From positions 1 to 48,339 of the forward strand of contig JAEUTF010000131.1 in NCBI GenBank assembly GCA_016788185.1: a stretch of DNA of 48,339 nucleotides, written 5' to 3'. The translations under genes and the position numbers were made by a program. Below, in pieces: positions 1 through 48,339 of this stretch (within the stretch, counting starts at the first letter, position 1; every line of letters begins with the position of its first letter). Source of the DNA: Bacteroidia bacterium. Its GTDB lineage: Bacteria > Bacteroidota > Bacteroidia > AKYH767-A > OLB10. The notes beneath the pieces were generated by a model. It saw only the letters and a program-made list of their open reading frames with translations, was not told the DNA's origin and searched no databases.

Positions 1-1
1 G

Positions 2-469
2 AAAATCGGTGCCGCGCCGGCGCTGAAGAAGGAGAACCTGACCACCGTGATGGAAAACGCCATCGATTATATCCGTACCCGGGCTTCTTCCCGCGTGAAT
101 TTCAAACTGGAGAACCTCCAGAGTTACCACGTGGAGGCGCCACTCAACGTACCCCTTTTCGAGTGGGTGCTGGAAAACCTTTTCAAGAACGCCATCGACG
201 CGATGAGCGGCGAAGGCACTATAACGGTGCGTATTACCGATCAACACCAGTTTGTTTACCTTGACATTGCCGATACCGGCAAAGGCATCCCCAAATCACG
301 CTATAAAACCGTTTTCAAGCCGGGGTTCACCAGCAAGAACCGGGGCTGGGGCCTCGGGCTTTCGCTTTCCAAGCGTATTGTGGAGGAATACCACGGTGGT
401 CAGATCTTTGTGAAAAGTTCCGAGCTTAACAAAGGCACCACCTTCCGCATCGTGTTGCGGAAATCCTGA
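2..469 (+). CDS. Sensor histidine kinase, C-terminal fragment (ATPase domain)
   Basis: The reading frame is open from base 2, so this is the last 155 residues of a longer protein whose start lies outside the window. The HATPase_c ATP-binding domain is clear: an N-box (ENLFKNAIDAM), a G1 box (DTGKGIP) and a G2 box (GWGLGLSLSKRI), followed by the usual terminal beta strands (GTTFRIVL). It should bind ATP to autophosphorylate the histidine of a two-component kinase; the His-containing dimerisation helix and the sensor domain are not visible. An internal ATG at 47 is not the true start because homologous sequence continues upstream of it. No response regulator follows directly. The family is certain, the signal sensed is unknown. 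Confidence 0.93.
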   Translation, partial: KIGAAPALKKENLTTVMENAIDYIRTRASSRVNFKLENLQSYHVEAPLNVPLFEWVLENLFKNAIDAMSGEGTITVRITDQHQFVYLDIADTGKGIPKSRYKTVFKPGFTSKNRGWGLGLSLSKRIVEEYHGGQIFVKSSELNKGTTFRIVLRKS

Positions 470-527
470 TCCGGCCTGGAGGGCTGCGACACCTGCGGCG
501 GACAGGCGAAGAAAAAACCCCTGCTTT

Positions 528-559
528 TTTGTTCAGGAACGGGAATTCATGTACTTTCG
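528..559 (+). promoter_or_regulatory. Bacteroidota-type promoter for the propeller protein
   Basis: TTTG at 528-531 and TACTTTCG at 552-559 are separated by 20 bases, close to the TTTG-N19-TAnnTTTG consensus of the Bacteroidota housekeeping sigma factor. The -7 box covers the ATG at 549, which argues that translation starts at 582 or 594 instead. Confidence 0.6.
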
Positions 560-581
560 GTACTCACAGAAACCCTTGATT

Positions 582-2333
582 ATGCTACGAAAAATGTATT
601 TGTTGTTGTGCCTTCTCCTGGCGGGCAACGCCGCTGCCCAGCAACTCAATTTTGTATGGGCCAAAGGCATGGGTGCCCCGAACGCCATGGGCAATGCTGG
701 CGCCACGGGCATCAACATGTGTCACGATGTTCTGGGGAATGTGTACCTGGCGGGCACCTTTCAGGATACGGTTGATTTCGATCCGGGCCCCGGCACCTTT
801 TTCATGAGTTCTACCACCATGTACGATGTATTTATTCTGAAACTGGATCAGAGCGGAAATTTTCAGTGGGCGAAGCGTCTCACCGGTGGCGATAACGAGG
901 GGCCGACCAGCATCGCCATGGACAACGCCGGCAACCTGCTCCTGTTTGGCGAGTTCAAGGCGTCCATGGATTTTGATCCTGACAGTGCCGCTTCCTTTGT
1001 CCTTACTTCCTACGGCGCATCGGATGCCTACCTGGTCAAACTCAGTGCCAGCGGCGCGTTTATCTGGGCCCGTCAGTTTGGAGGCAGCGATGCCGACCGT
1101 GGCAATACGATGGTGATTGATGATACCGGGCACATCCTCATCGGAGGCTTGTTCAAAGGCACTGCCGATTTTGATCCCTCGGCCGCGACCAGCCTGCTGA
1201 ACTCCAATGGCGGCAACGATGCTTACCTGGCCAAAATCAGTCCCACGGGCAACCTGGTGTGGGTGAAATCCTACGGAGGACCTTACTGGGATGAGATTCA
1301 TAGCATATGCGTGAGTCCCTCCGGTCACATTTACGCCGCCGGAAGTTTTATCGACAATGTTGATTTTGATCCGGGAGCCGGCATCTTCAGCATTTCCACC
1401 CCCAACACCACCACGGCCACGGTCATCTGGCACATCAGCAGCAGCGGGAATTTTACCTGGGCCAGGCCGGTCCTTGCAAGTTCACCCAACGGTCATATAA
1501 CGCCTACGGGTATCCACTATCACAATACCGGAGTACTTTTTGTAAGCGGCTATTTCGATCAGTCGGCGGATTTTAATCCCGACGTGAATGCCGATTCGGT
1601 ACTTTCTTCGGTGGCGGGCAGCCAGGATCTTTTCCTGCTGAAACTGGACGATGCCGGGCTGTTCCGGTGGGTGCGCAGCATTGGCAACAACAACATTGAC
1701 GCCAGTTCCTGTGTGATCAGCGATGCGGCGGGCCATTGTTACTTCAAGGGTTCTTTCGGCGGAACCCTGGACATTGATCCGCATCCGGTAAACAGCAGCA
1801 CCATCAGTTCAGGGGGCGGTCCCGGCAGCAGGAGTGAATACCTGGCGGTGTTGGATCCTTCCGGCAATTTTACCTGGGGGGCAAAAACGGAAGGCTTCAG
1901 TGTCGGGTACCGCGGCAACATCATCGACCTCGACCAGCATCGCTTTTACCATGCCGGGCAGTTTGGTGGAACCGTTGATTTTGATCCTGCATCCTCTGTG
2001 TTTAACCTCAGCTCGGCACCGGCCACCGGAACGGCCTTTCTGGTACAGCTAAACCGGAGCAGCACAGGCCTGGACGGGCCTTCCGCTGCGGCATCGTTCT
2101 GCAGCCTCGTTCCGAATCCCGCCAGCGACCTCTTTCAGGTCCGTAGCTCACGTTCGCTGAACAAGGCTTCCATCCACCTCCTTGACGCGTCCGGTAAAGT
2201 TGTTTTACGTGAAACGAACCTGAACGGAACCGTCTTCAACCTGGATGTGCAGGGCCTGAGCCCGGGCACCTATCTGGTCGAAATCATGGATGCTTCCGGG
2301 CGGGAGGCGCACAAGCTGCTCATAGAGCGGTAG
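582..2333 (+). CDS. Secreted seven-repeat beta-propeller (SBBP-like) protein with T9SS type A sorting domain
   Basis: About 583 residues. The N-terminus (MLRKMYLLLCLLLAG...AAAQ) is a signal peptide. The body has seven repeats of roughly 60-75 residues, each carrying a D-(F/I)-(D/N)-P motif after a G-x-F strand (for example TVDFDPGPG, ADFDPSAA, LDIDPHPV) and many a 'DAYLxKL...G.F.WA' strand pair. This fits SBBP beta-propeller repeats, and seven copies would close one seven-bladed ring. The last 75 residues (VPNPASD...GTYLVEI...HKLLIER) form a T9SS type A C-terminal domain, so the protein should cross the outer membrane and be surface-attached or released. The start at 582 was chosen over 549 because an upstream -7 box overlaps 549. 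The ligand is unknown. Confidence 0.85.
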   Translation: MLRKMYLLLCLLLAGNAAAQQLNFVWAKGMGAPNAMGNAGATGINMCHDVLGNVYLAGTFQDTVDFDPGPGTFFMSSTTMYDVFILKLDQSGNFQWAKRLTGGDNEGPTSIAMDNAGNLLLFGEFKASMDFDPDSAASFVLTSYGASDAYLVKLSASGAFIWARQFGGSDADRGNTMVIDDTGHILIGGLFKGTADFDPSAATSLLNSNGGNDAYLAKISPTGNLVWVKSYGGPYWDEIHSICVSPSGHIYAAGSFIDNVDFDPGAGIFSISTPNTTTATVIWHISSSGNFTWARPVLASSPNGHITPTGIHYHNTGVLFVSGYFDQSADFNPDVNADSVLSSVAGSQDLFLLKLDDAGLFRWVRSIGNNNIDASSCVISDAAGHCYFKGSFGGTLDIDPHPVNSSTISSGGGPGSRSEYLAVLDPSGNFTWGAKTEGFSVGYRGNIIDLDQHRFYHAGQFGGTVDFDPASSVFNLSSAPATGTAFLVQLNRSSTGLDGPSAAASFCSLVPNPASDLFQVRSSRSLNKASIHLLDASGKVVLRETNLNGTVFNLDVQGLSPGTYLVEIMDASGREAHKLLIER

Positions 2334-2407
2334 ACCCGCGGACTCCTTGTGGATACCTAACAGAGGGGGCCCGCCGGCAATCGTAATTTCCCTTACTTTG
2401 CTGCTGC

Positions 2408-3535
2408 ATGGCTGGCATCTATCTTCACATCCCCTTCTGCAGGCAGGCCTGTCATTACTGCGACTTCCATTTCAGTGTTTCACACAAGGGCCGGGAGGAG
2501 GTCCTGGCGGCCATGCGGCAGGAGCTGAACCTGCGGGCGGCGGAGCTGCAAGGACAGACCGTTCGCACGCTTTATTTCGGCGGAGGCACGCCTTCCCTGC
2601 TTACACGGGATGAGCTCATGCAATTCTTCGACGTTCTTTATGCGGAGTATGCCATACTGCCTGAGGCCGAGATTACCCTGGAAGCCAACCCCGACGATAT
2701 AACGGATGCGTACTTCCGCGAACTGCGGAACACACCGGTGAACCGCCTGAGCATCGGCATTCAGTCGTTTAGGGCGGAAGACCTCCTGGAGATGAACCGC
2801 GCCCATACCCCGGCGCAAGCCCTGAGCTGTGCCCCGCGGGCCGCCGATGCGGGCTTCGGTAATATTTCCATCGACCTTATTTTCGGATGGCCCCGCATGG
2901 AGCAGGAGGACTGGCAGCAGAATGTAGCCACCGCCTTTTCGCTGCCCATCACGCACCTCAGCTGTTACGGCCTCACCATAGAGCCGCGTACCGCCCTGTC
3001 CTGGCAAATTGTAAAAGGCCTTCGACATCCGCCCGATGAGGAAAAAGCCGCCATGCAGTATGAATACCTCCTCGGCGAAGCCGAACGGCTTGGATTCCCC
3101 TGGTACGAAATCTCAAATTTCAGCAAGCCCGGATTTCAATCGAAGCACAATACCGCCTATTGGCAGGGTGTGGACTACCTGGGCATCGGCCCTTCCGCGC
3201 ACTCCTTTAACGGAAACCAGCGCAGCTGGAATGTACGCAGCAATGCTGCGTATCTGTCCGGCATGCAGCGGGGGCAGCGGGAGTTTGAATCCGAAGTGCT
3301 GAGCAGCGCCGAGAAATTTCACGAACTCATGCTCACCTCCTTGCGGGTGAGGGAAGGCTTGTGGCTCGGGAAGCTGAGGCAGGAGTACGGTGAAGCGATC
3401 ACCGGGCAGGTGCTGGAGGCGGCACAGCCTTTTATTTCGAAGGGCTGGATGCTGCGTGAAAACGAGCGACTGAGTCTCAGCCCTGCCGGACTGCTTCTGG
3501 CCGATAAAATCACCTCCGAACTGTTTATCATCTGA
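2408..3535 (+). CDS. hemW: HemW-type radical SAM protein (haem chaperone / coproporphyrinogen oxidase-like)
   Basis: 375 residues, usual for HemW. The radical-SAM cluster motif is C11-x3-C15-x2-C18 followed by x-F20; HemN has a fourth Cys at that place, so the Phe favours HemW over true oxygen-independent coproporphyrinogen III oxidase. GGGTPS at 58-63 binds S-adenosylmethionine, and the C-terminal HemN_C region is present (HELMLTSLRVREG). HemW family members bind haem and are thought to deliver it to respiratory haem proteins. The gene is followed after two bases by the cyclase-family gene, so the two are probably translated from one message. A TTACTTTG element lies at 2393-2400, directly before the start, leaving a very short leader. 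Confidence 0.92.
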   Translation: MAGIYLHIPFCRQACHYCDFHFSVSHKGREEVLAAMRQELNLRAAELQGQTVRTLYFGGGTPSLLTRDELMQFFDVLYAEYAILPEAEITLEANPDDITDAYFRELRNTPVNRLSIGIQSFRAEDLLEMNRAHTPAQALSCAPRAADAGFGNISIDLIFGWPRMEQEDWQQNVATAFSLPITHLSCYGLTIEPRTALSWQIVKGLRHPPDEEKAAMQYEYLLGEAERLGFPWYEISNFSKPGFQSKHNTAYWQGVDYLGIGPSAHSFNGNQRSWNVRSNAAYLSGMQRGQREFESEVLSSAEKFHELMLTSLRVREGLWLGKLRQEYGEAITGQVLEAAQPFISKGWMLRENERLSLSPAGLLLADKITSELFII

Positions 3536-3537
3536 CC

Positions 3538-4287
3538 ATGCAGATCCGACTTGAATACCGCAACCTGTTTTACAAAACCGACCTGAGCCATGCCCTCGAC
3601 ATCAGCATTGCGGTGGAGGCCGGTGAAGGACATGTACGGGCCTGGTACCTCGGTCCTGCCCGCATCGAGCCCGTGCGCATGGGCGATTGGGTCGGAGAAG
3701 TGCGTAGTGGCGCCGCCGTTAACTTCCGCGATGTGTATTTCAATCCCCATGGACATGGTACGCATACCGAAACTCTGGGACATATATCGGCGGAGGATGT
3801 ATCCGTCCGCCGGCATTTCAGGGATTTCTTCTGCTTTGCCCATGTGGTATCGGTGCTGCCTCTCCGCGTGGAAGCGGATGCCCTGATCACCCTGGAGGCG
3901 CTTCGCCGGGCCTGCCCGCAGCCTGCCGAAGCCCTGGTCCTGCGTACCTTGCCGAACAGCACCGGTAAACAAACACAAAATTATTCCAACACCAATCCGG
4001 CCTACCTTGCGGAGGAGGCGGCCCTCTGGCTGCGCGAACAGGGGGTGAAGCACCTGCTCATCGACACGCCTTCGGTCGACCGCGAGGAAGACGGCGGAAA
4101 GCTGCTGGCGCATCATGCTTTCTGGAATTATCCGCAGGCACCACGCACCGGGGCCACCATCACCGAACTGGTTTTTGTACCCGATGAAATCAGCGACGGA
4201 CTGTACTTTATGAACCTGCAGGTGGCCGCCTTCGAAAACGATGCCGCCCCTTCGCGTCCGCTTTTGTTTGCCCTGGAGGAAGACTGA
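3538..4287 (+). CDS. Cyclase-family metal hydrolase, possible kynurenine formamidase
   Basis: 249 residues of the cyclase/kynurenine formamidase superfamily. The metal-binding signature is seen at H71-G-H73-G-T-H76-T-E78-T-L-G-H82, a variant of HxGTHxDxxxH with Glu in place of Asp. The middle (SNTNPAYLAEEAALWLREQGVKHLLIDTPS, read in parts) matches the family's later substrate-site region, with 'IDTPSVDRE' like the usual 'D.xSxD'. These enzymes hydrolyse amide or ester bonds; the best-known member opens N-formylkynurenine. That role is attractive because two later kynurenine-pathway genes lie in this window, but the superfamily is broad and the exact substrate cannot be read from sequence. It starts two bases after the hemW stop. 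Confidence 0.75.
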   Translation: MQIRLEYRNLFYKTDLSHALDISIAVEAGEGHVRAWYLGPARIEPVRMGDWVGEVRSGAAVNFRDVYFNPHGHGTHTETLGHISAEDVSVRRHFRDFFCFAHVVSVLPLRVEADALITLEALRRACPQPAEALVLRTLPNSTGKQTQNYSNTNPAYLAEEAALWLREQGVKHLLIDTPSVDREEDGGKLLAHHAFWNYPQAPRTGATITELVFVPDEISDGLYFMNLQVAAFENDAAPSRPLLFALEED

Positions 4288-4288
4288 T

Positions 4289-4313
4289 GCGGGAATAGCA
4301 ATTCCGCTTTTTT
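4289..4313 (+). terminator. Probable intrinsic terminator after the hemW-cyclase pair
   Basis: A GC-rich hairpin (GCGG-g-AAT, loop AGCA, ATTCCGC; one bulged G) is followed at once by six T. It starts two bases after the cyclase stop codon. Confidence 0.6.
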
Positions 4314-4477
4314 GAGCCGGATGATACGGGGGGAAAGGAGATTCCCGCTTCCTCCTGCTTCGTCCGGTAATACAGCTTGAAACAAAGAACCAAGCGGACA
4401 TTTTAAAACAGAGGGCCGGGCGGGGGCCTGCGAACCGGGTATTTTCTTACTTTCCGTAAAAATTTAAAACAGAAGTC

Positions 4478-4984
4478 ATGAGCTTAAGACCTGTATTGCT
4501 GGTGATGCTGATGGTACTCGTTCAGACGGCCTGCCGCGACGGACAAAAGATGGTGGAGGTCACCCGTGAAATCGCACCGGGATCGGATCAGCGACCGGAT
4601 GCCCAGATACGCATCGTGGATGAATTTTACCTGGCGCTTACCGGCCGTGATTCGGCGGGCGTGGTCTCGCGATTTGACGAAAATGCAAAGATGATGGGCA
4701 CGGATCCTTTGGAGGACTGGGGTCTGGACTCCATCAAACAATACATGAGCGATCGCATGCGCGACACCACCCGGAAAGCGGTCTTTACCGTGAAGAAACG
4801 CGATGTACGGGTACTGAACGAGGTGATGTACGTTTGTGACGTGCTCGACGTGTCGACCATCAAAGTGCCATTCCGTTGCCTCACCATTACCCGGAAGAAA
4901 GACGGCGTGCAGAAGATAGTCTTCGCCGAATTTTCGGCCCTGGTTAAAAACGCGGACATGCGCAAACTGGAGGCCTTTTACTGA
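4478..4984 (+). CDS. Lipoprotein with NTF2/SnoaL-like domain
   Basis: 168 residues. The N-terminus is a lipoprotein signal peptide with the lipobox LVQTAC, predicted to be cleaved before C19. The rest resembles an NTF2-like (SnoaL/DUF4440-type) cone fold: a helix 'RIVDEFYLALTGRD' then 'FDENAKMMGTDPLEDW', a second helix 'SIKQYMSDRM', and paired beta strands to the end. Such domains are small ligand pockets or enzymes; without a conserved catalytic set the function is open. It stands alone, separated from the preceding operon by a terminator and preceded by a TTACTTTC element around 4448. It should be anchored to the periplasmic face of a membrane. Confidence 0.75.
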   Translation: MSLRPVLLVMLMVLVQTACRDGQKMVEVTREIAPGSDQRPDAQIRIVDEFYLALTGRDSAGVVSRFDENAKMMGTDPLEDWGLDSIKQYMSDRMRDTTRKAVFTVKKRDVRVLNEVMYVCDVLDVSTIKVPFRCLTITRKKDGVQKIVFAEFSALVKNADMRKLEAFY

Positions 4985-5076
4985 TCAGGGCCACAGCATC
5001 ACTCATCGTTTCACGCTCCTTTTTTTATCAGCGCTTTCCTGCCGACCCGGTGAAGGCGGGCCATCCCGAAATGCTT

Positions 5077-5084
5077 TAATTTTG
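5077..5084 (+). promoter_or_regulatory. Bacteroidota -7 element before the ArsC-like gene
   Basis: TAATTTTG is an exact TAnnTTTG match 16 bases before the ATG at 5101. No clear TTTG box was seen about 20 bases upstream. Confidence 0.5.
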
Positions 5085-5100
5085 TACCGGACCATGCAGC

Positions 5101-5451
5101 ATGAAGAAGATCTATCACCTCAGCACCTGCGACACCAACCAGCGCATTCTGAAAGAACTGAAGCCGGGCAAGGAGGTCGTTTTACAAGACATAAAGACCG
5201 AGCCCATCACACCCGCACAACTGGATGAGATGAAAAAACGTGCCGGCTCCTACAGCGCCCTGTTCAGCAAGGTGGCCCGCAAATACCGTTCAATGGGACT
5301 ACACGAACGTGAGCTGACCGAGAAAGAGTACCGGAAGTACATCCTAGAAGAATATACTTTTTTACGCCGGCCTGTCATCCTGGTGGATGATCAGATCTTC
5401 ATCGGAAATGCCGCCAGCGTGGTGAAGGCCGCAGGAGCCGCATTGAAATGA
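5101..5451 (+). CDS. ArsC/Spx-family thioredoxin-fold protein
   Basis: 116 residues, normal for ArsC/Spx proteins. A single N-terminal cysteine (C9 in HLSTCDTNQRIL) sits where arsenate reductases carry theirs, and the C-terminal 'RRPVILVDDQIFIGN' resembles the family's 'RPIv..g.vlig' substrate-loop segment including the Arg. It may use glutathione- or thioredoxin-type chemistry on an oxyanion, or be a redox-sensing relative; the usual 'NP.CsTsrk' context is divergent, so arsenate reduction is not assured. Its stop overlaps the start of the EamA transporter (ATGA at 5448-5451), so the two are translationally coupled and perhaps functionally linked. Confidence 0.8.
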   Translation: MKKIYHLSTCDTNQRILKELKPGKEVVLQDIKTEPITPAQLDEMKKRAGSYSALFSKVARKYRSMGLHERELTEKEYRKYILEEYTFLRRPVILVDDQIFIGNAASVVKAAGAALK

Positions 5452-6344
5452 GTCGCAGCGGAAAGGCCCACCTGGCCGTCCTCCTGGCCAACCTCATTTA
5501 CGGCGCCAACTATTCCATTGCCAAAGAGGTGATGCCCGCCTTTATACAGCCCTTTGGTTTCATTGTGATTCGCGTTAGCGTAGCCGCGTTTCTGTTTTTT
5601 ATCTCCGCGCGCATTTTCTTCCGTGAAAAAATTGAAAAGTCAGACTGGCCCCGGCTCTTCTTCTGCGCCCTCTTCGGAGTGGCCATCAACCAGCTTCTCT
5701 TCTTCAAAGGACTTTCGCTCACCAGCCCGATCAACTCGGGACTTATGATGGTCACCAATCCCATCTTTGTGCTGATACTTTCGGCCCTCTTCCTGCGTGA
5801 GCGCATCGGTACGCGACGTATCCTCGGCATCATCAGCGGCATCAGCGGCGCCGTGTTGCTGATTCTTTACGGAAACAGGTTTTCAACCAGTGTGTCCGAC
5901 CCGTTCGGCGACCTGTGCATCCTGCTCAATTCACTTTCCTATGCCTGCTACCTGGTAATGGTGCTGCCCCTGATGAAAAAATACCATCCGGTAACCATCA
6001 TGAACATCGTTTTTTCCATCGGCACTGTGCTGGTGCTTCCATTCGGGGCGGGAGAATTCATGGAGATCGCGTGGAGTACCTTTACCCTTCCGGTCTGGAT
6101 GGCCACCCTCTTTGTGGTGATCGCCACCACCTTTCTTGCCTATCTTCTCAACACCCTTGCGCTGCGCGAACTCAGTGCCGGCGTGGTGAGCGTGTACATT
6201 TACCTGCAGCCCCTGCTGGCCGCAGCTTTCGCGATGTTGTTGGGCAAGGACGTGCCGAATGCCTTGCACTTGCTGGCCGCCCTGCTCATCTTTGCGGGAG
6301 TATGGCTGACCACCAGGAGTACCGCAGCATCCTTGAAACGCTGA
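5448..6344 (+). CDS. DMT-superfamily (EamA) inner-membrane transporter
   Basis: 298 residues with about ten hydrophobic segments arranged as two EamA repeats of five: the first begins 'HLAVLLANLIYGANYSIAK', the second around 'FGDLCILLNSLSYACYLV'. The linker 'ALFLRERIGTRRILGIISGISGAVLL' is the classic end of an EamA repeat. Members export metabolites or amino acids; the substrate is not predictable. The start codon overlaps the stop of the ArsC-like gene, and it ends about 80 bases before yicC, which has its own promoter element. Confidence is high for the family and low for substrate. Confidence 0.9.
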   Translation: MSRSGKAHLAVLLANLIYGANYSIAKEVMPAFIQPFGFIVIRVSVAAFLFFISARIFFREKIEKSDWPRLFFCALFGVAINQLLFFKGLSLTSPINSGLMMVTNPIFVLILSALFLRERIGTRRILGIISGISGAVLLILYGNRFSTSVSDPFGDLCILLNSLSYACYLVMVLPLMKKYHPVTIMNIVFSIGTVLVLPFGAGEFMEIAWSTFTLPVWMATLFVVIATTFLAYLLNTLALRELSAGVVSVYIYLQPLLAAAFAMLLGKDVPNALHLLAALLIFAGVWLTTRSTAASLKR

Positions 6345-6400
6345 TCGCTCCCGGGGTTTCAGGTCAGCGACTTCTGTTTTAATATCTCTGCCGATTGACG

Positions 6401-6408
6401 TACTTTTG
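6401..6408 (+). promoter_or_regulatory. Bacteroidota -7 element before yicC-gmk
   Basis: TACTTTTG is an exact TAnnTTTG match, with TTTT at 6377-6380 spaced 20 bases upstream. It lies before the ATG at 6426 and overlaps the in-frame GTG at 6408, which therefore is unlikely to be the start. Confidence 0.6.
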
Positions 6409-6425
6409 TGGCTCAAAATCAAGAC

Positions 6426-7298
6426 ATGGTACGATCAATGACCGGGTACGGCAATGCCAAGGGACTCGTGGGGGGACTCAATGTATCGGTGGAAATCCGT
6501 TCACTTAACAGCAAGTTCCTGGAGTTAAACCTTCGTTTACCGGGGCAGTTTCGCGACCGTGAACTGGAGCTGCGTGCCGAACTGGGCAAGCAGCTCGAAC
6601 GAGGCAAAGCCGATCTCAGCATTTCATTCGAGAGCAATGATCTGGCGAAGCGCAGCTCGGTAAACAAGGAAATTTTCAATGCCTATTTTGAGGAGCTGTC
6701 GGCGATTGCCAAAGAATACCATCTCAGTGATGTCAGCCTCTTTGACATGATTCTCCGTATGCCGGCCGTGCTGAATGCCGAGCGCAACGAAGCCGACGAG
6801 GAGCAATGGAAAGAACTCAGGGTGCTCATCGGCCAGGCCATCGAACGCTTCAATGCTTTTCGCGACAACGAAGGGCAGGTGCTGGGAAAAGATGTAACGG
6901 AACGTGTACAATCCATTTTAAGCAGCATCCCCCGACTCGAAGAATTCGAACAGCAGCGGGTGGAGAACATCCGCTTTAAAATCGGCAAGAGCATCGGCGA
7001 GATCATGGAGCAGGCCAACGTGGACCGCAACCGCTTTGAGCAGGAGTTGATTTATTACATTGAGAAACTTGATATTTCTGAAGAGAAAGTACGGCTCAAA
7101 AGTCACTGCGATTATTTCATGCAAACCCTGTCGGGTCCGGAAACCAACGGTAAAAAACTAAGCTTTATCACGCAGGAAATCGGGCGGGAGATCAATACCA
7201 TCGGCGCCAAGGCCAACGATGCTTCGATGCAGCGGATTGTCGTGGAGATGAAGGATGAACTGGAAAAGTTAAAGGAACAACTGGCCAACGTCTTGTGA
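6426..7298 (+). CDS. yicC: YicC-family endoribonuclease
   Basis: 290 residues from the ATG at 6426, which gives the family's typical beginning MVRSMTGYG; a GTG six codons earlier lies in the promoter. The N-terminal YicC domain (EIRSLNSKFLELNLRLP) and the C-terminal DUF1732 region (NRFEQELIYYIEKLDISEE...RLKSH...FITQEIGREINTIGAKAND) are both well conserved. YicC proteins are cytoplasmic ribonucleases linked to RNA turnover and stationary-phase survival. The stop overlaps the GTG start of gmk, and this yicC-gmk pairing is widespread in bacteria. Confidence 0.95.
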   Translation: MVRSMTGYGNAKGLVGGLNVSVEIRSLNSKFLELNLRLPGQFRDRELELRAELGKQLERGKADLSISFESNDLAKRSSVNKEIFNAYFEELSAIAKEYHLSDVSLFDMILRMPAVLNAERNEADEEQWKELRVLIGQAIERFNAFRDNEGQVLGKDVTERVQSILSSIPRLEEFEQQRVENIRFKIGKSIGEIMEQANVDRNRFEQELIYYIEKLDISEEKVRLKSHCDYFMQTLSGPETNGKKLSFITQEIGREINTIGAKANDASMQRIVVEMKDELEKLKEQLANVL

Positions 7299-7906
7299 AA
7301 ATCAATCCAAACTTTCAGCATCGCCTGGTTTTGTTCTGCGGACCCAGTGGCAGTGGTAAAACCACCATTGTTCATCACCTCATGACCGTATTTCCGCAGA
7401 TGCGCTTCAGCATCTCAGCCACCACGCGCGAACGAAGGCCGAATGAAGAGCATGGCCGGGATTATTATTTTCTCAGTCCCGATGAATTCAGGCAGCGCCT
7501 GGCCAGGGGAGAGTTTCTGGAGTGGGAAGAAGTATACAAGGACCGTTTTTACGGAACCCTGAAAAGCGAGGTAGAGCGCATCCTGGCGGGCGGCCACATT
7601 GCCCTCTTTGATGTGGATGTGGAAGGCGGCCTGCAGATCCGAAAGCATTTCGGGCGGCAATTGCTCGACGTCTTCGTGATGCCTCCTTCGGTTGACGATC
7701 TGCACAAGCGCCTGGTGGCAAGGGCGACCGAATCAGAAGAATCACTCTTCCGGCGTCTCGACAAAGCGGAGAAAGAAATGAAATACGCTTTCCGTTTCAA
7801 CCATGTCATCGTAAACCGTGTGCTGGAAGATGCCCGGCGGGAGGCGGAACTCATGGTGCGGAATTTCCTCAGTGAAGAGATTCCCGATCCGGAGGAGCCG
7901 GCCTGA
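7295..7906 (+). CDS. gmk: Guanylate kinase
   Basis: 203 residues. The P-loop GPSGSGKT is at 16-23, the GMP-binding region follows (SATTRERRPNEEHGRDYYF), then 'GEFLEWEEVYKDRFYGT', 'FDVDVEGGLQI' and the lid/adenine region 'RRLDKAEKEMKYAFRFNHVIVN'. It phosphorylates GMP to GDP with ATP, in the cytoplasm. The start is a GTG overlapping the yicC stop (GTGA), so translation is coupled. About 130 bases separate it from nadD on the same strand, a neighbour order common in this phylum. Confidence 0.97.
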   Translation: MKINPNFQHRLVLFCGPSGSGKTTIVHHLMTVFPQMRFSISATTRERRPNEEHGRDYYFLSPDEFRQRLARGEFLEWEEVYKDRFYGTLKSEVERILAGGHIALFDVDVEGGLQIRKHFGRQLLDVFVMPPSVDDLHKRLVARATESEESLFRRLDKAEKEMKYAFRFNHVIVNRVLEDARREAELMVRNFLSEEIPDPEEPA

Positions 7907-8036
7907 GGCAGCACGGCAGTATACGAATCCTCCAAACGAGAGGACCGTCGACATCCTCCCTGCTCATCGTCCTCGCCGGCGGATGCCAACATTGTTTTAT
8001 CTTCACTGATCCTTCCTTCCACCGTCAACCCACGGC

Positions 8037-8612
8037 ATGAACATCGGTCTCTATTTCGGTTCTTTTAATCCCGTTCACAACGGGCACCTGGTCATCGCCG
8101 GGTACCTGGCGGAGTTCAGCGACCTCGACCAGGTCTGGTTGGTGGTATCCCCTCACAATCCCCTGAAGCCGGCCGGCAGTCTCCTCCAGGATTATCACCG
8201 GTATCACCTTGTTGAACGGGGCATCGGCTCCTACAAAAAGCTGAAAGCCTCAAAAATCGAATTCGGGCTTCCCCGGCCTTCCTATACCGTGGTGACCCTG
8301 GCCTACCTGCAGGAGAAATATCCGGCGTACCGCTTTTCGGTCATCATGGGTTCGGACAGCCTCGAGAGCCTGCACAAGTGGAAGGATTACGGGCTGATTC
8401 TGGAAAATCACGCTGTTTACGTATATCCAAGACCGTTACACGATGGCGGTCAGTTTAAGGATCACCCTTCGGTGAAATGGGTGGATGCTCCGCTCATGGA
8501 AATCTCCTCCAGTTTTATCCGCAAGGCGATACGGGAAGGGAAGGACGTGCGGTTTATGATGCCGGAAAGCGTGTCGGATTATATCGACGAAATGAACTTT
8601 TACCGGAAATAG
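8037..8612 (+). CDS. nadD: Nicotinate-nucleotide adenylyltransferase
   Basis: 191 residues. The nucleotidyltransferase signature GSFNPVHNGH carries H14-x-x-H17, and ISSSFIR at 156-162 matches the second ATP-binding motif (ISSTxIR). 'SVIMGSDSLESLHKWKDY' is the NaMN-recognising stretch. It makes deamido-NAD from nicotinate mononucleotide and ATP, the common step of de novo and salvage NAD synthesis. It follows gmk on the same strand; a weak TATCTTCA element at 7998-8005 might give it a separate promoter. It converges on purQ with only 27 bases between stops. Confidence 0.96.
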   Translation: MNIGLYFGSFNPVHNGHLVIAGYLAEFSDLDQVWLVVSPHNPLKPAGSLLQDYHRYHLVERGIGSYKKLKASKIEFGLPRPSYTVVTLAYLQEKYPAYRFSVIMGSDSLESLHKWKDYGLILENHAVYVYPRPLHDGGQFKDHPSVKWVDAPLMEISSSFIRKAIREGKDVRFMMPESVSDYIDEMNFYRK

Positions 8613-8639
8613 GAAAGGTCAGATCAGACCAAGGCCCGC

Positions 8640-9332
8640 TCAGGCCAACACCGTGTTCAGGATGGAATCAAAAATCAGGCGCCCGTCGCTGTTGCCCAGC
8701 ACGTTTTCACTCGCGCGTTCCGGATGCGGCATCATGCCGAACACATTGCGCTGACGGTTGCAAATGCCGGCAATGTTTTCGATGGCGCCGTTGGGATTGC
8801 TTTCCCGGGTAACATTTCCGTTTTCGTCGCAATAGCGGAATAAAACCTGGTTGTTTTTATTCAGTTGCTCGAGGGTTGCGTCGTCGCAGTAAAAACGGCC
8901 TTCCCCGTGTGCAATGGGGATTTTCACGCTTTGCCCGATTTTAAATTTTGAAGTGATCACCGACTCGTCGCTTTCGCAGCGCAGGTGAACATTTTTACAG
9001 ATGAACTGGTGGTTGTCGTTGTGCAGCAAAGCGCCGGGCAGAAGATGCGATTCGGTCAGAATCTGAAAGCCGTTACAGATGCCGAATACAAAACCGCCTT
9101 TGTCGGCAAACTCGGTAATTTCCTGCATGATGGGTGAGAAGCGGGCAATGGCTCCGCTGCGCAGGTAATCGCCGTATGAAAATCCACCCGGCAGAAGTAC
9201 GAAATCACAACCTTGCAGGTGATGATCCTTGTGCCAGAGTTCCACCACTTCTTTTTTCATTACCTGCCGGATCACATGGATCAGGTCTTTGTCGCAGTTG
9301 GAACCGGGGAAGATGACAACACCGAACTTCAT
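8640..9332 (-). CDS. purQ: Phosphoribosylformylglycinamidine synthase, glutaminase subunit
   Basis: 230 residues, the size of the small separate PurQ subunit rather than the large fused PurL. It is a class I glutamine amidotransferase: oxyanion region '[15 protein letters not shown]', nucleophile C86 in GICNGFQ, and the catalytic pair H203 and E205 in [10 protein letters not shown]. It supplies ammonia to PurL, which turns FGAR into FGAM in purine synthesis. PurL and PurS are not in the window. A TACCTTTG element lies 21 bases upstream. The gene is alone on its strand between nadD and a divergent barrel gene. Confidence 0.96.
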
Positions 9333-9352
9333 TTTCTTATGCTTTATATCAG

Positions 9353-9360
9353 CAAAGGTA
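9353..9360 (-). promoter_or_regulatory. Bacteroidota -7 element before purQ
   Basis: TACCTTTG on the reverse strand (CAAAGGTA on the given strand) is an exact TAnnTTTG match about 20 bases before the purQ ATG at 9332. No good -33 box is visible. Confidence 0.55.
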
Positions 9361-9442
9361 CGTCCATTTTGCTAATTTGAATCATAGGTTTTAACGCCAA
9401 AAAGTATCACTTTTGAAACTTAATCACCAAAACCCCCGGCAC

Positions 9443-10096
9443 ATGAAACGTCTTGTTGTCATCCTGCTCTTCCTCACGGCATTTCATTTTGCTCAGGCCC
9501 AAAGAGATAAAGAATTTCAGATCAGGGCCGGATTCGGCTTTGCCTTGTACAGCACACGCTCCGAGTGGGGGAGTGGCAATCTGACGCAGAAAGACAATGG
9601 CGGGGCGGTCACCCTGCACCTGCCGGTGGATCTCCGGTACGAGCTCACACGACGGTTAAACATGGGCCTCGACCTGAAAATCGGATCCTACCTCTACGAT
9701 CCGGACGGTGCCGATGGGAAAAGCAATCAGTATGTGGTGATCGGGCTGGCCGCCGAATACAACTTCATCAACCGGGATGATTTCCGCTGGTATGGAGGCG
9801 CCGGATATAATTTCAGCAACCTGGAGCTGGAGGAATCCAGTGAACTTCCCGGAGATGACAGCAATGAAGAATGGACCTACAGAGGAGGTGGTTTCCGGTT
9901 CAATACCGGAGTGCTGCTCTACATCATCAGTGACTTCGGTCTTAATTTCAACCTGGGTCTGGATACCCATCAATACAAGCTGAAGAAATACAAACAGGAT
10001 GGTAATTCGATCGACCTGAATTCATTCGAAGCCACCCTCAACACCATTGGCATGGACGGTACCATCGGACTGGTGTACCGCTTCGGCCGTGATTGA
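9443..10096 (+). CDS. Outer-membrane beta-barrel (porin-like) protein
   Basis: About 217 residues from the ATG at 9443, which gives a clean signal peptide (MKRLVVILLFLTAFHFAQAQ). The mature part alternates polar and aromatic residues in strands with Gly-rich turns (FGFALYSTRSEWG, RWYGGAGYNFSNLELEE, DFGLNFNLGLDTH), ending near 'GTIGLVYRFGRD', as in the small 8-stranded OmpA/OmpX-like barrels of Bacteroidota. An in-frame start at 9413 would add ten residues before the signal peptide and is disfavoured. Function is unknown. It converges on metF. Confidence 0.72.
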   Translation: MKRLVVILLFLTAFHFAQAQRDKEFQIRAGFGFALYSTRSEWGSGNLTQKDNGGAVTLHLPVDLRYELTRRLNMGLDLKIGSYLYDPDGADGKSNQYVVIGLAAEYNFINRDDFRWYGGAGYNFSNLELEESSELPGDDSNEEWTYRGGGFRFNTGVLLYIISDFGLNFNLGLDTHQYKLKKYKQDGNSIDLNSFEATLNTIGMDGTIGLVYRFGRD

Positions 10097-10137
10097 CAGG
10101 CAGACAGACAAAAATTACACCGGCCTTTTTCTCCTGA

Positions 10138-11094
10138 TCAGTACACCTGCGAAGCCACGCGCTTGCAGGTATCCGAGTTGCCCATGGTGTAAAAGTGAAT
10201 ACAGGGCACACCGGCGGCTTTCAGTTCCCTGCATTGCTGGATGGCCCACTCAATACCGGCTTCTTTCACCTTCTCGTTGGTATCGCAATGCTCCATGGCG
10301 TCTTCAAGGTCATCGGGAATGTCGATGTGAAAGAGACTGGGCAGCACCGTCATCTGCTTTTTTGTAGTCAGTACCTTGATGCCTGGAATGATGGGTACAT
10401 GGATGCCCATGTCTTTGCAGGTGGCTACAAAATCAAAGTACTTTTTGTTGTCAAAAAACATCTGGGTGACGATGTATTCCGCGCCGGCATCCACTTTGGC
10501 TTTCAGGTATTTTAAGTCACTGCGCATGTTGGGCGCTTCAAAATGTTTTTCAGGGTAGCCGGCCACGCCGATGCAAAAACCCGTTGGCGCCACGCCCTGC
10601 AATTCGTCGTCGAGGTAATGGCCCTTGTTCATGTTCACCACTTGTCCGAGCAGGTCGATGGCATAGGCATTGCCTGCGGGTTCGGGGATGAACGCACCTT
10701 CCCCTTTGATGGAGTCGCCGCGCAGCACCAGCACATTGTCGATGCCGAGAAAAGAAAGGTCGATGAGGGCGTTCTCCGTTTCATCGCGGGTAAAGCCGCC
10801 GCAAATGATGTGTGGCACCGCGTCGATGCCGTATTTGTTCATGATGGCCGCACAGATTCCAACGGTGCCGGGGCGTTTACGCACCGATTTTTTTTCATGG
10901 GTGCCATCCGGACGTTTTTTATATACGTATTCTTCCCGGTGGTAGGTGACATCGATGAAGCTGGGTTTGAACTCAAGCAGCGGATCAATGGCCTGGTAAA
11001 TTTCATTCATGCTTCTTCCCTTCAGAGGAGGAAGTATTTCAATCGAGAACAGGGTTTTACCTCCGGCCTTGCTCAGGTGTTCTGTAACTTTCAT
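10138..11094 (-). CDS. metF: Methylenetetrahydrofolate reductase
   Basis: 318 residues, matching bacterial MetF. The TIM-barrel starts with the conserved 'FSIEILPPLKG', continues 'SFIDVTYH' and 'VPHIICGGFTRDETENALIDLSFLGIDNVLVLRGDS' (folate/FAD region, read in parts) and later 'QMFFDNKKYFDFV', 'IPGIKVLT' and 'GVPCIHFYTMGNSD'. It reduces 5,10-methylene-THF to 5-methyl-THF with NAD(P)H and FAD, feeding methionine synthesis. It has its own promoter (TTTG and TACCTTTG) 40-70 bases upstream and, further up, an unusual fold-back element (11163-11279). No methionine synthase gene lies nearby. Confidence 0.96.
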   Translation of the reverse strand: MKVTEHLSKAGGKTLFSIEILPPLKGRSMNEIYQAIDPLLEFKPSFIDVTYHREEYVYKKRPDGTHEKKSVRKRPGTVGICAAIMNKYGIDAVPHIICGGFTRDETENALIDLSFLGIDNVLVLRGDSIKGEGAFIPEPAGNAYAIDLLGQVVNMNKGHYLDDELQGVAPTGFCIGVAGYPEKHFEAPNMRSDLKYLKAKVDAGAEYIVTQMFFDNKKYFDFVATCKDMGIHVPIIPGIKVLTTKKQMTVLPSLFHIDIPDDLEDAMEHCDTNEKVKEAGIEWAIQQCRELKAAGVPCIHFYTMGNSDTCKRVASQVY

Positions 11095-11134
11095 GCCTTT
11101 TGTAGAATCACTGGGTTGTGTAAACGCGGGGGTA

Positions 11135-11162
11135 CAAAGGTACCTGCCAGATCAATTGCAAA
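11135..11162 (-). promoter_or_regulatory. Bacteroidota promoter for metF
   Basis: On the reverse strand TTTG (11159-11162) and TACCTTTG (11135-11142) are separated by 16 bases. The spacing is a little short of the usual 19, but the -7 box is exact. The expected leader is about 35 bases. Confidence 0.6.
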
Positions 11163-11279
11163 GGTGCGGAAGTAGCGGATAAATGCGCTCCTGTCCGGAA
11201 AAATATCCCCGTGGAGGGGCCCGGACCAATGAAAGGAGCCGGGGGCTCAGGCTTCCCTGAGAGGGAGCCATGCCGCACC
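11163..11279. other. Nested fold-back element between metF and the Ig-repeat operon
   Basis: This 117-base non-coding stretch closes on itself: GGTGCGG (11163-11169) pairs with CCGCACC (11273-11279). Inside are two arms. Arm 1 pairs GCTCCT (11187-11192) with AGGAGC (11234-11239), then GTCCGG (11193-11198) with CCGGAC (11221-11226), then CCCC with GGGG around the loop GTGGA. Arm 2 pairs CTCAGG (11246-11251) with CCTGAG (11256-11261) around CTTC. It could be a structured RNA on either strand or a palindromic DNA element. I do not recognise it as SAM, cobalamin, SRP or 6S RNA. No promoter reads clearly into it. Confidence 0.4.
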
Positions 11280-11284
11280 CCGAT

Positions 11285-11315
11285 AAAAAAACCCCGTCTG
11301 CTTTCGCAAACGGGG
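11285..11315 (-). terminator. Strong intrinsic terminator ending the ECF-sigma/Ig-protein operon
   Basis: Read on the reverse strand, CCCCGTTTGC and GCAGACGGGG pair (one mismatch) around a GAAA tetraloop and are followed by seven T. It lies 23 bases after the stop of the Ig-repeat protein. Confidence 0.85.
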
Positions 11316-11338
11316 CTGTAAAAGGTGGTAAGGGTCGA

Positions 11339-14300
11339 TTACCTGTTGATGGTAACGGTACCGGCCTTGGGTTCTTTACCGTCACCAAGATCCACGATGT
11401 AGAAGTAAACACCGTCAGGCAGATCTTTGCCGTCGAATTTCTTGTTGGAGTTGTTGTATCCACCGGCGTTGAACACTTCTTTACCCCAGCGGTTGAAGAT
11501 CTGAACGGTATTGTTCGGATACTGCTCGATGTTTTTGAGTTCGAAGAATTCATTGGTGTTGTCACCGTTCGGAGTGAAGATGTTCGGGATTTCCACTTCG
11601 CAGGCTACAGGCTCTGAATCGGCGCTGCGGCAGTTGAGCGGTCCGGGTCCGATCACGCGTACTGTAAAGTCAGGGATGGTCACATTCACTCCGTGCGACT
11701 CAGGACCTGAAGGAACGTTGGCAGGGATCCAGGTGGCGCCACCGTCTTCGCTCACTTCATAACTGCTGGCACCGGTTACGGCCGCCCATACATAAATGAA
11801 TTTATAGGTTCCGGTACCGGGGTTACAGGCTACCACCGGGGTGGGGTATGAATAAACGGTGACTACGGCTGTATCAATGGCTGAACAGTTGTTGAGGGTA
11901 ACGGTGACGATGTAATTGCCGCTGGTGTTCGGGTTGATCACCTGTGAGCTTGCACCGTTTGACCACTGGTAGCTGGCGCCGCTAACTCCTGCGTCGAGGG
12001 TGGCAGTCTGTGCCGGCAGGGCACAGATTTCCTGGTCGGCCACGGCAAGCACGGGAGCAGCATTGATGGTGAGGGTCATTCCGTCGGTTGCGGTACATCC
12101 GGGAGGAACGGTCACGTCAACGCTGTAGGTGCCGGCTGCTGAAGGCTGATAAGTCTGGCCGGTAGCACCGGGAATCGGTGATCCGTTTGCCAGCCACTGG
12201 TAACTCGCATTGGCGAAGTTGCCTGCATTGAGCGTAGGAATGGCATCGTAATCGCAGATAGAGGCATCGTTGAGGGTAATGACCGGTGTCTGGTTGACGG
12301 TAAGAATCATGCTGGCGGTTCCGGCGCAGGCGCCAGTACCTACCTGTACACTGTATGTACCGGCCTGGGTGGTCTGATACGTCTGGGCGTTAGCTCCAGA
12401 GATGGCGGTGCCATTCAGCAACCACTGGTAAGAGGGCGCTCCCGGGTTGCCGGCATCCAGCAAGGGGAAGGTGGCATTGTCGCAAATGGTCTGGTCGCTG
12501 AGAGAAACGGCAAAGACGCTGGTGGTGGTGATGACCAGATCGAAGGAGCCGATACAAAGTACGTTGCCGGTATTAACTTCCACCGTGTAGGTATAGGTTC
12601 CGGCAGGTCCTGCGGCAGGAGTATAGGTTTGTGACGTAGCGCCGGGGATGATGGTGCCGTTCACGTACCACTGGAAGGTGGCGCCGGGGTTGCCTGCATC
12701 CAGGGTCGGCAGCGGATCATTGATACAAAGGGTCAGGTCATTGCCGAGGTTATCGGTAGGGGCCGGAATGATGGTCAGGTTCAGGGTGTCGGTACCGGTA
12801 CAGCCGGGACCATTGCTGACCACCACGGAGTATGATCCGCTGGCAGCAGGCGTATAGGTCTGAGCCGTAGCACCGGCAATGGCGCCGTTCTGATCGTACC
12901 ATTGGTAAGAGAGGTTGGCGTATCCGCAATCCAGCGTGGGGATCGGATCAAAGCTGCAGATGTTCTGATCGGTTCCCAGGTTGATGGGGATGATGTTGTC
13001 TACATAAAGAATCGCCAGGGTATCGGTGGGAAGCAGGAAGCGTCCGCAGTCGTTGGCCAGGGTGTTGCCGTCGGAACCGCCGCTGGTGAGAATCAGGTAC
13101 AAGGGACCGGCTGCACTGGTGCTGCTGGCCATTTCAACCAGGAGCTGGTTGGTTTTTAAACCGTTTGGTGTGCAATAGCCATAGGCATTGGCGATCGGGT
13201 AATTGTTACCGCTGCCGTCAACCAGTTGAAGGTCGGTACCGTCGTTGGCGACAGAGAAGCAATAGATGCTGTCGGAAAGAGTGATCGTGAAGTCGTTGAA
13301 GAGACAGCCTACGGAATCCGTGATGGGTCCCCACACGCTGTTGTCGTTAACCAGGATCCTGACTGTATCCACAAACTCCGGAATTTCTGCGCCGCACTCT
13401 GAAAGAAGGGTGTTTCCATCGAAGCCGCGTTTGATCCACACAAAGGTTTCACCCACCGTGAGCGGGTTGAGGAAGGTAACGAGGAGGGAGTCGGTTTGTC
13501 CGTTGGTGCAGTTGATTGGCTGCACACTCACAACCGGGTTGGGTACTCCGAAAGGAGTGATCACACGAAGGTCGGTAGGAACCGCCGAGGCGCACTGGAA
13601 CGTGGTATCAAAAGGAATAATCACCGAGTAGTCGTTGCAGTTGGCCAGCAATTGACCGCCGCCTGCTGTCAGAACGTTATTTGCGAAGGAGGGGATGATC
13701 TGGTTGCAGGTCGGAACGATGTTGATCTGAATGTCGCGCTTCACCTGACCGATCAGCACCCCGTTGCGGTATTCCCGCACCAGTACGCAGATAACGGCTA
13801 CCTGTACCACAGACGGGATGAAGTTGATGACACCGTTGGTGGAGTTGATGGTAATGGGAATGGAAGAGGCCAGGGGGTTGGTGGGTGAATAAGGCGCGAT
13901 GTAGGTATTGGGGAAAGGAGTCTGAGGACATCCGAAATTTCCGTCTTCAGCCGTTACCAGGGAGAACACCAGGGAGTCACCATCGATATCGGTCGCACCC
14001 TGATCGTAGAAGAACTGGTTACCCACGCAGAAACGGGTGTAAGCCAGGTTCAGGAAGGAAGGCGAGGAGTTGGTGGGCGCGGTGATGTTGTCCAGTGTAC
14101 AGCTGATGTACATGCCGTTCGGCTGCAAGGTGGTGATGGCACCGTTACGGCAGCAATCCGCCCAGGAAAACACCCAGTCGGTGCCCGGCTGCGGAAGGGT
14201 TACCGTCGCTTCGTATACGTGCTCCTCGATATCGCCGATACCGCCCGGACAGGGGTTGGAAGGAACCGTTACACAAGGTGTGCTGGGAACCGGTGTCACC

Positions 14301-14557
14301 GAAATGTTGGGTGCCGTTACGCTGCCGCTCAGACCGAGCAGGGTGGAAGCATAGCAAATGGTCACCGAACCCGGAGCCGGAATACCGGTACAGTCGCGGT
14401 AAAATTTAAGACGCACCAGGTAGGTGTTGGGAATCCCTGTGTATTCATAGGTGATGTCAACACCGGCCATGTGGGAAGCCTTGGCTTCGGGTGTAAACAG
14501 CATGGCAAATAATGCCAGGGCAAACAGGGTAAACAGTTTTTTCATAACCGTATTCAT
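11339..14557 (-). CDS. Large secreted Ig-like-repeat protein with T9SS type B (CHU_C) C-terminal domain
   Basis: About 1072 residues from the ATG at 14557 (another at 14545); an upstream ATG at 14584 overlaps the previous gene. A signal peptide ends near 'PEAKASHMAG', a start common to a Bacteroidota family of big surface proteins ('ASHMAG..ITYEY'). Residues about 30-530 form a Cys-containing N-terminal region. Five Ig-like repeats of about 80 residues follow, each with 'IC....PTLDAGNPGASYQW..NG..I.GATAQTY...AGTYSV' features. The end (IPNIFTPNGDNTNEFF...IFNRWGKEVF...DGVYFYIVD) is the type B T9SS signal. It is the last gene of the sigma-factor operon. Expected outside the cell; ligand unknown. 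Confidence 0.9.
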   Translation of the reverse strand: MNTVMKKLFTLFALALFAMLFTPEAKASHMAGVDITYEYTGIPNTYLVRLKFYRDCTGIPAPGSVTICYASTLLGLSGSVTAPNISVTPVPSTPCVTVPSNPCPGGIGDIEEHVYEATVTLPQPGTDWVFSWADCCRNGAITTLQPNGMYISCTLDNITAPTNSSPSFLNLAYTRFCVGNQFFYDQGATDIDGDSLVFSLVTAEDGNFGCPQTPFPNTYIAPYSPTNPLASSIPITINSTNGVINFIPSVVQVAVICVLVREYRNGVLIGQVKRDIQINIVPTCNQIIPSFANNVLTAGGGQLLANCNDYSVIIPFDTTFQCASAVPTDLRVITPFGVPNPVVSVQPINCTNGQTDSLLVTFLNPLTVGETFVWIKRGFDGNTLLSECGAEIPEFVDTVRILVNDNSVWGPITDSVGCLFNDFTITLSDSIYCFSVANDGTDLQLVDGSGNNYPIANAYGYCTPNGLKTNQLLVEMASSTSAAGPLYLILTSGGSDGNTLANDCGRFLLPTDTLAILYVDNIIPINLGTDQNICSFDPIPTLDCGYANLSYQWYDQNGAIAGATAQTYTPAASGSYSVVVSNGPGCTGTDTLNLTIIPAPTDNLGNDLTLCINDPLPTLDAGNPGATFQWYVNGTIIPGATSQTYTPAAGPAGTYTYTVEVNTGNVLCIGSFDLVITTTSVFAVSLSDQTICDNATFPLLDAGNPGAPSYQWLLNGTAISGANAQTYQTTQAGTYSVQVGTGACAGTASMILTVNQTPVITLNDASICDYDAIPTLNAGNFANASYQWLANGSPIPGATGQTYQPSAAGTYSVDVTVPPGCTATDGMTLTINAAPVLAVADQEICALPAQTATLDAGVSGASYQWSNGASSQVINPNTSGNYIVTVTLNNCSAIDTAVVTVYSYPTPVVACNPGTGTYKFIYVWAAVTGASSYEVSEDGGATWIPANVPSGPESHGVNVTIPDFTVRVIGPGPLNCRSADSEPVACEVEIPNIFTPNGDNTNEFFELKNIEQYPNNTVQIFNRWGKEVFNAGGYNNSNKKFDGKDLPDGVYFYIVDLGDGKEPKAGTVTINR

Positions 14558-14580
14558 TTTGTTGGATTGCTTGTTGAGTA

Positions 14581-15666
14581 TCATCGGAAGAGGTGTATTG
14601 TTCCTTTTTGCTTGAATGAACGGCCACCTTCAGAGGTAGCAAATATATCGTATAAATATGTACCAGCCTCGGCCGCCTGGCCATCAATTGTACCATCCCA
14701 GGCTATATTCTTTCCTTTGCCGCTGAACATCAGTTTGCCGGACCGGCTGAAAATCCTGATTTCGACACGGAGGCCGGGCTCTTCGCCAAGGGTGAATACA
14801 TCGTTGACGCCATCGCCGTTCGGACTGAAAGCCGAGGGGATTTGTCCATATACCGTAATGCTCTGCTGAAGGATTTCTCCACCCACTTCGCACTGCAGGA
14901 TATAGGTGCCGGGTTCGGTGTAAATATGGCTGGCGTTTCCTGCCCTGCTTCGCCCGCCATCGCCAAAGTCGAAATCCGCGAGTACGCCCGGCTGGTTGGT
15001 CATGGCGGTTACCGACAAGGGGGCAAAGCCGCCGCTGGTTGACAGGATGAGTACAGGCTGTTGTTTTTCAGTGGTTTGAGTGCTTAGAGGAGGCGTTGTG
15101 CCAGCCCCTGTGCCGGGCGCTTTTTCGCCGGTGGCAGCAGCAGTACCCGACGTGGCGGGTGCGGGTGCGGGTTTTGGGCCGGGGGAATCATTTTTTATTT
15201 CTGATTCCCCTTGTCCCGTTTTAGAAATTCCGGTCAACGCATGTTCGGATTTCTGAATTTTTTCGTGGTCGATGCTGCCATTCGGCTCTTGCGCTGAGGC
15301 CGGCCGGCTTGGTTCAGCTTGAGCTTCTGCTGAAGGAAGCCCGGTGCTTTCGCGGAGGGGTACTTCTTCTGCCTCCTGCATGGGCGTCGTGATTTCGGTC
15401 GGGCCGGCGGCCGGTGCAGGGCTTGCTTCTTCGTTGCGGTTGATCCAAAGCAGGCTGCCGGCGGTGATGATGCCTGCCCCCACCAGGGCAGCAATACCCT
15501 TGATACCCAGTTTGGCCAGCAAGCCTTTGGAGGCCAGGCCGGCGCCGGGATCAGCAGGGGCGGAAGAGGAGGGAAGCTGCCGGCTGATTTCCTGCCAGAG
15601 CTTCGGATCCACTTCCGGTTCGAAGCGATCGAAGGATTCCTTTAACTGATCTTCGAAATTTTTCAT
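14581..15666 (-). CDS. Membrane-anchored anti-sigma-like protein with PKD and CHU_C domains
   Basis: 361 residues without a signal peptide. Residues 1-35 (KESFDRFEPEVDPKLWQEIS) look like the short N-terminal region of Bacteroidota anti-sigma-type proteins. One transmembrane helix spans about 53-75. A long Pro/Ala/Glu/Gly-rich linker (80-200) leads to a PKD-like domain (205-272, with DFGDG) and then a CHU_C-like domain (275-361, IPSAFSPNGDGVNDVF...AGTYLYDIFA). Topology would put the N-terminus in the cytoplasm and PKD-CHU_C in the periplasm. It lies five bases after the ECF sigma gene and overlaps the upstream ATG of the Ig-repeat gene. Inference: it holds the sigma factor and senses something across the membrane through its CHU_C domain. 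Confidence 0.75.
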   Translation of the reverse strand: MKNFEDQLKESFDRFEPEVDPKLWQEISRQLPSSSAPADPGAGLASKGLLAKLGIKGIAALVGAGIITAGSLLWINRNEEASPAPAAGPTEITTPMQEAEEVPLRESTGLPSAEAQAEPSRPASAQEPNGSIDHEKIQKSEHALTGISKTGQGESEIKNDSPGPKPAPAPATSGTAAATGEKAPGTGAGTTPPLSTQTTEKQQPVLILSTSGGFAPLSVTAMTNQPGVLADFDFGDGGRSRAGNASHIYTEPGTYILQCEVGGEILQQSITVYGQIPSAFSPNGDGVNDVFTLGEEPGLRVEIRIFSRSGKLMFSGKGKNIAWDGTIDGQAAEAGTYLYDIFATSEGGRSFKQKGTIHLFR

Positions 15667-15671
15667 GCTGT

Positions 15672-16238
15672 TTAACGGGCCGTCAGGCTGCTTTCTTTGT
15701 TTAATTCATTCACCAGGCTGATCAGCTGGCTGCGGGCCCTGGAGTATTGTGATTTGCTGGTTCCTTCGCTGATGTCCAGCATGCCGGCAATCTCTCTGTG
15801 GCTGAATCCTTCAATGGCGTAAAGGTTGAAGATGGTCCTGAATCCTGCCGGCAGTTTTTGTACCAGCACCAGGATTTCACGGGCGCCCAGTTGTTCGCCA
15901 ATCGAAGGATCTTCACCGGGATCGTTGATCTCATCCAGCTCTGTCCACACCAGCTTTTGCTGCCGGAGGTAATCGAGGGCGGTGTTGACCATCACCCTTC
16001 GTATCCATCCCTCCAGGGAACCTTGCGCTTTGAAAGAACTGATTTTTTGAAAGACTTTTATAAATCCTTCCTGCAGAAGATCTTCGGCTTCTTCGCGTCC
16101 TTTCGCATAACGCAAACAAACTCCAAACATCCTTCTTGCATACCGGTCGTACAGCAACCGCTGAGCGGAAGCATCTTGACGAAGTATAGCTTCAACGAGT
16201 TGCTCATCGGTCATCTCTATTCGGCTCGGTAAATGCAT
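15672..16238 (-). CDS. ECF-family RNA polymerase sigma factor
   Basis: About 188 residues from the ATG at 16238 (MHLPSRIEMTDEQ); an ATG at 16214 would give 180 residues and is also plausible. Region sigma-2 is clear (LLYDRYARRMFGVCLRYAKGREEAEDLLQEGF, read in parts; GWIRRVMVNTALDYLR) and sigma-4 carries the helix-turn-helix 'FSHREIAGMLDISEGTSKSQYSRARSQL'. It directs RNA polymerase to a dedicated promoter set. It is the first gene of a reverse-strand operon with the anti-sigma-like membrane protein and the Ig-repeat T9SS protein, which suggests that the latter is part of its regulon. A TACCTTCA element lies at 16269-16276. Confidence 0.93.
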   Translation of the reverse strand: MHLPSRIEMTDEQLVEAILRQDASAQRLLYDRYARRMFGVCLRYAKGREEAEDLLQEGFIKVFQKISSFKAQGSLEGWIRRVMVNTALDYLRQQKLVWTELDEINDPGEDPSIGEQLGAREILVLVQKLPAGFRTIFNLYAIEGFSHREIAGMLDISEGTSKSQYSRARSQLISLVNELNKESSLTAR

Positions 16239-16451
16239 AGATGGAATTTGATCATCCGGGGTTGCATGTGAAGGTAGAAATAATTGCAATATGTTGATAA
16301 ACAGGTGCAATGCCGTTCACCTGCTCCGGAGGGCTAATGGTCGATCCGGTTTTGCCACAGGCGACCCCGTTCACGGCAGCAAGCCAGGTCCGGGCTTCCT
16401 TCCGCTGAGGGGCACCGTCTCGGGTCGTGTAAATCCTATCGCCATGTTTCG

Positions 16452-16459
16452 TACCTTCG
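16452..16459 (+). promoter_or_regulatory. Possible -7 element before lepA
   Basis: TACCTTCG is a one-base variant of TAnnTTTG, eight bases before the lepA ATG at 16468. This would leave a very short leader. The rest of the divergent gap 16239-16451 is GC-rich with no other signal seen. Confidence 0.35.
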
Positions 16460-16467
16460 CAGCCCCT

Positions 16468-18255
16468 ATGGAGCAAATCCGGAATTTCTGCATCATTGCA
16501 CACATCGACCATGGCAAATCCACCCTGGCCGACCGTCTGTTGGAATATACTAACACCGTGTCGAAGAAGGATTTACAAGCCCAGGTATTGGACGATATGG
16601 ACCTGGAGCGGGAGCGGGGGATCACCATTAAAAGTCACGCCATCCAGATGGATTATGAGCTGGAGGGCAAAAAGTACATCCTGAACCTGATCGATACGCC
16701 GGGTCACGTCGACTTCAGTTATGAAGTTTCGCGTTCGATCGCGGCCTGTGAAGGGGCCTTGCTGATTGTAGATGCGGCACAGGGCATCCAGGCGCAAACC
16801 ATTTCCAACCTCTACCTGGCACTCGAGAACGATCTGACCATCATTCCGATTCTGAATAAAATCGACCTGCCCAGCGCCGAACCGGAACTGGTGAAGGATC
16901 AGATCGTGGATCTGCTCGGTTGCAAGAGGGAAGAGATCCTGGCGGCTTCCGGCAAAACCGGTATGGGCGTGCACGAAATACTGCGTGCCATTGTAGAACG
17001 GGTACCTGCTCCCAAAGGGGATCCGCAGGCTCCTCTGAAAGCCCTGATCTTTGATTCTGTTTTCAATTCCTTCAGAGGCATCATTGCCTATTTCAAAGTA
17101 CTGGAGGGGGAGATCCGCACCAACGACCACGTAAAATTTGTAGCCACCGGCGCCGATTACCATGCCGATGAAATCGGGATCCTGCGCCTGGAGAAATCTC
17201 CCCGCGAGGTGGTGAAGACCGGTGACGTGGGCTACATCATCTCCGGTATCAAGAATGCCAAAGAAGTGAAAGTAGGCGATACCATCACCCAGGTGAATCG
17301 TCCCTGTACTCAGGCGGTGGAGGGATTTGAGGATGTGAAGCCGATGGTTTTCGCAGGAATCTATCCGGTGGATACCGACGAATACGAGGAATTGAGAACC
17401 TCCATCGAAAAACTGCAGCTGAACGATGCTTCCCTGGTGTTTGAGCCGGAATCTTCGGCGGCCCTGGGCTTCGGTTTCCGCTGCGGATTTCTGGGCATGC
17501 TGCACATGGAGATCATCCAGGAGCGCCTCGAGCGGGAATTCAACATGACGGTGATTACCACGGTACCCAACGTGTCGTATTTCGCCTACCTGACCAACGG
17601 AGAAGATTTCCAGGTGAACAACCCGAGTGATTTTCCGGATCCCAGCAAGCTCGACCGTATTGAAGAGCCTTATATCAAGGCCACCATCATCACCAAGGCG
17701 GAGTTCGTAGGGCCGGTGATGGGTCTTTGCATCGGCAAACGCGGAGAGATCGTGAACCAGAGTTACCTGACCACCGACCGTGTAGAGCTTATTTTCAACA
17801 TGCCTCTGGCCGAAATCGTATTTGATTTTTACGACAAGCTGAAATCCATATCGAAAGGGTACGCCTCTTTCGACTACCATCAGATCGGCTACCGTCCCAG
17901 CGACCTCGTCCGGCTCGATATCCGCCTGAACAGCGAACCCGTGGATGCGCTGTCGGCGCTGATCCACCGCGATCATGCCTTTACCTTCGGAAAGAAAATC
18001 TGCGAGAAGCTGAAAGAGCTGATCACCCGTCAGCAATTTGAAATCGTGATCCAGGCCGCCATCGGCGCGAAAATCATCGCCCGTGAAACGGTGAAGGCAC
18101 TACGAAAAGATGTAACCGCCAAGTGTTACGGCGGTGACATCTCGCGTAAGCGAAAGCTGCTGGAGAAGCAGAAGGAAGGCAAGAAACGGATGCGTCAGGT
18201 CGGCTCGGTGGAGATCCCCCAGCAGGCTTTCCTCGCCGTTCTGAAGCTGGATTGA
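16468..18255 (+). CDS. lepA: Elongation factor 4 (LepA)
   Basis: 595 residues from the ATG at 16468, which gives the canonical N-terminus [19 protein letters not shown]; the open frame upstream is not conserved. GTPase motifs are visible: G1 [10 protein letters not shown]3 DTPGHVDF, G4 NKIDLP. Domains II and III follow, then the EF-G-like domain ([19 protein letters not shown]) and the LepA-specific C-terminal domain ([25 protein letters not shown], in parts). It acts on ribosomes during translation initiation or back-translocation. It is divergent from the ECF operon and followed by doxX. Confidence 0.98.
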
Positions 18256-18324
18256 TCCGTCCCGCCTGCCTGAAGAATAAATTTTCTGTTCCGGGCGCTC
18301 ATTCTGTCAATACATTTCTACGCT

Positions 18325-18717
18325 ATGAAAAATTACTACGACTCCGGACTGGCGCTCCTGCGCATAGGGTTTTCCCTGGCCATGCTGTCGCATGGGTACG
18401 GGAAGCTGCTGAAATTAATCGAAGGCGGTGAAATTCAATTCATGGATTTTATGGGGATCGGTACCACGCTCTCGCTGGCCCTCGCGGTGATCGGTGAATT
18501 TGCCGCGCCGGTATTCGTTGCGCTCGGCTTGTATACACGCTGGGCGGCGTTGCCCACCGCCTTTACCATGGCCGTGGCTTTCTTTTACGTGCATGCTTCG
18601 GATGCCTTTGCGGACAAGGAAATGCCTTTCCTGTTTCTGCTGGCTTTCCTGGCGATTGCCCTGCTCGGTCCCGGAAAATACAGCCTGGATGCCCTGCGTG
18701 CCGGTAAAAAATCATAA
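18325..18717 (+). CDS. DoxX-family membrane protein
   Basis: 130 residues with four hydrophobic helices: 'SGLALLRIGFSLAMLSHGYGKL', 'LSLALAVIGEFAAPVFVALGL', 'ALPTAFTMAVAFFYVHASD' and 'FLFLLAFLAIALLG' (overlapping ends). The HGYGK motif after helix 1 and 'GPGKYSLDA' at the end are characteristic of DoxX/YphA-type proteins. Members are small inner-membrane proteins linked to redox or thiosulfate metabolism, but most have no known function. TACATTTC at 18311-18318 may be its -7 element. It is 69 bases after lepA. Confidence 0.88.
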   Translation: MKNYYDSGLALLRIGFSLAMLSHGYGKLLKLIEGGEIQFMDFMGIGTTLSLALAVIGEFAAPVFVALGLYTRWAALPTAFTMAVAFFYVHASDAFADKEMPFLFLLAFLAIALLGPGKYSLDALRAGKKS

Positions 18718-18751
18718 GGCCCGTCTTCACAGCACGGCCGCATCACCGCCG

Positions 18752-20812
18752 TCAGCGCTTCAGGACTTTTGTTCTGTACACCCTGTTGTTCTGCTGCAAT
18801 TCCACCAGCAGCATACCGGATGTCAGCGCGCGGAGGTCCATGGGTAATTTCTGGCCCTGCACATAGACCATTCCGTTAGAAATTTCCTGTCCGAGCACAT
18901 TGCAGATGCGCAGCTGCGCCGGTCCCTGCAGGCTTTCGGGCAGCAGCAGCCAGCATTCTTCAGCGGCCGGATTGGGATACGCCTTCATCCCGGTAAGCAT
19001 AGTGGTATCGCCGGGAAGTCCGCTCAGTGAGCAGGTGCCCGGCAGGTTCAGGTCGAGCCAGCCGGCGCGGGCGCTGATCCAGTTTTTCAGTTCCTGTTTT
19101 ACGCCGGCATAGTCGGGCGGTATCGGGTTTGGGTTGGGCCAGACATACACCCCGAGGATGGGCCACATGTTGAAATTACGGGACTGGCTTTCATCGAGCA
19201 GATTTCCTACGCTGTCGATCCAGTTGTGGAGGGTTGGGGTGGAAAGAAGACTGTCGCGCAGGTCTTCCCAGCGGCAGCGCACGGTGTTTTTCCAGAAAGG
19301 ATCCAGCATGAGCCGGCTCCACCAAAAGGGGACCTGGAATCCGTCGCCTGTATTGCTGAACTGATAACTGTAGCCACTGCTCACATCCCCGCCGTAGTAG
19401 TTGGCATTGCCCCAGGCGATGTCATAATCCCAGACGGGACCCATGTGCAGCAGGCCGCCGTCACTGTCTTTTTTCTTGTAGAAATAGGTGCTGATCCGGT
19501 AGCCGTCTACATTTTTGGAGAGTTCGTTGAGCAGAAAGTAATCGGCCCAGGAGGCCACATCGATGTATTTCCTGTAGCCGCTGAGGGGATTGCTGAAGTT
19601 GGGTCCGTGCAGGGCGATTTCGAAGCTGTCGCAGTAGCTTTCAATGTATTGCGCCTGCACCGGTAAAATCTGGTTCAGCTCGGGATATTCGTGCTGGATG
19701 GTGGGCTGGGGTCCGCCGCTGGGCGGCGGATAGAGCGAAAGCCAGCCGCCGCCGCTGCCACCGGTGAACTTGTCCACTTTTAGTATATAGCCTCCCGTTA
19801 GGTCGTCGCCGCTGGTGTCGGCCGCCGTCAGCCGGGCGATGTCCACCCGGCCGGGGTCGCGTTTGATCTTTTCCATAAAGATGTACACGCCCTGGTATTG
19901 CCCGTTGAGGATCACTTCGCAATAGCGGGTGCGGGAGGCGTAGTGCCCCATGGCCGCCGAGCGGTCGTACGACAGCACATTCCGCATCAGGGTTTTATCG
20001 GTGTAGTTGGCGTTGAGGATCCAGTCGCTCTCGGAAGGCATGCCGAGCAGGGCCGTGTCGATTTCCGCGCCGCTGCTGTCCCAGGTTTCCAGGCCGAAGG
20101 ATTTTTTAGGGAACATCTGCGAACTGGAGCCCCTGGTTTCGATGCCGATGAAGCCGTTGTAGACATTGGGGGTGTCGGACGTGTAATTACGGATACCCGG
20201 TCCGTTATCTATGATTTCCATGCGGGCGCTGATCTTGGGATCATCCGGAATGGCCTGCCCGTACGTATTGATTTTAATGATGGGCAGGTTGGAGGACGTC
20301 AGCACCAGTCCCTGCGGGGGATTGCTGCCGAAACTGATGTTCCAGTTCAGGAGGATGCCTGCGTCGGCGAAGGGGTAGGTATCGTGAATCAGCAGCTGCC
20401 AGGACTGGTTGGGATCCTGTCCGTTGTTGACATTGTACATCGGGCTTTCCGGACGGTAGGAACCGCTGAAGGGAGCCGAGCCGTTGCTGATGAAGTTTGG
20501 CACCGTATCGTAAAAGCAGGTGTTCCAGTAATTGTTGCCGGAGCCGCCGTTGCCCGTGCTCAGCTCAATGTACGTACTGTCGGGCGCCACCAGCCAGATT
20601 TCCAGATCGGCATCGTAGGGATGAACAATGTTGAGGCAGACGTTAATGAGACCGAACGTGGAGTCGAGGGAGGAGGGCAGACCGCTCACCGCAACGGGGA
20701 AGCGGATGCTGTTTCCGTTATCCGGTATGTTTCCGCCGCTGCCCGTGAAGGTCTGAGCGTTCATGAAATACGGAAAGAACAGGAGGGCCAGAAAGAAAAC
20801 AAGGTGTTTCAT
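18752..20812 (-). CDS. CotH-kinase-family surface protein with P-domain and T9SS type A sorting domain
   Basis: 686 residues. A signal peptide (MKHLVFFLALLFFPYFMNAQ) is followed by a proprotein-convertase P-domain (about 22-165: ADLEIWLVAPDSTYIEL, SWQLLIHDTYPFADAG). Residues about 175-570 match CotH: 'MFPKKSFGLETWDSSG', 'SDWILNANYTDKTLMRN', 'YCEVILNGQYQGVYIFMEKI', 'GPVWDYDIAWGN'. CotH proteins are atypical kinases; spore CotH phosphorylates coat proteins. The end (AYPNPAAEECW...LTSGMLLVELQ..RTKVLKR) is a type A T9SS signal, so it acts at the cell surface. It has its own promoter and is divergent from the PhoD-like gene. Confidence 0.9.
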   Translation of the reverse strand: MKHLVFFLALLFFPYFMNAQTFTGSGGNIPDNGNSIRFPVAVSGLPSSLDSTFGLINVCLNIVHPYDADLEIWLVAPDSTYIELSTGNGGSGNNYWNTCFYDTVPNFISNGSAPFSGSYRPESPMYNVNNGQDPNQSWQLLIHDTYPFADAGILLNWNISFGSNPPQGLVLTSSNLPIIKINTYGQAIPDDPKISARMEIIDNGPGIRNYTSDTPNVYNGFIGIETRGSSSQMFPKKSFGLETWDSSGAEIDTALLGMPSESDWILNANYTDKTLMRNVLSYDRSAAMGHYASRTRYCEVILNGQYQGVYIFMEKIKRDPGRVDIARLTAADTSGDDLTGGYILKVDKFTGGSGGGWLSLYPPPSGGPQPTIQHEYPELNQILPVQAQYIESYCDSFEIALHGPNFSNPLSGYRKYIDVASWADYFLLNELSKNVDGYRISTYFYKKKDSDGGLLHMGPVWDYDIAWGNANYYGGDVSSGYSYQFSNTGDGFQVPFWWSRLMLDPFWKNTVRCRWEDLRDSLLSTPTLHNWIDSVGNLLDESQSRNFNMWPILGVYVWPNPNPIPPDYAGVKQELKNWISARAGWLDLNLPGTCSLSGLPGDTTMLTGMKAYPNPAAEECWLLLPESLQGPAQLRICNVLGQEISNGMVYVQGQKLPMDLRALTSGMLLVELQQNNRVYRTKVLKR

Positions 20813-20821
20813 AGTGCAGTA

Positions 20822-20853
20822 TAAAATTACGGAATCGGGCGGGAACCTGCAAA
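20822..20853 (-). promoter_or_regulatory. Bacteroidota promoter for the CotH gene
   Basis: On the reverse strand TTTG (20850-20853) and TAATTTTA (20822-20829) are 20 bases apart; the -7 box differs from TAnnTTTG only in its last base and lies 10 bases before the ATG. Confidence 0.6.
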
Positions 20854-20925
20854 TTCCCGTGTGGAATCCTGGGCATAGCGGCGTCCGGCTTTTTCAGGGC
20901 TGCGCAGTACCGTGCACACCTTGCC

Positions 20926-20956
20926 TTTACATGTTAAACTGATTTTGTTAATTTTA
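20926..20956 (+). promoter_or_regulatory. Bacteroidota promoter for the PhoD-like gene
   Basis: TTTA at 20926-20929 and TAATTTTA at 20949-20956 are 19 bases apart, each one base from TTTG-N19-TAnnTTTG. The start codon follows 16 bases later. Confidence 0.45.
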
Positions 20957-20972
20957 GGCTGAAATATCCGGT

Positions 20973-22340
20973 ATGATGAAAAAGCTGCTCCTTCTTTTCA
21001 TGCTCCTAAGCATGCGTTTTTATGCCCTGGCCCAGCAGGAACCCCTTCACATCTCCGGCCCCATGCTGGGCTATTCCGAGCACCGTTCCGTGCTGATCTG
21101 GTATGAAGTGGGGCAGTCTGTAAAAAGTGCGGTACTCCGCTACTGGGAGAAGGAGCACACCGAGTTTTATTATGAAATGGATTACACCGGACCCTTGGGG
21201 ATGCCGTACAATCCCATCCGTTTTGAACTGGTAAAACTCAAGCTGAACACCACCTATCACTATGAACTGCTGCTGAACGGCAAGGTGCTTCCGGCCACGC
21301 GGGTCAACGCCTTTACCACCAAGCCGTACCAGGCCAACCCGGCGGGCGATCCGGTGAATTTTTCCTTTTTGGCCGGCTCCTGTCTCTACCTCAACGATCC
21401 GGTTCTGGATGCTAACGGCAGTCCCTATGGGCAAGACACCTACATCCTGCGAACCATGGCGTCCATGCCTTCCGATTTCATGCTGTGGCTCGGCGACAAC
21501 CTCTATCTGCGCGCTTCCGATTACGGCTCTGCCGCCGGCATCCATTACCGCTACTCGGTGAACCGCAAGGCACCCGAGCTGGCCGAGCTGCTGGCTTCGC
21601 GTCCGAATTACGCCACCTGGGACGATCACGATTATGGCAACAACGACGCCGACCGTTCCTTTGAACTGAAAGCCGTTTCGCAGGAGAGCTTCCGGAATTA
21701 CTGGGGTAACAAATCCTATGGCAGCGAAAACGATCAGGGCATTTATTCTTCTTTCAGCTGGAGCGATGCGGACTTCTTCCTGATGGACGACCGGAGCCAC
21801 CGCGCCCCCAACCTGCTCAGAGATTCCATCGGAGGCAAAGTGAATTGCGATAAACCGTTTTTCGGGGAGACCCAACTGGCCTGGCTGAAAGATAAGCTCC
21901 TGGGTTCCTCTGCCACCTTTAAATTCATTGCCGTGGGTAACCAGGTACTCAACCCGGTAGCCGAAAAGGAACATTTCCGGAATTACTCCTGCGAATTTAC
22001 GGAGCTCATGAATTTTATTGTGAGCTACCGGATCAGCGGGGTGGTATTCCTGAGCGGCGACCGGCATTTTTCAGAGATCAATGCCTGGCAGCCGAAAGGT
22101 GGCTATACATTGTACGATTTTACCTGTTCACCACTCACCTCACGCGTGCACGAGATCAGCGCGAAGGAAGCCGGCAACCCCTCCCGTGTGCCGGAGTCGT
22201 TGGTGAAATCCAACAATTTCAGCCGTTTTGAAATCAGCGGCCCAGCAGGCGATCGTACCCTCAAGATGATCTGCATCGATAAAAACGGAGTGGTGCTTTC
22301 GGGATTTTCACTGAACGAGAAGGACCTGAAAATGAAGTGA
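20973..22340 (+). CDS. PhoD-like metallophosphatase, secreted
   Basis: 455 residues; the ATG at 20976 is an equally good start. A signal peptide (KKLLLLFMLLSMRFYALAQ) precedes a short fibronectin-like N-terminal domain, as in PhoD alkaline phosphatases. Metallophosphatase motifs appear in order: 'FLAGSCLYLND', 'MLWLGDNLYLRASD', 'TWDDHDYGNNDAD', 'AVGNQVLNP' and 'VVFLSGDRHFSEIN'. These bind the Fe/Ca or di-metal centre that cleaves phosphate mono- or diesters. There is no T9SS tail, so it is probably periplasmic. Substrate may be phosphodiesters or teichoic-type polymers; this is not certain. It has a separate promoter and lies upstream of prolyl oligopeptidase. Confidence 0.9.
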   Translation: MMKKLLLLFMLLSMRFYALAQQEPLHISGPMLGYSEHRSVLIWYEVGQSVKSAVLRYWEKEHTEFYYEMDYTGPLGMPYNPIRFELVKLKLNTTYHYELLLNGKVLPATRVNAFTTKPYQANPAGDPVNFSFLAGSCLYLNDPVLDANGSPYGQDTYILRTMASMPSDFMLWLGDNLYLRASDYGSAAGIHYRYSVNRKAPELAELLASRPNYATWDDHDYGNNDADRSFELKAVSQESFRNYWGNKSYGSENDQGIYSSFSWSDADFFLMDDRSHRAPNLLRDSIGGKVNCDKPFFGETQLAWLKDKLLGSSATFKFIAVGNQVLNPVAEKEHFRNYSCEFTELMNFIVSYRISGVVFLSGDRHFSEINAWQPKGGYTLYDFTCSPLTSRVHEISAKEAGNPSRVPESLVKSNNFSRFEISGPAGDRTLKMICIDKNGVVLSGFSLNEKDLKMK

Positions 22341-22456
22341 TCCGCAAGGTACCGCTCTTCACGGATCAGGATGTTGGTCTGCTGGCCTGCAAGGAGCAGC
22401 ACCACGCCCGGCTCAGATTTCTTTTCCTGCCGGCGCTTTCCTTTCCGCTTCTTGAC

Positions 22457-22464
22457 TAAATTTG
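22457..22464 (+). promoter_or_regulatory. Bacteroidota -7 element before prolyl oligopeptidase
   Basis: TAAATTTG is an exact TAnnTTTG match, with TTTC at 22437-22440. It lies 14 bases before the ATG at 22479 and inside the upstream extension of the open frame, so the extension is not translated. Confidence 0.6.
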
Positions 22465-22478
22465 AACACTCAATTTCG

Positions 22479-24614
22479 ATGTTCATGTCCACAAAATCAA
22501 CTACAGGCTTTTGCCTGGTATTCAGCCTTTGCGTCCTCATGGTAAATGCACAAGCACCGGTATATCCCCGTACCGAAAAGGGGACGGACCAGGATAATTA
22601 TCACGGTACCACCGTCAGCGATCCTTACCGCTGGCTGGAAGTGGATACCGCAGAAAATGTGAAGAAGTGGGTCGAAGCACAGAACAAGGTTACTTTTGAT
22701 TACCTCGCCAAAATCCCTTACCGCGAAAATTTCCGGAAGCGACTCACTGAGATTATGAATTATGAGCGCTTTTCTGCACCGAATAAGGCCGGCGACTATT
22801 ATTTCTTCAGTAAAAACGACGGACTTCAGAATCAGTCGGTGATTTATTACCAGAAGGGGCTGGACGCGGAGCCCAGGGTATTTCTGGATCCGAATTCGCT
22901 GAGCAAGGATGGTACGGCGGCCGTGAGCATGCTTGGTTTTTCAGGCGATAAGAAATACCTCGCTTATGCCATCAACCAGAGCGGTTCCGACTGGCAGACC
23001 ATACGGGTCAAGCAGGTGGAGGGCGCCAAGGACATGAGCGACGAACTGCAATGGGTGAAGTTCAGCGGGGCGGCCTGGTACAAGGACGGTTTTTTCTACT
23101 CGCGTTACGCCACCCCGGCCAAAGGAACGGAGTTGAGCGCGAAGAACGAATACCATCAGGTGTGGTACCATAAACTCGGTACGGCGCAAAGTGAAGACCA
23201 GCTAATTTATGAGGACAAAGCCAATGCGCTGCGCTATTACGGTTCGCAGGTGACGGAAGATGAGCGTTACCTCTTCATCTATGTTTCTCAGGGCACCTAC
23301 GGCACGGAAATACTTTACCGGGATCTCACCAGGCCCGGCAGCAAACTGAGCCTCCTGTTCAAGGGTTTTGAGCACGAGTACGGGATTATCGATAACGAGG
23401 GCAGTAAAATATTCATCAGCACCAACCACGGGGCGCTCAACAACCACGTGACCCTGCTCGACCTGGCGACCCTGAAGCCCGGGGTTCCGGCTCACGAACA
23501 ATGGCAGGTGCTGGTACCTGAGACGAGTTCCCTGCTGGAGAGCGTTTCCTCAGCCGGAGGCAAACTCTTTCTGAATTACCTGCAGGATGTCTCCTCGCAT
23601 GTGTACCGTTATTCCTTTAGCGGCGTCAGGGAAATGGAAATTCCGCTGCCGGCCATCGGCACGGCTTCCGGATTCAGCGGCTACCGCGACGACAAGGAAG
23701 TGTTTTTCACGTTCACTTCGTTCACCTATCCTCCCACCATCTACCGGTATAGCCTTGCCGACAGGCAGGTAACAAAATTCCGCGGTTCCGGTGTGAAATT
23801 TAATCCCGATGCCTTCACTACCGAACAGGTATTCTTCAACAGCAAAGATGGTACGAGGGTGCCGATGTTTATTGTGCACAAAAAGGGACTGAAGCGCGAC
23901 GGGAAAAATCCGACCCTGCTCTATGCCTACGGCGGATTCAATGTCAACCTGAATCCCGGTTTCAGTGCGGCCCGCCTGGCCCTGCTCGAGCAGGGCGCCA
24001 TTTTCGTGATGGCCAATATCCGCGGGGGCGGTGAATACGGCGAAGCCTGGCACAAAGCCGGCATGCTCCTGAATAAACAGAATGTTTTCGACGATTTCAT
24101 TGCCGCCGCCGAATACCTTATCCGTGAAAAATACACCTCTCCTTCCTTTCTCGCCGTGCAGGGAGGTTCCAACGGCGGACTTCTCATCGGCGCGGTCGTC
24201 AACCAGCGCCCTGATCTCTACAAAGTAGCCTTCCCGGCGGTGGGTGTGATGGACATGCTGCGCTTCCACAAATTTACCGTGGGCTGGGGATGGGTGGTGG
24301 AATACGGTTCCAGCGACAGCGTTCAGCACTTTCGCAACCTCCTCAATTATTCACCGCTGCACAACATCCGTCCGGCCGAATATCCGGCGGTCATGGTCAC
24401 CACCGCCGATCACGACGACCGTGTGGTGCCGGCTCATTCCTTCAAGTACATTGCCACCCTGCAGGAAAAGCAGAAAGGGAACAACCCTGTGCTGATCCGC
24501 ATCGATGTAAAAGCCGGACACGGTGCCGGAAAACCGCTCAGCAAAACCATCGAAGAGCTGGCCGATACCTATTCCTTTATGTTTTACAACATGGGGGTAA
24601 CGCCTAGCTGGTAG
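22479..24614 (+). CDS. Prolyl oligopeptidase (S9A family), secreted
   Basis: About 711 residues from the ATG at 22479 (MFMSTKSTTGFCLVFSLCVL), which is a signal peptide; the open frame extends to 22371 but a promoter lies there. The N-terminal 'YPRTEKGTDQDNYHGTTVSDPYRWLE' region (in parts) is the family hallmark, then a seven-bladed propeller, then the alpha/beta hydrolase domain. Catalytic residues: S564 in GGSNGG, Asp within DHDDRVVP, H681 in KAGHGAG. It cleaves short peptides after proline, probably in the periplasm. It ends 64 bases before purD and may be co-transcribed. Confidence 0.96.
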   Translation: MFMSTKSTTGFCLVFSLCVLMVNAQAPVYPRTEKGTDQDNYHGTTVSDPYRWLEVDTAENVKKWVEAQNKVTFDYLAKIPYRENFRKRLTEIMNYERFSAPNKAGDYYFFSKNDGLQNQSVIYYQKGLDAEPRVFLDPNSLSKDGTAAVSMLGFSGDKKYLAYAINQSGSDWQTIRVKQVEGAKDMSDELQWVKFSGAAWYKDGFFYSRYATPAKGTELSAKNEYHQVWYHKLGTAQSEDQLIYEDKANALRYYGSQVTEDERYLFIYVSQGTYGTEILYRDLTRPGSKLSLLFKGFEHEYGIIDNEGSKIFISTNHGALNNHVTLLDLATLKPGVPAHEQWQVLVPETSSLLESVSSAGGKLFLNYLQDVSSHVYRYSFSGVREMEIPLPAIGTASGFSGYRDDKEVFFTFTSFTYPPTIYRYSLADRQVTKFRGSGVKFNPDAFTTEQVFFNSKDGTRVPMFIVHKKGLKRDGKNPTLLYAYGGFNVNLNPGFSAARLALLEQGAIFVMANIRGGGEYGEAWHKAGMLLNKQNVFDDFIAAAEYLIREKYTSPSFLAVQGGSNGGLLIGAVVNQRPDLYKVAFPAVGVMDMLRFHKFTVGWGWVVEYGSSDSVQHFRNLLNYSPLHNIRPAEYPAVMVTTADHDDRVVPAHSFKYIATLQEKQKGNNPVLIRIDVKAGHGAGKPLSKTIEELADTYSFMFYNMGVTPSW

Positions 24615-24678
24615 TCCCTGCGTTTAATCATCCTTGTCAACACCTGGGGAAGAACCCCTCCTGAATGCACCAAGCAGA

Positions 24679-25968
24679 ATGCTGAATATCCTCCTCCTCG
24701 GCTCCGGCGGACGCGAACACGCCTTTGCCAGAAGCCTTTCCATGAGTCCGCGCTGCACGAAGCTGTTCATCGCTCCCGGCAATGCCGGTACCTCCCGGCA
24801 CGGCACTAACGTGAACCTGTCACCGAACGATTTTCCCGGATTGAAGTCTTTTGTGCTGGAGCAGTCCATCGGTCTGGTGGTGGTGGGGCCCGAGGATCCG
24901 CTGGTGAACGGCGTCACGGATTTTTTCTCGGAAGATCCGCAACTGCGCCACATCCCCGTGATCGGACCTTCGCGGGCCGGCGCACAGCTCGAAGGAAGCA
25001 AGGATTTCTCCAAGGCCTTCATGAAGCGCAACGGGATTCCTACCGCCGCCTATGCCACCTTCACCTATTCAAAACTGGAGGAGGGCTATCGATTTCTCGA
25101 AACACTGAAGCCCCCCTATGTGCTGAAGGCCGACGGACTGGCGGCCGGCAAGGGCGTCCTGATCCTGGAGGAACTGGAGGAGGCGAAGCAGGAGCTGAAA
25201 GCCATGCTGGGCGACGGTAAATTCGGCAAGGCCGGTGAGAAGGTGGTGATTGAAGAGTTTCTGAAAGGCATTGAAGTATCCTTTTTTGTGCTCACCGACG
25301 GTGTCCATTACAAGATCCTGCCGGAGGCCAAGGATTACAAACGCATCGGGGAGGGCGACAAAGGCCTCAATACCGGTGGCATGGGTGCGGTCAGTCCGGT
25401 GCCCTTTGTGGATGCGGCGTTTGTGCAAAAGTTGGAGGAACGCATTGTAAAGCCCACCGTACAGGGTCTGCGTAACGCGCAGATTCCCTACTGCGGTTTC
25501 ATCTTCATCGGACTGATGAACGTAGCCGGTGAACCCTATGTGATTGAATACAACTGCCGCATGGGCGACCCGGAAACGGAAGCCGTGCTTCCCAGGATCA
25601 AAACCGATTTTGTGGAGCTGATGCAGGCGGTAGCGGAACAGAAGCTGGACCAGATCCGGCTGGAAACCGATCCGCGTATAGCCGCCACCGTGGTAATGGT
25701 GTCCGGGGGCTATCCCGGAAATTACGAGAAGGGCTATGAAGTAACCCACCTCGACCGGGCCGGGGATACCCTCGTGTTCCATGCAGGTACCACCCTGAGT
25801 GAGGGGAAAACGGTGACCAGCGGCGGACGCGTATTGGCCCTGACTTCGCTGGCCGATACCCTGGAGGAAGCCCTGGCGGCTTCCTATGCCGCCGCCAAAG
25901 CCATTCAGTACGATTACGCGTATTACAGGAAAGATATCGGGCGGGATTTAATGCTCATGGACAAGTAA
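24679..25968 (+). CDS. purD: Phosphoribosylamine-glycine ligase
   Basis: 429 residues from the ATG at 24679 (MLNILLLGSGGREHA), the conserved PurD start; 15 open codons before it are not conserved. ATP-grasp features: 'VVGPEDPLVNG', 'FMKRNGIPTA', 'VLKADGLAAGKGV', 'EEFLKGIEVSFFVLTDG', 'LNTGGMGAVSP' and 'EYNCRMGDPETEAVLP'. It joins phosphoribosylamine and glycine with ATP, the second step of purine synthesis, using the product of the PurF reaction. Purine genes here are scattered (purQ at 8.6 kb, the PurF-like gene at 29.6 kb). recO follows after 66 bases. Confidence 0.97.
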   Translation: MLNILLLGSGGREHAFARSLSMSPRCTKLFIAPGNAGTSRHGTNVNLSPNDFPGLKSFVLEQSIGLVVVGPEDPLVNGVTDFFSEDPQLRHIPVIGPSRAGAQLEGSKDFSKAFMKRNGIPTAAYATFTYSKLEEGYRFLETLKPPYVLKADGLAAGKGVLILEELEEAKQELKAMLGDGKFGKAGEKVVIEEFLKGIEVSFFVLTDGVHYKILPEAKDYKRIGEGDKGLNTGGMGAVSPVPFVDAAFVQKLEERIVKPTVQGLRNAQIPYCGFIFIGLMNVAGEPYVIEYNCRMGDPETEAVLPRIKTDFVELMQAVAEQKLDQIRLETDPRIAATVVMVSGGYPGNYEKGYEVTHLDRAGDTLVFHAGTTLSEGKTVTSGGRVLALTSLADTLEEALAASYAAAKAIQYDYAYYRKDIGRDLMLMDK

Positions 25969-26034
25969 TCTCACCTGGAAAGCAGGACGTCCGTTGTGAA
26001 ATGTTTGCAACGGTGATAGTTGAAATGGAACAGG

Positions 26035-26760
26035 ATGTTACAAAAAACCCGGGCCGTAGTGCTTGATATCACGCCTTATGCCGAAGCCAGCGTGATCGTG
26101 AAGGCCTACACGGAAACGCTGGGTCTTCAGAGTTTCCTCGTCAACGGAGTGCGTAAACAAAAGGCGCGTTTTGCCAATAACCTCTTCCAGCCGCTTACCC
26201 TTATTGAGGTGGTGGCCTATTTTAAGAAGCAGGGAGCGCTTCACCGAGTTTCGGAGGTTTCGGCCGCGCCACCTCTGGTGCACATTCCCTATGATACGGT
26301 GAAAACCACGGTGGCGCTTTTCCTGGCGGAAGTGCTGTACCGGAGTGTACGGGAGGAGGAACCCAATGCGGGCCTTTTCGGTTTCATCCACCATGCCGTG
26401 CAGATCCTCGACCTGCATCCGGAAACCACCAATCGTTTTCACCTGGTATTCTGTCTGCAGCTCAGCCGCTATCTCGGCTTTTATCCCGGCGGCCGCTACG
26501 ATGCGAAATGTCCTTATTTCGACCTCAAGGAAGGCGTTTTCAGAGAGAGCCGCCCGATGCATCCTTATTTCATGGACCATGCGCTGAGCAGGCAGTTTGA
26601 TCAGCTCCTGGGCCTGAGCCTCGACGATCTGCAGGACATTCACCTGAATGCCGCCGAACGCACCGCCATCTTACAATCCATCATCACGTATTTTGAGTTG
26701 CACCAGACCCAGGGCTTCAGCATCCGTTCCTACGAAGTGTTGGCGGAACTGATGGGGTGA
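26035..26760 (+). CDS. recO: DNA repair protein RecO
   Basis: About 241 residues from the ATG at 26035 (MLQKTRAVVLDITPYAEAS); an upstream in-frame TTG adds five residues. The N-terminal OB fold shows 'VLDITPYAEASVIVKAYTETLGLQSFLVNGVR' (in parts) and the C-terminal helical domain includes 'FCLQLSRYLGFYPG'. RecO loads RecA on SSB-coated gaps together with RecR in the RecFOR pathway. It follows purD on the same strand. The following 268 bases (26761-27028) hold a small hairpin and the aldehyde dehydrogenase promoter but no credible gene. Confidence 0.92.
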   Translation: MLQKTRAVVLDITPYAEASVIVKAYTETLGLQSFLVNGVRKQKARFANNLFQPLTLIEVVAYFKKQGALHRVSEVSAAPPLVHIPYDTVKTTVALFLAEVLYRSVREEEPNAGLFGFIHHAVQILDLHPETTNRFHLVFCLQLSRYLGFYPGGRYDAKCPYFDLKEGVFRESRPMHPYFMDHALSRQFDQLLGLSLDDLQDIHLNAAERTAILQSIITYFELHQTQGFSIRSYEVLAELMG

Positions 26761-27005
26761 TTCTTCCGGCGATACGGGCTGTTGATCCCTTTGAGGGATT
26801 GCGTACAGGAATCGGTATTTTTTTCCTCGTTGCCCGGGCGCCGCTGATCGGAAAAGGTAAAGATTCAGAGAACCTGCAGGATGGAGAGGCGGTGATGACC
26901 TGTTTTTTACAGTACTACTTTCTTTGGCGTGTCGTCATTTTACCGGAGCCGCGCAGGCCGTTCAGAAAATTTAAATAAACTGATCGTCATAAGCCCGGAA
27001 GCCAT

Positions 27006-27013
27006 TAAATTCG
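27006..27013 (+). promoter_or_regulatory. Possible -7 element before the ALDH pair
   Basis: TAAATTCG is one base from TAnnTTTG and lies 15 bases before the ATG at 27029. No clear -33 box is seen. Confidence 0.4.
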
Positions 27014-27028
27014 TAAAAAATCTGCCGG

Positions 27029-28504
27029 ATGAAGAAAGCTGTAAAAGTGAAAGCACTCAATTTTTCCACTTCATGGAGTTATGCCCCGGCGCCGGAAGCT
27101 GCAGATCATTTCCAGCTGAAGGAACGATATGACTTGTTTATAAACGGGAAGTTCAGCGCTCCCGCTACCGGAAAATATTTCGACACCATCAATCCTGCCA
27201 CGGAGAAAAAGATTGCCTCTGTCGCTGAGGCCGGTGCGGCCGATGTCGACAAAGCCGTGAGAGCGGCCCGGCAGGCCTATGAGAAAACCTGGTCGAAGAT
27301 GCCGGCTGCCGAGCGTGGGAAATACCTCTACCGCATTGCCCGTATCTTACAGGAAAGGGCCCGTGAACTCGCCGTGATGGAGAGCATGGATGGCGGGAAA
27401 CCCATCCGTGAAAGCCGTGATATCGATGTGCCGCTGGCCGCCGCGCATTTTTTCTATTATGCCGGTTGGGCCGATAAGCTGGATTATGCATTTCCCGGCA
27501 GGAGGGCGCAGCCACTGGGCGTGGCCGGGCAGATCATACCCTGGAATTTTCCCTTGCTGATGGCGGCCTGGAAAATCGCTCCCGCGCTGGCCTGCGGAAA
27601 CACGGTGGTGCTGAAACCTGCTGAAAGCACGCCGCTCACGGCGCTTCGCCTCGCCGAGATCCTGCAGGAAGCGGAACTGCCTCCGGGCGTGGTGAACATC
27701 CTCACCGGAGCCGGGGCTACCGGTGCCGCCCTGGTGAATCATCCGGGAGTCGATAAAATTGCCTTTACCGGATCCACCGAGGTGGGGAAGATGATTCAGA
27801 AGGCGCTGGCCGCAACGGATAAGAAGTACACGCTGGAACTGGGTGGCAAAGCCGCCAACATCATTTTTGAAGATGCCGCCATCGACCAGGCCGTAGAGGG
27901 AATCATCAACGGTATTTTCTTCAATCAGGGCCATGTCTGCTGTGCCGGCTCGCGTCTTTTTGTGCAGGAAGGGGTTGCGAAAGAAGTGCTGCGCAAACTG
28001 AAGGATCGCATATCCACCCTGATCGTGGGCGACCCGCTGGATAAAAATACCGATGTGGGCGCCATCAATTCGAAAGAACAGCTCGGTAAAATCAAAGCGC
28101 TGGTGAATGCCGGCATCCGCGAGGGCGGGGAATGCTGGCAGCCGGCATGCAGCCTTCCGTCCAGAGGGTATTGGTTCCGTCCGACTGTATTTACGCAGGT
28201 GGCGCAGTCGCACCGGATTGTGCAGGAGGAGATCTTCGGCCCGGTGCTGACAGTGCAAAGCTTCCGGACGCCCGAAGAGGCGGTGGAGAAAGCCAACAAT
28301 ACACCGTACGGACTCAGCGGCGGCATCTGGACCGACAAGGGCTCGAAAATTTTTAAGATCAGCGGAAAAATCAGGGCCGGCGTACTCTGGGCCAACACCT
28401 ATAACAAATTCGATCCCACCAGTCCCTTCGGCGGGTACAAGGAAAGCGGCATGGGCCGTGAAGGAGGTCTTCACGGGCTGCTGCCTTACGTCAAACTCTC
28501 CTGA
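27029..28504 (+). CDS. Aldehyde dehydrogenase (catalytically complete member of a pair)
   Basis: 491 residues, the normal ALDH length. Cofactor-site N173 (IIPWNFPLLM), general base E270 (LELGGKAAN) and nucleophile C304 (NQGHVCCAGSR) are all present; the usual Gln two places before the Cys is His. The NAD-binding GSTEVG turn and the late EEIFGPV motif are also intact. It oxidises an aldehyde to an acid with NAD(P). The first 35 residues are an extension without family similarity that I can see. The gene is followed after 21 bases by a truncated ALDH homologue lacking catalytic residues; the pair recalls the two-domain ALDH16 arrangement, split into two genes. Substrate unknown. Confidence 0.93.
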   Translation: MKKAVKVKALNFSTSWSYAPAPEAADHFQLKERYDLFINGKFSAPATGKYFDTINPATEKKIASVAEAGAADVDKAVRAARQAYEKTWSKMPAAERGKYLYRIARILQERARELAVMESMDGGKPIRESRDIDVPLAAAHFFYYAGWADKLDYAFPGRRAQPLGVAGQIIPWNFPLLMAAWKIAPALACGNTVVLKPAESTPLTALRLAEILQEAELPPGVVNILTGAGATGAALVNHPGVDKIAFTGSTEVGKMIQKALAATDKKYTLELGGKAANIIFEDAAIDQAVEGIINGIFFNQGHVCCAGSRLFVQEGVAKEVLRKLKDRISTLIVGDPLDKNTDVGAINSKEQLGKIKALVNAGIREGGECWQPACSLPSRGYWFRPTVFTQVAQSHRIVQEEIFGPVLTVQSFRTPEEAVEKANNTPYGLSGGIWTDKGSKIFKISGKIRAGVLWANTYNKFDPTSPFGGYKESGMGREGGLHGLLPYVKLS

Positions 28505-28525
28505 TATTTTCCAAACCAACAGCCC

Positions 28526-29443
28526 ATGGCCACCAACACCCTGCTCAAAGTTAAAAGTTTAAAAGTGAAGTCCGTATCTAACGGACATGAAGTGCCGAAT
28601 ACACGGCTGGAAGTGCGTAAAACCTACAAGCTCTACATCGACGGTAAATTCCCGCGTACGGAGTCGGGCCGCATTTATGCCCTGAAGGACCCTTCCGGCA
28701 AGGTGCTGGCCAATGTATGCCGCGGATCCCGGAAGGATCTGCGCGACAGCATCGTGTCGAACCGGAAGGCGCAGGAAAGCTGGGCCGGGCGAAGCGCCTA
28801 CAACAAGGCGCAGATCCTGTACCGCATCGCCGAGACCCTCGAAGGACGTAAAGCACAGTTTACGGAGGTGTTGATTCAGCAGGGCGATGCGCCGGCGCAG
28901 GCCAGAAAGGAAGTGGACGCGGCCATTGATCTGCTGGTGTATTATGCGGGCTGGAGCGACAAGTACATCCAGGTTTTCAGTTCGGTGAATCCGGTGGAGA
29001 GCTCGCATTTTAATTTTTCATACCATGAACCCATGGGACTGGTTACCGTGATTGCTCCGCAACGTGAAGGGCTGAAAGGCATCGTCAGCACGCTGGCGCC
29101 GATGATCGTCGGCGGAAATGTGTGCACCCTCATCGCCTCGGAAAAATACCCGCTTACGGCCGTGGATTTTGCAGAGGTTTTGCAGGCTTCCGATGTGCCG
29201 GCCGGGGTGGTGAACATCCTCACCGGTTACCGCAAGGAGTTCCTGGCGCCCGCTTCTTCGCACATGGATGTGAATGCCTTGCTTCACATTGACCTGGATG
29301 CGGAACAGCGCAGGCTGGTACAGACCAACGCCGCACTCAATGTCAAACGGATGATCGACTTCAGCAAGGAGGAACTGCTTTCTCCCTACCGTATCCTGGC
29401 CGCTCAGGAAGTGAAAACCACCTGGCATCCCATCGGAACGTAA
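28526..29443 (+). CDS. Truncated, non-catalytic aldehyde dehydrogenase homologue
   Basis: 305 residues, about 60% of a normal ALDH. The cofactor-domain pattern is clear (YKLYIDGKFPRTESGR, KAQILYRIAETLEGRKAQF, PLTAVDFAEVLQASDVPAGVVNILTG in parts), but the Asn motif is replaced by 'VIAPQREGLKG', and the segment with the catalytic Cys and EEIFGP is missing. The frame is clean with no sign of a frameshift, and the 3' end has its own unrelated-looking helix-rich tail (HIDLDAEQRRLVQTNAALNVKRMIDFS, in parts). It is probably a maintained pseudoenzyme that partners the ALDH 21 bases upstream rather than a decaying gene. Its role, perhaps in assembly or stability, is inference. Confidence 0.8.
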   Translation: MATNTLLKVKSLKVKSVSNGHEVPNTRLEVRKTYKLYIDGKFPRTESGRIYALKDPSGKVLANVCRGSRKDLRDSIVSNRKAQESWAGRSAYNKAQILYRIAETLEGRKAQFTEVLIQQGDAPAQARKEVDAAIDLLVYYAGWSDKYIQVFSSVNPVESSHFNFSYHEPMGLVTVIAPQREGLKGIVSTLAPMIVGGNVCTLIASEKYPLTAVDFAEVLQASDVPAGVVNILTGYRKEFLAPASSHMDVNALLHIDLDAEQRRLVQTNAALNVKRMIDFSKEELLSPYRILAAQEVKTTWHPIGT

Positions 29444-29610
29444 ATCCTTTTGCAGGAGACCTGCTTGCCGTTTTGATCCAGCCGTATATCGCGGAGGATG
29501 GAGGAGCAGGTTCTTTCACCATCGCCAGGATCGCACCTGGTCCGACAAAGCGACAAAGGAGAACCCGAAGGCCATGGAAACAGGCAAAAAGCGCAGTTCG
29601 CGGTTTTACA

Positions 29611-31509
29611 CTAATACGCTCGCTCGTTCAATCCGGAAACATAATTGATGAAGGCTCTGCAGGATACGCGGTTGCCGCCGGGAGTGGGATAATTACCGCT
29701 GAAGTACCAGTCGCCGGTATGGTTCGGGCAGGCCTGGTGCAGGTCTTCGATCTTCTGGAAAATGACTTCCACCTCCGCCTGACAGTCGTCGGGGGTGACC
29801 AGTTTCGCCACACGCGCCGAAATCTCGGTGGCCGTAAAAGGAGCATAAATCTTTTTCACCACATTCTCCGCGTCATTTCCCCTGTTCAGCTGCTCCCGGC
29901 ACTCTTCAAAAACCTGGTCGATGAGCGCCTCCATGTTGCGTTCCTCCAGCAGACTGATGGCCGCCCTGAACGCGATGAGATCGCCGATGCGGGCCATATC
30001 GATGCCATAGCAGTCGGGATAACGGATTTGGGGTGCCGAAGAAACGATGACGATTTTTTTCGGGTTCAGACGGTCGAGCATTCGGATGATGCTGTTCCGC
30101 AGGGTGGTACCACGCACGATGGAATCGTCGATGACCACGAGGTTATCAACTCCCGCTTTCACGGTGCCGTAGGTGATGTCGTACACATGCGCCACCATGT
30201 CGCTGCGGTCGATATCGTTCGTGATGAAGGTGCGCAGTTTGGCGTCTTTGATGGCGATTTTTTCAGCGCGGGTGCGTATGGCCAGTATGTCCGATAGCTT
30301 CTGGTCGTCGAGGTCACCACCCAGAGCCAGGATTTTCTGTTTTTTCACTTCTCCCAGAAAATCGTCCATGCCTTTGATCATTCCGTAAAAGGCCACTTCC
30401 GCGGTGTTAGGGATATACGAAAACACGGTGTGCTTCAGGTCCCTGCTGACACTGTCCAGGATGGCCGGGCAAAGGTTACGGCCCAGTTGTTGGCGCTCGC
30501 GGTAAATATCCATGTCGCTGCCGCGGGAGAAATAGATGCGTTCAAAGGAGCAGGACTTTCGCTCCAGGGGTTCGCGGATCTGCTCTTCGTACACCTGCCC
30601 GTTTTTCTTGATGATGAGGGCGTGGCCGGGTTTTACTTCGCGGATGTCGCCGGCAGGCACATTGAAGGCGGTCTGGATCTGTGGTCTTTCGCTGGTAACC
30701 ACCACCACCTCGTCGTCGGCATAATACCAGGCCGGACGTATGCCCGAGGGATCGCGGAGCACAAAGGCGTCGCCGTGACCAATCAGGCCGGCCATCACGT
30801 AGCCGCCGTCCCAGTAGCGGGATGAACGACGGAGGATGTTGCCGATGTCGAGCTTGGCGGCGATGATCGGACTGATTTCCTTTTTCGTATAGCCCTCCTG
30901 TTTATACTGGTAATACAGCAGGTCGTTCTCTTCGTCCAGCCAGTGCCCGATGTTTTCCATCACCGTAACCGTATCCGCCTTTTCGCGCGGATGCTGGCCG
31001 ATGTCAACCAGGTTATTGAATAGTTCCTCTACGTTGGTCAGGTTGAAATTGCCGGCTACCACCAGGTTGCGGGTCATCCAGTTGTTCTGCCGCAGAAAGG
31101 GATGGCAGCTTTCGATGTTGTTGCCGCCAAAAGTGCCGTAGCGCAGGTGACCCAGGAGGAGTTCACCCATGAACTCTGCGTTTTTCTTTAGCCAGGCCAC
31201 ATCCTTGAGTTTCTCCGGCTGTTCCTTCTGGATTTCGCGGAAAGGACCGTTGATGTGACCGAAAATATGGGCGATGGCATTCTTCTCTACGGAACGGTAG
31301 CGGCTGATGTATTTTTCGCCGGGCGCCATGTCGAGTTTGATGCAGGCCACGCCGGCGCCGTCCTGTCCCCGGTTGTGCTGTTTCTCCATCAGCAACGACA
31401 ACTTGTTGACCCCGTAAAGGGACGTGCCGTATTTTTCGAGATAATAATCGAGGGGTTTTAAGAGCCGGACGAGGGCAATGCCGCACTCGTGGTAAAGAGT
31501 ATCGCTCAT
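29611..31509 (-). CDS. Long PurF-like amidophosphoribosyltransferase homologue
   Basis: 632 residues from the ATG at 31509, against about 460-500 for standard PurF; open codons upstream fall in the promoter. The class II glutaminase nucleophile would be C9 in ECGIALV, with 'EKQHNRGQDGAG', 'GHLRYGTFG' and 'GNFNLTN' completing that domain. The phosphoribosyltransferase domain has the PRPP loop 'VVIDDSIVRGTTL'. A tail of about 70 residues (ISARVAKLVTPDD...DWYFSGNYPTPGG) follows. This long form is recurrent in Bacteroidota, often beside a separate standard PurF, so it may not be the main purine enzyme. Cys at position 9 implies processing or a variant N-terminus. It has its own promoter. Confidence 0.88.
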   Translation of the reverse strand: MSDTLYHECGIALVRLLKPLDYYLEKYGTSLYGVNKLSLLMEKQHNRGQDGAGVACIKLDMAPGEKYISRYRSVEKNAIAHIFGHINGPFREIQKEQPEKLKDVAWLKKNAEFMGELLLGHLRYGTFGGNNIESCHPFLRQNNWMTRNLVVAGNFNLTNVEELFNNLVDIGQHPREKADTVTVMENIGHWLDEENDLLYYQYKQEGYTKKEISPIIAAKLDIGNILRRSSRYWDGGYVMAGLIGHGDAFVLRDPSGIRPAWYYADDEVVVVTSERPQIQTAFNVPAGDIREVKPGHALIIKKNGQVYEEQIREPLERKSCSFERIYFSRGSDMDIYRERQQLGRNLCPAILDSVSRDLKHTVFSYIPNTAEVAFYGMIKGMDDFLGEVKKQKILALGGDLDDQKLSDILAIRTRAEKIAIKDAKLRTFITNDIDRSDMVAHVYDITYGTVKAGVDNLVVIDDSIVRGTTLRNSIIRMLDRLNPKKIVIVSSAPQIRYPDCYGIDMARIGDLIAFRAAISLLEERNMEALIDQVFEECREQLNRGNDAENVVKKIYAPFTATEISARVAKLVTPDDCQAEVEVIFQKIEDLHQACPNHTGDWYFSGNYPTPGGNRVSCRAFINYVSGLNERAY

Positions 31510-31527
31510 GTTTCTCTTACTAAGTTG

Positions 31528-31535
31528 CAAAATTA
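31528..31535 (-). promoter_or_regulatory. Bacteroidota -7 element before the PurF-like gene
   Basis: TAATTTTG on the reverse strand (CAAAATTA on the given strand) is an exact TAnnTTTG match 18 bases before the ATG at 31509. It overlaps the in-frame TTG at 31530. Confidence 0.55.
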
Positions 31536-31673
31536 CGCAAAGGGGAGGGATTCTGCCATAAAAATTAAAGCAGGGGCCATACGGCTTCCGTTCTACCGGA
31601 CCTGGCCATCCGGTTCTTCAAGAAATCTTCATCATGCGACAGACAGAAATCCTGTTTTTCCCGATTATAGCCA

Positions 31674-31681
31674 TAAATTTG
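31674..31681 (+). promoter_or_regulatory. Bacteroidota -7 element before the cytochrome-barrel cassette
   Basis: TAAATTTG is an exact TAnnTTTG match 17 bases before the ATG at 31699. It probably drives all three genes 31699-33387. Confidence 0.55.
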
Positions 31682-31698
31682 CCTGAAATCAGCCCTTT

Positions 31699-32070
31699 AT
31701 GCTAAGAAAGTGGATTATGAGTGCGGCCGTGTGCATCCTTGGCGGGATATCGGCCTGTACCACCGAGCCCGATCTCGATAAGGTTCCCGAAATCAAGTTC
31801 AGCACCGATGTTCAGCGCATCCTCTCCGCCCATTGCAACTTCAGCGGTTGTCATGGCGGCGGCGGAGGAGAGGCCGGGTCGCTGCTGACCTATGCCGATG
31901 TGATGGGCTATGTGAAGGGAGGCAATGCCCATGGCAGCAAGCTCTACCAGGCCATCACCCGGCGCGGACTGGTGGCGGAGCGCATGCCGCCCAGCGGCTA
32001 CGAGGAGGTCAATGCCGAAAACGTAAAACTCATTTACTGGTGGATCGAGCAGGGCGCCAAAAACAATTAA
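31699..32070 (+). CDS. Monohaem c-type cytochrome lipoprotein (CX4CH)
   Basis: 123 residues. A lipoprotein signal peptide ends at C20 (GISAC). The haem site is C46-NFSG-C51-H52, that is CX4CH rather than the standard CX2CH; a four-residue spacer is usual in this Bacteroidota family ('I...HC...GCH'). M96 in RMPPSG is the likely second axial ligand. The order 'FSTDVQRILSAHC...MPPSG...LIYWWIEQGA' is that of small cytochrome c domains. It should be tethered to a membrane facing the periplasm or the surface. It starts a three-gene cassette with another cytochrome lipoprotein and a DUF5777 barrel, with 7-13 bases between the first two. Confidence 0.85.
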   Translation: MLRKWIMSAAVCILGGISACTTEPDLDKVPEIKFSTDVQRILSAHCNFSGCHGGGGGEAGSLLTYADVMGYVKGGNAHGSKLYQAITRRGLVAERMPPSGYEEVNAENVKLIYWWIEQGAKNN

Positions 32071-32083
32071 TCACCTCATGCGT

Positions 32084-32491
32084 ATGTCAACCTTCAGAAA
32101 ATTTGTTTTTCTCATCGCCCTCCCGGCTTTCTTGTCCCTCCTGTCCTCCTGCTATTACGACAGCGTAGAGGAGCTGGATCCCAATTTCGGGCAAAGCGGC
32201 AATTGCGACACCACCGGCATCATCTCTTTCAGTCAGAAAGTGCAGCCCATCCTGACCACCTTCTGTGGTACCACGGGCAACGCGGCCTCTTCCTGTCATG
32301 GCAGCAATTCGTCCAGCGGCCTCCCGCTGCAAAGCCATGCCGAGGTAGTGGCTGCTGTATCACTCAAACTCATGGATGCCATCCGTCATGAGAACGGCGC
32401 TTCAGCGATGCCCAAAGGCGGGGGCCGGCTCGACAACTGCCGGATCGCCACCATTCAGAAATGGATCGACGAGGGAACACTCAACAACTAA
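32084..32491 (+). CDS. Second cytochrome-c-like lipoprotein with an expanded haem motif (CX9CH)
   Basis: About 135 residues from the ATG at 32084 (32078 is an alternative). The lipobox is LLSSC (C23). The order 'ISFSQKVQPILTTFC...CHG...AMPKGGGRLDNC...IQKWIDEGTLNN' parallels its upstream neighbour, so it belongs to the same cytochrome family. The two haem cysteines, however, would be C61 and C71-H72 with nine residues between (GTTGNAASS), far from CX2CH or CX4CH. M109 could be the sixth ligand. Either the haem loop is expanded or the first Cys pairs elsewhere (C41 and a late Cys are available). Five bases before the DUF5777 gene. Confidence 0.75.
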   Translation: MSTFRKFVFLIALPAFLSLLSSCYYDSVEELDPNFGQSGNCDTTGIISFSQKVQPILTTFCGTTGNAASSCHGSNSSSGLPLQSHAEVVAAVSLKLMDAIRHENGASAMPKGGGRLDNCRIATIQKWIDEGTLNN

Positions 32492-32496
32492 CAGCT

Positions 32497-33387
32497 ATGA
32501 ATTACCTAAAATATATCCTTGCCGCATCTATCCTCTCCGTCTGCCTGCCGGCGCTCGCCCAGGATGATCCCGAACAGATCCTCCGCGAGGCGGAGCACAA
32601 AGCGAAGAGTTTTACCCTGGCGACCTTCAAAACCACGCGACTCATCAATTTCCATACCCTCGAAACCTGCGGAGAGCGCACCCTCGACTTCCGTGTTTCG
32701 CACCGTTTTGGTCCGGTCAATTCGGGTGCGGAGAATTTCTGGGGCCTTGACGGCGGGGCCAGCATCCGTCTCGGTCTCGAGTACAGCTACGATGGCCGGC
32801 TACAGGTCGGACTGGGCCGTACCAGTTACCAGAAAATGCTCGACGGCTTTCTGAAGTACCGCCTGTTGCGTCAGAAGGATGGAGGAGGGACGCCGCTCAG
32901 CGTCACCCTTTTCGCCGGCATGTACTGCACCATGGCGAAGGACCCGCTGAAAAAGGTGACGGGCTTCGACCGCTACGATAAATTCTACAGCCGCTTATCC
33001 TACAGCTACCAGATCATTGCCGGGCGTAAGTTCGGGGAGAAATTTTCCGCGCAGATCGCACCCTGGCTGGTGCACCTCAACCAGGTAGAAGGCATCCTGG
33101 ATGCCAACGATAGCTACGGCGTGGCAGCCGCCCTGCGGTACAAGGTGACCCGCAGCCTGGCCATCAGCACCGAGTATGCCTACCGCATCAACAGCTACAG
33201 CGAAAGGGATTATTACGACAGCTTCGGCATCGGCTTCGACATTGAAACCGGCGGCCACGTTTTCCAGATGCACATCACCAATTCCTTCGGCCTGGTCGAG
33301 AACCAGTTTCTACCCTATACCGATACCAAATGGGGCAATGGCGGCATTCGCATCGGCTTTAACATTTCGAGAGTCTTTACCATCTAG
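32497..33387 (+). CDS. DUF5777-family outer-membrane beta-barrel protein
   Basis: About 296 residues from the ATG at 32497 with a signal peptide (MNYLKYILAASILSVCLPALAQ). The mature part matches the DUF5777 pattern: 'TFKTTRLINFHTLET...LDFRVSHRFGPVNSG', 'FWGLDGGASIRLGLEYSYDGRLQVGLGRT' (in parts), then regular amphipathic strands to 'GIRIGFNISRVFTI'. Such proteins are predicted barrels usually found beside c-type cytochrome or YceI genes in Bacteroidota. Here it is the third gene after two cytochrome lipoproteins, five bases downstream. Inference: the three form an outer-membrane redox unit. No catalytic residues are evident. Confidence 0.8.
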   Translation: MNYLKYILAASILSVCLPALAQDDPEQILREAEHKAKSFTLATFKTTRLINFHTLETCGERTLDFRVSHRFGPVNSGAENFWGLDGGASIRLGLEYSYDGRLQVGLGRTSYQKMLDGFLKYRLLRQKDGGGTPLSVTLFAGMYCTMAKDPLKKVTGFDRYDKFYSRLSYSYQIIAGRKFGEKFSAQIAPWLVHLNQVEGILDANDSYGVAAALRYKVTRSLAISTEYAYRINSYSERDYYDSFGIGFDIETGGHVFQMHITNSFGLVENQFLPYTDTKWGNGGIRIGFNISRVFTI

Positions 33388-33491
33388 AGTCATACAGGCT
33401 CAGGCCCTGTCCTACATTTTTGATGGATTCAGCAAGAGGCGTACAAGGGATTCGCGGAAACTTGCCGGATGCCTTGTCTGAGAAGCTCAGA

Positions 33492-34499
33492 TCATTGAAA
33501 CAACTGATGCTCCAGGCCCAGCCATTCCAGAGCCGTGCCGTGCAGCAGGCGCCCCTTGGTGGCATCGTCATACGGCATCGACTCAATCAGTTTTCCAGGT
33601 TCTAATTCACCCAGCGGGAAAGGATAATCGGTACCCAGGGCCAGTTGCTTCGGCCCCATGAGTTTCAACAGGAAATCGAGCATCATCGGATCGTGCACGA
33701 GGGTGTCCAGGTAAAATTTGTCGAGGTAGTCGCGCGGGTTTACCTTGTTGTCCACCGCCACGAGGTCGGGGCGAACGTGGAATCCGTGCTCGATGCGGCC
33801 GATGGAGGAAGGAAAGGAACCGCCGCCGTGCGCAAAGGCGACCTTCAGACGTGGAAGCCGTTCAAACACGCCGCCGAAAATCATGGAGCAGATGGCGAGG
33901 GAAGTCTCCGCCGGCATGCCCACCAGCCAGGGCAGCCAGTACTTCGGCATTTTCTCCTTGGCCATCATGTCCCAGGGGTGTACAAAAACGGAGGCGCCCA
34001 GGTCCTGTGCCGCTTCAAACACGGCGAAGAGTTCCGGGGCGTTCAGGTTCCAGTCGTTCACGTGCGAGCCGATCTGAATGCCGCGCAGTCCGATTTTCAT
34101 GCAGCGCTCCAGTTCCCGGATGGCCAGAGCGGGGTCCTGCAGGGGAACAGTACCGAGGCCGGCGAATCTTTTCGGATAGGCATGAACGATAGCTGCGATG
34201 TGGTCGTTGAGAAACATGCTGAGGTCCAGGGCATCGTGCGGGCGGGCCCAGTAGCTGAACATGACGGGAATGGTACTCAGCACCTGTACGCCGATGTGGT
34301 GGTGGTCACATTCCCGGATGCGGGTTTCCGGCGACCAGCAATTGTCCTGGATTTCGCGGAAAAATTTATCATCGATCATCATGCGTGCGCAGCAGGGCTT
34401 GTGATGATCGAGGGAGATGAAGCCTCCGTAGCCGTATTTCTTCTTCAGATCCGGCAGGTGCTCGGGAATAATATGGGTATGGATATCAATTTTGAGCAT
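33492..34499 (-). CDS. 2-Amino-3-carboxymuconate-6-semialdehyde decarboxylase (ACMSD)
   Basis: 335 residues, one short of the human enzyme's length and very similar along the whole chain as I recall it. Zinc ligands H7 and H9 (DIHTHI), H174 (FVHPWD) and D291 ([20 protein letters not shown]) fall at the expected places, and H224 ([10 protein letters not shown]) is the catalytic His position. Other signatures are '[11 protein letters not shown]', '[11 protein letters not shown]' and '[21 protein letters not shown]' (in parts). It decarboxylates ACMS, diverting 3-hydroxyanthranilate carbon from quinolinate/NAD to the glutarate route. The next enzyme, 2-aminomuconate semialdehyde dehydrogenase, is probably the gene at 43393. 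It is alone on its strand. Confidence 0.93.
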
Positions 34500-34537
34500 T
34501 TGGAGTCAGATTCATGATCCGTATGGGCCACGGATCT

Positions 34538-34951
34538 TTATGATGGTGATGATATGCTATGTTTCTTATATACGGAATGGAAGACTTTTCTGCGCATCTC
34601 CGGTTTCTTCCCAAAGTTAAGCAATAAGCCGACTTCAATATCAGACGCTCTCAGGTAATTAACGAGTTGAGCTTCATGTTGCTCGCACAGACCTTCTGCA
34701 GCTTTTAATTCAATGATTACACAACTCTCCACAATTAGGTCTGCATAGTAGTGTCCAACTTCAAGTTCATCATAGAATACTTTCTGGGGGGATTGACGTA
34801 AAACATAAAGTCCTGCCTTTCTGATTTCATAATACATGGCATTTTCATATACTTTCTCAAGAAAGCCGAACCCGAGTTCATTGTACACTTTGTAAAATGC
34901 TTTCAGAATAACTTCCGTAATATTTGAATGCAGGTGGTTGTTCATCATCAT
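34538..34951 (-). CDS. GxxExxY protein (PD-(D/E)XK nuclease-like)
   Basis: 137 residues. The family name motif is seen at G29-F-L-E32-K-V-Y35, and the nuclease-like core follows: a conserved Asp in 'YYADLIVES', then 'IELKA' and 'HEAQLVNYL', ending 'GLLLNFGKKPEMRRKVF'. This family has a PD-(D/E)XK fold and no proven role; it occurs sporadically in many bacteria and archaea. Three ATG codons in a row begin the frame (34943-34951). The gene and its upstream flank are clearly more AT-rich than the neighbours and use codons like aat, aaa and ttt more freely, which suggests later acquisition. An inverted repeat lies just upstream. Confidence 0.88.
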   Translation of the reverse strand: MMMNNHLHSNITEVILKAFYKVYNELGFGFLEKVYENAMYYEIRKAGLYVLRQSPQKVFYDELEVGHYYADLIVESCVIIELKAAEGLCEQHEAQLVNYLRASDIEVGLLLNFGKKPEMRRKVFHSVYKKHSISSPS

Positions 34952-34972
34952 ACATCATAACCAACATAAAAA

Positions 34973-35008
34973 TCAGTGGCCCATATCAAAAATAATATGG
35001 ACCACTGA
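34973..35008. repeat. Inverted repeat with 14-base arms
   Basis: Arms 34973-34986 (TCAGTGGCCCATAT) and 34995-35008 pair with one mismatch around an 8-base loop. It lies between the GxxExxY start and the end of the ALDH7-type gene. There is no T-run, so it is not a simple terminator; it could be a protein-binding palindrome or a remnant of the insertion that brought the GxxExxY gene. Confidence 0.6.
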
Positions 35009-35038
35009 CTCTACCCGTATATAAACGGATGCAAATGT

Positions 35039-36604
35039 TTATACGTCGAAGCGGATGCCCTGGGCGAGGGGGAGTTCTTTGGAGTAATTGATGGTATTGG
35101 TCTGACGGCGCATGTATATTTTCCATGCATCACTGCCCGATTCACGCCCGCCACCGGTGTCTTTCTCGCCCCCGAAGGCGCCGCCGATTTCCGCTCCCGA
35201 AGTGCCGATGTTGACATTCGCGATGCCGCAGTCGCTGCCTTCGTGCGAGAGAAAAGTCTCCGCTTCCTGCATATCGCGGGTGAAGATCGAAGAGGAGAGG
35301 CCCTGCGGCACATCGTTCTGCAGCGCGATGGCTTCTTCCATGCTGCTGTATTTCATGAGATAGAGGATCGGTGCAAAGGTCTCTTCCTGTACAATCGCAT
35401 AGTGATTTTCCGCTTCCACAATACAGGGCACCACGTAATGGCCGCTTTCATAGCCTTCGCCGCTGAGCACTTCGCCGCCGAAGAGGACCTTGCCTCCTTC
35501 CTTGCGTGCGGAAGCGATGGCGTTCACGAAATCATTTACCGCGCCCTTGTCGATCAGCGGGCCCACGAGGGTGCTGCTGTCGAGCGGATGTCCGATGCGG
35601 ATGTGCTCGTAGGCGGATCTGAGTTTCTGGCTGAACACTTCGTATACCGCTTCGTGGATGATGAGCCGGCGGGTGCTGGTGCAGCGTTGTCCGGCAGTGC
35701 CCACCGCGCCGAAGAGCACCGCGCGCAGCGCCATGTCGAGGTCGGCTTTATCGCTGATGATGATGGCATTGTTACCTCCCAGTTCAAGCAGGGAGCGGCC
35801 GAGACGCTCACCCACTATTTTTCCGGCACGGCGACCCACCCGGGTGGAACCGGTCACGGAGATGAGCGGAACGCGTTTGTCGGCCAGGAAATTATCGCCT
35901 ACGTGTTTGGAAGAGGCAATGATGAGGTTGACCACGCCTTCCGGAACCTGGTTCGCGGCAAGTACTTTCTGAATGATTTTATGCGTGGCCAGCGCGCAAA
36001 GCGGCACTTTGCTAGAGGGTTTCCACACCACCACGTCGCCGCAGACCAGGGCCAGCATGGCATTCCAGCTCCACACCGCCACGGGGAAATTGAAGGCGGA
36101 GATCACCCCGACAGTCCCCAGCGGATGGTATTGTTCGTACATGCGGTGACGTGAGCGTTCACTGTGCATGGTGAGGCCGTAGAGCTGACGCGAAAGTCCC
36201 ACAGCGAAATCGCAGATATCAATCATTTCCTGCACTTCACCCAGGCCTTCCTGGTAAATCTTTCCCATTTCGTAACTCACCAGCCGGCCCAGCGGCTCTT
36301 TGTATGCCCGCAGGGCATCGCCCATCTGGCGTACGATTTCACCACGCTTCGGAGCAGGAATCATGCGCCAGCTGATAAAAGCTTCCTGCGCTTTTTCCAT
36401 GATGTGCTCGTAATCTTCCTGAGTGGCCTGTTGCACGGTGGCGATCAGCTGGCCATCGGCGGGAGAAAAGGATTCGAGAAGCTCTCCTTTGGTCTGGATC
36501 CAGGTGTTGCCGGTGCTCGCGCCGTGGTTCACGGCGGCGATGCCGAGGGTTTTCAGCATTTCGGCCACTTTATAGTCGTTCAGGGCCATTGTTTCGTTTT
36601 TCAT
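35039..36604 (-). CDS. ALDH7-type alpha-aminoadipate semialdehyde / piperideine-6-carboxylate dehydrogenase
   Basis: About 521 residues from the ATG at 36604 (MKNETMALNDYKVAEMLKTLGI); 36589 is the alternative, and upstream codons run into the promoter. It fits the antiquitin (ALDH7A1) branch: 'SPADGQLIATVQQAT', 'GVISAFNFPVAVWSWN' (with the catalytic Asn), 'LLELGGNNAIIIS', nucleophile in 'GTAGQRCTSTRRL', and the branch-specific end 'SGSDAWKIYMRRQTNTINYS' plus 'LPLAQGIRFDV'. It oxidises aminoadipate semialdehyde in lysine catabolism; some relatives act on betaine aldehyde. No lysine-6-aminotransferase gene is close. It is divergent from the PKD protein gene. Confidence 0.9.
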   Translation of the reverse strand: MKNETMALNDYKVAEMLKTLGIAAVNHGASTGNTWIQTKGELLESFSPADGQLIATVQQATQEDYEHIMEKAQEAFISWRMIPAPKRGEIVRQMGDALRAYKEPLGRLVSYEMGKIYQEGLGEVQEMIDICDFAVGLSRQLYGLTMHSERSRHRMYEQYHPLGTVGVISAFNFPVAVWSWNAMLALVCGDVVVWKPSSKVPLCALATHKIIQKVLAANQVPEGVVNLIIASSKHVGDNFLADKRVPLISVTGSTRVGRRAGKIVGERLGRSLLELGGNNAIIISDKADLDMALRAVLFGAVGTAGQRCTSTRRLIIHEAVYEVFSQKLRSAYEHIRIGHPLDSSTLVGPLIDKGAVNDFVNAIASARKEGGKVLFGGEVLSGEGYESGHYVVPCIVEAENHYAIVQEETFAPILYLMKYSSMEEAIALQNDVPQGLSSSIFTRDMQEAETFLSHEGSDCGIANVNIGTSGAEIGGAFGGEKDTGGGRESGSDAWKIYMRRQTNTINYSKELPLAQGIRFDV

Positions 36605-36627
36605 AATCCGGGCGTTCATTGAGGGCA

Positions 36628-36635
36628 CAAAGTTA
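36628..36635 (-). promoter_or_regulatory. Bacteroidota -7 element before the ALDH7-type gene
   Basis: TAACTTTG on the reverse strand is an exact TAnnTTTG match 23 bases before the ATG at 36604. It rules out the longer frame starting at 36724. Confidence 0.55.
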
Positions 36636-36877
36636 CGAAGAATGTCCCCTGTTTCTTGCATCGTGACGGATGGCGCACCGGCTTTTGTATACCTCTGAAA
36701 GTCAAACTGCTGATCGGGTTTCATCTTGATTCGGGTGGAGAAAGTTCATCGCTATAAGCCTTCCCGGATAATTTCTTGCAGCTTTTTTAATAATGCAACA
36801 CCATGTCGCCGCGTTGCAGGAATTTTCAACCAGTAAGAATCCCGGTAAAACCGCTGATTCTTCCGGTTCAGAGGATT

Positions 36878-36885
36878 TACCTTCA
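36878..36885 (+). promoter_or_regulatory. Possible -7 element before the PKD-repeat gene
   Basis: TACCTTCA is two bases from TAnnTTTG and lies 36 bases before the ATG at 36922. No clear -33 box. Confidence 0.3.
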
Positions 36886-36921
36886 GTTCCTGAATTTATT
36901 TATGAAATTTTGAAGGCCATC

Positions 36922-39900
36922 ATGTTACGTTTCCTTCTATGCTGCTGTCTGTTGCTTGCCGTTCCTTTTACAGGGCTGCAGGCCCAGCTGAGCTCCTGTG
37001 CGAATGCCGATTTCGAACAAAACAGTTTTACCAACTGGTCGGCGACCACCGGCTGGTGCTGTCCGATCAACTCCACCACACCCGGACTGGTGGCCGGCCG
37101 GCATACCATCATGACAGGGCCCGGCACCGATCCCAATACCAACGGCGCGGTGACGGTGGTGGCGCCCGGTGGTCAGTATTCGGCACGCCTGGGCAACGAC
37201 AACATCGGGGCGGAGGCGGAGCAGCTGACGTATCAGATCAATGTGGATCCCTCCAACGCGCTTTTCATTTACCGCTATGCCGTGGTGCTGGAGGATCCGA
37301 ACCATACGCCGCAGGAGCAACCGCGCTTTGAAATCCGTGTTTACGATCAGAACGGCGCCGCACTGGGCTGCGGGACCTACAATGTATATGCCTCCGCCGG
37401 CATTCCCGGTTTCGTCACCATCGTGAATGCCTTTGGAAGCACCATCCATTACAAGGACTGGACCACGGTGGGCATCGACCTCAGCCCCTACCTGGGTCAA
37501 ACCGTCACCATTGAATTCAGTACCGGCGATTGTGCGCTGGGCGGACATTTCGGTTATGCCTATGTGGATTGTTACTGCAGTCCGCTGCAGATCTTAACGG
37601 ATTTCTGTTCCGGTGCCAATTCCACCACCCTGACGGCGCCTGTGGGATTTGCCTCCTACCTCTGGAACACCGGGGCCAGTACCCGTTCCATCACGGTGGC
37701 CAATGCCGTGGTGGGCACCCAGTACACCTGCACCATGACTTCCGTTACGGGCTGCACGGTGACCCTTACGGCCATCCTTACCCCCACGGTCATTGCCGGT
37801 TCCTACGGAGAAGCCAGCCGCTGTCAGAACGCTGCGGCTTTCCACGACTCCTCCCAGGTCGTCACGGGCACCCCCATCAGCCAATGGCTCTGGGATTTCG
37901 GAGATGGCAATACCTCGGGGCAGCAGCATCCCGTACACAGCTATGCTGCGCCCGGCGTCTACACCGTGGCGCTAACGGTTACGAACATGGGTGGATGTAC
38001 GGATACGATACGCCGACAGATCACCATTGATCCGCCGCCGCTGGCCGCTTTTGGCACCAGCGCTGTTTGCCCGGGCAACCCAGCCTCCTTCACCGACCTC
38101 AGCACCTCGCTCAACGGACCTTTGATGACCTGGTCCTGGAGTTTCGGCGATGGCAGCGCCATCGATACCCTCCGGCATCCTCAGCACCTCTTTACCAGTC
38201 CCGGTACCTATCCTGTCACACTCGTAGTGTCCGACAGCATCGGCTGCCGCGACACCCTTGTGCAGAACATCGCCACCCTGCCGGGGCCGGAGGCCGGTTT
38301 CAGCTATGTCTCCGCCTGCGTAAACAGCCAGATCCTCTTCAGCGACACCTCGCGTTCCGCCGGAACCACGATCCTTTCCCGTGTCTGGGATTTCGGTGAC
38401 GGCAGCCCCACGGTCAGCGGGCCGGCCGCACCGGCGCATCTGTATCCCGGCCCGGGTACCTATACTGCTACGCTGGTGATCACTACCGCTAACGGTTGCG
38501 TAGATACGATTTCAGCGCCCGTCGATGTGCAGTCGGTTCCTCAGGCGGCCTTCAGCAGCAATACCCCCTGTGCCGGGCAACTGGTGCAGTTCAGTGACCT
38601 GTCGTCGACGGCGGCCGGCGCCGTCACCGCCTGGGCCTGGGATTTCGGCGATGCCTCGGCGCCATCTTTTACGCAGCATCCGGGCCATGCCTATGCCGCG
38701 GCCGGCACCTATACCGTGACCTTGATCGTAACCGGCAGCAATGCCTGTTCCGACACCCTGCAGCAATCCGTCAATGTGTTGCCTGCCCCCCTGGCCGGCT
38801 TCGCCTATACACCGGTTTGTCCCGGCGTTTCTTCGTCCTTTACCGATCTGACACAGTTTCCTGCCGGAACCGTAACGTCCTGGACCTGGGATTTTGGCGA
38901 CGGGTCGGCACCCGTGAACGGACAGCAGCCCGCCCATACCTTCGCCGCACCGGGGACGTATGCCGTACAGCTGATGGTGAACGGCAGTAACGGTTGTGCC
39001 GATACCCTGTTGCAGATGGTTGATACAGAGCCTTTGCCCCAGGTGGCGTATTTTATCCCTTCCGGCTGTGAGCAGGCCCCCGTTTTTTTTCCCAACCTGT
39101 CCACCATCGCTTCCGGCAACATCGTCTCCTGGTCCTGGGATTTCGGGGATGGAAGCCCCCTTTCCGGCGCTTCGAGTCCCACGCATCATTTTAACGCTCC
39201 CGGCACTTATTTTGTGCAGCTTACCGGCACCAGCAACCGTGGGTGCACGGCGTCCATACAGAACGAAGTCACCATTCATCCACGGCCACAGGCCGCCTTC
39301 AGCGTCCCGGCGTTTTGTCCCGGCGAATCCGCCTACTTCAACGACCAGAGTACCCTGAGTTCCGGCAACATCGTCGACTGGATATGGAATTTCGGCGATG
39401 CCAGCCCCCGTGTTTTCGGCGATCCTTCACCGGTACATAGCTATCCGGGCGCAGGAACCTACACGACCGAACTGGTGGTGATGAGTTCAGAGGGCTGTTT
39501 CGATACGATATCCGCCCCCGTCCTGATGCACACCCTGCCGCAGGCTTCCTTCAGTACCATCGGCGCACCTTGCCAGGGCATGCCCATCGCCACGTCCAAT
39601 ACCTCCTCGCTTCCGGGGGGGATTATCAGCGCCTGTCAATGGCAGTTCGGGGATGGCAGGAGCAGCAATGCGGTGAATCCGGCCATCCATTATCCGCAGC
39701 CGGGCACCTACCAGATCAGCCTGATGGTAACAGGAAACAACGGATGTACGGACAGTGTCTCCGCTTCCGTCACCGTTCTGCCCGCGCCGGTTCCGTCGAT
39801 CCTGATGCAGAACAGTTGCAGCGGAGAAGCCGTTTCTTTTGCAGCAGGTTCAGCGGGTACCGGCCCTCTGAATGCCTGGAGCTGGAATTTCGGCGACGGA

Positions 39901-41301
39901 AGTACTTCTGTACAGCCGGCACCGGCTCATGCGTATTCGCAACACGGTCAGTACAATGTATACCTCCGGGTGACCGACGCCCTGGGTTGTGTAGGGGATA
40001 CCCTGCAGCCGCTCCAGATCTATGCCCGCCCGGTGGCGGCCTTCAGCGCCGGCGATGAATGCCCGGGCGTGCCGGTCAGTTTCATGAACCAGTCGGGCAT
40101 TGCCCCCGGCTATGCCATCAGCGCCTGGCAATGGAGTTTCGGGGATGGGACACCGTTAGAGGCTACGGCCGGCCCTCAGCACAGTTATGCATCACCCGGA
40201 TCTTACCCGGTCAGCCTGGTAGCGGTGTCGGCCAACGGCTGCCGCGATACGGCCCGGTCTACCCTCCGCATCTTCCCGCTGCCCCAGGTATCCTTCACTG
40301 CGGATACCGTGTGCGCCGGATTACCGAGTAGTTTCTCCAACCGCAGCGCGATCGCTTCCGGCTCCATCGCAGCCTGGAACTGGGATTTCGGAGATGGAAC
40401 GGCGGGAAGCGCCTATGCTCCGCAGCATGTGTATGCCCGGGGTGGAACGTATCCTGTCCGCCTGACCGCTGTCAGTGATCAGGGTTGTGTGGATTCAGCC
40501 ACCGCCGCCGTCAGGGTGTGGAGGCTGCCACAGGCCGGCATCAGAGCCGATGTGCAGGAAGGCTGCGAACCGCTTGCGGTGCAGTTCAGCGATTTTTCTT
40601 CTTCTGCCGACGGGGTGGTCAGCGGCTGGTTCTGGGATTTCGGCCAGGGCGATACCGTATCGGGACCGCTGCCGGCCTTTACCTATTCTTCGGCCGGTAG
40701 TTATTCTGTAACGCTTACGGTGACCAGTTCCCTGGGTTGTGTGCACGATTCCCTGCATACGGCCTTCATCCATGTGCATCCAAACCCCGTAGCCGCGTTC
40801 AGCTATGATCCGCAGCAACCCTCGGTGTATATGCCGGAGGTGTTTTTTCATGATCAGTCAGGTGGTGCCGCACAGTGGTGGTGGAATTTCGGAGATTCGG
40901 CTACTTCTGTTCTGCAGAATCCCTCGCACCTGTATGGAAGTCCGGGCACCTACACCGTCACCCTCATCGTGGAGAGTTCTGAAGGTTGCCGGGATACCGT
41001 ATGGAAAGTTCTGGAAGTGGAAAAGGACTATGCGTTCTGGATACCCAATGCCTTTACGCCCAATAACGATGGCCGGAACGACGTGTTCATGGTAAAGGGC
41101 TTCGGCTACACCGGCTATGAGATGAGCATTTTTAACCGCTGGGGCGAGCGGGTTTACACGGGCAGCAACGATGCGGAGGGCTGGGACGGCACCCTCGGCG
41201 GTGAACCGGTAAAGATGGATGTGTACGTGTACAAGGTGGATATCCGTGATGTTTTCGGTAATCCGCACAGTTACACCGGAAGAGTAACCCTGGTTCGCTG
41301 A
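36922..41301 (+). CDS. Giant secreted protein with 13 PKD domains and T9SS type B (CHU_C) domain
   Basis: About 1459 residues from the ATG at 36922, which starts a signal peptide (MLRFLLCCCLLLAVPFTGLQAQ); the open frame upstream to 36793 has none. A Cys-containing jelly-roll-like domain (about 23-215) and a short linker precede thirteen PKD domains of about 85 residues, each with a W-x-(D/S/N)-F-G-(D/Q) core (WSWDFGDGS and variants). Twelve of thirteen also carry a Cys near their start ('CPG...F.D.S') and nearly all a Cys in a 'GC.DT' turn near the end, likely a disulfide per repeat. The end (FWIPNAFTPNNDGRNDVF...FNRWGERVY) is a CHU_C T9SS signal. Probable surface stalk or adhesin. Confidence 0.92.
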   Translation: MLRFLLCCCLLLAVPFTGLQAQLSSCANADFEQNSFTNWSATTGWCCPINSTTPGLVAGRHTIMTGPGTDPNTNGAVTVVAPGGQYSARLGNDNIGAEAEQLTYQINVDPSNALFIYRYAVVLEDPNHTPQEQPRFEIRVYDQNGAALGCGTYNVYASAGIPGFVTIVNAFGSTIHYKDWTTVGIDLSPYLGQTVTIEFSTGDCALGGHFGYAYVDCYCSPLQILTDFCSGANSTTLTAPVGFASYLWNTGASTRSITVANAVVGTQYTCTMTSVTGCTVTLTAILTPTVIAGSYGEASRCQNAAAFHDSSQVVTGTPISQWLWDFGDGNTSGQQHPVHSYAAPGVYTVALTVTNMGGCTDTIRRQITIDPPPLAAFGTSAVCPGNPASFTDLSTSLNGPLMTWSWSFGDGSAIDTLRHPQHLFTSPGTYPVTLVVSDSIGCRDTLVQNIATLPGPEAGFSYVSACVNSQILFSDTSRSAGTTILSRVWDFGDGSPTVSGPAAPAHLYPGPGTYTATLVITTANGCVDTISAPVDVQSVPQAAFSSNTPCAGQLVQFSDLSSTAAGAVTAWAWDFGDASAPSFTQHPGHAYAAAGTYTVTLIVTGSNACSDTLQQSVNVLPAPLAGFAYTPVCPGVSSSFTDLTQFPAGTVTSWTWDFGDGSAPVNGQQPAHTFAAPGTYAVQLMVNGSNGCADTLLQMVDTEPLPQVAYFIPSGCEQAPVFFPNLSTIASGNIVSWSWDFGDGSPLSGASSPTHHFNAPGTYFVQLTGTSNRGCTASIQNEVTIHPRPQAAFSVPAFCPGESAYFNDQSTLSSGNIVDWIWNFGDASPRVFGDPSPVHSYPGAGTYTTELVVMSSEGCFDTISAPVLMHTLPQASFSTIGAPCQGMPIATSNTSSLPGGIISACQWQFGDGRSSNAVNPAIHYPQPGTYQISLMVTGNNGCTDSVSASVTVLPAPVPSILMQNSCSGEAVSFAAGSAGTGPLNAWSWNFGDGSTSVQPAPAHAYSQHGQYNVYLRVTDALGCVGDTLQPLQIYARPVAAFSAGDECPGVPVSFMNQSGIAPGYAISAWQWSFGDGTPLEATAGPQHSYASPGSYPVSLVAVSANGCRDTARSTLRIFPLPQVSFTADTVCAGLPSSFSNRSAIASGSIAAWNWDFGDGTAGSAYAPQHVYARGGTYPVRLTAVSDQGCVDSATAAVRVWRLPQAGIRADVQEGCEPLAVQFSDFSSSADGVVSGWFWDFGQGDTVSGPLPAFTYSSAGSYSVTLTVTSSLGCVHDSLHTAFIHVHPNPVAAFSYDPQQPSVYMPEVFFHDQSGGAAQWWWNFGDSATSVLQNPSHLYGSPGTYTVTLIVESSEGCRDTVWKVLEVEKDYAFWIPNAFTPNNDGRNDVFMVKGFGYTGYEMSIFNRWGERVYTGSNDAEGWDGTLGGEPVKMDVYVYKVDIRDVFGNPHSYTGRVTLVR

Positions 41302-41522
41302 GGGAGAGGCCTGCCTTACTTTGCAAATAAAAGCACCGGGGCTTGGCGCTCATTCCATCAACCCCGGCGTATTAAAACCGGTTCAACGCAAAAATGCCGG
41401 ATCAGCGCAATTTAACACTGATGCCGGAAGGTCTGTTTGCCGGTAGGCCGGATGGGCGTTGTCTGAAGTATACAAGGTGTGGAGGAGCCGGAAACGGACA
41501 AGTCTCCGGAGCCATCCATTCA

Positions 41523-42398
41523 TCAAAGGGGACCTGCGCCCCAGCTGCAGGTGAATTTCTCTCCTGGCAGGAGGCGGATGATCCCTTCCTTTTCTTCGAT
41601 GTTTCCGGTGGCGTTCACGCTGTCGGCAATGCCCTGCCAGGGTTCGATGCAGAGAAAGTCGGCGTCTTTAGCGGCCCAAAGACCCAGGAAGGGGCAGCGG
41701 TTTATCTTCACAAGGAGTCCCTGCTCATTTTTTCTGCTGCGCAGGAATATTTTTTCTGAACGGATGTTCTTAAATACCAGCGCGTCGTTGGCGAACAGTG
41801 CTTTTGTTAAGGGAATTTTTTTTCCGGTGAAGAAGGGGATGGCTTGGCTGCTGATCAGGCCCTGATCCAGCGGCCAGCGCAATGCGTCTTCTTCCTTTTC
41901 AAATTCGAGGTAATAGTCCTCGTATGTTTCCCGTACGTCAAAAGGCAACCTGAACGCGGGATGCGCACCTACTGAAAAGTACAGATCGTCATCACCGGTA
42001 TTGTAAATGGTATAAGCCACCTCCAGTTCCCGCTCATGCAGTGTGTAAAGAATATCAAAGTGGAAGGCAAAGGGATACACCTTCCTGCTTTCCGTATCAT
42101 CGCTCAGACGGAAACGCAGTTGATCCGCTTTCTTTTCAATCAGATCAAACACCCTTTCCCTGGCAAAGCCATGACGCGGCAAGGTATAGGATCGGCCTTT
42201 GTAACGGTACGTATTCTCCTTCAGCTGGCCTACCACCGGGAACAGCACCGGCGACTGTTTGGGCCATGCTTTGCCGGCCTGCCAGAGATATTCTGTGCGA
42301 CGTTTCTTGTGATAGAGTCCGGTGAGCTCAGCCCCTGCCGGGTTAACATCAATGCGTAAATAGTCGTTCTCAATACGGATCATCTCAATGGTTTTCAT
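41523..42398 (-). CDS. LacX-like aldose 1-epimerase family protein
   Basis: 291 residues. Galactose-mutarotase fold with LacX/YeaD-type signatures: 'GAELTGLYHKKRRTEYLWQ', 'LFPVVGQLKENTYRYKGRSY' , 'PRHGFARE' (His), 'SVGAHPAF' (His) and 'CIEPWQGIADS' (Glu). These match the two His and one Glu used by epimerases. It probably interconverts alpha and beta anomers of a sugar or sugar phosphate in the cytoplasm; there is no signal peptide. It converges on the PKD gene across a 221-base gap (41302-41522) that holds only a loose inverted repeat (CCGGGG...CCCCGG) and a promoter-like TTACTTTG without a gene. Confidence 0.88.
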   Translation of the reverse strand: MKTIEMIRIENDYLRIDVNPAGAELTGLYHKKRRTEYLWQAGKAWPKQSPVLFPVVGQLKENTYRYKGRSYTLPRHGFARERVFDLIEKKADQLRFRLSDDTESRKVYPFAFHFDILYTLHERELEVAYTIYNTGDDDLYFSVGAHPAFRLPFDVRETYEDYYLEFEKEEDALRWPLDQGLISSQAIPFFTGKKIPLTKALFANDALVFKNIRSEKIFLRSRKNEQGLLVKINRCPFLGLWAAKDADFLCIEPWQGIADSVNATGNIEEKEGIIRLLPGEKFTCSWGAGPL

Positions 42399-42440
42399 GT
42401 TGATGAAAGTGCCGGAATCTAAAAATAAGGCGGAATGAAT

Positions 42441-43340
42441 TCATGGCAGCATTTCAAATACAAACAGACCAGGTGTTTTACCGGCAGCCTCATTGGTGAT
42501 GATCATGGTGCCATCGGGGAGAAAAGTAATGCCTTCTGCTTTTGTAAAAAGGTGGGGAGGGAGGCTTGTCATATACGTTACCTCTCCTTTCCGGTTCATT
42601 GTCAGCAGGATTTTGTCGGCTGCGGATATCATGTAGATTTCATCGCTCAGCGGATGAACGGAAAGACTGGCAGGCCGGAAATTGAACGGTTTTACCATCC
42701 CCCGGGCCGTGGTATCCGTCAGCTGTAGGCTGAACGATTTGGCATCAGCGGCAAGTTGATCCGTGTTAAGGCGGTACAATGGCTCTTCGCTCAGTTGTTT
42801 TTTCTCAAGATCAAAAGCATAAATCAAACGCAGGGTACGCGCGTCAGGTGCTGCCGGTTTGCTTTTCGCCGCGATGAGCAGGCGATCGTGTCCGGCATCG
42901 TAGCAAAGCCCCTCGTTGTTCGCCGTCTGCAACAACAAGGTGTAATGTTTAACCACAGGGTTTGCCGAACGGAAATGCTGCCATTCCGTAAGCCGGCCAT
43001 CACTTCTCAGTATATACAGCGTATTTCCGGCCAGGGTGAGTCCTTCAAAATCGCCGGTGCTATCGAACGCATGCCTCGAAATAATGTCATCCGTTCTGAA
43101 ATCATAAATGAACACGATGCCCTGTTCATCCTGAACACAGGCCACACGGGAATCATCCACATCCGTAAGTCCTGAAACTTCGTTGAGCATGGGCGGTAGT
43201 TGACGATGGATGTTGGGCTGCTGCAGATTGTATTTAAACGCATGCTGACCTTTGGCAGCCGCAACCGTCAGCAACAGGAGGAGCGGGAGCCATCTCCTTA
43301 AAAGGGTGGAGTGGGAGACGGGCATCTTCATCGAAATCAT
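42441..43340 (-). CDS. SdiA-regulated-type secreted beta-propeller protein
   Basis: About 299 residues from the ATG at 43340 (43331 and 43325 also possible). The open frame extends to 43445 but that part overlaps the end of the ALDH8-type gene. A signal peptide (LLRRWLPLLLLLTVAAAKGQ) is followed by propeller-like repeats with the family's features: 'LNEVSGLTDVDDSRVACVQDEQGIVFIYD' (in parts), 'STGDFEGLTLAGNTLYILRSDGRL', 'NNEGLCYDAGHDRLLIAAK', 'FRPASLSVHPLSDEIYMIS', 'KAEGITFLPDGTMIITNEA'. This matches SdiA-regulated/YjiK-type proteins, whose role is unknown. Probably periplasmic. Confidence 0.82.
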   Translation of the reverse strand: MISMKMPVSHSTLLRRWLPLLLLLTVAAAKGQHAFKYNLQQPNIHRQLPPMLNEVSGLTDVDDSRVACVQDEQGIVFIYDFRTDDIISRHAFDSTGDFEGLTLAGNTLYILRSDGRLTEWQHFRSANPVVKHYTLLLQTANNEGLCYDAGHDRLLIAAKSKPAAPDARTLRLIYAFDLEKKQLSEEPLYRLNTDQLAADAKSFSLQLTDTTARGMVKPFNFRPASLSVHPLSDEIYMISAADKILLTMNRKGEVTYMTSLPPHLFTKAEGITFLPDGTMIITNEAAGKTPGLFVFEMLP

Positions 43341-43392
43341 TGTGCGGGATTGACGTATTTTCATTGGCCGACAGGAAGCAGATTGGCGTGGG

Positions 43393-44835
43393 TTACAGTT
43401 TGATGCAGATGTTCTTTTCTTCCGTGAAGAAGTGAAGCGCTTCAAAACCGCCTTCCCGTCCCACGCCGGATGCTTTCATGCCTCCGAATGGAGTGCGCAG
43501 GTCGCGCAGCAGCCAGCAGTTCACCCATACGATGCCGTTGTGCAGGCGGGCAGCTACCCTGTGTGCCCGTGTGAGGTGCTGGGTCCATAAGGTGGCGGCC
43601 AGTCCGTAGCTGGTGCTGTTGGCATAGCGCAGCACTTCTTCTTCTGTGTCAAAAGGCTGCAATGTCACCACGGGCCCGAAAATTTCTTCCTGGTTGGTGC
43701 GGCAGTCGTAGGGGAGTCCTTCGATCACGGTCGGCTCGATGAAATAGCCTTCCGCATGGATACCGCCCGCCTGAATTCTATTGCCGCCGCTGAGGATTTT
43801 TCCGCCTTCGTGCCGGGCCAGGTCAATGTAATGCAGAATTTTTTCCATGTGTGGCCTGGAGACGATAGCGCCCAGCCAGTTGCCGTCGTCGAGAGGATCC
43901 CCCGTCTTTAATTTCTTCACCTCGGCCAGAAAGGCTTCTTTGAATGGTTCATAGAGCGGCCTCTCAATAAAAATCCGCGAGCCGCAGAGGCAGATCTCGC
44001 CCTGGTTGGCGAAGGAGGAGCGCACGGTGGTTTTAACCGCCTTTTCAAAATCGCAGTCGGCGAAAATGATGTTCGGGTTTTTCCCCCCCAGTTCCAGTGA
44101 CAGTTTCTTGAACATCGGCGCGGCGATGCGTGAAATTTCCTCTCCGGTTTTGGTACCGCCGGTAAAGGAGATCGCTTGTATTTCCGGATGTGCCACGATG
44201 GCTTTCCCGACTTTGGTCCCGTAACCGTGCACGATGTTCAGGACGCCGGGAGGGATGCCCGCCTCCACGGCCATTTCCGACAGCATGTAGGCGGTCATGG
44301 GGGTGATCTCGGAGGGCTTCGCCACCACGCAGTTGCCGGAAGCCAGGGCCGGCGCTATCTTCCAGCTGAAGAGGTAAAGGGGCAAATTCCAGGGAGAGAT
44401 GCAGCCTGCAATGCCGATAGGGGTGCGCAGCGTGTAATTGATCGCCACATCACCCATGGCATGGGTTTCTGTCGACAGATGCAAAGCCGCGGTGGCATAA
44501 AAATGGAAGTTGGATACCGCGCGTGGTATATCCACCGTGCGGGCTAACCATACCGGCTTACCGTTATCTATCGATTCAGCCACCGCAAAGCGTTCGAGGT
44601 GCTTTCCGATGAGTTCGCTCAGGCGCAGCAGCAGGGCGGAGCGGTCTTCGCTGCGCATCCCGCTCCATGCCGGGAAGGCCTTTTTCGCGGCCTGTACGGC
44701 TGCTTCCACATCGCGTTCATCGCTGTCGGGAATCAGGCTGTATACCTGTCCGGTGGCCGGGTTGTAATTATCAATATAGGTTCCGGATTGGGGATCCGCG
44801 AATTTCCCGTTGATGTAATTCTGAATTTTCTGCAT
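43393..44835 (-). CDS. ALDH8-type 2-aminomuconate-6-semialdehyde dehydrogenase
   Basis: 480 residues. Catalytic residues N150 (CISPWNLP), E248 (LSLELGGKNPN) and C282 (SSFANQGEICLCGSR) are present. Several stretches are hallmarks of the ALDH8A1/AMSDH branch: 'ARTVDIPRAVSNFHF', 'VRSSFANQGEICLC' and 'VWVNCWLLRDLRTPFGGMK'. The enzyme oxidises 2-aminomuconate semialdehyde, the product of ACMSD, to 2-aminomuconate; relatives also act on hydroxymuconate semialdehyde from catechol cleavage. ACMSD is encoded 9 kb away in this window, which supports the kynurenine assignment. It is divergent from the EEP-nuclease gene with about 220 bases to that gene's start. Confidence 0.88.
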   Translation of the reverse strand: MQKIQNYINGKFADPQSGTYIDNYNPATGQVYSLIPDSDERDVEAAVQAAKKAFPAWSGMRSEDRSALLLRLSELIGKHLERFAVAESIDNGKPVWLARTVDIPRAVSNFHFYATAALHLSTETHAMGDVAINYTLRTPIGIAGCISPWNLPLYLFSWKIAPALASGNCVVAKPSEITPMTAYMLSEMAVEAGIPPGVLNIVHGYGTKVGKAIVAHPEIQAISFTGGTKTGEEISRIAAPMFKKLSLELGGKNPNIIFADCDFEKAVKTTVRSSFANQGEICLCGSRIFIERPLYEPFKEAFLAEVKKLKTGDPLDDGNWLGAIVSRPHMEKILHYIDLARHEGGKILSGGNRIQAGGIHAEGYFIEPTVIEGLPYDCRTNQEEIFGPVVTLQPFDTEEEVLRYANSTSYGLAATLWTQHLTRAHRVAARLHNGIVWVNCWLLRDLRTPFGGMKASGVGREGGFEALHFFTEEKNICIKL

Positions 44836-45057
44836 GAAGCGGTCTAAGAAGTTGTAAAGCTAATGATGCTTTTGCAGCGGAGATTCTGTCCGGCATCTTT
44901 TTTCGGCCGGTCCTGTCGTCCTCTTTTTAGCCAACTTCTAATTCCTTGTATTTCAATGCGCCTGAACTTCGCTTGTGCAGGAGGAAAGAATGTGTTAACT
45001 TGCCTCATCACGGAGCTCCCTGCCTCCTTCCGCCGCTTTTTTCCGGCTGCTGATCCT

Positions 45058-47646
45058 ATGCAAAACCAGTTGAATACAACCGCGCTGTGGCTCTGCCTTC
45101 TCTTGACGGCGGTTGTTTGCACGCTGAGTCCGGCACAGGTACAGGATCCGGTGAAGCTCATGGCCTACAACCTGCTGAATTATCCCGATGCGGGCAATCC
45201 GGCGGCCGATACCGCTCTTCGCCATCCGTATTTCAGAACGGTGATTGCCGCCGCCGATCCCGACATCCTCGTCGTGGAGGAACTCAATTCGCAGGCAGGC
45301 CTCAACGCTTTTCTGAACAAGGTGATGAATGCCCAGGCTAAGGTTTACGGAGTGGGGACGTATATCAACAGCTACGATACCGACCGCGGAATTTTTTTCA
45401 GGACCTCCAAATTTCAGTTCATTTCAAACACGCCTATTGCCACCGGACTGCGGGATATCAACGAGTTCAGGCTCCTGCATCTGGCCAGCGGAGATACCCT
45501 GCGTATCTATGCCGTTCACCTCAAGGCCAGCACCGGCATCAGCAATGAACAGCAAAGGGCATCGGAGGTGGACAGCCTGCGGAAAGTAACCAACAGCCTG
45601 CCGCCCGGATCCGATTTCATTGTATGTGGTGATTTTAATATTTACGGCAGCGGCGAGGCCGCCTACCAGAAATTGCTGCAGGTCCAGCCCGGTAACGAAG
45701 GACATGTTTACGATGCACTGAACCTGCCGGGCACCTGGAACAATCCGGCCTACGCCCTTCATCACACCCAGAGTCCCCGCCTTCGCAGTTTCGGTGGCGG
45801 CGTCACCGGCGGACTCGACGACCGTTTCGACATGATTCTCTACTCAAAGGGAATCCATGATCCCGGTGGCCTGAGCTGTACACCGGGATCCCTGCTGGCA
45901 TTCGGAAACGACGGGAATCATTACAACGACTCCATCCACCGGCCCCCCAATACCGCGGTGACGGCTGCCGTTGCGGAAGCCTTGCACCATGCCGCCGATC
46001 ATTTGCCGGTGATGCTCACGCTGAATTTTACCGTTTCCGGTACCACAGCGGCGGACGCGGGCGTGCAGGCCTTTGTACAACCCGCCTCGTCCTGTCCTGA
46101 TGATGAGGTGACGCTGCGTGTCAGGGTGAGGAATTACGGCCCTTCCCTCCTGAATTTCTCCACGCAGGTGCTGAGCGTACAACTCAGCGCCACTTCACCG
46201 GCAGGGGTGACCACTCCCTTTACCGCCGTTCTCAGCTCAGGATCGCTGGCGCCCGGCGCCGATACCCTGGTCACTTTCCAGCCCGCTTACAACATGACGC
46301 AGGGAGGCACTTATGTTTTTGAAGCCTATACCTCCATCGGTACTGGCGATGCCAATGCCGCCAACGATACCATGCCGGTATCCTATTTCACCGTTTCCGG
46401 TACCACACCGCCGGTACTCAGTCCGGCCGGCCCGCTGCAGCTTTGCGGGGGTAGTACATTAACCCTTAGTGTGAGCGGCGGAGTGGCGTACCTCTGGCCG
46501 GATGGTAGTACGGCCTCCAGCCTGCAGGTGAGCGCTGCAGGTTCGTATACCGTGACCGTGACCACCTCTTCCGGCTGCACTTCCGTACTCGGTCCGGTGC
46601 TGGTCACCCTGGCCTCCGCTCCGCAGAGCGATACCGTTTTTTATGAGCACATGGGATCGGTGAGTTCCACCACCTCCATTGCGACGCATGAGCTGAACAA
46701 CGGCTTTCTGCGCGACGAACTGTTCATGAACGGGAATGCCGACGTCAGGAATACGCTGCCTTCCGCTACCTATGCAGGCGCCAGCGGAGCCGCCAATGTT
46801 TTCATCACCAACCTCAGCGGCCGCAACTTCCAGATCGGCGATATCAATACCTCCGCCAGGAGTAATGTGCAGCTCCATTTCGGCGTGTATAAAAGTACCA
46901 GTGCTTCCACCGGGGCTGATTTCAAAGTGCAATACAGCAGCGACGGGGTCAACTACAGCGATCTGCCTTACCCGGCGTTGCCGGCTGGCGCCGGCTGGTA
47001 TTATCGTACCTGCAGCATTGGCATCCCCTCCGCCGCTAATCTGCGCATCCGCTTCCTGAACACCGGAACGGCTACCCAATACCGTGTGGACGATGTGCTG
47101 ATGACGGCCACCCCCGCCGCGCAGATCAGCAGTACCGGAGGAAACACGCTGTGCCCGGGCGTACCGCTGGTGCTCAGCGCCGGAGCCGGCACCTCCTATC
47201 TCTGGAGCACCGGCGCCACCACCCAAAGCATCAGCGTGAGCGATACCGGCACCTATGCCGTCAGCGTTGACTGTCTCTCGTCCGACCCCTTTGTGGTGTA
47301 TTCCTGTGCTTCTCCCGTGCTGAACCTCCGGCTGTACCTGCAGGGTTATTATTTGTCGGCAGGACAGATGCGGGCCAGGCTGTATGACAGCGGACAAAGC
47401 ACGAATCCGGCGGCCTGCGACAGCATCCTTGTACAGTTGCGGGGTACCTCCGCACCTTACCCTGTAGCGTATGAAAGTCAGGTGCTGCTGGATACTTCCG
47501 GCCAGGCTTCCCTGGTCCTTCCGGCCGGACTGCTCAATCAATCTTTTTACCTGGTGGTGAAACACCGGAGTTCGGTGGAGACCTGGAGTAAAATTCCGGT
47601 GCTGATCGGTGCTGCCGGCCTTGTTTTTGATTTTTCCGCCCCCTGA
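45058..47646 (+). CDS. Secreted endonuclease/exonuclease/phosphatase-family multidomain protein
   Basis: About 862 residues from the ATG at 45058, which gives a signal peptide (MQNQLNTTALWLCLLLTAVV...PAQ); the open frame back to 44863 lacks one. An EEP domain spans about 25-325: 'MAYNLLNYPD', catalytic 'VVEELNSQAG', 'YAVHLKAS', 'VCGDFNIYG', 'DDRFDMILYS' and 'AADHLPVML'. Then come a CARDB-like domain (about 330-445), an Ig-like domain (450-520), a jelly-roll-like region (525-685), a second Ig-like domain, and a terminal module ending 'HRSSVETWSKIPVLIG...FDFSAP'. In related proteins a T9SS tail follows that module; here the gene stops. Probable extracellular nuclease or phosphodiesterase. Confidence 0.88.
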   Translation: MQNQLNTTALWLCLLLTAVVCTLSPAQVQDPVKLMAYNLLNYPDAGNPAADTALRHPYFRTVIAAADPDILVVEELNSQAGLNAFLNKVMNAQAKVYGVGTYINSYDTDRGIFFRTSKFQFISNTPIATGLRDINEFRLLHLASGDTLRIYAVHLKASTGISNEQQRASEVDSLRKVTNSLPPGSDFIVCGDFNIYGSGEAAYQKLLQVQPGNEGHVYDALNLPGTWNNPAYALHHTQSPRLRSFGGGVTGGLDDRFDMILYSKGIHDPGGLSCTPGSLLAFGNDGNHYNDSIHRPPNTAVTAAVAEALHHAADHLPVMLTLNFTVSGTTAADAGVQAFVQPASSCPDDEVTLRVRVRNYGPSLLNFSTQVLSVQLSATSPAGVTTPFTAVLSSGSLAPGADTLVTFQPAYNMTQGGTYVFEAYTSIGTGDANAANDTMPVSYFTVSGTTPPVLSPAGPLQLCGGSTLTLSVSGGVAYLWPDGSTASSLQVSAAGSYTVTVTTSSGCTSVLGPVLVTLASAPQSDTVFYEHMGSVSSTTSIATHELNNGFLRDELFMNGNADVRNTLPSATYAGASGAANVFITNLSGRNFQIGDINTSARSNVQLHFGVYKSTSASTGADFKVQYSSDGVNYSDLPYPALPAGAGWYYRTCSIGIPSAANLRIRFLNTGTATQYRVDDVLMTATPAAQISSTGGNTLCPGVPLVLSAGAGTSYLWSTGATTQSISVSDTGTYAVSVDCLSSDPFVVYSCASPVLNLRLYLQGYYLSAGQMRARLYDSGQSTNPAACDSILVQLRGTSAPYPVAYESQVLLDTSGQASLVLPAGLLNQSFYLVVKHRSSVETWSKIPVLIGAAGLVFDFSAP

Positions 47647-48039
47647 TTTTTCCCGGCTGATCCATCTGTTTTCAGGAGCTTTCGGGCCATGCCTGACCGC
47701 GCTTGGGAACCGCGGGGAGCAGGAAGGATGGACTAGCCTTTGGAAGGATTGGGCCCACCGATCCGAAAGTGCCTCCGTTTCTATATCGGTATCGACTATA
47801 CGCCAGTTGTAGCGATGGATGATTGCGTTGGAACGAAGCAAAGTGGAATAGAAACGGACCTCTTAAGAAGGAGAGGTGGAGCAGGTGCAAAACATACATG
47901 CGTGCCTTCACTTCTTTAAAGATAGATCAATCAGTAAAGTGCCATTAAGCATTTATAATTGTATGCAAATGTTAAATACCGTAACTGAGCCGTAAGGAAA
48001 GGATGATTTCCTTTAATCTGCCGGTGTCCAGACTCATGC
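47647..48039. other. Non-coding stretch without a recognised gene
   Basis: 393 bases between the EEP gene and the convergent partial T9SS gene. The first 200 bases are GC-rich and may be a decayed or dispersed repeat; the last 130 are AT-rich. I see no convincing ORF, tRNA or terminator. Confidence 0.5.
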
Positions 48040-48339
48040 TTACAGCTTCATTATCTTCCCGCTCATTCTTTCCTTCTCCGATTGCAAAGAAACCATATAC
48101 AAGCCGTTGGCCAGGCCTTGCATGCCGATTTCCGTGGTCACATACCCCCCGGGTATTACCTCAATTTTCTTCTCATACACCAATCTTCCTTCCAGATCAA
48201 ATAGACGCAACCTCCCTGTTCTTCCTTTCAGCCCGGTGGCGTTTACATGCACCAGGTCCCATTCCCTGTTATACCAGGCCTGGAAGAAAACATCTTCTTT
48301 CCCGGGCTCCCCCAGGCCCACGCCAAGGGTATCGCAGGG
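48040..48339 (-). CDS. T9SS type A C-terminal domain of a secreted protein, partial
   Basis: The frame is open to the window edge, so only the last 99 residues are seen; the in-frame GTG at 48321 is not the start. The visible part is a type A sorting domain: 'WDLVHVNATGLKGRTGRLRLFD' (in parts), 'LEGRLVYEKKIEV', 'GLANGLYMVSLQSEKERMSGKIMKL', with the usual basic end. The body of the protein, and so its activity, lies outside the window. It converges on the EEP gene. Confidence 0.8.
   Translation of the reverse strand, partial: PCDTLGVGLGEPGKEDVFFQAWYNREWDLVHVNATGLKGRTGRLRLFDLEGRLVYEKKIEVIPGGYVTTEIGMQGLANGLYMVSLQSEKERMSGKIMKL

Follow-up and report, generated by a model that had tools for sequence, protein, structure and literature searches.

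A DUF5777 barrel operon with monohaem cytochromes of unusual haem-motif spacing, a possible split Cyc2-like redox module of Bacteroidota

In the window analysed here, the whole 48,339-nucleotide stretch of a Bacteroidia bacterium genome, two genes for monohaem lipoprotein cytochromes c (A and B) and one for a DUF5777 outer-membrane barrel form a compact operon, and the coupling of DUF5777 to such cytochromes recurs across related genomes. Cytochrome B has 9 residues instead of the usual 2 between its haem-bonding cysteines and keeps the Cys, Cys, His and Met ligands. Our leading reading, which we hold tentatively, is that the operon encodes an outer-membrane module for one-electron redox reactions, a split version of a Cyc2-like cytochrome-porin. 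Cytochromes, barrels and their pairing are known; the DUF5777 redox unit and its split arrangement appear undescribed in the material searched. The features of the cassette are as follows.

31674-31681, + strand: TAAATTTG, candidate Bacteroidota-type -7 box (TAnnTTTG), 17 bases 5' of gene A, by sequence reading
31699-32070, + strand: gene A, 123 aa, predicted lipoprotein, monohaem cytochrome c
32078-32491, + strand: gene B, 137 aa, predicted lipoprotein, monohaem cytochrome c
32497-33387, + strand: DUF5777 gene, 296 aa, predicted outer-membrane beta-barrel with signal peptide
33394-33410, + strand: weak terminator-like hairpin 3' of the cassette, one found against 2.1 expected, not above chance

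The three-gene cassette of the original prediction is real: the open reading frames lie at these positions on the + strand, with gaps of 7 bp between A and B and 5 bp between B and DUF5777. TAnnTTTG is the -7 consensus of Bacteroidota, and an upstream alignment, informative for close relatives only, showed that the box TAAATTTG is conserved in the nearest relative (L067) and reads TAAATTCA in L101 and L102. A terminator scan found no terminator-like site between A, B and DUF5777, which together with the conserved box supports a single operon behind one promoter. Scanning for sigma-70 promoters yielded no hit above chance level, the sigma-70 model being uninformative for Bacteroidota. The cassette is flanked by purF upstream and an amidohydrolase-like gene (335 aa) downstream, both on the - strand. 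The amidohydrolase and purF families recur within 3 kb of the surveyed DUF5777 loci (16 and 8 times, respectively), so that, for part of the clade, the cassette occupies a conserved place in the chromosome. Elsewhere in the window (34538-34951, - strand), an open reading frame resembles, by eye, a small GxxExxY-type protein (PD-(D/E)XK-like).

The third gene product matches DUF5777 (PF19089) over positions 1-247 of 247, with an E value of 1.9e-85 and 286.5 bits against a cut-off of 23.1. Structure prediction was a check set beforehand on the barrel, and AlphaFold2 with 80 homologues returned a confident barrel of 12 long strands (pLDDT 91.6, pTM 0.82) whose C-terminal strand ends ...GFNISRVFTI, in agreement with the outer-membrane barrel first proposed. 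DUF5777 is thus predicted with high confidence to fold as a narrow 12-strand porin. Foldseek matched the model to NanC/KdgM-like, OmpG and FapF barrels (E 1e-6 to 1e-5, TMq 0.4-0.5), and the predicted fold class is shared with the small monomeric porins of NanC/KdgM type and OmpG, but a PDB sequence search with DUF5777 found no relative and hence no detectable sequence relation to them. To our knowledge, these porins have no cytochrome partners. With inside and outside faces assigned by strand parity only, the residues H, R, K, D, E, Q and N make up 35% of the inward face versus 13% of the outward face. By the same assignment, 13 inward positions are at least 90% conserved over the 80 homologues (R70, D116, K120, Q172, K178, Q186, R214, K216, E226, D248, E250, Q257 and N289), and the outward face has conserved aromatic, His and Arg positions at H69, R108, R177, H193, H254, F256, F288 and R292. 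The conserved inward charges could equally mean an occluded or an enzymatic barrel.

Because a 12-strand barrel cannot sheath a folded cytochrome, a mechanism of the Cyc2 type is the most economical. Even the 16 strands of the Cyc2 barrel have been considered to leave too little width for a cytochrome domain of ~20x20x10 A to span it, and it has been proposed that the solute enters the pore while the cytochrome caps its periplasmic end (PMC8406198). In a split version of this arrangement, A and B, lipid-anchored and with one haem each, would dock at the periplasmic mouth of DUF5777. A small redox-active solute or metal ion would enter the pore and swap an electron with the haem of a cytochrome docked there; the second cytochrome would pass the electron to, or bring it from, periplasmic electron carriers. 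Like the cassette, the Fe(II) oxidase Cyc2 combines a monohaem cytochrome with a small outer-membrane porin, but it is one chain with CXXCH and 16 strands, whereas the cassette consists of three proteins with CX4CH and CX9CH motifs and 12 strands; we draw an analogy, having found no homology and claiming none, and Fe(II) oxidation is a feature of Cyc2. We count against this module that DUF5777 is common in organisms without known extracellular electron transfer (EET).

DUF5777 is present in 60 of 61 sampled relatives and in 33 of 80 genomes from across the phylum. Our survey comprises 182 copies from a genome search and GTDB contigs, with a few genomes entering twice, once per collection; since most loci were chosen for holding DUF5777 and many come from related genomes, its counts are descriptive. 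An A/B-type cytochrome lies within 3 kb on the same strand of 156 of the 182 copies, and 166 have an A/B-type cytochrome, a Rieske or another redox protein nearby. Of the 142 loci flanked by 2.5 kb on either side, 131 hold a redox gene within 3 kb and 11 have none nearby. The constant theme at these loci is coupling to one-electron carriers. The window's own clade (SH-aLRT 99) contains 37 DUF5777 loci, 33 of them with a cytochrome immediately upstream, and the usual order is A, B, DUF5777; co-occurrence of the three genes, a further check set beforehand, was therefore found throughout a supported clade. Viewed from the cytochromes, and so independently of this sampling, a B-profile search of the window's own genome placed 7 of 9 matches at its four DUF5777 loci. 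Ten other genomes gave 42 matches among small ORFs, of which 33, by hand count, lay at most 3 kb from DUF5777, a distance that covers well under 1% of those genomes. Two genomes (G025 and G028) carry A-B-type cytochromes away from any DUF5777, which, like the 11 loci lacking a redox gene, speaks against the proposed module. Chance proximity was rejected on the clade-wide and genome-wide co-location, and the recurrent link between DUF5777 and cytochromes that had been stated for the phylum holds. The accompanying remark that no function has been described also stands, as neither 'DUF5777' nor 'PF19089' is named in any paper of the literature searched; likewise, nothing was found there that joins YceI, Rieske, Bacteroidetes and outer membrane.

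The partners of DUF5777 vary between loci. A and B are fused in one protein at L136 and L146. In a group of loci including Dyadobacter and Emticicia, a Rieske protein (PF00355) takes the cytochrome's place, i.e. one electron carrier is replaced by another, and these loci cluster on the DUF5777 tree on one side of a low-support branch. A Rieske [2Fe-2S] gene stands directly before DUF5777, with YceI after it, at L148 and L149 (both Dyadobacter), L162 and L192 (both Emticicia), L165, L189, L193 and L201. Several members of the window's clade add a CXXCH protein with a choice-of-anchor V domain and a T9SS-like tail, the latter scoring just under the curated cut-off.

Other DUF5777 loci of the same genome were more elaborate. 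A long version of the module on contig C249 (L034, 2812-6774) runs from an A-B fusion cytochrome (253 aa) through a B cytochrome, a CXXCH protein and YceI to DUF5777, and has genes for a LytTR response regulator and a sensor-like protein ahead of it; its CXXCH protein resembles the choice-of-anchor V, T9SS-tailed proteins of relatives. Two further DUF5777 genes, both accompanied by inner-membrane redox genes, lie on contig C173 (L035, 8408-14983 and 77-6060). One has an EB_dh cytochrome, a CX4CH lipoprotein, a DmsB/NrfC-like ferredoxin, an NrfD-like membrane protein and a YceI-like lipoprotein, and the other a NapH-like 4Fe-4S protein and a CXXCH lipoprotein. With the NrfD/NrfC-like quinone-type membrane module beside the EB_dh cytochrome named by reading, these two loci look like an electron pathway that is linked to quinones and ends at the outer membrane. 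In another lineage (L104, L105, L082, L085 and similar), the order is CX4CH cytochrome, YceI, DUF5777, and the next genes on that strand are hemD-like, rnpA and S41 protease genes, identified by reading only; the hemD-like neighbour gives this lineage a curious connection with uroporphyrinogen synthase. Also frequent in the YceI-type operons is a membrane-anchored tRNA_anti-like OB-fold protein (PF12869) of ~140 aa, its family spanning L036-L213 (for example, L203:4908-5330).

The frequency of YceI, found within 3 kb of 110 of the 182 DUF5777 genes and usually directly upstream, favours the main rival explanation, envelope redox homeostasis, which we regard as unlikely. Here, the DUF5777 module would keep outer-membrane quinols or lipids reduced or quench peroxyl radicals: YceI would carry isoprenoid quinones, the small cytochromes would exchange electrons and DUF5777 would act on the lipid or quinone, with cytochrome B having taken YceI's place in the window's clade. 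Isoprenoids such as ubiquinone-8 are ligands of YceI lipocalins, and the YceI protein BcnA and cytochrome b561 LcoA form an antioxidant pair that protects envelope lipids (PMC9113575). That pair likewise ties a small periplasmic YceI genetically to a cytochrome, but it has no barrel and its cytochrome is a b-type membrane protein, while the window's cassette has no YceI, a point against this explanation. The conserved outward aromatic, His and Arg positions of DUF5777 could bind lipid, and a homeostatic role would suit aerobic heterotrophs without EET; however, we know of no lipid-modifying active site in DUF5777, and the T9SS-type-tailed protein of the long version points to the surface.

Gene A encodes a lipobox cysteine (C20) followed by one class I cytochrome c domain, with the haem motif CX4CH (CNFSGCH, C46-C51-H52) and a distal Met candidate, M96 (MPP); C46, C51, H52 and M96 are invariant in 26 orthologues. 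Gene B has its lipobox cysteine at C25, a CYYDxxEEL start and again one class I cytochrome c domain, with the motif CX9CH (CGTTGNAASSCH, C63-C73-H74) and the distal Met candidate M111 (MPKGG), and these four ligands are invariant in 121 B-type sequences despite differing loop length. Each protein therefore has one lipobox Cys, one such domain and one CXnCH, as expected of the two monohaem lipoproteins first described, but neither has the canonical CXXCH (n=2), a point missed at the time. The n=2 spacing is typical of c-type cytochromes but not strictly required.

Taken singly, neither A nor B reaches any cut-off in Pfam or NCBIfam. The A family profile matches FoxE (PDB 5mab, E 2.9e-7) and cytochrome c6 (E 0.049), and the B family profile matches cytochrome c6 (E 2.9e-6). 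Because the family profiles match and the Cys, Cys, His and Met positions are invariant, both families are, at the level of sequence, clearly class I cytochromes c. FoxE from SW2, deposited as a putative iron oxidase, is the best solved relative of the A profile, but it is a bigger protein, has more than one haem domain and shows plain CXXCH at the aligned haem site, where gene A has CX4CH; we know of no barrel that takes part with FoxE. This similarity and the Cyc2 analogy suggest iron as one candidate substrate, only as a lead. The AlphaFold2 model of B has helices at 51-63 and, C-terminally, at 120-131, with low confidence in loop 67-70 and an overall confidence of 75, and Foldseek with the B model alone gave no significant cytochrome c match (best FoxE, E 3.8). 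The genome encodes the Ccm System I (CcmE and CcmC/CcmF by Pfam, CcmB by reading), and a search of it for ResB (System II) gave no match. Both proteins probably carry covalent haem, and their lipoboxes point to a lipoprotein location.

The spacing of the haem motif behaves very differently in the two genes. Within the cassette clade, gene A has n=4 in 30 of 30 scored cases, whereas gene B has n=2 (12 cases), 3 (1), 4 (1), 5 (6), 6 (9) and 9 (7). In B-type domains at DUF5777 loci outside this clade, n is nearly always 2 or 4. Mapped on a DUF5777 tree built without the motif, a quick tree with several forks open, the loop changes require at least three switches between short loops, of up to 4 residues, and longer ones, as well as nine length changes. 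Sequencing error as the source of CX9CH was rejected, since n=9 occurs at seven loci of several genomes of the family. Motifs of CX4CH and CX15CH are on record, and published surveys search n up to 5; CX6CH or CX9CH in a cytochrome context was not found in the open-access literature searched, which is weak evidence of absence. Haem-motif loops of 5, 6 and 9 residues at one locus appear undescribed in that literature.

With such spacing, B (CX9CH) might no longer be a c-type cytochrome, its haem lost and its Cys pair forming a disulfide or binding another metal. The lack of a motif of this length in the literature searched, the failure of B alone to match any family model and the AlphaFold2 confidence of only 75 would agree with this, but we consider it quite improbable: the Cys, Cys, His and Met are invariant in the 121 sequences although loop length varies, and orthologues at the same locus include plain CXXCH. 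Moreover, B has an extra Cys pair, C43 and C121, which is a better disulfide candidate than C63/C73. Both are present in 108 of the 121 sequences, neither in 3 and one only in 10 (Fisher p 0.003, without correction for kinship), and this tendency to be present or absent together makes them the likelier disulfide pair.

DUF5777 may instead be an assembly or export partner that transports nothing itself and serves to place the lipoprotein cytochromes in the outer membrane or on the cell surface. The strongly conserved acidic N-terminus of the B lipoproteins after the lipid Cys (CYYDxxEEL) and the adjacency of A and B to DUF5777 throughout a clade are in line with such a role, which we nevertheless find highly improbable, as most YceI partners and the T9SS-tailed ones do not resemble lipoproteins, A-B cytochromes are also found without DUF5777 nearby, and we know of no relation of DUF5777 to lipoprotein flippases.

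In the Mtr/Pio/Mto conduits, a 26-strand barrel sheathes a decahaem cytochrome (PMC8406198). MtrCAB, MtoAB and PioAB resemble the cassette in keeping a barrel and c-type cytochromes in one cluster, but they differ from it by 26 strands and a decahaem protein versus 12 strands and monohaem ones. A miniature conduit of this type, as originally suggested, with A and/or B threaded into the barrel and carrying electrons across the membrane, would suit the single operon and the surface-type CXXCH partners of related loci, but it is hardly credible given that one haem each cannot bridge the membrane, that conserved polar side chains fill the inward face of DUF5777 and that the cytochrome of Cyc2 is not considered to span even a 16-strand barrel (PMC8406198); the number of strands and of haems led us to reject the sheathed form. 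A cytochrome can sit at the mouth of DUF5777 but cannot bridge the membrane.

The preferred reading, a split Cyc2-like module, has a wider form, in which DUF5777 with exchangeable CXnCH, A-B fusion or Rieske partners is a widespread and so far undescribed module of this kind in Bacteroidota and B also holds covalent haem in CX5CH, CX6CH and CX9CH; we regard this combined claim as possible but doubtful. If it is true, the B motifs would extend the known rules of haem c attachment and widen the range of the Ccm System I lyase. The B series, with n=2, 3, 4, 5, 6 and 9 at one locus, is a natural test of tolerance to Cys spacing, which can be probed with it for both the cytochrome and its maturation system. 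Genome surveys overlook proteins like B when they look for CXXCH or allow n no higher than 4 or 5. Finally, if the partners are interchangeable, a large and mostly non-electrogenic bacterial group would have an unrecognised redox function at the outer membrane.
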